Shown here: piece by piece, positions 1 to 34,171 of the stretch | Numbering within the stretch: position 1 is the first letter of the stretch | Layout of the letters: each line of letters starts with the position of its first letter | DNA from: Oscillospiraceae bacterium | GTDB lineage: Bacteria > Bacillota > Clostridia > Oscillospirales > Ruminococcaceae | Reading direction: 5' to 3' | NCBI GenBank assembly: GCA_031280965.1 | Contig: JAITFZ010000019.1 | Location: 1 to 34,171, forward strand | Length of the DNA stretch: 34,171 nucleotides | Made by a program: the position numbers and the translations under genes | Notes under the pieces: generated by a model | The model's database searches: none | What the model saw: only the letters and a program-made list of their open reading frames with translations | What the model was told of the DNA's origin: nothing

Positions 1-80
1 ACCGTACACACAGCATTAACTCGAAAAAGGAAATGAGAAGCTATGTGGAGAATTTGTCGAAAAGTTGGGGACTGCAATAG
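1..80 (+). CDS. C-terminal end of a truncated gene
   Basis: An open frame enters from the left edge and stops at the TAG at 78-80. Only about 25 residues are present, ending in SYVENLSKSWGLQ. The tail resembles the last helix of flavodoxin/NADPH-dependent FMN reductase-type proteins, but it is too short to identify. The strong hairpin 7 nt downstream supports a real gene end here. No function is assigned. Confidence 0.5.
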   Translation, partial: RTHSINSKKEMRSYVENLSKSWGLQ

Positions 81-86
81 AATAAA

Positions 87-117
87 AAACGGGCTTGTAT
101 AATATACGAGCCCGTTT
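87..117. terminator. Bidirectional intrinsic terminator
   Basis: The arms AAACGGGCTTG (87-97) and CGAGCCCGTTT (107-117) pair with one G-U, around a 9-nt A/T loop. The A-run before and T-run after let it work on both strands. It lies between two convergent genes, the truncated gene on the left and the minus-strand lipoprotein gene ending at 136. Confidence 0.8.
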
Positions 118-135
118 GAAATTAATTTATGGTGG

Positions 136-1245
136 TTAAGGTAAATTTATCATCATTATATTATCCAAACCTAATATGAAAACATCTCCGCTTGCCGAAC
201 TTCGCGGATATTTAATCTCATTGTATTCAGCAGTATAAACATATTTATCCCATGTTTTTGTGTTAAAGAAGAAAACATCATATCTGTCTTCATTATTTTC
301 ATTTCTCCAAGCAATCCAGTTACCACCCATACATTCAAACGCAAATTGTTCGTGTTTGGCATTTAACGTGTAGTATTTATTCTCAATAATGCTGTATACA
401 AACAATTGTTTTATTTCGTTCGCTTCAAAAGAGGTTTTCCACATGATTTCTTCGCCATTACAGTAAACCGCGACAGCTTTAGTCGGAATCTCAACCTCAA
501 ATAATATTTCATTGCTTTTTATATTTACTTCAACTATAGAAAATCGCCCTGTTTCAAATTGTTTTTTTATATAAAAAACGCTGTCGCCTACGCAGGCATT
601 GGGGACAAATGGACTTTCTGCATAACGCTCCGGCAATTCAAGTTCAAATATTTCCCCGTTCTTTACATCGTATGCGAAGCAATTTCCTATTTCCTCAAGC
701 GGATATTCATTCCAAAAAAAATATCTCTTAAACCCGCCAAATAAAACAGGCAAGGCATCATCAATATAGGGATTAGATTGACGTAATACCGAAAGTTCAT
801 TATCGGTCATATTATAACGCATGATTTTCCAATAATCTTCACCAAAAACAAGCCAAAAAGCATTATCTTCACATACAGATAAATTCCTATAAAACGCTTC
901 GCTATGATGATATATTATTTTGCTTTCTCCGGTTCTCGTATTATATGCGATTAATTCAAATTCATCACTATGCAGATTATCACTTATAGGAATACGGTCA
1001 TAAAATATCACTCCGTCTGACAACGAGACTTGCAGGTGATTTCTTTCAACAGAATATTTATAAATAAACTCTTTAGGGAGTGTTTCCGTCGGTAAACCTG
1101 ACAAATCTTCTATAAATATCTCATACACAGGCGGCGAATCGACACCGTTTATGTATGAATCACTTTCGTCGCTTTGGGTGTTCGTGCAACCTGCATAAAA
1201 CACTATGGAAACAAAGAATGTGCAAATAAGTGTTTTTTTAAGCAT
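136..1245 (-). CDS. Secreted lipoprotein of unknown function, beta-propeller-like
   Basis: The 369-residue product begins with a type II signal peptide: Lys-Lys, a hydrophobic stretch, then the lipobox FYAGC with lipidated Cys20. The rest is a soluble extracytoplasmic domain of recurring short strands rich in aromatics (for example ELIAYNTRTGES and FVYSIIENKYYTLN), as in WD40/TolB-type propellers that read out 'key-value' blades. No catalytic motif was recognised. The start at 1245 is chosen because AGGTGG lies 7 nt upstream. An in-frame ATG at 1278 would lie at or before the predicted transcription start of the promoter at 1280-1309. The gene is visibly AT-richer than the operons further right, so recent acquisition is possible. 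It is monocistronic, with a terminator on its 3' side. The lipoprotein call is firm; the propeller fold is an impression. Confidence 0.75.
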   Translation of the reverse strand: MLKKTLICTFFVSIVFYAGCTNTQSDESDSYINGVDSPPVYEIFIEDLSGLPTETLPKEFIYKYSVERNHLQVSLSDGVIFYDRIPISDNLHSDEFELIAYNTRTGESKIIYHHSEAFYRNLSVCEDNAFWLVFGEDYWKIMRYNMTDNELSVLRQSNPYIDDALPVLFGGFKRYFFWNEYPLEEIGNCFAYDVKNGEIFELELPERYAESPFVPNACVGDSVFYIKKQFETGRFSIVEVNIKSNEILFEVEIPTKAVAVYCNGEEIMWKTSFEANEIKQLFVYSIIENKYYTLNAKHEQFAFECMGGNWIAWRNENNEDRYDVFFFNTKTWDKYVYTAEYNEIKYPRSSASGDVFILGLDNIMMINLP

Positions 1246-1279
1246 GAATAAGCCACCTATCCTTTTAGATGTTTCCATA

Positions 1280-1309
1280 ACTTTACTACAAAGCGCATGG
1301 TTTTGTCAA
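1280..1309 (-). promoter_or_regulatory. Sigma-A-type promoter of the lipoprotein gene
   Basis: On the minus strand TTGACA (1304-1309) is followed after 18 nt by TAAAGT (1280-1285). Transcription would begin near 1273, between the two candidate ATGs, which supports the downstream start at 1245. Confidence 0.55.
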
Positions 1310-1372
1310 GGCTTTTATGAATCATTTGTAGAATATAGACAAATAAATTTGATTTGTGTTGTAATATACGAC

Positions 1373-1402
1373 AAGTTCGGGAAGATGTACCTTCCCGAAC
1401 TT
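1373..1402 (-). terminator. Terminator after the polysaccharide deacetylase gene
   Basis: A perfect 12-bp stem (AAGTTCGGGAAG at 1373-1384 with CTTCCCGAACTT at 1391-1402) and a 6-nt loop begin 6 nt past the stop codon. The following bases are only moderately U-rich, so efficiency is uncertain. Confidence 0.7.
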
Positions 1403-1408
1403 CAGCTA

Positions 1409-2686
1409 TCAGCTTTTTTCGTCTTCCGCAAGCAGTTCATTCAAATCGGCGCCGGGCGGCATATTTTCAAGCAAGCCGTTCAAGTCCGGAACGCCCTCTT
1501 CGAGCAACTCGTTCAGTTCCAAGCCGTTTTCTTCGAGCAACCCGTGCAAATCAGGGATATTGTCATTTTCTGCTTGTTCGTTTATCGGCGTTATTTCTTC
1601 CTGACCGCCGTCTTTATTCTCATGGTCGAAGTTTTGGAAATGCTCGTAATAATCGAACTCCTCGTTGTTTTCGGGGATTTCGTATTCATGGTCGTTGGTT
1701 GCCGTAATCGCTGCCATGATAGCCTCGGCGTCTGTTGCCGTAAGCTCCGAAAGCGCCCTTAACTGTCCGGATGAAAGGTGCGGCGTTAGTTTTGCGACGA
1801 TTGAGGGGGAAATGCCGTCTTGCAGTGACATGATTTCATCAAGGGTCAGCCGTGCGCGGACTATTTCGATGGCTTCAACAAGCGCGTTGTCAGCCGAAAT
1901 GTCCGGCGGCAGAATAGTACGCACATCACGGATTTGCTTGCCGGCGTGGTCGATGAAATAGTCCTCGTAATAAATCAGCTCGCCGGCTCGCACAAACTCA
2001 AAGCCTGCCTGCCTGAGCCTTGTTAAAACCTCGGGCAGTGCCTGCGTTGTGTTTTCGAGGTCGTTGTGGAACAGCAGAATTGAACCCGGAACCGTCTTAT
2101 CCGTAATACGTCTGACAATAGTTGCGGGGTCGGGCTCCTGCCAGTCTATGCTGTCCACCGACCATTGAATGAACTTGTAACCGAGCCCCTCTATGGTTTT
2201 AATAGAATTTGCGTCGTATTCACCGTAGGGCGAGCGATACAGCGTTGGGCGGACGCCTGTCACCATCGTGATTTTACGTTCGGCTTCACGCGTGTCGTCA
2301 ATTAAGCTGTTGATGTTCATGCCTTTAATGTGCGGGTGGCTGTCGGAATGATTGGCGATTTCATGTCCGGCGGCGAAGATTCGGCGAATATCGTCCGGGA
2401 ATTTATCAACGAATTCACCCGTAACAAAGAATGTCGCGAAAACTCCGTGTTCCGCTAATATTTCCAAAAGCTCATCGGTATTTGAATTCCCCCACGCGCA
2501 ATCGAATGTCAGCGAGATTTTATTATCCGGTCGTTCAACCGAGTAGATAGGAAGCCGCGTTTCCGCCGCCTGCGTGTTGATTGAGGTCAGAACAGCCGCA
2601 ATTCCCACCGCCACCCCAATAAAGACCGCCAAAATAACTAACGCAGCCCGTAAAGCGCGCTTGCGCGATAACGTTACAACAAACAT
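1409..2686 (-). CDS. Membrane-anchored polysaccharide deacetylase (CE4/PdaB-like) with repetitive acidic tail
   Basis: The 425-residue protein has an N-terminal signal anchor (about residues 8-34), a CE4 NodB-type domain (about 55-225) and a long charged tail. The CE4 motifs are visible: TFDCAWGN with catalytic Asp62, HSDSH (His113/His117, metal ligands), RSPYGEYD, WSVDSIDW and LLFHND. The second Asp of the usual TFDD motif is replaced by Cys, as in PdaB-type sporulation deacetylases. Likely substrates are N-acetylated sugars of peptidoglycan or another wall polysaccharide, outside the membrane. The last ~49 residues hold four copies of a DLNELLEE-like unit. The start at 2686 fits GGAGGG 8 nt upstream; the GTG at 2695 abuts that site. 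A sigma-E-like promoter lies at 2743-2769, so a sporulation role is plausible but unproven. Confidence 0.85.
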   Translation of the reverse strand: MFVVTLSRKRALRAALVILAVFIGVAVGIAAVLTSINTQAAETRLPIYSVERPDNKISLTFDCAWGNSNTDELLEILAEHGVFATFFVTGEFVDKFPDDIRRIFAAGHEIANHSDSHPHIKGMNINSLIDDTREAERKITMVTGVRPTLYRSPYGEYDANSIKTIEGLGYKFIQWSVDSIDWQEPDPATIVRRITDKTVPGSILLFHNDLENTTQALPEVLTRLRQAGFEFVRAGELIYYEDYFIDHAGKQIRDVRTILPPDISADNALVEAIEIVRARLTLDEIMSLQDGISPSIVAKLTPHLSSGQLRALSELTATDAEAIMAAITATNDHEYEIPENNEEFDYYEHFQNFDHENKDGGQEEITPINEQAENDNIPDLHGLLEENGLELNELLEEGVPDLNGLLENMPPGADLNELLAEDEKS

Positions 2687-2742
2687 ATAATTCACCCTCC
2701 GGTCGGCAGAACGTTCAACACGTCCTGCGTATAATCTGATGA

Positions 2743-2769
2743 ATTATATGCTTGTTTTGCTTGTATTAT
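2743..2769 (-). promoter_or_regulatory. Possible sigma-E-type promoter upstream of the deacetylase gene
   Basis: Minus-strand ATA (2767-2769), 16 nt, then CATATAAT (2743-2750) matches the sporulation sigma-E pattern ATA-N16-CATACANT with one mismatch in the -10. Such short patterns occur by chance in A/T-rich DNA. The fit with a PdaB-like product is the main reason to list it. Confidence 0.35.
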
Positions 2770-2801
2770 GACGAAAGAGGCAGGGGGATTTCTTTTTCAC
2801 C

Positions 2802-2948
2802 CTATTCTTTATGGCAATCGCAACCGCAGGGGCAAGGTTCACCGGGCGCACATTTGCAATTTTCACCGCACTTACAATTCGGACATTTGCAATGCGGATT
2901 ATTACAGCTTCCGTCCTCAACCATGCTGAGTTTTATGTTCTTTTTCAT
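2802..2948 (-). CDS. Cys-rich metallothionein-like microprotein
   Basis: This 48-residue ORF carries 11 cysteines and 2 histidines. From residue 15 on the Cys sit in CxC or CxxC spacing: C15, C20, C22, C25, C27, C31, C33, C39, C41, C43, C45. Representative stretches are CKCPNCKCGENCKC and CPCGCDCH. The first 14 residues lack Cys. The pattern matches small bacterial metallothioneins, which bind Zn, Cd or Cu(I) through thiolates, but the exact family is not recognised. Translation is well supported: AAAGGAGG lies 8 nt before the ATG. The ATG follows the stop codon of the transglutaminase-like gene by one base, so the two are almost certainly co-translated. There is no signal peptide, so a cytoplasmic metal or redox buffer is the simplest reading. 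A structural Cys-rich (coat-like) role is an alternative. Confidence 0.8.
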   Translation of the reverse strand: MKKNIKLSMVEDGSCNNPHCKCPNCKCGENCKCAPGEPCPCGCDCHKE

Positions 2949-2949
2949 G

Positions 2950-3654
2950 TTACGTTCCTCCTTTCCGTATTCTATCTATATTCCTGTTCATTAAGTGCCT
3001 TATGACATTTCTGAACATGAATTGCTTGAACCGACCGCCTTTTTGCTTATACTTGGTGAAAAGCTCATCGGGAGTGTCGTAGATACCTAAGTCTTTCGTG
3101 ATTCCGTCCTTTTGAATGTATGTATCATTCTCGTTCCAATCAATAGGCGGGTTCTTGAAATCGGATACACCCACACCATAACCGCAAAAGGAACCGTTGC
3201 AATCCTTGAATTTTTCTTGCAGTCTGTTGAGGTATTTTACATCTAAAATAAAACCCTCTAAATTGAGCCACTTGCCGTTGTAGAGAATTTCAACCCACGA
3301 ATGTAATATATCTCTCGGAGCGAGGGTATAATAAAAACCTTTCATAGCACCTTTTTGCATAATTTTATCAATATAAAACCCATGTATACGACATGGAACA
3401 CCGACCGTCCGGAGCAGAGCCATAAACAACATACCTTTCGTGTTACATTGCCCGTAATTATCTGCTAATACGTCAGTAGCTTTGATGTTGTCGCTCACGT
3501 TATATCCGAAAGCGATTTCGTCCCGAACGAAATTATAAATGGCGGATATACGTTCCTTTTCGCCTAAATTACGCCAGCCCTTGCCGGATATGAGCTTTTG
3601 GATTTGTGGGGCGTTATAATTCAACATCGCTGTTTCTTTAAGTAAATTTTCCAT
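2950..3654 (-). CDS. Transglutaminase-like cysteine protein
   Basis: The 234-residue product matches the transglutaminase-like/papain fold. It has Cys70 in YGQCNTKGM at the start of a helix, His118 in HSWVEI, and the aromatic NGKWLNLEG segment where Glu133 occupies the place of the usual third Asp. Members act as cysteine proteases, amidases or cross-linking enzymes; the substrate here is unknown. No signal peptide is seen. The start at 3654 is preceded by GGAGG at 8 nt; longer in-frame versions would run across the promoter region. It forms a two-gene unit with the Cys-rich microprotein (1-nt gap) and is transcribed divergently from an HxlR-type regulator, which may control it. The substitution of Asp by Glu could mean altered or lost activity. 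Confidence 0.8.
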   Translation of the reverse strand: MENLLKETAMLNYNAPQIQKLISGKGWRNLGEKERISAIYNFVRDEIAFGYNVSDNIKATDVLADNYGQCNTKGMLFMALLRTVGVPCRIHGFYIDKIMQKGAMKGFYYTLAPRDILHSWVEILYNGKWLNLEGFILDVKYLNRLQEKFKDCNGSFCGYGVGVSDFKNPPIDWNENDTYIQKDGITKDLGIYDTPDELFTKYKQKGGRFKQFMFRNVIRHLMNRNIDRIRKGGT

Positions 3655-3675
3655 TATGATTTCCTCCACGGCTCC

Positions 3676-3730
3676 TTGACATTTTCGACATCTTATGATA
3701 TTATAATACCATATAATTTCATAAAAACAA
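3676..3730. promoter_or_regulatory. Divergent overlapping promoters between transglutaminase-like gene and hxlR-type gene
   Basis: Plus strand: TTGACA (3676-3681), 17 nt, TATTAT (3699-3704), reading toward the HxlR gene. Minus strand: TTGTTT (3725-3730), 16 nt, TATTAT (3703-3708), reading toward the transglutaminase-like gene. The two -10 boxes overlap, so the promoters should compete. GTAC occurs at 3731-3734 and again near 3753, flanking an A/T-rich segment; this could be an HxlR operator, but the symmetry is imperfect. Confidence 0.55.
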
Positions 3731-3781
3731 GTACGCACTTTAATGTGGTATAGTACCCAAAATGAAACCATGGAGGTTGAC

Positions 3782-4135
3782 ATGAGTTCAGACTGCAATA
3801 AAACAAATTGTCCTGTTGTTGCGACTCTTGATATGATTGGCGGGAAATATAAAGCGTTGATTCTATGGCATTTGGTCGATTCTACTCGGCGGTTCGGCGA
3901 GTTGCGCCGCTTAATTCCGCAAGCAACGCAAAAAATGCTCACACAGCAACTGCGCGAGCTTGAAGACGATAGTTTAGTTATAAGAACCGTTTATCCCGTT
4001 GTCCCCCCAAAAGTCGAATATCGGTTGTCGGATTTGGGGAAAAGCATAAAACCGATTTTAGATGCCATGTGCGATTGGGGAACTGATTATATGAAGCAAA
4101 GCGGAATTGAAGCGAATTGTTTTATGATTGATTGA
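3782..4135 (+). CDS. HxlR-family winged-helix transcriptional regulator
   Basis: The 117-residue product has the HxlR signature: Cys10 in NCPV, then TLDMIGGKYKALILWHL, the recognition-helix region TQKMLTQQLRELEDDSLV and the wing VPPKVEYRLSDLG. HxlR proteins are dimeric regulators, many of which sense electrophiles, disulfide stress or aldehydes through an N-terminal Cys. Here Cys5 and Cys10 are available. The start at 3782 follows GGAGG by 5 nt. Its divergent position beside a gene pair encoding a cysteine enzyme and a thiol-rich microprotein suggests it controls that pair in response to thiol or metal stress; this is inference. The stop codon overlaps the -35 box of the next gene's promoter. 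Confidence 0.9.
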   Translation: MSSDCNKTNCPVVATLDMIGGKYKALILWHLVDSTRRFGELRRLIPQATQKMLTQQLRELEDDSLVIRTVYPVVPPKVEYRLSDLGKSIKPILDAMCDWGTDYMKQSGIEANCFMID

Positions 4136-4160
4136 CTTCTTAAAAAGATTATGTTAGAAT
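4132..4160 (+). promoter_or_regulatory. Promoter of the AI-2E-family gene
   Basis: TTGACT (4132-4137), a 17-nt spacer and TAGAAT (4155-4160) lie 32 nt upstream of the start codon. The -35 overlaps the preceding stop codon, so the transporter-like gene can be expressed independently of the HxlR gene. Confidence 0.6.
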
Positions 4161-4192
4161 AAATATAGTAAAGAATTCAAAAAGGACAACCT

Positions 4193-5326
4193 ATGAGAAA
4201 CATTCACAAATATTTAAAGATACTTATTTTAGCTATATGCGTTCTGCTTGCATATAAGCTTTTGTTTGATTTTGTCTCGGTTGCCGAATGGTTCGGCAGA
4301 ATTATCGGTATAATCAGCCCGTTCATAGCCGGGTTTGTCATTGCTTTCTGCTTAAACATACCGGTTTCGTGGCTTGAGCTGAAAATACGGAAAATTAAAT
4401 TCAAGTGGGTACGTAAAATAGCAAGAAGTGCGAGCATTCTTATTGTTTTGGCTATAGTTATATTTATCATCGCCCTTGGTTTAAGCCTGCTGATACCGAT
4501 GATTTTCAACAATATCGCACAGCTTGCCGAACTCATACCGACATATTATGAACAGGCGCTTACTTTCATAGAAAGGCTTCCGTTCGCAGATACGCTGGGA
4601 TTAACCGAGCAAATCCAAGCGCTCAGAGAGGGCGAAACGTTTGAAGGTTTTGAATTTGACCTTGCGGGGGGCTGGCTTGTTGCACAGGGGTTATTCTCCG
4701 GCTTGTTCACCACGATTCTCACAATTGTTTCGACAATTTACTTCCTGCTTGAATACAACCGAATGAGAGATTTCTTCAAGCGGCTCATAGGCGTAATAGG
4801 CTCCGACAAAAAACGCGGCGCCACGCTTAAATACGTGCGGCTTGTTGACCTCAGCTTCCGTAAGTTCATAAGCTGTCAGGTTTTGGACTCGCTGATTCTC
4901 GCGACAATCACAACGATTCTGTTCTTCGTGCTTGAATCATCGTATGCGTTGGTTTTGGGCATACTGCTCGGTGTTCTGAACATTATACCTTATTTCGGCT
5001 CGATTTTCGGCTCAATTATAGCGTCTTTAATCATGGCGTTTGACAGAGGGCTGGAAATAGCGGTAATTACAGCTATAATTCTGCTCATTGTTCAGCAAAT
5101 CGACGGCAATTATATAAACCCGAAAATAATGGGTACATCCTTTAAAGTAAGCCCCGTCCTTGTCATAATAGCTATAACAATAGGCGGAGCAATCGGCGGT
5201 GTTCCGGGAATGATTTTCGCGATTCCGGTTGTTAATGTATTGAAGACGATTTTGGAGGAGTTCATAGAAAACAGAGAGAAACTGAAAAACTCAAATCCTG
5301 TCGAAATCGCGCCGGCTTCGGATTGA
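4193..5326 (+). CDS. AI-2E family transporter (PerM/YtvI-like membrane protein)
   Basis: The 377-residue polytopic membrane protein has a paired hydrophobic N-terminus (about residues 8-25 and 35-55), a third segment near 80-105 and a soluble loop of about 60 residues. A C-terminal bundle follows, with the family-typical stretches LLGVLNIIPYFGSIFG and QQIDGNYINPKIMG. The family is named after E. coli TqsA, but members include Na+/H+ antiporters and proteins of unknown substrate, so autoinducer export cannot be claimed. AAGGA lies 7 nt before the ATG. It ends 4 nt from the convergent folC gene without a recognisable terminator between them, so transcripts probably overlap. Confidence 0.88.
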   Translation: MRNIHKYLKILILAICVLLAYKLLFDFVSVAEWFGRIIGIISPFIAGFVIAFCLNIPVSWLELKIRKIKFKWVRKIARSASILIVLAIVIFIIALGLSLLIPMIFNNIAQLAELIPTYYEQALTFIERLPFADTLGLTEQIQALREGETFEGFEFDLAGGWLVAQGLFSGLFTTILTIVSTIYFLLEYNRMRDFFKRLIGVIGSDKKRGATLKYVRLVDLSFRKFISCQVLDSLILATITTILFFVLESSYALVLGILLGVLNIIPYFGSIFGSIIASLIMAFDRGLEIAVITAIILLIVQQIDGNYINPKIMGTSFKVSPVLVIIAITIGGAIGGVPGMIFAIPVVNVLKTILEEFIENREKLKNSNPVEIAPASD

Positions 5327-5330
5327 GCGC

Positions 5331-6590
5331 CTACTGACCGGTGTCAATCGCCGCCGCAAGTCTAATCGAACCCGTAACTAAAACTATTCCCCCGCCGCAT
5401 AACTCCGTGGCAAGTTCTACGGCGCGGCGGGGTTCACTTACCGTAAAAATGCACCCGCCGTAAAACCCGAAGAGCAACGCTGCACGGTATAAATCCGAGC
5501 AGCTTATTGCGTTTTCGGCGAACCCGTCAGTCAAAACAAGCATATCCGCGAAAGTCGAAAGTTCCTGAAGTGCGCCGAGGTAGTCCTTGCCGTCGAGAAT
5601 TCCGAAAACCACGGCTTTACGCACCCGCCACAAAGCAAAGACCTCTTTGGCGGCGGCTATACTCTGTCGGTTGTGCGCGCCGTCTAAGATAATGAGCGGA
5701 TTTTTTCGTATAATCTGCATACGTGCGGGAACTAAGGCGGCTTTTAAGCCGCTTTTTATATATCTGCCGGAAATCCCGAGCGCACGAAGCGTTTCAATCG
5801 CCGTCAGTGCGTTTAGAATCTGGTGCCGTCCGCCCATTGTTGTTTGGAATTTTCCGCCCTTATAAGTAAAATCGTTGCCGTAGACCGAGATTTTTTCGTC
5901 GGCGAGCGAATCCAAATCTGGAATTATAAGCTCCGCGCCTGTTTTTTCGGCGCGGGTTTTTATTTCGACATAAGCTGCGCGCTCCTGAACGGGGTACATT
6001 ACGCAGGGTGCATGCTTGATAATCCCTGCTTTATGCGAGGCTATATCGCCGAGTTCCGCGCCGAGAATGTCCGAGTGGTCGAAGCCGACAGCGGTGATTA
6101 TGCTGATTTCGGGCGTGACGATATTCGTGCAGTCCAAAAGCCCGCCGATTCCGGTTTCAAGCACGACTGTATCGGCGCTTTTCTTCCTGAAATAAAGGAA
6201 AGCCGCCGCAGTTAAAATCTCAAACTGCGAGTATTCCTGTGCTGTCGAACCGCCGCTTCCGGTTTTTTGTGCGGCGCTGATAACAAGCTTCAGATTTTCG
6301 TCAAGGTCTTTCTTCGATATAAGACGATTTTGCAGTTGAATTCGCTCGCGTATATTGAATACATACGGCGAGGTAAACTTCCCCGCTTTAAAACCCGCGT
6401 CAATTAGGGCGCGGGACAGATATTCCGAAACACTGCCTTTTCCGTTTGTGCCTGCTATATGTATGAATTTCAGGTCGTTTTGCGGGTCTCCGAGCGCATT
6501 ACAAAGAGCGGTAAACCGGCTTAAATCAGAAACCGGTTTACCGCCCGCGGAAAACATGGATAACATTTCGAGCGTAGATTTATCGTTCAT
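5331..6590 (-). CDS. folC: Dihydrofolate synthase/folylpolyglutamate synthase
   Basis: The 419-residue cytosolic Mur-ligase-family enzyme adds glutamate to dihydropteroate and then to reduced folates, using ATP. Visible motifs are the P-loop GTNGKGS (residues 47-53), the folate-loop region FTSPYVFNIRERIQ, LETGIGGLLDCTN, the Mg-binding AVGFDHSDILG and, in the C-terminal domain, ILDGAHN. Length is normal for the family. Its ATG overlaps the ispH-S1 stop codon as TAATG with no strong separate Shine-Dalgarno site, so expression depends on translational coupling. It is the last gene of the minus-strand operon. Confidence 0.94.
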   Translation of the reverse strand: MNDKSTLEMLSMFSAGGKPVSDLSRFTALCNALGDPQNDLKFIHIAGTNGKGSVSEYLSRALIDAGFKAGKFTSPYVFNIRERIQLQNRLISKKDLDENLKLVISAAQKTGSGGSTAQEYSQFEILTAAAFLYFRKKSADTVVLETGIGGLLDCTNIVTPEISIITAVGFDHSDILGAELGDIASHKAGIIKHAPCVMYPVQERAAYVEIKTRAEKTGAELIIPDLDSLADEKISVYGNDFTYKGGKFQTTMGGRHQILNALTAIETLRALGISGRYIKSGLKAALVPARMQIIRKNPLIILDGAHNRQSIAAAKEVFALWRVRKAVVFGILDGKDYLGALQELSTFADMLVLTDGFAENAISCSDLYRAALLFGFYGGCIFTVSEPRRAVELATELCGGGIVLVTGSIRLAAAIDTGQ

Positions 6591-8809
6591 TAAATTGTTT
6601 CAGCTGCTTCGCCGCCAACGGCTTCATCGCCGTGAACAGGAAGCTCGCCGGTGCTTTCGTCGGGCTTCTTGTCATCGTCGGAATATACAACCTCCAACTG
6701 CTCACGCGGAGATGAATCACTGTCGCCGCTGTCAATAACTTCCTGCAAATCGGCGGGAATGTCGTTTTCTGTGCTTACATCATCGTCAGACGCAACAGGG
6801 GCTTCTTCGGGTAATGGTTCAAGAAGCTCTTTTATAGAAAGGCTGATTCTGCCTTTTTCTTCGTCTATATCGGTAATTTTTGCGTCCACCTTTTGCCCCA
6901 CGGTCAGTACCTGTGCAACGTTGGAAACCCTTTCTCTCGCAATCTGCGAAATGTGAATCAATCCGTCAACACCCGGCATAATCTGCGCAAAGGCGCCGAA
7001 CGGGGTTAAACTCACGACTTCAACATTAACGACATCGCCTATATTAAAGTCCTTCGCGAAGTTTGCCCACGGATTAGCGTCAGGGTCTTTCGCGCCGAGG
7101 GAAACCCGCCTTCTTTCGGGGTCGAAGCTCTTGACGTAAACATCAAGTTTGTCGCCGATTGAAACTATTTCTTTCGGGTGCCTTACGCGACTCCATGTAA
7201 GCTCGGAAAGATGAACCATGCCGTCCACGCCGCCGAGGTCAACGAAAACGCCGTAGCTTTCGATAGATTTAACTTCGCCCTTATAACGTTTGCCTTCCGC
7301 GATTTCGCCCCAGAACACTTCTTTTTTCGCGTCGTTTTCTTCTTTTAAGGCGGCACGGACTGAGCCGACTATACGACCTCTGCTCTCGTTAACTTCGATT
7401 ATCTTAAACCTGACTTCTTTCCTTGCTAAGTCTTCAAGCCTACCGTTTTTCGGTACGCCGCTCTGCGACGCCGGCACGAAAACCTTTGCGCCCTCACAGG
7501 TGACGATTAAACCGCCCTTAACCACAGCCGCGACATTGCCGGTAAGGGTTGCGTTGTTGGTTTCGGCTTCGGCGATTTTCTGAAGACCGAGGGCGGAATC
7601 AACCTTCTTCTTAGAGAGATAAACAACACCTTCGGCATCGTTGATTGAAATAACCACACATTCAATTTCATCACCGGACTTAACAATTTCCGTAGGCAGT
7701 TTTGACGAGTCGTTTGACAGCTCGTCCGCGGGTATGTAGCCCGAATGTTTTGTGCCGATGTCAACCACGACCTCGCTTCTGTTCACAGACACAACCGAAG
7801 CCCTGACCCTGTTCCCTATATATACTCTTTTGAAGGTTTTGTCAACCTCCGCCATAAAATCAATTTCACCCGTTACGTCGGTAGTGTCAACGCTATCCGT
7901 TTCGATAACGCCCTTTAATTCTTCGCTCATAATACTATGAACCTCCTCGATTTTTTCCGCAGGCGTTGAAGCCCCTGCCGCTATTCCGACCCCGATAGTC
8001 ACAGTGCCGGTTCTCCTTTTTTTAGCCAGAAGAACTTTTATTTTATCCGTTTCAAGCTGACCTGCATTCTCGATAAAAAGCGTTTGGCATTTCTTTTTAC
8101 ATATGTCTGCAAGCTTTCTTGAGTTACTGCTTTCGGGGGAGCCAAGCACGACCATAAGGTCGCATTTGCCCGAGAGAATTTCGGCTTCTTCCTGTCGCAG
8201 GGTAGTTGTACTACATATTGTATCAAAAATTTGCAGATTTGTACAGTGCTTTTTGAGAAATTCTTTATAATCTCGCCACTTTGACAGAACAAACGTTGTT
8301 TGCGCCACAAGTATTAGTGCATTATGACGAAACCCGGTGTCGTGATTATCGCTTTTCGTAAGTTCTTTTAAATCCGCAACAGAGTTCACTGTAAAACAAG
8401 CGGCATTTTTTGCCGTATGCCCTCTGATTCCTTTAACTTCGGGGTGCGTTTTATCTCCCGCAATTATAACCCCGCAACCTTCATTCGACATTTTTGCAAC
8501 GATTTTGTGAATTTTCGCGACATGAGGGCAGGTCATGTCCTCATAAGTCAGCCCGAGAGCGGCAATTTCCGCGTATTCGTCCGCGCCTATTCCGTGGCTT
8601 CTAATCATCAGCGTTCTGTCGCGGGGGCAGTCTGCTATTCTGTCGATTTTAAGCATACCGCGACTTTCGAGTTCTCTCAGAACATCGTTGTTGTGAATCA
8701 GCTCACCACAGACCGCACCTTTGCCTGCGAGTTCTTTTGCGCGTTCAACCGCGCGCTTCACACCATAACACATGCCTGCGTTTTTTGCAGTTATGATTTC
8801 AACCCTCAT
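6590..8809 (-). CDS. ispH: IspH-ribosomal protein S1 fusion: HMBPP reductase with four S1 domains
   Basis: This 739-residue fusion starts with a complete IspH domain (about 1-285) and continues with four S1 RNA-binding domains (about 320-660) and an acidic tail. IspH catalyses the last MEP-pathway step, reducing HMBPP to IPP and DMAPP with a 4Fe-4S cluster. The three cluster cysteines are Cys14 (GMCYGVKRA), Cys94 (TCPHVAKIH) and Cys199 (TICSTTTLRQ). His39, His72, His122 and Glu124 of the active site are also present. The S1 repeats (for example GYIPADELS, GMVHLSELTW and GLIHISQIA) are of ribosomal-protein-S1 type. Such fusions are known in Clostridia, where the second part serves as RpsA. The gene follows plsC by 16 nt and overlaps folC by one base. 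The upstream Shine-Dalgarno site is weak, pointing to operon-dependent translation. Confidence 0.95.
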   Translation of the reverse strand: MRVEIITAKNAGMCYGVKRAVERAKELAGKGAVCGELIHNNDVLRELESRGMLKIDRIADCPRDRTLMIRSHGIGADEYAEIAALGLTYEDMTCPHVAKIHKIVAKMSNEGCGVIIAGDKTHPEVKGIRGHTAKNAACFTVNSVADLKELTKSDNHDTGFRHNALILVAQTTFVLSKWRDYKEFLKKHCTNLQIFDTICSTTTLRQEEAEILSGKCDLMVVLGSPESSNSRKLADICKKKCQTLFIENAGQLETDKIKVLLAKKRRTGTVTIGVGIAAGASTPAEKIEEVHSIMSEELKGVIETDSVDTTDVTGEIDFMAEVDKTFKRVYIGNRVRASVVSVNRSEVVVDIGTKHSGYIPADELSNDSSKLPTEIVKSGDEIECVVISINDAEGVVYLSKKKVDSALGLQKIAEAETNNATLTGNVAAVVKGGLIVTCEGAKVFVPASQSGVPKNGRLEDLARKEVRFKIIEVNESRGRIVGSVRAALKEENDAKKEVFWGEIAEGKRYKGEVKSIESYGVFVDLGGVDGMVHLSELTWSRVRHPKEIVSIGDKLDVYVKSFDPERRRVSLGAKDPDANPWANFAKDFNIGDVVNVEVVSLTPFGAFAQIMPGVDGLIHISQIARERVSNVAQVLTVGQKVDAKITDIDEEKGRISLSIKELLEPLPEEAPVASDDDVSTENDIPADLQEVIDSGDSDSSPREQLEVVYSDDDKKPDESTGELPVHGDEAVGGEAAETI

Positions 8810-8825
8810 GTATTTTTCCCGTTAA

Positions 8826-9443
8826 TCATTGATTTATGCTTTCATAAATTTGTTGCTGAAGTTCTTTAACCGCGCCCATGACCCGCTCGGATACGCGCTT
8901 GATTTGCTTTCTGTCCTGCCCCTCAATAACAAGCTCGCTTGCCGGAATCATATCGCCGACCGCATAGTCAACCCGCTTCTTATCGTTATTAAGCCCGTAC
9001 ATCAAGCAAACGGGGAGAATAGGCGCGTTCGCCATTGCGGCAATCATTGCAACGCCGCTCTTCCCTCTGCCGATTGTGCCGTCTTTTGAGCGGGTTCCTT
9101 CCGGAAATATGACAAAAATTCTGCCGCGCTTTATGTCATCGAAGGCTTTTTGTAACGCCTTTTCGCTGTCTGTGCCGCGCATAACGGGAAATGCCCCGCA
9201 CCGTCTGATTAACCACGCGAACAGCGGCTTCTCAAACAGCTCGGCTTTAGCCATAAATGAAAATTTTCCCGTTATATATGAAGCAATCATCGGCGGGTCC
9301 CAGTAGTACTGGTGGTTGCAGGCAATGATGAAGCCGCCTTTCTTAGAAATTTTCCCGGGCGGGATTTTTTCCTTGTTGTGAAAGTAAAGTCTGAACTTAC
9401 GGTTCATATAAATTTGCAGAATTCTGCGAGCGATTAAATACAT
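8826..9443 (-). CDS. plsC: 1-acyl-sn-glycerol-3-phosphate acyltransferase
   Basis: The 205-residue membrane-associated enzyme acylates lysophosphatidate to phosphatidate in phospholipid synthesis. The catalytic HX4D motif is His44-Asp49 in NHQYYWD, and the substrate-binding motif is FPEGTRS (113-119), followed by GKSGVAMIA. The start codon directly follows the cmk stop codon with no gap. The cmk-plsC-ispH order is a common clostridial arrangement. Confidence 0.93.
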   Translation of the reverse strand: MYLIARRILQIYMNRKFRLYFHNKEKIPPGKISKKGGFIIACNHQYYWDPPMIASYITGKFSFMAKAELFEKPLFAWLIRRCGAFPVMRGTDSEKALQKAFDDIKRGRIFVIFPEGTRSKDGTIGRGKSGVAMIAAMANAPILPVCLMYGLNNDKKRVDYAVGDMIPASELVIEGQDRKQIKRVSERVMGAVKELQQQIYESINQ

Positions 9444-10109
9444 TTAAAACCTCGTTTTAATTATTTCCATGATACGTTCAACAGATTCATCGAAAGTATA
9501 CCCTGTCGTATCTAAAAGAATAGCATCGTCAGCCTGTTTAAGCGGCGCGTGAGTACGGGAGGAATCGTCCCTGTCCCGTTTTTCAAGGTCGGCTAAAACA
9601 TCATCGAAATTCACATCTGAACCTTTGGCGATAAGCTCGTCATAACGGCGTTTTGCACGTTCACGCGGGTCGGCGGCAAGGAAAATCTTAACATCGGCAT
9701 TCGGGAGAATCACAGTGCCTATATCTCTGCCGTCCATGATTACGCTGTTTTTTGCCGCAAAGTCCCGCTGCAAATCAAGCAGAAACGTTCGCACCGCGCC
9801 ATAAGACGAAACTTTAGACGCGAGCATGGAAGCGTCGGGAGTGCGGATTCTGTCGGTTATGTCGCCGCTGTTTATTATTATGCGCTGAACGCCGCTGATT
9901 AATTTTATTTCAAGCGCGATTTTCGGGAGTACAGCCGCAACGGCGTCTTCATCGTAGGCGTCGGTGCCGTTTTCCTTGCACCAAACGCCAATAGCGCGGT
10001 AAAGCGCGCCGGTGTCCATATAGACAATGCCGAGACGACCGGCACATTCTTTGGCAATTGTACTTTTCCCAGCGCCTACAGGCCCGTCAATTGCAATTTG
10101 TATTTGCAT
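9444..10109 (-). CDS. cmk: Cytidylate kinase
   Basis: The 221-residue enzyme phosphorylates CMP and dCMP with ATP. The P-loop is GPVGAGKS (residues 9-16), followed by YMDTGALYRA; MDGRDIGTVILPNADVKIFL and the lid region AKRRYDELIAKG are also diagnostic. The start at 10109 gives the canonical MQIQIAIDGP N-terminus and has GAGG about 9 nt upstream. An in-frame TTG at 10124 would add five residues and is less likely. Upstream, 10123-10142 resembles the shared leader segment of glmU, rnr and bioY with two mismatches in 20. Confidence 0.94.
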   Translation of the reverse strand: MQIQIAIDGPVGAGKSTIAKECAGRLGIVYMDTGALYRAIGVWCKENGTDAYDEDAVAAVLPKIALEIKLISGVQRIIINSGDITDRIRTPDASMLASKVSSYGAVRTFLLDLQRDFAAKNSVIMDGRDIGTVILPNADVKIFLAADPRERAKRRYDELIAKGSDVNFDDVLADLEKRDRDDSSRTHAPLKQADDAILLDTTGYTFDESVERIMEIIKTRF

Positions 10110-10173
10110 TTTATTATTCCTCAAGTCCTTCCTTCATCAACGTTGTACTTTATTTCAAACTTTGCATTTTCCT

Positions 10174-11133
10174 CTAATTAAACAAAGGCGAAATAGGTTT
10201 ATCCATGTAAATCCGCTCCACCGCCTGCGCGAACACGCCGGATACCGGCAAAAACAGCAGTTTATCCGCTTTCTTTTCCGGCGGGATTATTATAGTGTCA
10301 AGCATTACGATTTCTTTTATATACGACTTCTCTATTCTTTCAATCGCGTTCCCCGAAAGAACCCCGTGCGTGGCGGCGGCGTAAACTTCCTTTGCCCCGC
10401 CCTGCTCAATCACGGCGGCGGCGGCATTGCACAGCGTTCCCGCCGTGTCAATCATATCGTCAACTATTATGACTGTTTTATCCTTAACATCGCCGATTAT
10501 GTTCATAATTTCGCTGACATTTGCTCTTTGTCTGCGCTTATCAATAATCGCAAGCCCGACACCGACACGATGGGAGAAGTTCCGCGCCCTTGTCACCGAG
10601 CCCAAATCGGGCGAAACGGCAATCGTATAATCAAGGCTTTCTTTAAATCTGTCCTTGAAATACGGCGCCAATATGGACATTCCCTGTAAGTCATCTACGG
10701 GGATACCGAAAAAGCCCTGAATTTGCGGGGAGTGTAAATCCATCGTGAGGATTCTGTCGGCGCCCGCAACGGTGATTAAATCCGCCACAAGCCGCGCAGA
10801 AATAGGGTCTCGCGCCTTAGACTTTCTGTCCTGTCTTGAATATCCGAAGTACGGCACAACGGCAGTGATTCTGCCTGCGCTCGCCCGCTTGAACGCATCA
10901 ATCATGATAAGCAGTTCCATGATATTATCGTTAACAGGCTGTGAGGTTGACTGCACAACGAACACGTCGAAACCGCGGACGCTTTCGTTAATGTTTACCG
11001 CGATTTCTCCGTCGCAGAATGTCGTAACGTCGGAATCACCGAGCGGAATACCGAGCGCGCCCGCCATTTCCCTGGCGAGGCGCGGGTTAGAGTTCGCGGT
11101 GAAGATTTTCATGTCCCTGCCGTGAGTGTTCAT
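10174..11133 (-). CDS. prs: Ribose-phosphate pyrophosphokinase (PRPP synthetase)
   Basis: The 319-residue enzyme makes PRPP from ribose 5-phosphate and ATP, feeding purine, pyrimidine, histidine and NAD synthesis. Diagnostic stretches are FCDGEIAVNINESVRG, VPYFGYSRQDRK, the divalent-metal site TMDLHSPQIQGFF, the flexible-loop residues DKRRQ and the PRPP-binding loop IVDDMIDTAGTL. Length is standard for class I enzymes. AAAGG lies about 9 nt upstream of the ATG; an internal ATG seven codons in (MKIFTANSN) is a possible alternative. It lies 45 nt after glmU, a pairing also seen in Bacillus. Confidence 0.95.
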   Translation of the reverse strand: MNTHGRDMKIFTANSNPRLAREMAGALGIPLGDSDVTTFCDGEIAVNINESVRGFDVFVVQSTSQPVNDNIMELLIMIDAFKRASAGRITAVVPYFGYSRQDRKSKARDPISARLVADLITVAGADRILTMDLHSPQIQGFFGIPVDDLQGMSILAPYFKDRFKESLDYTIAVSPDLGSVTRARNFSHRVGVGLAIIDKRRQRANVSEIMNIIGDVKDKTVIIVDDMIDTAGTLCNAAAAVIEQGGAKEVYAAATHGVLSGNAIERIEKSYIKEIVMLDTIIIPPEKKADKLLFLPVSGVFAQAVERIYMDKPISPLFN

Positions 11134-11178
11134 TGTCTTTTACCTTTCTGTTTTGCGTTTTAGAGCATAATAATGCAA

Positions 11179-12579
11179 TTAATCCGCTTTATCTTTGTTT
11201 AACCTCAATTTATTTTTATACCAATCTTCTTTCACATTAAGCTGTCCGCGCTCGATTGCGAGCGCGCCTGCCGGAACGTTCTTCGCTATAGTCGAGCCTG
11301 CGGCTGTAGTGGCGTTATCGCCTACTTCCACGGGCGCGATTAGGTTGGTATTACAGCCGATAAAGGCATTGTCGCCTATTATAGTACGATGTTTTTCCAA
11401 GCCGTCATAGTTCGCTGTAACCGTGCCGCAACCGAAGTTGACGTTTTTGCCCACATCGCTGTCGCCTATATAGGTTAAATGCGCCAAAGCCGTCCCCTCG
11501 CCTATTTCCGAGTTTTTTATTTCAACAAAGTCGCCGATTTTCACGTTTTTGTGCAATGTAGTGCCGGGGCGTATATGCACAAACGGCCCCGCTTTCACAT
11601 TATCGTGAATAACCGCGTCAAAAGCCTGAACGCTGTTCAAAGTCACATTATCGCCTATTTTGCAGTCGCTGATTTGGGTGTTCGGGCCGATTACACAGCC
11701 GCTTCCGATTTCGGTCTGCCCCCTTATAATCGTATTCGGCATAAGCAGTGTATCCCGCGCAATCTTGACGTCTTTGCCTATGATTACATTATGCCCGATT
11801 ATATCCACGCCCGCGACATAATGACGGTTGTTTATCATTTCGGTCATCATGTCATTAAGCTTGCGGAGCTGTCTTCGGTCGTTCGCGCCTAAAACTATTA
11901 TGCTGTCGTTCGCCATATAAGTTGACGCGCTTTTCACGAGCAGTTCCACTGTATCGGTCAGGTAAAACTCCCCGCTTTTATTGTTATCCCGAAGCTGCGG
12001 AAGCGCCCATATGAGCCGCTCCGACTTGAACCAATAAGCGCCGCTGTTTACCTCGGTTATTTTAAGTTCGTCGGGCGTACAGTCTTTCATTTCAACAATA
12101 GCCGAGAGCAAATTCGTGTTTTTATCACGCTTAACCCTGCCGTAATTCCCCGCCGGGTCAACGTTGGCTGTAATCACCGTAACATCGCTGTCCCTTGATT
12201 TATGAAGTTCATAAGCGGCGTTGATTGTACCCGCGTCCATAAACGGCGCGTCGCCGCATAAAACTAATACATCGCCGCCGTCGTCGGAAAACTCGCGGAG
12301 CATTTTTTCCGCCTGCATAACAGCATGACCGGTACCTTTTCTTTCCTCCTGTAAAAACGTGCGGTACTGCCCTTTGCTTTCAAGATATTCCGCGACCTGA
12401 ATCGCACTGCTGCCTGTGATAACGCCCACGTTCTCATCTTTGATTCCCGCATTTCTGACAGAATCCAAAACCCAGCCGAGCATAGGTTCAAAAAGCACGG
12501 TCATAAGCACCTTGGGATTAGCGGAATTCATGCGCTTTCCATCGCCGGCGGCAAGAATAATACAACATCTTTTGTCCAT
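11179..12579 (-). CDS. glmU: Bifunctional GlmU: UDP-GlcNAc pyrophosphorylase / GlcN-1-P acetyltransferase
   Basis: The 466-residue enzyme acetylates glucosamine 1-phosphate and then uridylylates it to UDP-GlcNAc, the peptidoglycan precursor. The N-terminal nucleotidyltransferase has LAAGDGKRM (residues 9-17), GTGHAVMQAE and CGDAPF. The C-terminal half is a left-handed beta-helix of hexapeptide repeats with HLTYIGDSDVG and GCGTVTANYDG of the acetyltransferase site. The start at 12579 gives the canonical MDKRCCIILAAG N-terminus. The reading frame stays open upstream through the peptide VKKGLYEN, which is shared with the rnr and bioY leaders, so an extended start cannot be fully excluded. It is the first gene of the core operon and is preceded by a structured leader. 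Confidence 0.94.
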   Translation of the reverse strand: MDKRCCIILAAGDGKRMNSANPKVLMTVLFEPMLGWVLDSVRNAGIKDENVGVITGSSAIQVAEYLESKGQYRTFLQEERKGTGHAVMQAEKMLREFSDDGGDVLVLCGDAPFMDAGTINAAYELHKSRDSDVTVITANVDPAGNYGRVKRDKNTNLLSAIVEMKDCTPDELKITEVNSGAYWFKSERLIWALPQLRDNNKSGEFYLTDTVELLVKSASTYMANDSIIVLGANDRRQLRKLNDMMTEMINNRHYVAGVDIIGHNVIIGKDVKIARDTLLMPNTIIRGQTEIGSGCVIGPNTQISDCKIGDNVTLNSVQAFDAVIHDNVKAGPFVHIRPGTTLHKNVKIGDFVEIKNSEIGEGTALAHLTYIGDSDVGKNVNFGCGTVTANYDGLEKHRTIIGDNAFIGCNTNLIAPVEVGDNATTAAGSTIAKNVPAGALAIERGQLNVKEDWYKNKLRLNKDKAD

Positions 12580-12686
12580 ATTTTCATAAAGTCCTTTCTT
12601 CACAAACAGAGGATAGCTTCGTTTTAAAACGAAGCGAAAATAACGACGTCCTCCGCACATCGAAAAATAAATTTCGCAATTACCTG
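12580..12686 (-). promoter_or_regulatory. glmU leader: copy 1 of a shared structured 5' element
   Basis: Read in the gene direction, the leader starts with CAGGTAATTGC (12686-12676). After 72 nt comes GTGAAGAAAGGACTTTAT just before the start codon. In between, CGGAGGA (12655-12649) pairs with TCCTCTG (12613-12607, one G-U). These enclose a perfect 20-nt palindrome at 12616-12635 that can form a hairpin. The same order of parts occurs before rnr and bioY. Function unknown; an RNA switch, a protein-binding leader or a dispersed repeat are all possible. Confidence 0.55.
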
Positions 12687-12709
12687 ATTTAAATATAAAC
12701 CGCCCTGCC

Positions 12710-14389
12710 CTAAGAATTCAAATATTTTTGCAGGGTTTTGCGTACCGCGCCTGCCCCTTCAATCAATTCCCCGAACATGTCCTCGACCTTTTCGCCGAGC
12801 CCCGCTTCGTAAAGATTCACGCCGAAAATCCGTGCGTCCTCAAGAATCGGGCGGATTCGTTCACGATAACTTACAGGAGCGGGCAGTAATTCGCCCGATA
12901 TATTAGTTTGTTCCGGGGGATTTTCATCGTCCGTAATGCCGAATCTCACGTGTTTTATATGTGAATTGAGCGGCAGAAACAACGGGTCGGGGCTGACTTC
13001 CATACTGTTTCCGTTGTCGCAGACACCCATAAGATATCGCAGCCATGCCGCGAAAACAAGAGGAATAAGCTTCAGGTTCGCAATGTCAAGGTCGGAGCGG
13101 TCGAGATAGGCTTTAACGGTTTCGCCGAACCGTATCGGGAGTTTTTGCGAGGTGTCCGTGGCGATTCTCTGCGGCGTGTCGGGCAGGAAAGGATTCGGGA
13201 GCCGCACGTTTATGACCTCGGCAAGAAACTTCCCCGGACTGATTATGACAGGGTCAACAACTGACGGCAAGCCTTCTTCGTAACCGATTTTTTCGACAAG
13301 CTTTTTCAAGTCCGGGTCTTTCATTTCCTCGCTGATTTTATTGTAACCGAGCAGACAGCCGAAAATCGCAAGCGCGGTGTGAAGCGGGTTAAGGCAGGTG
13401 CAGACTTTCATCTTCTCGGTTTTATCAACAGTTTCGCGGTCGGTGAAAATAATTCCCGCCTTGTCGAGCGGCGGTCTGCCGTTCGGGAAAGCGTCTTCTA
13501 CAACCAAATACTCGGTTTCCTCTGCGTTCACAAAAGGCGCGGCATAGGAATTCTTGGAGGTAACTATAGTCGCCATGCCGCAAATTCCGCTGTCCTCAAG
13601 CATTTTCTTTACATCCTTGTGCGGGGCGGGCGTGATTTTGTCAATCATGCTCCACGGGAAAGAAATTTTCTGCGGGTTGTTTATATAAGCAAGGAAGCCT
13701 TTTTGCGCCAAACCGCGCTCCTCCCACTCTTTGGCGAAAGCGGAAACGGCGGCTTTCAGTTTATCGCCGTTATGGGAGCAGTTGTCCATGCTGACAAGGG
13801 CAAGCGCGTCGGCGCTATGCTTATAACGCTCATAAAGCAACGCGGCGATTCTGCCCATGTAGCTTCGGGGGGCTTCCGTGCCGTTCTCAAAATCGTACAG
13901 TATATCGGGCGGGGTTTCCTTAGCGGCGCTTTGCAATGAATAACCCTTTTCGGTAATCGTAAAGCTCGCCATTTGCAAACTTTCGGCGCGGAAGATTTCT
14001 TTAAGGCGGCTGAAGTCCTCGTGGCTTGAACTTGCCTTTAGCGCCTCGGTGATTGACGCGACAGCTTTTTTATCCGCGCTGCCGTCCGACTTTAAAGTCA
14101 CGAGTATGAACAGGCTGTCGAAAGGCGTGAAAGCCATGTCGATGATTTCGTGGTCGAAGCCCTCGGCGGCGATTACGCCCTTGTCGTAAAAGCCCGCTTC
14201 AACAAGCTCCTGACAGGCGCGGGCTAAGTAGGCGCGGAATATATTCCCCGCACCGAAGTGAACCCATGTCGGTGCGGATTTTGTTCTTTCAATAAGCCCG
14301 GCGCGGTCGAAAGCGGGCGGTTTAATATCGGCGGCGAGCCATTTTTCGGTGTTGTCGGAGGAAAATAGGGTGAGGTCATTAAGTTTCAT
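12710..14389 (-). CDS. uxuB: Fructuronate reductase (mannitol dehydrogenase family)
   Basis: The 559-residue polyol/mannonate oxidoreductase interconverts D-fructuronate and D-mannonate with NAD(H). The N-terminal Rossmann region holds WVHFGAGNIFRAYLA. SMDNCSHNGDKL carries the family's Asn/His/Lys catalytic pattern, and the C-terminal helical domain includes CLNPLHTALAIFG. Members also include mannitol and arabinitol dehydrogenases; the choice of UxuB rests on its position behind uxuA and uxaC. The start at 14389 has AAAGGAA 7 nt upstream and overlaps the uxuA stop codon as ATGA; a longer in-frame start would lie deep inside uxuA. It is the last gene of the glucuronate operon. Confidence 0.88.
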   Translation of the reverse strand: MKLNDLTLFSSDNTEKWLAADIKPPAFDRAGLIERTKSAPTWVHFGAGNIFRAYLARACQELVEAGFYDKGVIAAEGFDHEIIDMAFTPFDSLFILVTLKSDGSADKKAVASITEALKASSSHEDFSRLKEIFRAESLQMASFTITEKGYSLQSAAKETPPDILYDFENGTEAPRSYMGRIAALLYERYKHSADALALVSMDNCSHNGDKLKAAVSAFAKEWEERGLAQKGFLAYINNPQKISFPWSMIDKITPAPHKDVKKMLEDSGICGMATIVTSKNSYAAPFVNAEETEYLVVEDAFPNGRPPLDKAGIIFTDRETVDKTEKMKVCTCLNPLHTALAIFGCLLGYNKISEEMKDPDLKKLVEKIGYEEGLPSVVDPVIISPGKFLAEVINVRLPNPFLPDTPQRIATDTSQKLPIRFGETVKAYLDRSDLDIANLKLIPLVFAAWLRYLMGVCDNGNSMEVSPDPLFLPLNSHIKHVRFGITDDENPPEQTNISGELLPAPVSYRERIRPILEDARIFGVNLYEAGLGEKVEDMFGELIEGAGAVRKTLQKYLNS

Positions 14390-15456
14390 GTTGGGGTTCC
14401 TTTCCTGACAGCTTCGAGTAATCCGCTCAGATAACAAATTCCCATCGCCCTGTCGTACAGTCCGTAACCGGGCATAGACTTTTCACCCCACACCATTCTT
14501 CCGTGGTCGGGGCGAACCGCGCCGGTGAAGCCGATGTCGTAAAACGCCTTCATAATCTCGTACATGTCAAGCGAGCCGTCTTCCGACAAATGCGCGGCTT
14601 CATCGAACTTCCTGTAACCGAGATACTTTACGTTCCTTACATGCGCGAAGTGGATTTTGCCTTTAAGAGAGCGGATGATGGCGGGAATATCATTGCCGGG
14701 GTCAGAGCCGAGCGAGCCTGTGCATAGCGTAACGCCGTTGCAGGGACCGGGCACTAAGTTCACGAGTGCGTGAAGGTCGTCGTGATTCTTTACAATCCGT
14801 GGCAATCCGAACACGCTCCACGCAGGGTCGTCGGGATGAATCGCCATTTTTATGCCGTATTTCTCACATACAGGCATTATCGCCCGCAGAAAATAACCGA
14901 GATTTTCGCGCAGTTTAACTTCATCTATGCCTTTATAAATCTCGAAAAGCTCCTTGTTGCGCGCCATTCTTTCCGGTTCCCAGCCGGGCAACAGGAAACC
15001 CTCGCTTTTGCTTCCAAGACTTTCGAGCATTTGCTCAAAGTTCATGTTTTCCACAATATCGGCATCATAGGAAAGCACCGTTGAGCCGTCGGGGCGCAGC
15101 TTTGCCAAGTCTGAGCGCGTCCAGTCGAACACCGGCATGAAATTATAACAAACTAAGTTTATGCCCTCTTCGCCGAGCCGCGAAAGGGTCGTGATGTAGT
15201 TTTCTATATACATATCGCGTTCGGGCGTTGCGGCTTTGATGGCGTCGTGGATATTAACGCTCTCTATGCCGGAAATTTCAAGCCCTGCGCGCTCTGCACG
15301 GGCTTTGAGCGCTTTGATGGCGTCAACTTCCCACACCTCGCCGGGCATGGTGTCGTAAAGGGTCGTGATTACGCCGACGACGGCAGGGATTTGCCGGATT
15401 TGTTCGGGGGTGATGGTATCGAACTTATCGCCGAACCAGCGGAAGGTAAATTTCAT
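14386..15456 (-). CDS. uxuA: Mannonate dehydratase
   Basis: The 356-residue TIM-barrel enzyme dehydrates D-mannonate to 2-keto-3-deoxy-D-gluconate and needs a divalent metal. Family features visible are the N-terminal MKFTFRWFGD, GLEISGIESVNIHDAIK, YNFMPVFDWTRSDLA, the metal-site segment MAIHPDDPAWSVFGLPRIV, LCTGSLGSDPGND, and HFAHVRN followed by VRPDHGRMVWGE. AAAGGAGC lies 6 nt before the ATG. It is flanked by uxaC (60-nt gap) and uxuB (4-nt overlap), giving the full route from glucuronate. KDG kinase and aldolase genes are not in the window. Confidence 0.95.
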   Translation of the reverse strand: MKFTFRWFGDKFDTITPEQIRQIPAVVGVITTLYDTMPGEVWEVDAIKALKARAERAGLEISGIESVNIHDAIKAATPERDMYIENYITTLSRLGEEGINLVCYNFMPVFDWTRSDLAKLRPDGSTVLSYDADIVENMNFEQMLESLGSKSEGFLLPGWEPERMARNKELFEIYKGIDEVKLRENLGYFLRAIMPVCEKYGIKMAIHPDDPAWSVFGLPRIVKNHDDLHALVNLVPGPCNGVTLCTGSLGSDPGNDIPAIIRSLKGKIHFAHVRNVKYLGYRKFDEAAHLSEDGSLDMYEIMKAFYDIGFTGAVRPDHGRMVWGEKSMPGYGLYDRAMGICYLSGLLEAVRKGTPT

Positions 15457-15516
15457 AGGGTTGCTCCTTTATAATTAATTTATCAGTCAGACTGTATCTA
15501 TCGTTCCCGTAATTAT

Positions 15517-16944
15517 TTAAGAAAAATATTCCTTTGCGTTGTAATAAGATATATTTTTTACTATTTCCTCTAATTTTTCAAAATCTGCCGGATACTCACC
15601 GTTCTCGACCCAGTTCCCGATTAAGTTGCATAAAATGCGCCTGAAGTATTCGTGTCTTGTGTAAGACAGAAAGCTTCTTGAATCCGTTAACATTCCCGCA
15701 AACAGCGACAACACGCCGTTGTTTGCAAGGGAAATCATCTGCCTTTCCATTCCGTCCTTATGGTCGTTGAACCACCAGCCCGCCCCGAACTGAAGCTTGC
15801 CTTTACGCGGCGCGGGTGAATCTGCGCGGCTCAGGCAGGCGTTCCCGCCGCCGCCCTGAAAACAGCCGGTTATACAGGAAATAAGGTCGTTGTCTTTTGG
15901 GTTCAGGTTGAATAAAATCGTGCGGGGCAAACTGGTTGTGACCTCTAACCTGTCTAAAAGACGCAAAAGCGGCACGGAATAATCAACGCCGGACATGCAG
16001 TCGTAGCCTGTATCTTTTCCGAGCATTGAAGTCATGGTGGTGTTTACGCCACGCGCCGCGCCCATGTGAAGTTGCATTGTCCAGCCGAGTTCGTTGTACA
16101 TTTTGCCGAGGTCAACGAGCATTTCTGTTTTAAAGGCGCATATTTCCTCAAAAGTCAGGTTTTCGCGCGAAAGAGCTTTCCTTATGATAATATCTAAAAT
16201 TTTATCGTCTTCGCTGATATAAACAGGCGGGTCAAGAGCATGGTCGGACATATTGCAACCGTTTGCGTTAAAGAAATCCATGCGGCTGTAAACGGCTTCT
16301 TTCAGGCTGTCATAATCACTGACCGCAGTTTTCGACAGCGCGGAAATATCGCCTATGTAATCCGTCCATGCGGGAGTTCCTATATCAAGCAGGTCGGACG
16401 GACGGAATGTAGGTTTAACCGCGGCTTTAAAGCCATCCTGTTTTAATTTTATGTGATGTTGAAGCGAGTCCGCGGGATTATCGGAGGTGCAAATCACTTC
16501 GACGTTGAACTTTTCTATAATTTCGCTGACCTTTAGCCCTTTTGCGAGAACGCCGGAGCAGTGATTCCAAATTTCCCCGGCGGTTTTTGCCGAAAGAGCG
16601 AGGTCGCAGTCAAAGACGCGCTTCAGCTCAAGGTGCGTCCAGTGGTAAAGCGGGTTGCCTATGCAGTTTTCGATAGTTTTAGCCCACTTTTTGAACTTAT
16701 CGAAATCGTCTGCCCCTCCGGTTATGTATTCTTCGTCCACGCCGCAGGCACGCATCGCCCGCCATTTGTAATGGTCGCCGCCGAGCCAAAGCGCGGCAAG
16801 GTTGTCAAAAACCCTGTCCTCGGCGATTTCCCGCGGGTCAAGGTGGCAGTGCCAGTCGATAATCGGCAGGTCTTTTACCGCGTCGTAAAGCCTTTCTGCC
16901 GTCTGTGTCTGCAAGAGGAAGTCTTCGCCCATAAATTTCTTCAT
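15517..16944 (-). CDS. uxaC: Glucuronate isomerase
   Basis: The 475-residue member of the amidohydrolase-like uronate isomerase family converts D-glucuronate to D-fructuronate, or D-galacturonate to D-tagaturonate. The N-terminal metal motif is DWHCHLDP (His32 and His34). Other family stretches are LWLGGDHYKWRAMRA, TDYIGDISALS, QLHMGAARGVN, QFGAGWWFNDH and LTDSRSFLSYTRHEYFRR. A purine-rich GGGGG stretch precedes the ATG at about 9 nt. It is the first gene of the uxaC-uxuA-uxuB operon. No dedicated regulator (UxuR/ExuR type) or transporter lies nearby. Confidence 0.95.
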   Translation of the reverse strand: MKKFMGEDFLLQTQTAERLYDAVKDLPIIDWHCHLDPREIAEDRVFDNLAALWLGGDHYKWRAMRACGVDEEYITGGADDFDKFKKWAKTIENCIGNPLYHWTHLELKRVFDCDLALSAKTAGEIWNHCSGVLAKGLKVSEIIEKFNVEVICTSDNPADSLQHHIKLKQDGFKAAVKPTFRPSDLLDIGTPAWTDYIGDISALSKTAVSDYDSLKEAVYSRMDFFNANGCNMSDHALDPPVYISEDDKILDIIIRKALSRENLTFEEICAFKTEMLVDLGKMYNELGWTMQLHMGAARGVNTTMTSMLGKDTGYDCMSGVDYSVPLLRLLDRLEVTTSLPRTILFNLNPKDNDLISCITGCFQGGGGNACLSRADSPAPRKGKLQFGAGWWFNDHKDGMERQMISLANNGVLSLFAGMLTDSRSFLSYTRHEYFRRILCNLIGNWVENGEYPADFEKLEEIVKNISYYNAKEYFS

Positions 16945-16977
16945 TATTACAAACCCCCGAAAAATAATATTTACTAT

Positions 16978-17006
16978 ATTTTAACATGATTTTAGAAAAA
17001 AGGCAA
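16978..17006 (-). promoter_or_regulatory. Promoter of the uxaC operon
   Basis: On the minus strand TTGCCT (17001-17006), a 17-nt spacer and TAAAAT (16978-16983) lie 33 nt upstream of the uxaC start codon. No clear operator dyad was found around it. Confidence 0.55.
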
Positions 17007-17095
17007 GGGCAAAAAGTACGGTTGTGTCATAAAATGAAATAAATATTTATGTAGGGGTGCGCATTGCGCGTCCGCAAAATATAGGAGGATATATA

Positions 17096-17983
17096 ATGAA
17101 AAATTTTCTGTTTCTCGGTGGTGATATGCGTTCAATATATGCTGCGAAGCGGCTTGGCGAACGCTATGACTGCTTTATTTACGGCTTTAGCGAACCCCTG
17201 CCTGTGTCTGCGGCAAACGTGTCGGTTCTGCGCGAAATAACAAAAGCGGGGAACCTTGTGCTTCCCCTGCCCGCCTGTTTTGATGGTTTTAATATAAATG
17301 CGCCTTATTTTAAGGCGCCGCTTCCGATTGAATTGATTCCCCTGGCTGTTTACGGCGGCGGCACTGTTTATTGCGGGAAATCATGTCCCGCGATTGAACA
17401 AATCTGCGCCGCGAATAACCTTAAACTTATAGATTATTTCGAGCGGGAGGAGTTGGCGGTGATGAACGCCGTTCCGACATCCGAGGGCTGTCTTGAAATA
17501 ATCATGCGCGAAAGCAGCAGAACCATATTCGGCTCGTCAATATTATTGACCGGCTTCGGCAGAATCTCGAAGGTGTTAGCAAAGCACCTGACTGCTCTCG
17601 GTGCGAAAATTACGGTAACAGCCCGAAAATACTGTGACCTTTCGTGGGCGCAAATCGCGGGGTGCGAAACCGTGCATCTATCTAAGCTTGACAACATGCT
17701 CGAAAAATTCGATACCATCATAAACACAGTGCCTGCGCCGCTTTTTGACGCAAGACGACTGAAGCGGCTGAAACCCGACTGTCTTATTGTTGACCTTGCG
17801 TCTGTAAGCGGTGTGGAAGACATTGAAACCGCGAAAAAGGAGGGCGTTAACGTAATTCATGCGCTTTCGTTGCCGGGAAAAGTTGCGCCTGCTACAGCGG
17901 GAAACATCGTAGCCGATACCATCATGAACATTTTAGCGGAAATGGCGGAGAACGGGGAGCCGGGAGGTGGAAGTAATGCTTGA
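17096..17983 (+). CDS. dpaA: Dipicolinate synthase subunit A
   Basis: The 295-residue dehydrogenase-like subunit works with DpaB to oxidise the lysine-pathway intermediate to dipicolinic acid in the mother cell; DPA is then loaded into the spore core with calcium. Features are the N-terminal FLFLGGDMRSIYAAKRL, a central Rossmann segment SSILLTGFGRISKVLAKHL, and the C-terminal IHALSLPGKVAPATAGNI. The start at 17096 has AGGAGG 7 nt upstream. The 3' end overlaps dpaB by 8 nt. In Bacillus this operon (spoVF) is sigma-K controlled; no convincing sigma-K or sigma-A promoter was found in the 90 nt upstream. Confidence 0.9.
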   Translation: MKNFLFLGGDMRSIYAAKRLGERYDCFIYGFSEPLPVSAANVSVLREITKAGNLVLPLPACFDGFNINAPYFKAPLPIELIPLAVYGGGTVYCGKSCPAIEQICAANNLKLIDYFEREELAVMNAVPTSEGCLEIIMRESSRTIFGSSILLTGFGRISKVLAKHLTALGAKITVTARKYCDLSWAQIAGCETVHLSKLDNMLEKFDTIINTVPAPLFDARRLKRLKPDCLIVDLASVSGVEDIETAKKEGVNVIHALSLPGKVAPATAGNIVADTIMNILAEMAENGEPGGGSNA

Positions 17984-18560
17984 CTTTACAAACATTACAA
18001 TCGGTTTCGCTGTGACCGGCTCATTCTGTACATTTGACGATGCATTCCGTCAAGCGCGAAGCTTAGTGCAGTTAGGTGCAAAATTAATACCTGTTATGTC
18101 CGAAACCGCATATTACACGGATACGCGGTTCGGCGGAGCTAAGGAGCGGGCTGACGAGTTGTCTGAAATTTGCGGCGCTGAGATTATAAGAACAATTGCG
18201 GACGCAGAACCGCTCGGGCCGGGAAAGGTGTTAGACGTGCTGTTGGTATGCCCGTGCACGGGGAATACGATGGCGAAGCTGGCGAATTCGATTACCGACA
18301 CCCCCGTTACTATGGCTGTTAAGTCCCATATCCGCAACAACCGTCCCGCCGTCCTCTCCATAGCGACCAACGATGCGCTTGCCGGTTCTGCCAAAAACAT
18401 GGGCGCGCTGATGAATTTGCGGAATTATTTCTTCGTGCCCTTGCGGCAGGATGATTCCGCGAACAAGCCCGCTTCATTAGTTTCGGATTTTATGCGGATT
18501 CCCGAAACGGTGGAACACGCGCTTCGGGGTACTCAATTACAACCTGTGATATTCTCGTGA
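17976..18560 (+). CDS. dpaB: Dipicolinate synthase subunit B
   Basis: The 194-residue flavoprotein-like subunit (SpoVFB) is the partner of DpaA in dipicolinate formation. Its fold is of the flavodoxin/HFCD type: IGFAVTGSFCTFDDAF near the N-terminus, then PCTGNTMAKLANSITDTPVTMAVKSH, and SIATNDALAGSAKNMGALMN. The start at 17976 has GGGAGG 8 nt upstream; the GTG at 17967 is too close to that site. Its translation should be coupled to dpaA. The pair is one of the clearest signs that the organism forms endospores. Confidence 0.9.
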   Translation: MLDFTNITIGFAVTGSFCTFDDAFRQARSLVQLGAKLIPVMSETAYYTDTRFGGAKERADELSEICGAEIIRTIADAEPLGPGKVLDVLLVCPCTGNTMAKLANSITDTPVTMAVKSHIRNNRPAVLSIATNDALAGSAKNMGALMNLRNYFFVPLRQDDSANKPASLVSDFMRIPETVEHALRGTQLQPVIFS

Positions 18561-18591
18561 GTCGTTTCTTTTAATTTTGTCTTAGAAACTA

Positions 18592-18620
18592 TTGACAAGC
18601 CGGTCGCTTTGTGTTATAAT
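18592..18620 (+). promoter_or_regulatory. Consensus sigma-A promoter of secG
   Basis: TTGACA (18592-18597), exactly 17 nt, then TATAAT (18615-18620): a perfect match in both boxes. It lies 43 nt upstream of the secG start codon, so secG is transcribed independently of dpaAB and at a high basal rate. Confidence 0.85.
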
Positions 18621-18663
18621 AAATTTTGTGTCAATGTATTACGGTAAAAGAAAGGCATTTGAA

Positions 18664-19026
18664 ATGGGTATTCTTGAGATTATAAGCGCTATATGCTTGA
18701 TATTGTCCTGCGTTTTCATAATTATAATGGTATTAATGCAGGATTCAAAGAAAGGGATGTCGCAGACATTAACCGGCGGCAGCTCGGATAACTTCTATCA
18801 GAGAAATTCGGGACGCTCGAAAGAAGCGCGTCTCGCCAAAGCAACCAGAACAGCAGCGATTTTGTTTTTTGTGGTTACGCTGATAGTTAATGTTTTCGCG
18901 ATTTACTTCAAGGGTGAGGATGAGAACGAGGATATCGAACCGGATTTGAGCTTTGAAGACTGGTTGGCGGAGCAGGGCGATGATTTTGATTTCGGCTTAG
19001 ACGGATTAGATTTTGATACCGATTAA
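18664..19026 (+). CDS. secG: Preprotein translocase subunit SecG with an acidic C-terminal tail
   Basis: The 120-residue protein has the two SecG membrane segments (about 5-27 and 64-83) joined by the conserved cytoplasmic loop LMQDSKKGMSQTLTGGSSDNFY. SecG assists SecA-driven translocation through SecYE. The first ~83 residues match the usual SecG length. The remaining 37 hold 17 Asp/Glu and no Lys or Arg, an extension not found in standard SecG. The start at 18664 follows AAAGG by 8 nt; the frame upstream crosses the promoter and is not coding. It is followed by a terminator and then rnr, the common secG-rnr order of Firmicutes. Confidence 0.9.
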   Translation: MGILEIISAICLILSCVFIIIMVLMQDSKKGMSQTLTGGSSDNFYQRNSGRSKEARLAKATRTAAILFFVVTLIVNVFAIYFKGEDENEDIEPDLSFEDWLAEQGDDFDFGLDGLDFDTD

Positions 19027-19040
19027 AAACAAGTAAATAC

Positions 19041-19073
19041 AAGCGGGCATGGCTTTTAAAGTTATGCCCGCTT
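19041..19073 (+). terminator. Intrinsic terminator after secG
   Basis: AAGCGGGCAT (19041-19050) pairs perfectly with ATGCCCGCTT (19064-19073) around a 13-nt loop. Only a short T-run follows, so some read-through to rnr is possible. Confidence 0.7.
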
Positions 19074-19100
19074 TACGTAGGAGAGGGAACTCTGCCGCAA

Positions 19101-19118
19101 CTTATACTAAAATCCAAT
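19101..19118 (+). repeat. Copy of the terminal sequence of the MITE-like element
   Basis: CTTATACTAAAATCCAAT is identical to 31668-31685, the left end of the hairpin element before birA. The flanking GCAA just upstream is also similar at both sites. Here the rest of the element is missing, so this may be a solo end or decayed copy. It sits between the secG terminator and the rnr leader. Confidence 0.6.
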
Positions 19119-19229
19119 GGAATTGCTGTATAACATAAAGGACAACAAGATTGAAACAAAACATAACCGAAACGGGGAAAACGTCGTTTTCATTCCCCGT
19201 TGGTGAAGAAAGGACTTTATAAAAATAAC
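19119..19229 (+). promoter_or_regulatory. rnr leader: copy 2 of the shared structured 5' element
   Basis: GGAATTGC (19119-19126) is followed after 76 nt by GTGAAGAAAGGACTTTAT, 9 nt before the rnr start. Immediately before this, AACGGGG (19171-19177) pairs with CCCCGTT (19195-19201). Inside it AAAACG and CGTTTT form an inner stem. The equivalent stem has different bases before bioY and glmU but still pairs. A short reading frame from TTG at 19151, with AAAGGA 8 nt upstream, ends in VGEERTL at a TAA inside the conserved segment. Confidence 0.55.
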
Positions 19230-21320
19230 ATGAAAAAAAGATACTCCGACAAGATTATAAAAACGCTTTACAGCGCCGATAAGCCGTTAAACATCTCCGA
19301 ACTCGCAAAAGTCGCGGACGTAAAGAAAACATCCGAGCTTAAACCCGCGCTGAACGATTTGTCGCGGAAAGGCTTAATAAATCAAAGCAAGAACGGTTGG
19401 CGGTTAGCCGGAAAAGACTTTTTCAAAGCCGAAGTTATGCGGGTTTTCAAGGCGCACGGGTTCATCAGGGACGTAAAAACAAGTGAGGAATTTTTCACGC
19501 CGGGCAGAAAACTGCTCGGAAGCGTACCCGGGGATTTTGTGCTTGCAAGAGTTACGAACAAAGAAAGAGGCGAGAACCTTAATTCTGCCGCAGAGGTCGT
19601 TTTAATAGAAGAAGAAAGCCAAAACGTTCTGACCGGCATGATAGTAAAGGAAAGCGGCGGGTTTTATATCTTGCCGGACAGTTTTGCGGCTGAACCGATT
19701 TTTATTAACAGCTACAGCGGCTTCAAGCCGCGTGAGGGCGACAAAGTCAGCTTTTCCTTAAAACAGCGCGGCGAGCGCCATTCGGAGCATGTGGCAGATA
19801 TTACGTCGATTTACGGTAACGCGGGCAGTGCGCGGGTTTGCGTCAGCGCATACCTTGATGAGAAGAACATTCCGCTTGAATTCCCGAAAGAAGCGAGAGA
19901 AGACGCAAAAATTATTTCCGATAAGGGCGTTAAAGACTCCGAAAACGCTAACAGATTAGATTTGCGCGGCGATGCTGTTTTTACAATTGACGGCGCGGAC
20001 ACTAAGGATATCGACGATGCGGTTTCTGCCGAGAAAACCGGAAGCGGCTACAGGCTTGGCGTACATATTGCGGACGTGTCGCATTATGTAAGGAAGAACA
20101 GCCCGCTTGACCTTTCGGCGCTTGAGCGCGGAACCAGCGTATATATTGCGGATTTAGTTGTGCCGATGCTGCCAAAAGAGCTGTCGAACGGCATCTGCTC
20201 GCTTAATCCGAAAGCGGACAGGCTTGCGCTTTCCTGCATTATGGAGCTTAATAACAACGCGGAAATCACAGGTTTTAAGTTTGCGAAAACTATAATTAAA
20301 TCAAGGCTTCAAGGGGTATATTCGGAAATAAACGAGTTGCTTGAAAATAATGGCGATAATAACTTAAAAGAAAAATACGCGGAAGTGATAACCGCGCTTC
20401 CCGTCATGAAAGAGCTTGCCGCTAAGCTTCAAAAAAACCGAAAGGACAGAGGCGCGCCGTTTATTGAAACGAGCGAGACCAAAATTATCTGCGATGAAGC
20501 GGGAAAATGCATAGATGTGCAAAAGCGGGAGAGCGGAAAAGCGGAAAATATCATTGAGGAGTTCATGCTCGCGGCGAACAACTGCGCGGCGAAGCTTGCG
20601 ATGGAAGCTGAAATTCCGTTTGTTTACCGTATTCATGAAGCGCCGGCTGTCGAAAAGCTCGACGCGCTCAAAGAAACGCTTGCTTTAATCGGCTTTGAAT
20701 ATACATTGCAGGGGCGCGGCGCGGCAGACCTTGCGGGGATTATTGAAAAAGCACGCGGCACCGAAAAAGCCGGAATCATAAACATGACGGTACTGCGGGC
20801 TATGATGAAAGCGAAGTATTCGGATGAACCTGTAGGGCATTACGGGCTCGTCATGAAAGAATACGCGCATTTTACCTCACCAATCAGGCGGTATCCCGAC
20901 CTGATTATACACAGGATTTTAAGCGATTATATTACGAACAGCGACAAGGCGGGAGCAAGGAAACGGTACGGAAAATTTGTGCATGAAGCGGCGGTTAAGT
21001 CGTCACATGCGGAACTTCGTGCGGTTAATGCCGAACGGGACTGCGAGAAATTTTTCATGGCGGAATATATGCAAAACCATGTAGGCGGCGAATTCGACGG
21101 AATTGTTTCAGGCGTAACGCAAAGCGGCATTTTCGTTATATTGGCGAATACAGTTGAGGGCAGGATAAGTAGCGACAGCCTTGGCGTCTGCGCCGTTGAC
21201 AACAACATAAGTTTGACGGAGCAGTTATCGGGGAAGCGGTTCGCTCTCGGCGACAGGGTTAGGGTGAAGTGTACTTCGGCAAATGTTGCGTTTGGCATGA
21301 TTGATTTTGAGATTATATAA
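19230..21320 (+). CDS. rnr: Ribonuclease R
   Basis: The 696-residue 3'-5' exoribonuclease of the RNB/RNase II family degrades structured RNA and takes part in tmRNA-linked quality control. Domains are an N-terminal winged helix (about 1-60), two cold-shock domains (about 70-220), the RNB catalytic domain (about 245-580) and a C-terminal S1 domain (about 615-696). The catalytic Asp cluster is in FTIDGADTKDIDDAVS. FTSPIRRYPDLIIHR is the conserved RNB C-terminal motif. The ATG at 19230 is the first internal methionine after the shared leader. The frame is open upstream through VKKGLYKNN, so an N-terminal extension remains possible. The tmRNA gene lies 4 kb downstream; smpB is not in the window. 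Confidence 0.94.
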   Translation: MKKRYSDKIIKTLYSADKPLNISELAKVADVKKTSELKPALNDLSRKGLINQSKNGWRLAGKDFFKAEVMRVFKAHGFIRDVKTSEEFFTPGRKLLGSVPGDFVLARVTNKERGENLNSAAEVVLIEEESQNVLTGMIVKESGGFYILPDSFAAEPIFINSYSGFKPREGDKVSFSLKQRGERHSEHVADITSIYGNAGSARVCVSAYLDEKNIPLEFPKEAREDAKIISDKGVKDSENANRLDLRGDAVFTIDGADTKDIDDAVSAEKTGSGYRLGVHIADVSHYVRKNSPLDLSALERGTSVYIADLVVPMLPKELSNGICSLNPKADRLALSCIMELNNNAEITGFKFAKTIIKSRLQGVYSEINELLENNGDNNLKEKYAEVITALPVMKELAAKLQKNRKDRGAPFIETSETKIICDEAGKCIDVQKRESGKAENIIEEFMLAANNCAAKLAMEAEIPFVYRIHEAPAVEKLDALKETLALIGFEYTLQGRGAADLAGIIEKARGTEKAGIINMTVLRAMMKAKYSDEPVGHYGLVMKEYAHFTSPIRRYPDLIIHRILSDYITNSDKAGARKRYGKFVHEAAVKSSHAELRAVNAERDCEKFFMAEYMQNHVGGEFDGIVSGVTQSGIFVILANTVEGRISSDSLGVCAVDNNISLTEQLSGKRFALGDRVRVKCTSANVAFGMIDFEII

Positions 21321-21355
21321 AAACAGGGTGCGATTTTTAAAGTCGCACCCTGTTT
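21321..21355 (+). terminator. Intrinsic terminator after rnr
   Basis: A perfect 13-bp stem (21321-21333 with 21343-21355) is followed by a T-run. It directly follows the TAA of rnr. The flanking A and T runs would also allow function in the reverse direction. Confidence 0.9.
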
Positions 21356-21360
21356 TTTGT

Positions 21361-21389
21361 CACCAAATAAAGTGTCTGTGCATAGTCTA
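21361..21389 (+). promoter_or_regulatory. Sigma-K-type sporulation promoter
   Basis: CACC (21361-21364), 16 nt, then CATAGTCTA (21381-21389) fits the Bacillus sigma-K consensus mACm-N16-CATANNNTA at every defined position. It is the only promoter-like sequence between the rnr terminator and the His-rich gene, 73 nt before its start codon. Sigma-K acts in the mother cell late in sporulation, when coat proteins are made. Confidence 0.65.
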
Positions 21390-21461
21390 TAGCAGTGGAG
21401 ATTATCGAAAACTGTCGGAATTAATCGAAACTAAGAATAAATTAACGAAAGGGAGAAAAAA

Positions 21462-21797
21462 ATGATTTGCAACAGGAACGACAGACGTGACAATATCGAG
21501 GAAGCCATCGGCAACGTAAGACCTTTTGAAAGACGGGAATTTAACTGTCCCGAAGACCGCAGGGTTATCAGGTATCGTCATATAGTCAATCACAGACACA
21601 ACATTATTAATGAATATGATGTTATCCACAGACATCACCATCATTATAACGATGTTGTCAGAATTCGCGAAGAACACAGACATCACGACAACAGACATCA
21701 CAAGCCTGAATACTGTGAAAATCAACTAAGCCTTGACGGCAACTTGGTGGAAAGCCGCGGGTTAGAGACCGATATTGAATCAGAAGGCTGCGAGTAA
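21462..21797 (+). CDS. His-rich CotD-like spore coat protein
   Basis: The 111-residue hydrophilic protein has 13 histidines concentrated in residues ~38-80, in clusters such as HRHHHHYND and EHRHHDNRHH. A block FNCPEDRRVIRYRHIVNHRHN precedes the main clusters. No signal peptide or membrane segment is present. Composition and the repeated R/H-rich strand pattern resemble the CotD family of inner spore coat proteins of Bacillus and Clostridium; this is by resemblance, not by alignment. GGGAG lies about 6 nt upstream of the ATG. The sigma-K-type promoter upstream and the nearby dpaAB genes support a late sporulation role. A metal-binding function of the His clusters is an alternative or additional possibility. 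Confidence 0.7.
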   Translation: MICNRNDRRDNIEEAIGNVRPFERREFNCPEDRRVIRYRHIVNHRHNIINEYDVIHRHHHHYNDVVRIREEHRHHDNRHHKPEYCENQLSLDGNLVESRGLETDIESEGCE

Positions 21798-21826
21798 GCC
21801 GGGCAGTTTTGCCACGGAGCGAACGG

Positions 21827-21852
21827 GCGGGCGGATTATCACATCCGCCCGC
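21827..21852. terminator. Terminator between coat-like gene and S-component gene
   Basis: GCGGGCGGA (21827-21835) and TCCGCCCGC (21844-21852) form a perfect 9-bp stem with an 8-nt loop, then TTT. It overlaps the last codons of the convergent minus-strand S-component gene, so it can serve the plus strand directly. Confidence 0.7.
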
Positions 21853-22366
21853 TTTGTCTGTCAAGTTTTTTTAAGAGTTCCGATAACGGAATGATTAGCG
21901 TGCCGAATGCGAAGTTGCTTATGGCGTAGCCTATATCTACAGGAAACCCCGCGGCAATCCAGGCAACCATACCATTAAAACTCAACCCTGTCCACAAAGC
22001 CCAAAAAGGAGCGTACAGCGTCCCGAAGGACAAACCGCCGAGCGCGCACAGAACCATGTATATCGGAGCCAAAACTTTTTTCGGGAGCTTTATTTTCCCC
22101 GCCAGCATGAACAAGCCCCACGGGAAAAGCCATACATATAAATACGGCATCATCCATATAAAGCCGTAAAATGCCCCGTGCAGTATTATCCAAACGTAAA
22201 TCGGTATCAGCGCCCGCACCCGGTACGTAAGCGTAAATGCCGCTATGAAAAGCCCCATCAATTGAACGCCGGGCACTGCCTGCATTGCGAACTGCGACGC
22301 ATGTATTATCGCCCCGAGCATGGCGAACAGCGTTAAATACCTAAGCCGACGTGTAGACGAACGCAT
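21839..22366 (-). CDS. ECF transporter S component, probably for cobalamin
   Basis: The 175-residue hydrophobic protein has about six predicted membrane segments, beginning RYLTLFAMLGAIIHASQFAMQ, and a Pro/Trp-rich WMMPYLYVWLFPWGLFMLAGK. Size and topology fit the substrate-binding S subunit of energy-coupling-factor transporters, which recruit a shared EcfA/A'/T module encoded elsewhere. Cobalamin specificity is inferred because the only promoter upstream drives a cobalamin riboswitch and the preceding gene encodes a DUF4430 lipoprotein. This arrangement recalls CbrT-type vitamin B12 uptake. The start at 22366 (MRSSTRRL) overlaps the lipoprotein gene by 26 nt and has only a weak Shine-Dalgarno site, so coupling is likely. 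Confidence 0.75.
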   Translation of the reverse strand: MRSSTRRLRYLTLFAMLGAIIHASQFAMQAVPGVQLMGLFIAAFTLTYRVRALIPIYVWIILHGAFYGFIWMMPYLYVWLFPWGLFMLAGKIKLPKKVLAPIYMVLCALGGLSFGTLYAPFWALWTGLSFNGMVAWIAAGFPVDIGYAISNFAFGTLIIPLSELLKKLDRQSGRM

Positions 22367-22772
22367 ATACTTTATCCGGTTCTGTTTCCGTCGAGTCCAC
22401 TCCGGTTGAAGCGAATTCGCCGTCAATGTAAAACGCCCAGTAAGCGCCGTCTTGGTTAAAGTCGGCTCTCAGCCCGTTGACGTATATGACCATCAGCCCG
22501 AACGACGCTTCCTCACCTCCGATTAAGCCGACCTCGACCAAAGCCGCTCCAATTGTGACTTCGTCTGTCCTGACGTTCCAAACGGTGGTTTCTTCTTCAT
22601 TGTCGGTGACTTCAAATCTAAACTCAACCGAACCCTGCCCTATGTCCCGGGCTTCAATTTCCGAAGCATCGGGAGGGGTGTTCTCATTGCAACCTGTCAG
22701 TACGCTTACCGCAATCAGCGCAACTAAAAGTAATGACAAAATAAATTTCGCGCGATTTTTCACTTGGTTCAT
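22341..22772 (-). CDS. DUF4430 lipoprotein, probable cobalamin-capture protein
   Basis: The 143-residue protein has a type II signal peptide with lipobox LTGC (Cys28) and one small domain. The segment DGAYWAFYIDGEFASTGVDSTE is typical of DUF4430, which is related to the C-terminal domain of transcobalamin/intrinsic factor. AGGAG lies about 9 nt upstream of the ATG. It is the first gene after the cobalamin riboswitch and is followed by the S component, so it probably presents cobalamin to the transporter at the outer membrane face. Direct B12 binding is an inference from family and context. Confidence 0.82.
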   Translation of the reverse strand: MNQVKNRAKFILSLLLVALIAVSVLTGCNENTPPDASEIEARDIGQGSVEFRFEVTDNEEETTVWNVRTDEVTIGAALVEVGLIGGEEASFGLMVIYVNGLRADFNQDGAYWAFYIDGEFASTGVDSTETEPDKVYAFVYTSA

Positions 22773-22833
22773 TTTGCACTTCTCCTAATAATATTAATTT
22801 TTTATTCCGCGTCCTTTAAAGAAACGGCTGAGC

Positions 22834-23022
22834 GGCAATACCGGTTTCGCGGTATTTTTCTGCCTTAGGGGCAAAGTCTTCCGGCTCGATACTTTGTATT
22901 CTCTCGTCTTCTCGGCTTGACGCCAATGACTTTCAGGGTTTTGCGGAAACCCTGCTGAGAGAAAAAACATATCATACGGCGGCGAACCCGCGCAGAAATT
23001 TCATCTGCTTCCTTTTTCCCTT
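22834..23022 (-). ncRNA. Cobalamin riboswitch
   Basis: In the minus-strand transcript, GGAAGCAGATGAAATTTCTG followed by CGCGG (23012-22988) matches the 5' conserved core (GGTGAAA stem, then GCRCGG). It is followed by a CGCCGCCGTA-like variant of the usual CCGCCACTGTA element. The 3' B12 box AGCCGGAAGACTTTGCC (22886-22870) fits AGYCMGGAGACCTGCC with few changes. A further hairpin (GGC plus AATACCG/CGGTATT arms, 22834-22864) lies between the aptamer and the gene. No T-run follows it, so control may be at translation. Boundaries are approximate. Confidence 0.85.
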
Positions 23023-23034
23023 ACTCAATTTAAA

Positions 23035-23063
23035 ATGATAACATAAATCAGCCCGCATGTCAA
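23035..23063 (-). promoter_or_regulatory. Promoter of the cobalamin-uptake unit
   Basis: Minus-strand TTGACA (23058-23063), 17 nt, TATCAT (23035-23040). Transcription would start a few bases before the riboswitch aptamer, as expected. Confidence 0.75.
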
Positions 23064-23066
23064 CCA

Positions 23067-23095
23067 TTGACTTGTATATGAATTTGGGTTATACT
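23067..23095 (+). promoter_or_regulatory. Promoter of the CorC/HlyC-type gene
   Basis: TTGACT (23067-23072), 17 nt, TATACT (23090-23095), 21 nt before the start codon. Its -35 is 3 nt from the -35 of the divergent riboswitch promoter, a tight back-to-back pair. Confidence 0.7.
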
Positions 23096-23116
23096 TAAAT
23101 AAAAAAGGACATAAAT

Positions 23117-24382
23117 ATGACCGGCGATATTATCCTTATTTCTGTGATGCTTGTGCTTTCCGCGTTCTTTTCATTTAGCGAAACGGCGTTTACCTCGGTT
23201 TCGCGCATTAAGTTGAAATACAAAGCGGACGGCGGTTCGCAGAGGGCTAAGACTGCGCTCGCCGTACTTGAAAAGTACGACAAAGCGCTTTCTACAATTT
23301 TAATCGGCAACAATGTCGTTAATATTACACTGACCGCGGTTGCAACGGTATTAATTTTAAGCCTGCTGCCGGGTGTAATTGCCGAGCGGTACGGCGTATT
23401 AATCACTACTGTGATTGTAACTTTTCTGACGCTGACTTTCGGGGATATTCTGCCCAAGACGATTGCGCGAATCAAAGCGGAAGGCTTCTGTCTTGCTTTC
23501 GGCGGGATTTTACGCCTTATAATAATAATTCTTACGCCGGTTTCGGCTGTGTTTCTGTTTTTTCAAAGACGACTGGCGCGCGCTTTCTCAAAAGGCGAAA
23601 AAGCCGTCAGCGTAACCGAGCAGGAGTTACTGCACTTCATAGAAGAAATTGAGGACGAGGGCGTATTAGAGGAGCAGGAATCAAACTTGGTGCAGAGCGC
23701 TCTGCATTTCGACGAAACAACGGCGGGCGAGGTTTTGACGCCGCGGGTCAACATCGTAGCCGTGTCTGTAAACGAAGATATAAACAAGGTTCGCGATGTG
23801 TTTCTTACCGAGGGTTATTCGCGTATTCCGGTGTATGAAAAATCAATTGACCATATCTGCGGCATACTCAACAACAAAGATTTCATGCGCCTTTATATTT
23901 CGGGTGACAATTTTTCGATTCGCGATATAATGCAGGAGGCGATTTATGTCACGGCGCTTATGAAAATATCAGAGGTGCTGAAGCTTATGCAGAAAGAAAA
24001 GCTTCATCTTGCGGTTGTTGTTGACCAGTACGGCGGAACGGAGGGACTTGTTACGCTTGAGGATATAATCGAAGAGCTTGTCGGCGAAATCTGGGATGAG
24101 GGAGATGAGGTTCACTCGCCTATAATTTTCTCGGCTGATAATATTTTTGAGGTTTCGGGCGAGCTTAGCGTTAATGATTTCAACCGCTATTTCAGAAAGC
24201 GAGAGATGAGCTTTGAAATAATCTCCGACAGCAATACTGTCGGGGGTTGGGTGTTTGAGCTTTTCGGCAGAATCCCCGGAGAAGAGGACGCAATTGAAAC
24301 CGAAATTTTTAAAATAACCGTGCTTTCGCTTGCGGAACGCCGCATAAAGAAACTGCGGTTTGAAATAGTCGAGGCAACATGA
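23117..24382 (+). CDS. CNNM/CorC/HlyC-family membrane protein with CBS pair
   Basis: The 421-residue protein has an N-terminal DUF21/CNNM transmembrane domain (about 1-150) with SFSETAFTSVSRIKLKYKA and FGDILPKTIARIKAE. A CBS-domain pair follows (about 200-325; DFDETTAGEVLTPRVNIVAVSV-type start and LVTLEDIIEELVGEI at the end), then a C-terminal CorC_HlyC domain (about 335-415). The family is associated with Mg2+/Co2+ efflux or homeostasis, with nucleotide-responsive CBS modules; the older 'hemolysin' label is not functional evidence. AAAGGA lies 7 nt before the ATG. The gene overlaps the next by 4 nt (ATGA), so they form an operon. Confidence 0.9.
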   Translation: MTGDIILISVMLVLSAFFSFSETAFTSVSRIKLKYKADGGSQRAKTALAVLEKYDKALSTILIGNNVVNITLTAVATVLILSLLPGVIAERYGVLITTVIVTFLTLTFGDILPKTIARIKAEGFCLAFGGILRLIIIILTPVSAVFLFFQRRLARAFSKGEKAVSVTEQELLHFIEEIEDEGVLEEQESNLVQSALHFDETTAGEVLTPRVNIVAVSVNEDINKVRDVFLTEGYSRIPVYEKSIDHICGILNNKDFMRLYISGDNFSIRDIMQEAIYVTALMKISEVLKLMQKEKLHLAVVVDQYGGTEGLVTLEDIIEELVGEIWDEGDEVHSPIIFSADNIFEVSGELSVNDFNRYFRKREMSFEIISDSNTVGGWVFELFGRIPGEEDAIETEIFKITVLSLAERRIKKLRFEIVEAT

Positions 24383-24951
24383 TATATTTTTATTTAACTT
24401 TGACAATATTAGCGGCAACATTGTTGATTACCGATATAGTTTTGCGTTACACGGAAAAAATAAAAAGCTTCGGTTTTGAGCGTAAACTTTTCAGAATTAA
24501 AGGCGACACTATTCCCGCTGAGAAGTTTTTCCCCGAAAATCTGACGATGGCTTTTATTAACCTGCTGTGCTTCGGTACGGCGGGGATGCTTTTGGAGCTT
24601 GCGGGGCTTCGCTGGTTTTTTTCGCTGCCGTCTTCGGTTATGGCGGGAATGTTCGTATGTTTTATGATTCAGCATACTTTACGGGCGGCGGTTGACCGTT
24701 TTACGGAGAAAACAATTCCGACGGGTGATAAGGCGGCGGGTGTGCAGGGCTTTGCCGTCGGGGAAATTGATAACGACGGCGACGGGTACGGACTGATAGA
24801 GTTTGAATATAACAGCCTGACCTTTCGGGCACCGGCAGTGTCGGCGAACGAAACGGCAATCCCGATGTTCGAGAAGGTGATTATTCTTTTTGAAGAGGAC
24901 GGAGTTTATTTTGTTCAGAGCATAAAAGAGGTTTATGATATAGATGTTTAG
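24379..24951 (+). CDS. NfeD-like membrane protein
   Basis: The 190-residue protein has an N-terminal membrane segment (about 3-23), two further hydrophobic segments (about 57-98) and a soluble C-terminal domain of about 75 residues. The soluble part (GVQGFAVGEIDNDGDGYGLIEF to VIILFEEDGVYFVQSI) fits the OB-fold of short NfeD proteins, which accompany flotillins or membrane proteases. This is a fold-level resemblance without a firm signature. The ATG overlaps the preceding stop codon, implying co-translation with the CorC-type protein; a shared role in membrane or ion homeostasis is inferred. A terminator follows 80 nt later. Confidence 0.65.
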   Translation: MIYFYLTLTILAATLLITDIVLRYTEKIKSFGFERKLFRIKGDTIPAEKFFPENLTMAFINLLCFGTAGMLLELAGLRWFFSLPSSVMAGMFVCFMIQHTLRAAVDRFTEKTIPTGDKAAGVQGFAVGEIDNDGDGYGLIEFEYNSLTFRAPAVSANETAIPMFEKVIILFEEDGVYFVQSIKEVYDIDV

Positions 24952-25031
24952 CTTTAAAATTTGAACGACTGTATATGAACAGGAATGACCATCAGAGATG
25001 AAACAGTATTAAATGCAGAAAATAAGAAGAA

Positions 25032-25056
25032 CGAGCCTTTGAGGCTCGCTCTCTTT
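25032..25056 (+). terminator. Terminator after the NfeD-like gene
   Basis: CGAGCCT (25032-25038), a TTG loop and AGGCTCG (25042-25048), followed by CTCTCTTTT. It ends the plus-strand operon before the convergent tmRNA gene. Confidence 0.8.
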
Positions 25057-25105
25057 TGATTATAAATACCGCAAACCGAATGTTTCACCGGATGCAAAAG
25101 AAATT

Positions 25106-25506
25106 TGGAGTCGGGGAGAATCGAACTCCCGTCCGAAAACTAATTCCCGCGCCTTTCTACACGCTTAGTTATTCGCAGTACAGGTCAAAGACCGGAATAA
25201 TCTCCCTCATGGCGGTGCAAATAACAAAACCGACACAAGGCAACCCTTTTATTACGTTTTAAGTTACAGGGTTCTCACTTAAAACGGGTGCTGTACACCC
25301 TGCCGCTGATTGACGCCCAAGCCGAAGCCGCGGCACTCTTCGGGAGGACGGCAACTGCTCTTAGGCAGCTGCTGCTAAAGTGTTATTATTAGCGTTTAAA
25401 TTTTAGTTGCCCATCGATTAGAGCGACTTTACATCACTCCGGAGATTTGGGCGCACTCCGCGTGCTTAACGAGGTTCATAACCCCCGTCGAGACCATTGC
25501 GACCCC
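25106..25506 (-). ncRNA. ssrA: tmRNA
   Basis: The 5' end, GGGGTCGCAATGGTCTCGAC (25506 downward), and the 3' end, with T-arm GTTCGATTCTCCCCGACTCC and discriminator A at 25106, pair as the tRNA-like acceptor (GGGGTC with GACTCC, one G-U). CCA is not encoded. The tag reading frame runs 25393-25361 and encodes ANNNTLAAAA followed by TAA. tmRNA with SmpB rescues stalled ribosomes and tags the nascent chain for proteolysis. This gene accounts for most of the 24952-25617 stretch, which holds no protein gene. Confidence 0.97.
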
Positions 25507-25520
25507 ATATTACATTATTA

Positions 25521-25549
25521 AGTATAGCAGATTTTTATGAAGCTGTCAA
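25521..25549 (-). promoter_or_regulatory. Promoter of ssrA
   Basis: Minus-strand TTGACA (25544-25549), 17 nt, TATACT (25521-25526). The -10 ends 14 nt before the mature 5' end, so the tmRNA needs only a short 5' trim. Confidence 0.8.
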
Positions 25550-25617
25550 GTGAAAAATAAAAATTTACCAACACTTGGGGCTTGCCGATTGTATTATTAA
25601 TGAAGGGAGGCGAACGA

Positions 25618-26118
25618 GTGGCGAAATCATTGTTGCGTACGGACAGTGAAATTGCGGAAATTTACAAACGAAACGCCGACACTGTTTATTGGGTTTGCTT
25701 TAACTATATGAAAAATCGCGCCGACACCGAGGATGCCGTATCCGACACCTTTGTAAAAATGATAGCGGCTACGCCGATTTTTGAAAGTGAAGAACATGAG
25801 AAAGCATGGTTAATCCGAACAGCGGCTAATATTTGTAAAAACTATTTGAAGCACTGGAGAAGACGGCTTGAAAACCTTGACGATTACACCGACAGCCTTA
25901 TTGTTGAAAGCGGTTTTGAAATTGACGAAACTCTTGATATAGTCTGTCGTTTGCCGGAAAAATACAAGACGGCAGTTTACCTGCACTACTACGAAGGGTA
26001 TACAAGCGTACAAATTTCAAAAATGCTTCAAAAACCGCAATCGACTATCCGCTACTACTTGCATGAAGCAAGGAAAGCCCTTAAAAAAGAGCTTGGAGGT
26101 AATTTCGATGAAAAATAA
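25618..26118 (+). CDS. ECF-type RNA polymerase sigma factor
   Basis: The 166-residue protein has sigma region 2 (about 12-80; TVYWVCFNYMKNRADTEDAV and DTFVKMI) and region 4 (about 105-160; LPEKYKTAVYLHYYEGYT, then the helix-turn-helix SVQISKMLQKPQSTIRYYLHEARKAL). Region 1 and most of region 3 are lacking, as in extracytoplasmic-function sigma factors. A GTG start at 25618 is chosen since GGGAGG lies 7 nt upstream; an ATG at 25600 has no such site. It overlaps the next gene, a probable membrane anti-sigma factor, by 11 nt. No canonical sigma-A promoter was found in the 110 nt upstream, so autoregulation is possible. Confidence 0.92.
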   Translation: MAKSLLRTDSEIAEIYKRNADTVYWVCFNYMKNRADTEDAVSDTFVKMIAATPIFESEEHEKAWLIRTAANICKNYLKHWRRRLENLDDYTDSLIVESGFEIDETLDIVCRLPEKYKTAVYLHYYEGYTSVQISKMLQKPQSTIRYYLHEARKALKKELGGNFDEK

Positions 26119-26719
26119 TAAAATAGCAGAGTCGATTCAAAAAATTATGCCCGATGAAGCAGTAAAAGACTATTTGCTTAAAAACGCATTAGACAGAGCT
26201 AAGTCCGGCACACATGAAACAGGAAAGGAACTTCATATCATGACAAATAATAAGTCACATTACGCAAAAAGGCTGAAACCCGCGCTCATAGCCGCTGTTA
26301 TAGCGCTGGCACTATTCACGACGGTCAGCTTCGCCTATGGCGGTCAAATCATTCAACTGTTGGGCGGAGGCCGTATCGAATCGGGGAAAACCGCTGACGG
26401 CGATGATTACATCTCGATTTCTTCCTTTGAATCCAATCCGGCGGAAATCAGAGACGGGCGGGTATATTTTATACTGGACGGTTCCGACACAGACATTACA
26501 AGCCACTGTACCGAAGCGACATACTATAAATATGAGCAAATTGCCGATAATGGTTATCGCCATGTTATAATAGTAGGCGGAACACCGGACAAACTTGGCT
26601 GGAGCGAGTTTATTTGGGATGAAAAGGGCGACATGGTCGGAAGCACCGCGAGATACTATGATATAAACGGCGAACAACCGGAATGGCTGAGGCTTGCAGA
26701 AGAAGCTTTGCGGGATTAG
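26108..26719 (+). CDS. Probable membrane-anchored anti-sigma factor
   Basis: The 203-residue protein has an N-terminal cytoplasmic part of about 57 residues, a single membrane segment (about 58-77; ALIAAVIALALFTTVSFAY) and an extracytoplasmic domain of about 125 residues. No zinc anti-sigma (HxxxCxxC) motif is present and the outer domain is not recognised. Anti-sigma function is inferred from its overlap with the ECF sigma gene and its topology. GGAGG lies 8 nt before the ATG at 26108. The outer domain ends in a tryptophan-containing, acidic helix. A terminator follows, separating the pair from the esterase gene. Confidence 0.7.
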   Translation: MKNNKIAESIQKIMPDEAVKDYLLKNALDRAKSGTHETGKELHIMTNNKSHYAKRLKPALIAAVIALALFTTVSFAYGGQIIQLLGGGRIESGKTADGDDYISISSFESNPAEIRDGRVYFILDGSDTDITSHCTEATYYKYEQIADNGYRHVIIVGGTPDKLGWSEFIWDEKGDMVGSTARYYDINGEQPEWLRLAEEALRD

Positions 26720-26740
26720 CAGACCGCGCAATTTACAAAA

Positions 26741-26770
26741 AAACCCGCCGAGAGAAATCCCGGCGGGTTT
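26741..26770 (+). terminator. Intrinsic terminator after the sigma/anti-sigma pair
   Basis: AAACCCGCCG (26741-26750) pairs with CGGCGGGTTT (26761-26770) around a 10-nt loop, preceded by an A-run and followed by T. Confidence 0.85.
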
Positions 26771-26861
26771 TGCCATAAAATCTACATAAAAACGACACAG
26801 AAAAATTTAGTTCGTATAGTTCATATAGTGTGTTTTTTATTTAATTTCCACATAATCCTCC

Positions 26862-26900
26862 TTGCATTCCTCATTTTTTTGTGCTATAATGTAAAGCACA
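26862..26900 (+). promoter_or_regulatory. Promoter of the esterase gene with a dyad over the -10 box
   Basis: TTGCAT (26862-26867), 17 nt, TATAAT (26885-26890). The inverted repeat TGTGCT (26880-26885), N9, AGCACA (26895-26900) covers the -10 and start region, a placement typical for a repressor operator. The binding protein is unknown. Nothing else was recognised in 26771-26953. Confidence 0.65.
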
Positions 26901-26953
26901 CAAATGAGAAAGCAACCTCTTTGCCGTATTTTTATTAACAGGAGGATTTACTT

Positions 26954-29900
26954 ATGCAAACCGTAACAACTCCAAAGAGCAGAATTATCGCGGTAATTAC
27001 TGCCTTTGCGTTCGTCATAACCGCACTCGGCGCTTATAATTTCGTGTCGCTAAGGGTAAGTGCGTCAACTACATTAGTCGGTCCCGGTGAACTGGGTGAA
27101 ATCTATCGGTTGTCGCTTGACCCATACATTCAGGAGGTGCCGGTGGGGACACTCTTTGGCGGCGCGGGCAACAATCCGCCGCTGAGCCCGTTTCTTGCGC
27201 CTACAGGCTCCGTACCTTTGCAGGTTGTAGGGGCGGGCAGTCATAGGGGGATTCGCCCTCACAATATGACTGAAAACTGGCACGGCTTAGACATAAGACT
27301 GCCCAACGCAGTTACAGAACCGACACATAAGTCATTATTTGAGCCGGGCGAAGTCTACAAACTCACAGTTACCGGTCGCAGGGACGGCGGCATCGGAAGC
27401 GCCTCAATAAATCTGAACCTTGCGGATATTAACTATCCTGCTATTCCCGGCGCCGGCGGAAACGTCGGGATTAGTGAGAGCTTCACCCGCACATGGGATA
27501 ATTTTAATCTTGACACTGTCGTAGGAGGAAACCCTCTCGGCGCATACAATGTTATCCGTATTCAGTCGGCGGCAACAATACAATCCTTTATTATTGAAGA
27601 AATTATTATCGAGCGCGTGGCGATACTCCCTGCGACATTCACCCTCCGCCCAAACGGCGAAGCGGGCGCGGAAACAACAACGGAAATTGAAATTGAATTA
27701 TCCCGCGACATAACCCCTGAACTGCAATTAAGCAATATTTCGCTTACCTCGCGTGATACAGGCGCATCGGCGACCGCTTTACGCAGGGTTGATGGCGGTG
27801 CGGACGGATATTTAAACAATAAATGGATTTTAGAAATCAGCGGTGTCAGTAAATTTGGCTCTGTCGGCGTTACTGTCAATCACGCCGATGTGTCAAACAC
27901 TATGCAAAATATAGGAATCTTTCATGAAATCGGCACATTTGTCCCCGCGCCGGGTCCGCGCAGGTCTTATTTCCCCGACCTGCTCGACCCGAATTTTGCT
28001 GACTTAATGCCGACTGTTGAACATCTGAACGACCCGTTCACGTTCTTTTGGCACGAGTTAGGGCTTGACCCCGCAGAACTTACGGCTTACGGTTTCAGCG
28101 CGGACACTCCGGGCAGGGTTGAAACCGCCGAACACTGGGAACTGCGCCGCGAAGAAATACGTTGCCTGCTTATGTACTATTATTATGGTTACATATGGCC
28201 GACCACGCACGAAAATGTTACGGTGAACCTTTCGTCGGCAAACAATGACTCGAACGCAGGCGCGAGTTCGCGCATTTTCGGCGGTATCTCAATAACAGTA
28301 AATGAAACCGATTTGGAAGGCACACCTGTCAGTCATACATGGGAAGCGGTTACGGGAGCTAATCTGCCAAGCTGGCAACAGCTTTACGACAACGGCTTTT
28401 GGTGCAATCCGGGGCCCTGCGATACCTCCGCGTCATGCACGCATAATAACGAAGAGCGCCGTACAGGCGGGCCGATTATTATCGGCGGGCTCGGCGGTGC
28501 AACGGAAACCCAGCTTCATGAAAGAGGCATAGGCACAGTAAATATGCATAGCAGCGAGAGCAGAACCACCGCTTACTTCTCGTTATTCCCGTTTAACGCC
28601 GACAACCCTCATTACAACACCGGCTCGCTTGCGGCGCGCGCCTGGGAAGTGAGCAGGGCTATAGATATTTTCTACCTCAATCCTCAGCTTGGCGTAAATC
28701 CCAACGCGATTATCACTACGGGTAACTCCTTCGAGGGTAAACGCGCACTGTCTCCGGGCGTTTTCGATGAGCGCGTGGCAATAACAATGCCGCACGAATC
28801 CGGCGGCGACGGCGGGATTGCGCCGTTCCGCTTCTCTATGGCGGGCAGAATTTTTAACTATCACCACGATGTATTCGACATGGGCGGCACTACCCGCGTA
28901 CAGGGACGTCATGAAACCCCGAGAACAGGCAACGCAAACCGCCGTGCATTAGGGCCGGTCGCCGCGAGGTTTGCGCAGAATATGGCATATGAGCAAAGCA
29001 CTTATTTGCTTCCTTTTGACACGCACATGGCAATCGCACTTACAGCCCCCACTCTCAATAACCCCAACAGAGCTTTTATAAGCCTTGAAACCGCAAACTT
29101 CGGAACATGGACGGGCTGGGCTCCGGGACGGACGGTAGCGGAAGCGGCACAGGAAGTATTTAATTTCTTAGGCAGTGACAACCTTATTTTCCTGATGAAA
29201 GCAAGCGGCCACACTCCTCATGTCACTGATGCGCCCGTATGGCTTGCGGCTGTAGATTACCTGTTTGGTCAGCCTGTTCATACTACGACAACAGGATACA
29301 GGGGCGGCAGAAAAGCCGATGAAGTTTACGTTGAAAGCACTCTTTTCGGCGCGGGTACGGCGGCACATCACGGCGCGGCTTACCCCGGAATCTGGTCAAA
29401 TCTCGGCGAGCTTTCCAGAACGCCGATAGAGGTGATGTCTTCATGGATGCCGTGGGCGCGTCCCGGCTATCACGCTGTCTGGACTGAAACCGTAAGCGTA
29501 GGGGCGGATATGCCCGCAACCATAACCGCTTACACAACCGCACCCGATGGCGCAAGCATTGAGCTTATCCTGCGTAACACGGGCGACCGAAACCGCCTGT
29601 GGAACAGAAACGGAAACGCCGCACCGACAGTACTCGGCAAATGGACGGCTTCCGTATCAGACGGAAAAGCGGTGTTTAATCTGTCGGCTGGCGAAGTCCT
29701 CACAGGACGGTATGAACTGACCGTTAAGGAAAGCCAAAGCAGAAGTGCGTTTTTCCAGGGTATAGACGTACATACTGCCCTGAACAGCGGCACAACCGGC
29801 GATAACATGGGCGGCAATAATGCGATTATGTTCGGTTTTGGCAGCAGGCTTGTAAATAAGGATAACCTGCGCCTGTTCACAAGAACTGCGGCAGGTGCGG

Positions 29901-31597
29901 AAACTTCGATTTCCGCGACCTCCTGGCAAGGCGCCGGCAACTGGTTAACCGACTGGGGTGCGCGTCTTCAAGGTGCTTCCGGTGACGGTCAGTATGTTTT
30001 CAGAGGATTACAGTTTGAAGCTCTGCCCGAATTTGTTTTTGAAGTTTCATTCCAGGCAAATAAACATAACACCGACAACAACGGACAAAACGCCACAAGA
30101 TGGGCGCCGAGCGCGGCGGTACAACATACGGGCCCCTATCCTCACTGGCTCCCCGGCGGAAATCAGGACGCTTGGGCAAGACCCGCCGGAAATGCAATAG
30201 GTACACGCGCAAACCGCACTACGAACTTTAATGTGAATTTAATCCACACCCTTGAAGGCAATGTCTGGACAATTGACTTCTCGGCTCCCGTTAACCGCCG
30301 TGATTTCGGAATAGGCTTTAACTTTTCAAAAGATTTTACGCTTGAATGGGACACAGCCGCAAACGCGGCGACAGGCTCACAGCTTAAAATAACCTTTAAC
30401 GACTTCGGCACAGTTGCCGGTCAGAAATTAGAAATGTATATCTCCCGCATAACCACAAGCACAACGGGAAACTGGGGTTCGGAAAGTGTCAGGCTCGCCG
30501 CAATGAACACTTTTATACATCACTCGTTTACTGCGACTTCCACTGTATGCTTAGCGCATACTCCGGGCGCGGCGGCGAACTGTACAACTGCACAGATTTG
30601 CACAAGATGCGGCATTGAAACAGCAACGGCTTTAGGACACGACTTCGGAACAAGCAAAAATAACGGCACACACGAATGTAAACGCGATAACTGCACCGAA
30701 ACCCAAACCTGCTCCCCGAACACTGCGGGCGCGACCTGCACGACCTGCGGGTATCAAACCCCGTCAGGCGGTGGTGGCGGAGGCAGCGGCGGAGGAGGCG
30801 GCGGGGGAGGCGGAGGAGGCGGCGGGGGAGGCGGAGGTTCAACGCCACCATCGGCACCCTCAAACCCGGCTACGGCTTCAACCGATTCAGCGCAATCAAG
30901 CATTACCACAGCGGCGAACAGAGATAACGGCTCTACTGTAAACATAACAATGGAGGAAGGTTCAACATCGCTTTCGCAGACAACGATTAATTCAATCGCG
31001 GGCAGGGATGTAAACTTGAACCTGAACTTCGGAGATTCTCAAATTACGATTAACGGGCAGGATATACCGGCAGGCTTCACGGGGAATCTTAACCTGAACG
31101 TTACGCAGTCAACCTCTAATTTCAGGCTTTCGGGTTCGGCGATTCCGAACTCGGCGCTCAGGGAGCAATCGCAAAACCTCCCTCTTCAACAGTTTAGAAT
31201 AGGCTCGGCAGGCTCTGCCGTAAATGTTTCCGGCAAGGTAACGGCGAATGTCGGCGAGCAGTATGAGGGGCAAAATGCGATTCTTGCTTCTTTCAATGCG
31301 GAAACAGGAAAGTTCGAGTTTGTTTCGGGCGGCACAATTGGCGCGAACGGCAACGCAACCATGAGTTTCAACAAAACCGGTGATTTTGTTGTGATTGTTC
31401 AGCAGACGGGCGACGTAACCGGAACAGGCGTAATTGACGAAGATGACGCGCTCGAAATCCTGAAGCACATGGTAGGGCTTACGGAACTTGCCCCGCTTCA
31501 GCGATTTATCGCGAACGGCGGCAAAAACGCGGAAATAAACGAGAATGACGCGCTGAATATCCTTAAACTTATAGTAGGGCTTATTGACAAAATATAA
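26954..31597 (+). CDS. Secreted multidomain CE15-like glucuronoyl esterase with dockerin-like C-terminus
   Basis: The 1547-residue protein starts with a signal peptide (hydrophobic about 9-30). Next come a carbohydrate-binding-like beta domain (about 45-215), an Ig-like segment (about 230-320) and a CE15 catalytic domain (about 330-800). The nucleophile is Ser592 in GNSFEGK, replacing the usual GCSRxGK. Glu615 lies 23 residues later in MPHESGGDGG, the spacing known for characterised CE15 enzymes. His753 or His756 in SGHTPHVTD is the likely third residue. CE15 enzymes cleave esters between 4-O-methylglucuronate of xylan and lignin alcohols. Then come beta-rich modules, a Cys-rich segment (about 1199-1260; CTRCG, CTTCG), a Gly linker (1272-1295), a beta domain and a dockerin-type duplicated motif (about 1486-1547; IDEDDALEILKHMVGL, INENDALNILKLIVGL). 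AGGAGG lies 8 nt before the ATG. Confidence 0.82.
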   Translation: MQTVTTPKSRIIAVITAFAFVITALGAYNFVSLRVSASTTLVGPGELGEIYRLSLDPYIQEVPVGTLFGGAGNNPPLSPFLAPTGSVPLQVVGAGSHRGIRPHNMTENWHGLDIRLPNAVTEPTHKSLFEPGEVYKLTVTGRRDGGIGSASINLNLADINYPAIPGAGGNVGISESFTRTWDNFNLDTVVGGNPLGAYNVIRIQSAATIQSFIIEEIIIERVAILPATFTLRPNGEAGAETTTEIEIELSRDITPELQLSNISLTSRDTGASATALRRVDGGADGYLNNKWILEISGVSKFGSVGVTVNHADVSNTMQNIGIFHEIGTFVPAPGPRRSYFPDLLDPNFADLMPTVEHLNDPFTFFWHELGLDPAELTAYGFSADTPGRVETAEHWELRREEIRCLLMYYYYGYIWPTTHENVTVNLSSANNDSNAGASSRIFGGISITVNETDLEGTPVSHTWEAVTGANLPSWQQLYDNGFWCNPGPCDTSASCTHNNEERRTGGPIIIGGLGGATETQLHERGIGTVNMHSSESRTTAYFSLFPFNADNPHYNTGSLAARAWEVSRAIDIFYLNPQLGVNPNAIITTGNSFEGKRALSPGVFDERVAITMPHESGGDGGIAPFRFSMAGRIFNYHHDVFDMGGTTRVQGRHETPRTGNANRRALGPVAARFAQNMAYEQSTYLLPFDTHMAIALTAPTLNNPNRAFISLETANFGTWTGWAPGRTVAEAAQEVFNFLGSDNLIFLMKASGHTPHVTDAPVWLAAVDYLFGQPVHTTTTGYRGGRKADEVYVESTLFGAGTAAHHGAAYPGIWSNLGELSRTPIEVMSSWMPWARPGYHAVWTETVSVGADMPATITAYTTAPDGASIELILRNTGDRNRLWNRNGNAAPTVLGKWTASVSDGKAVFNLSAGEVLTGRYELTVKESQSRSAFFQGIDVHTALNSGTTGDNMGGNNAIMFGFGSRLVNKDNLRLFTRTAAGAETSISATSWQGAGNWLTDWGARLQGASGDGQYVFRGLQFEALPEFVFEVSFQANKHNTDNNGQNATRWAPSAAVQHTGPYPHWLPGGNQDAWARPAGNAIGTRANRTTNFNVNLIHTLEGNVWTIDFSAPVNRRDFGIGFNFSKDFTLEWDTAANAATGSQLKITFNDFGTVAGQKLEMYISRITTSTTGNWGSESVRLAAMNTFIHHSFTATSTVCLAHTPGAAANCTTAQICTRCGIETATALGHDFGTSKNNGTHECKRDNCTETQTCSPNTAGATCTTCGYQTPSGGGGGGSGGGGGGGGGGGGGGGGGSTPPSAPSNPATASTDSAQSSITTAANRDNGSTVNITMEEGSTSLSQTTINSIAGRDVNLNLNFGDSQITINGQDIPAGFTGNLNLNVTQSTSNFRLSGSAIPNSALREQSQNLPLQQFRIGSAGSAVNVSGKVTANVGEQYEGQNAILASFNAETGKFEFVSGGTIGANGNATMSFNKTGDFVVIVQQTGDVTGTGVIDEDDALEILKHMVGLTELAPLQRFIANGGKNAEINENDALNILKLIVGLIDKI
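30791..30832 (+). repeat. 21-bp tandem repeat encoding polyglycine
   Basis: A 21-bp G-rich unit (beginning GGAGGAGGCGG) occurs twice in perfect tandem, at 30791-30811 and 30812-30832, plus a partial third copy. It encodes part of the 24-residue Gly-rich linker of the esterase. Unit gain or loss would change linker length without a frameshift. Confidence 0.85.
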
Positions 31598-31626
31598 ATA
31601 AAAATAATTTTTGCATACAGAAACCG

Positions 31627-31652
31627 CCGCCCCGATTTTAATTTCGGGGCGG
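31627..31652 (+). terminator. Terminator after the esterase gene
   Basis: CCGCCCCGA (31627-31635) and TCGGGGCGG (31644-31652) form a perfect 9-bp stem with an A/T-rich 8-nt loop. A T-run is lacking downstream. Confidence 0.65.
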
Positions 31653-31670
31653 TAGTGTGCGGCAAACCTT

Positions 31671-31786
31671 ATACTAAAATCCAATAAACTTGTTTATTGG
31701 ATTTTAGGGAGGGCGCTGTTGCAACAGCGCCCGCGGCTCGCAAGCCGCGGAACCCTGTTATCCATTTCTTAAATGGATTTTAGTAT
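31671..31786. mobile_element. MITE-like hairpin-rich element with 13-bp terminal inverted repeats
   Basis: The ends ATACTAAAATCCA (31671-31683) and TGGATTTTAGTAT (31774-31786) are perfect inverted repeats. Between them lie consecutive hairpins: 16-bp arms at 31674-31689/31692-31707, a 22-bp perfect palindrome at 31711-31732, 8-bp arms at 31731-31738/31743-31750 and 7-bp arms at 31761-31767/31771-31777. There is no coding capacity. An 18-nt copy of the left end lies at 19101-19118. It sits between the esterase terminator and birA, whose start codon is 26 nt away. No transposase gene was seen and a target-site duplication is not clear. Confidence 0.6.
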
Positions 31787-31811
31787 TATGACTAAAGAAA
31801 GCGGTATAATT

Positions 31812-32798
31812 ATGAGTTCAAAGAAACAGATTCTTGCTTTGCTTGAGAGCGGAAGAGGTCGGAATATTTCGGGCGGGTTTATTGCAAAACAGCTTAATAT
31901 AAGCCGTAATGCCGTATGGAAAGCCGTGAAGGAATTAGAAAAAGAAGGATATAAAATAGAAGCGGTCACCAATAAAGGATACCGGCTTTCGGAGGACAAC
32001 GATATTCTGTCTGTTCAGGGTATGCTTCCGTATCTGTCGCCAAAAAACATTTCAGAAAATATTCCGGAGCGGATTTTTGTGCATGACGTTTTGGAATCCA
32101 CAAATAAAACCGCAAAAGAAATGGCTGTATCGGGAGCGGAACACGGCACTGTAATTGTTACCGACAGCCAGACGGCAGGAAAAGGACGTTACGGAAGGGC
32201 GTTCCATTCGCCGCCGGGTCACGGGTTATACATGAGCTTTATATTGCACCCGTCAAAGCTTTGTTTCAGTACGCCGACTTTGATAACCGCCTTTGCCGCC
32301 GTGTCTGTATGCGAAGCTGTTGAAGCTGTTTCTGACAAGAACCCCCAAATAAAATGGGTAAACGATGTTTTTATTGACGGGAAAAAAATCTGCGGTATTC
32401 TTACCGAAGCGGTAACGGATTTTGAAAGCGGAAATACACAATGGATTGTTGTCGGGATTGGCGTGAATCTCAGAATAAGCCCTGCGGAGCTTCCGGAAGA
32501 TTTAAAGCAGGTCGCGGGGGCAGTTTTTGAAAAAGACAATCTCCCCATAACAAGAAACCGCCTTTGTTCCGAAATCGCAAACCGCATTATTCACCCGGAA
32601 AATCACAACGAAAAAGAAATGCTTGAAAAATACAGACAGCGTATGTATATGCTCGGAAAGAAGGTTTTGGTAACGGGAACGGCGGAAACCTACGAAGCCG
32701 TCGCCGTCGGCATTGACGACATCGGGCGCTTAATCGTAAAAAGAAACAACGGCGAGCTTCTGTCGCTTTCTGCGGGCGAAATAAGGATAAAACTATAA
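31812..32798 (+). CDS. birA: Biotin-protein ligase / biotin operon repressor
   Basis: The 328-residue bifunctional protein has an N-terminal winged helix (about 1-65; GGFIAKQLNISRNAVWKAVKELEKEGY), a central ligase domain (about 80-265) and a C-terminal SH3-like domain (about 280-328). The ligase biotin/ATP site shows DSQTAGKGRYGRAFHSP and IKWVNDVFIDGKKICGILTEA. It activates biotin to biotinyl-AMP, biotinylates carboxylase carriers, and as holo-dimer represses biotin genes. The start at 31812 (MSSKKQILAL) is chosen by the length and shape of the HTH. Its Shine-Dalgarno site is weak, and ATGs at 31773 and 31788 lie in or next to the MITE-like end. A BirA-type operator follows the gene, in front of bioY. 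Confidence 0.93.
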   Translation: MSSKKQILALLESGRGRNISGGFIAKQLNISRNAVWKAVKELEKEGYKIEAVTNKGYRLSEDNDILSVQGMLPYLSPKNISENIPERIFVHDVLESTNKTAKEMAVSGAEHGTVIVTDSQTAGKGRYGRAFHSPPGHGLYMSFILHPSKLCFSTPTLITAFAAVSVCEAVEAVSDKNPQIKWVNDVFIDGKKICGILTEAVTDFESGNTQWIVVGIGVNLRISPAELPEDLKQVAGAVFEKDNLPITRNRLCSEIANRIIHPENHNEKEMLEKYRQRMYMLGKKVLVTGTAETYEAVAVGIDDIGRLIVKRNNGELLSLSAGEIRIKL

Positions 32799-32803
32799 AA
32801 ACA

Positions 32804-32858
32804 ATTGTCAACCTGCGCCACAATAAGGGTTGACAATGTTCTTTTTCTGTTGTATAAT
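32804..32858 (+). promoter_or_regulatory. BirA operator overlapping the bioY promoter
   Basis: ATTGTCAACC (32804-32813), 14 nt, GGTTGACAAT (32828-32837) is a perfect 10-bp inverted repeat matching the BirA operator form TTGTNAACC-N14-16-GGTTNACAA. Its right arm contains the -35 box TTGACA (32830-32835), followed by 17 nt and TATAAT (32853-32858). Holo-BirA binding would therefore block the promoter when biotin is plentiful. Confidence 0.88.
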
Positions 32859-32865
32859 AGAAAAA

Positions 32866-33005
32866 TATTATGCTTAAACAAGGAGATATTATTAAGCAGG
32901 TAATTGCTAAACACGAAAATCACGGCGCACCGAAAAATGAATTTCGTAATTACCTAATTAAGTTGTTTTCATTCCTTGTTGGTGAAGAAAGGACTTTATG
33001 AAAAT
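32866..33005 (+). promoter_or_regulatory. bioY leader: copy 3 of the shared structured 5' element
   Basis: The transcript should start near 32866. CAGGTAATTGC (32897-32907) is followed after 74 nt by GTGAAGAAAGGACTTTAT. AACAAGGA (32877-32884) pairs perfectly with TCCTTGTT (32973-32980), which abuts that segment. Inside lies a second inverted repeat (AGGTAATT near 32898 with AATTACCT at 32948-32955). A 43-codon reading frame, 32870-33001, ends in VGEERTL; its ATG is about 5 nt from the predicted transcript start. Confidence 0.55.
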
Positions 33006-33557
33006 ATGAACACAAAAAAAATCCCAACCCGCGAACTATGTTATATCGCTCTTTTTGTCGCGGTAGTTGCCGTTTTGGCACAAATCAACATACCTATGCC
33101 GCTCGGAGTGCCTTTAACGCTGCAAACCTTTGCCGTAATGCTCGCCGGGATTATACTCGGCTCGAAAAAAGCGGCAATCGCGCTTATTGTTTACTTATTG
33201 CTCGGAGCCGTGGGGGTTCCGGTATTTACCCTTTTCGGCGGCGGCTTTCACCGGATAACAGGGCCGTGGGGCGGATTCCTTATGTCATATCCTGTTATGG
33301 CGTTTGTAATCGGATTAGGCGCGGATAGCGGCAAAAAGCATTGGCTTGCCGTCTGTCTTACGGCGGGCGCGGTCATAAACCTTTCGGCGGGAATGTTCTG
33401 GCTTGCTTTCGTGAGTAAAATCGGCTTGACGGAAGCTTTTGCCGCCGCCTTTGCTCCTTTCGTCATACCCGAAGGGATAAAGATGGTTATGGCGTTCAGC
33501 ATTGGCTTACCTGTGCGGTACGCTTTGAGCAGAATAAAATTTAAGAGCGCGGCTTGA
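33006..33557 (+). CDS. bioY: Biotin transporter S component BioY
   Basis: The 183-residue integral membrane protein has about six hydrophobic segments and the BioY hallmarks: IPMPLGVPLTLQTFAVMLAG near residues 30-49, GAVGVPVFTLFGGGFHRITGPWGGFLMSYP, and a final PEGIKMVMAFSI. BioY is the biotin-binding subunit of ECF or solitary biotin transporters in the cytoplasmic membrane. The start at 33006 places the shared leader segment just upstream; an in-frame extension LVKKGLYEN exists but is not expected in BioY. Regulation by BirA is visible in the operator. No biotin synthesis genes are present, so the cell may depend on uptake. Confidence 0.95.
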   Translation: MNTKKIPTRELCYIALFVAVVAVLAQINIPMPLGVPLTLQTFAVMLAGIILGSKKAAIALIVYLLLGAVGVPVFTLFGGGFHRITGPWGGFLMSYPVMAFVIGLGADSGKKHWLAVCLTAGAVINLSAGMFWLAFVSKIGLTEAFAAAFAPFVIPEGIKMVMAFSIGLPVRYALSRIKFKSAA

Positions 33558-33650
33558 CGGGACGGGTGGGCGGGATTAAAAGTTAAACCACTATTAATTA
33601 ATAACGCCCGCAATGTTCCCCCAAATCTTAAACACAAAAGGAGAAAAACC

Positions 33651-34171
33651 ATGGGCATGACATTTTCAACAATCCACGTTCAAAATCACAAAAAACTCGA
33701 ACCTAAAGAATTCATAAAAGAGCTTTCTGCTTACATGAAAACTAAAGGCTTGCTTCCCGTAACGGAAGAAAAAGCGCAGTATTCGTATAGTTTTTCATTT
33801 ACGGAAAACAATAGCTGGCTGACTCTAACTGAACCAACCTACGAACCCGGCGAAGAAACGGCTATAAAAACAGCACAAGAGCTCGCAAAAGCATTAGAAA
33901 CCAACTGCATTTTGACAGGTGTCATCGACAGCGATATGGTCATTCTTGATTTATTTGATGAATCTGGCAGTAAAATAGATATGGCAGTGCTTGGTAGCCC
34001 AGACTACGGCTTTGAAGAAACGATTATGGGAAGCCGAGAGTTATGGGAGCCGCTCCTTACTCCGGAACACACATGGGAGCAGTTGCTTGAAGCATGGAAT
34101 GCCGACAAAACTTTCGCAGAAGATATACTATACAGAACAGAAACTTTACTCGGCATTGATTATGATAGCGA
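33651..34171 (+). CDS. Unidentified protein, truncated at the window edge
   Basis: An open frame begins at ATG 33651, with AAAAGGAG 7 nt upstream, and runs off the end (173 codons visible). The product begins MGMTFSTIHVQNHKKLEP and includes FTENNSWLTLTEPTYEPGEE, AQELAKALETNC and WEPLLTPEHTWEQLLEAWN. It is acidic, soluble and without a signal peptide or membrane segment. No catalytic motif or known family was recognised; it recalls small conserved hypothetical proteins of gut Clostridia. The 93-nt gap after bioY shows no clear promoter and only a weak possible hairpin, so read-through from bioY is possible. Confidence 0.8.
   Translation, partial: MGMTFSTIHVQNHKKLEPKEFIKELSAYMKTKGLLPVTEEKAQYSYSFSFTENNSWLTLTEPTYEPGEETAIKTAQELAKALETNCILTGVIDSDMVILDLFDESGSKIDMAVLGSPDYGFEETIMGSRELWEPLLTPEHTWEQLLEAWNADKTFAEDILYRTETLLGIDYDS

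What the first reader, a model, noticed from the sequence alone, without database searches (positions are those of the whole stretch)
19119..19229. A shared, possibly structured leader in front of glmU, rnr and bioY
Three unrelated genes carry the same layout: a box containing AATTGC, then 72 (glmU), 76 (rnr) or 74 (bioY) nt, then a nearly identical GTGAAGAAAGGACTTTATRAAAAT that supplies the Shine-Dalgarno site. Just before that segment sits the 3' arm of a stem whose sequence differs while pairing holds: AACGGGG/CCCCGTT (rnr), AACAAGGA/TCCTTGTT (bioY), CGGAGGA/TCCTCTG with one G-U (glmU). Pairing kept despite base changes is what a functional RNA would show. Alternatives are a dispersed repeat that donates a ribosome-binding site, or a leader-peptide device. 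I do not recognise it as a described riboswitch.
Basis: partly seen in the sequence, partly recalled or inferred. Interest (0 to 1): 0.78.

Follow-up and report, generated by a model that had tools for sequence, protein, structure and literature searches.

The report
Mobile mini-leaders inserted before start codons
A gut bacterium and some of its relatives carry dozens to hundreds of copies of an 80-letter DNA element wedged between a gene's ribosome-landing site and its start codon; each brings its own landing site and usually a tiny open reading frame, so it probably hands ribosomes on to the gene instead of silencing it.

Summary
The shared segment in front of glmU, rnr and bioY is real. 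It is the 3' end of a dispersed, often tandem ~80-nt element with 123 box matches in this 2.0-Mb genome and none for the reversed control. Instead, full-length copies lie between the gene's native Shine-Dalgarno site (SD) and its ATG: an SD core precedes 34 of 55 and 29 of 47 full copies, against 4-7 in control windows. rnr orthologues without the element show the uninterrupted site. A reading frame from a TTG at the element's 5' end is open about twice as often as expected in diverse copies, in all three length classes, although the peptide is not conserved. Best explanation: a mobile miniature element that inserts at start codons and relays ribosomes through a mini-ORF and its own SD. It works like mycobacterial MIRUs, which a review describes as inserting at start codons, but is a separate-looking family in Oscillospiraceae. 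No mobiliser was found; nothing was tested at the bench.

The parts
19137..19142 (+). Native Shine-Dalgarno site of rnr (AAAGGA), now separated from the ATG by the element
   Evidence: same site directly before ATG in orthologues without the element: G023 CATAAAAGGACATAAAC|ATG, G017 CATAAAGGAACACAAC|ATG
19147..19226 (+). Full-length element (80 nt) in front of rnr, AAGATTG...AAAAAT
   Evidence: nhmmer 73.8 bits, E 2.7e-21 with the G000 model; 70.7 bits
19151..19222 (+). Putative leader ORF, TTG start, LKQNITETGKTSFSFPVGEERTL*, TAA stop ending 7 nt before the rnr ATG
   Evidence: open-frame statistics
19207..19214 (+). Element-borne second SD, AGAAAGGA
   Evidence: in one of the best conserved stretches of the family
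19230..21320 (+). rnr (RNase R: RNB, CSD2)
12580..12654 (-). 5'-truncated copy (type with the extra GCTTCGTTTTAAAACGAAGC hairpin) in front of glmU
   Evidence: 54.7 bits, E 2.4e-15
11179..12579 (-). glmU (NTP_transferase + hexapeptide repeats)
32961..33005 (+). 5'-truncated copy in front of bioY
   Evidence: 33.7 bits, E 7.9e-9
33006..33557 (+). bioY
32889..32956 (+).
   Evidence: further copies at C10:8688, C34:5385, C32:22977, C15:37443
12672..12689 (-). Part of the same palindromic repeat upstream of the glmU copy (source of AATTGC there)
   Evidence: inverted pair I25 with 32894-32911

Best explanation
A family of ~80-nt (tandem spacing mostly 73-82 nt; a longer type of roughly 101-104 nt) non-autonomous elements that insert, in the sense direction, directly upstream of start codons, between the gene's own SD and its ATG. 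The element carries a second SD (AGAAAGGA) placed so that the host ATG follows its 3' end, and usually an open mini-ORF that begins at a TTG (or ATG) just behind the native SD. Ribosomes loaded at the native SD would translate the mini-ORF up to the second SD and (re)start at the gene's ATG, so insertion costs the gene little; arrays can grow because each unit relays to the next. Shown by sequence: the anatomy, position, orientation, copy number, empty and filled sites, and the excess of open frames. Inferred: translation of the mini-ORF, coupling, and mobility of the element. Unknown: the machinery that moves it and how it finds start codons.
For: Copies: 123 in the own genome. TGAAGAAAGGACTT <=1 mm gives 404 sites in G027, 121 in G000 and 98 in G012; the other 68 of 71 same-genus genomes have 0-6, with a reversed control of 0-6. 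A sequence-only model gives 31-90 matches each in G000, G006, G012, G020, G027, G063 and G065 (65 candidates scored per genome). Position: of 108 held G000 and 98 held G027 box sites, those that end an array are followed by an ORF start in 82 of 89 and 60 of 68; in G012, whose copies are often near-identical and so presumably recent, 25 of 26 units with an ORF have it start at exactly 23 nt. SD core within 16 nt before full copies: 34/55 (controls 6, 4) and 29/47 (controls 5, 7). Empty sites: rnr in G023, G017 and G065, and the gene after C2:25915. Frame from TTG open to the box: G000 57/70 (shuffled 20.1), G027 39/53 (16.0); clusters <75% identical 22/33 against 9.8, as 6/9, 6/11 and 10/13 in the three length classes. 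The native SD core lies mostly 6-12 nt before the TTG.
Against: No expression, ribosome or insertion data. About a fifth to a third of units have a stop in the TTG frame (13 of 70, 14 of 53; 11 of 33 clusters). There is no third-codon-position excess of variation (entropies 0.35, 0.53, 0.55), so the peptide is not conserved. An earlier test anchored on the box frame showed little in G027 (30 of 76 open against 23 in the next frame). The leader's stop lies at varying places relative to the ATG, because the TTG-to-box length takes all residues mod 3. About 40% of full copies have no SD core upstream. A few copies have no gene behind them (15 of 157 array ends without an ORF start by the rule, some at stretch ends; also G012 copies in L264, L266, L270). 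One RT match in G000 and one in G012 but none in G027, and no Y1 transposase in these three.
Confidence: 0.62

Rival explanations
1. Neutral or selfish repeat that only donates an SD. The mini-ORF has no role; ribosomes bind the element's own SD (AGAAAGGA) and the native SD is a fossil.
For: The 3' box is among the best kept parts and remains alone in 5'-truncated copies (27 of 84 first units in G000, 11 of 61 in G027), which have lost the native SD (core in 4 of 27, 2 of 11) yet many still precede genes, as do glmU and bioY. The SD core is absent upstream of about 40% of full copies.
Against: Open TTG frames at about twice the expectation in all length classes, and the native SD still in place in about 60% of full copies.
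Confidence: 0.25
2. A cis-regulatory RNA network: the element is a switch in which the middle segment UUUUCAUU pairs either upstream (CGGGGAAAA) or with the SD/AUG region (AAUGAAAA), controlling many genes.
For: The SD-sequestering pairing forms in 96.2% of cells in G000 copies (36 of 500 shuffles as high; covariation score 19 of 500) and 81.0% in diverse units (72 of 500). Core CGGGGAAAACG is strongly kept.
Against: No covariation for the upstream stem, none predicted by RNAalifold, folding z-scores from -2.65 to +0.80 in six examples, no Rfam family at threshold. The genes share no evident function as far as I read them (only rnr, glmU and bioY tested with Pfam; others guessed from N-termini). 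Present and absent between orthologues.
Confidence: 0.1
3. SINE-like retroelement: 5' truncation with a fixed 3' end reflects incomplete reverse transcription.
For: Truncation is mostly at the 5' end (29 against 4 copies with the G027 model, 49 against 2 with the G000 model, in 378 kb of G027) and in the first unit of arrays.
Against: Truncated copies lack the native SD (4/27, 2/11), which target-primed insertion at the same site would leave in place. No RVT_1 in G027, which has the most box matches.
Confidence: 0.05

Closest known systems
Mycobacterial interspersed repetitive units (MIRUs; Supply et al. 1997, not held; described in review PMC12548453, passage read)
   Same: The review says MIRUs are short repeats that appear mobile, insert at start codons, and carry an ORF that becomes coupled to the gene, with little effect on its expression. 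Same principle here. Tandem arrays and similar unit length (both recalled for MIRUs).
   Different: MIRU ORFs couple with a -4 nt overlap; here the stop falls at several places and the gene ATG mostly lies 8 nt after the box ATG. Here the insertion leaves the native SD upstream in most full copies and brings a second SD; different phylum; more copies than I recall for MIRUs. No sequence comparison with MIRUs was run.
TAACTGA direct repeats of Beggiatoaceae (PMC4679880; abstract and section 13 read)
   Same: Many repeat sets just upstream of start codons, no functional pattern among the genes, ribosomal protein genes included, suggested translational role.
   Different: Heptamers with little SD character and only about 10% of repeat regions with an SD; here ~80-nt units with an SD inside and often one upstream.
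Bicistronic design (BCD) expression cassettes (PMC5995908, abstract)
   Same: Short leader cistron, then an SD for the second cistron (SD2), then the target gene.
   Different: Engineered; here natural and dispersed.
Bacterial MITEs / small mobile sequences such as ERIC and YPAL (PMC2229807, passages)
   Same: Short, multicopy, intergenic; filled and empty sites compared for YPAL.
   Different: Not tied to start codons in the passages read (a search of that text for 'start codon' and 'Shine' gave 0); our element shows no terminal inverted repeats by inspection.

Membership tests
MIRU | Short unit (about 77-101 bp, recalled) in direct tandem arrays | tested here: met
   Tandem spacings 67-104 (15 of 24 = 80) in G000 and 73-82 (36 units) in G027
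MIRU | Inserted at start codons, same direction as the gene | tested here: met
MIRU | Internal ORF coupled to the gene with -4 nt spacing | tested here: not met
   An ORF is usually present, but the stop position varies; in rnr the stop codon ends 7 nt before the ATG
MIRU | Sequence homology to mycobacterial MIRUs | not tested
   No MIRU sequence was fetched or compared
Structured regulatory RNA / riboswitch | Compensatory base changes in a conserved stem | tested here: not met
   weak hint only for another helix
Structured regulatory RNA / riboswitch | Match to a described family | tested here: not met
   only tmRNA and cobalamin in the window; three sub-threshold matches in one array region (best E 0.028, outside the units)
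REP/RAYT or IS200/IS605-derived element | Y1 transposase in carrier genomes | tested here: not met
   0 of 3 carriers tested (G000, G012, G027); drafts 87-99% complete; four other rich carriers not tested
SINE-like retroelement | Target site kept at the 5' end of truncated copies; RT in carriers | tested here: not met
MITE | Terminal inverted repeats and target-site duplication | tested here: inconclusive
   No terminal inverted repeats by inspection of the consensus; the empty/filled pairs allow but do not prove a 3-nt duplication (AAT, AAC)

The most novel reading that the evidence does not exclude
A still active transposition process that specifically recognises translation-initiation regions (SD plus AUG), perhaps on mRNA or through the initiation machinery, and spreads a natural bicistronic leader through hundreds of genes; MIRUs would then be one instance of a wider class of start-codon-seeking elements that arose separately in different phyla.
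Probability: 0.3. Interest if true: 0.85.

Novelty: new variant of a known kind. Interest (0 to 1): 0.62.

Why it matters
It would be a second lineage, far from mycobacteria, in which a miniature element lands at start codons and appears to be built to pass ribosomes on. That makes two open questions testable: how such elements find start codons, and whether a mini-ORF plus second SD keeps gene expression steady in nature as engineered bicistronic cassettes do. The box is also an annotation hazard: start codons and leaders of many genes in these genomes may be mis-called.

Tried and rejected
A1 holds 46 of the 55 cluster representatives from 105 full-length G027 units (I left out nine odd or near-redundant ones) plus the rnr copy; A2 holds 53 of 59 type-A own-genome units (duplicates and one short unit dropped). 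No covariation. An SD-sequestering helix gave only weak support.

Coding peptide: a first frame test anchored on the box was clear for G000 (50 of 76 open against 12 and 4) but not for G027 (30 against 23 and 3); a second with a loose TTG finder misplaced the TTG by one base in many units. The corrected tests gave the excess of open frames. Codon-position entropy gives no sign of a conserved peptide.

Retroelement: suggested by 5' truncation, spoken against by the missing native SD at truncated ends. RT and Y1 searches. Phage carriage: no exact match of two patterns in viral contigs. Wider range: the model over 295 genomes drawn from the order (148 genera, E <= 1e-4, 15 candidates scored per genome) finds only G000. 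Single model matches in 7 further same-genus genomes (E 4e-4 to 0.0095) do not look like the element at a gene start and were dropped as chance.

No paper describing this element was seen in those listings. What was read: abstract and one section of PMC4679880; passages of PMC2229807 and PMC12548453; abstract of PMC5995908. Supply et al. 1997 was not read.

Full report
What is there. The segment GTGAAGAAAGGACTTTATRAAAAT stands exactly before glmU, rnr and bioY. In the own genome (G000, 2.01 Mb, 36 contigs, 98.8% complete) its first 18 bases occur 123 times with up to two mismatches, 63 exactly, while the reversed control occurs 0 times. I held 110 of these 123. They belong to a unit close to AAGTTTGAAACAAAAYACAACYGAAACGGGGAAAAYGTYGTTTTCATTCCYYGTTGGTGAAGAAAGGACTTTATGAAAAT followed by the gene's ATG; a second type carries an extra GCTTCGTTTTAAAACGAAGC hairpin. 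Units form tandem arrays, mostly with 80-nt spacing (15 of 24 in G000; 73-82 nt in G027).

Where it is. Of the units that end an array, 82 of 89 in G000 and 60 of 68 in G027 are followed by an ORF start (any start codon 12-50 nt after the box begins, ORF of 50 aa or more, 30 if cut off); the commonest ATG offset is the same in both, 23 nt (60 and 31 cases). In G012, which has many near-identical copies at different genes, 26 units in 30 loci have an ORF and in 25 it starts at exactly that offset; copies in L264, L266 and L270 had none, and a few ran to contig ends. Copies read in the sense direction of the gene that follows.

The key anatomical point. In the 16 nt before the 5' end of full-length first units there is an SD core (GGAG, GAGG, AGGA or GGGG) in 34 of 55 (G000) and 29 of 47 (G027) cases; windows further upstream give 6 and 4 of 55, and 5 and 7 of 47. 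The element thus sits between the gene's own SD and its ATG. Orthologues confirm it for rnr, the finding's own gene: G023 reads CATAAAAGGACATAAAC|ATG and G017 CATAAAGGAACACAAC|ATG without the element, G000 reads CATAAAGGACAAC|element|AAC ATG, and G027 has its own copy at the same place. G012 and G065 also lack it at rnr. A second clear pair is the gene after C2:25915.

Truncated copies. 27 of 84 first units in G000 and 11 of 61 in G027 lack the 5' part (some may only be diverged there), as do the glmU and bioY copies; internal units are nearly always full (23 of 24, 35 of 37). An unanchored search of 378 kb of G027 with its own model found 151 full, 29 5'-truncated and 4 3'-truncated copies (101, 49 and 2 with the G000 model), and none in simulated DNA of the same dinucleotide make-up. 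Truncated copies have no excess of SD cores before them (4 of 27, 2 of 11). So the 5' part and the native SD were probably lost together later, and the 3' box with its SD was kept, presumably because the gene needs it. This speaks against reverse-transcription truncation.

Structure. On 47 diverse units RNAalifold predicts no pair. The named stem pairs in 74.2% of cells against 74.5% after shuffling; on 53 G000 units 91.9% against 92.0%. Another pairing, UUUUCAUU with AAUGAAAA around the box ATG, is common (81.0% and, with extra pairs, 96.2%) but only weakly above shuffles (72 and 36 of 500). Six folded leaders have z-scores from -2.65 to +0.80. The AATTGC box is not part of the element: in glmU and bioY it belongs to another dispersed palindromic repeat.

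Mini-ORF. Behind the native SD the element offers a TTG (AAGTTTGAAA), mostly 6-12 nt from the SD core. From this TTG the frame is open to the box in 57 of 70 G000 units (shuffled expectation 20.1; the frame two bases on, 23) and 39 of 53 G027 units (16.0; 12). Because copies are related, I repeated this on G027 units less than 75% identical: 22 of 33 open against 9.8 expected, and the excess holds in each of three length classes (6 of 9, 6 of 11, 10 of 13; expected 2.9, 2.8, 4.1). Insertions and deletions that change the frame at the box have thus not destroyed openness. The peptide differs by phase (ESGKT or NRGKR for the same bases) and variation is not concentrated at third positions, so translation itself, not the peptide, would be what matters. 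Depending on length, the frame stops before the second SD, a few bases before the ATG (rnr: TAA at 19220-19222, ATG at 19230), or runs into the gene. In arrays the box ATG is in frame with the next unit's TTG (read). An early test anchored on the box was unclear for G027, and one with a misplaced TTG was discarded.

Range and age. The 14-base box core is at chance level in 68 of 71 same-genus genomes (0-6 sites; reversed control 0-6) and has 98-404 sites in G000, G012 and G027. A sequence-only model finds more distant relatives: 31-90 matches each in G000, G006, G012, G020, G027, G063 and G065, 1-4 in G003, G023 and G062, and single weak matches in seven others that look like chance. I read 12 matches in G003, G006, G020, G023, G062, G063 and G065: most again lie just before an ORF start or before a further unit, with a box of their own spelling, several with an SD-like run upstream. 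In 295 genomes drawn from the order, 148 genera, only G000 matches. The one named carrier, found by exact pattern, is the Oscillospiraceae MAG Pal332_bin19.

Shared genes. Seven of 26 element-bearing G012 genes have an orthologue among the 82 held element-bearing G000 genes, where roughly one would be expected if about 1,900 genes were hit at random (my estimate). For G027 against G000 it is 3 of 60, about chance by the same estimate, and for G012 against the held part of G027 2 of 26; but those lists rest on the box pattern, and by eye 8 of the 21 pairs printed have element-like leaders on both sides. At the seven G012-G000 genes the two copies are not each other's nearest (ranks 82, 69, 16, 2, 101, 27, 75 of 108). 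So some genes may have been hit repeatedly, or copies overwritten; the evidence is mixed.

How it most likely works. The anatomy is that of a ribosome relay: native SD, mini-ORF, second SD, gene. A gene that receives the element keeps its ribosome supply through the mini-ORF and also gains an SD. That would make insertion nearly harmless, explain the sense direction and the position at the ATG, and allow arrays. Relay and mobility are inferences. How start codons are found is unknown; selection alone explains the exact junction poorly (inference). Reverse transcriptase (one match in G000, one in G012, none in G027) and Y1 transposase (none in these three) give no shared mobiliser. The complementarity of AGAAAGGA to the 16S tail could not be checked in the own genome (0 matches to the tail); 2 of 37 genomes searched have GGATCACCTCCTTTC, one of them same-genus G014, three times.

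What is known. [quoted passage not shown] the original of 1997 was not available). That is the same principle. The present element differs in the native SD left upstream, the second SD, the TTG start, the variable stop and the phylum; homology was not tested. I therefore say that it works like a MIRU and do not file it as one. TAACTGA repeats in Beggiatoaceae share the position but not the anatomy (PMC4679880).

Noticed in passing
window 32889-32956 and 12672-12689; also C10:8688, C34:5385, C32:22977, C15:37443: A second dispersed palindromic repeat (AGGTAATTGC...TAATTACCT with CGAAATT..TTTTTCG-like arms inside) abuts the truncated copies before bioY and glmU; it may have caused the truncation.
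   Followed up: partly
window 19101-19118 and 31668-31685: CTTATACTAAAATCCAAT occurs 14 times in the genome with up to 2 mismatches (reversed control 1): another small repeat, possibly promoter-related, upstream of rnr and of the gene at 31773.
   Followed up: partly
window about 10111-10162, minus strand: AAGTTTGAAATAAAGTACAAC..TGATGAAGGAAGGACTTGAGG looks like an internally deleted remnant of the element; it was not among the nhmmer matches at E 0.05.
   Followed up: no
window 22854-23070, minus strand: Cobalamin riboswitch aptamer (RF00174, 57.4 bits).
   Followed up: no
window 25105-25506, minus strand: tmRNA with tag ANNNTLAAAA.
   Followed up: no
window about 19042-19075: A hairpin CGGGC..GCCCG behind the gene upstream of rnr, similar in G012, G017 and G023; terminator-like but with a poor T-run, and very close to the rnr start in these relatives.
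   Followed up: no
own genome G000: No exact 16S tail GGATCACCTCCTTTCT in the assembly, so its rRNA may be missing from this draft.
   Followed up: partly
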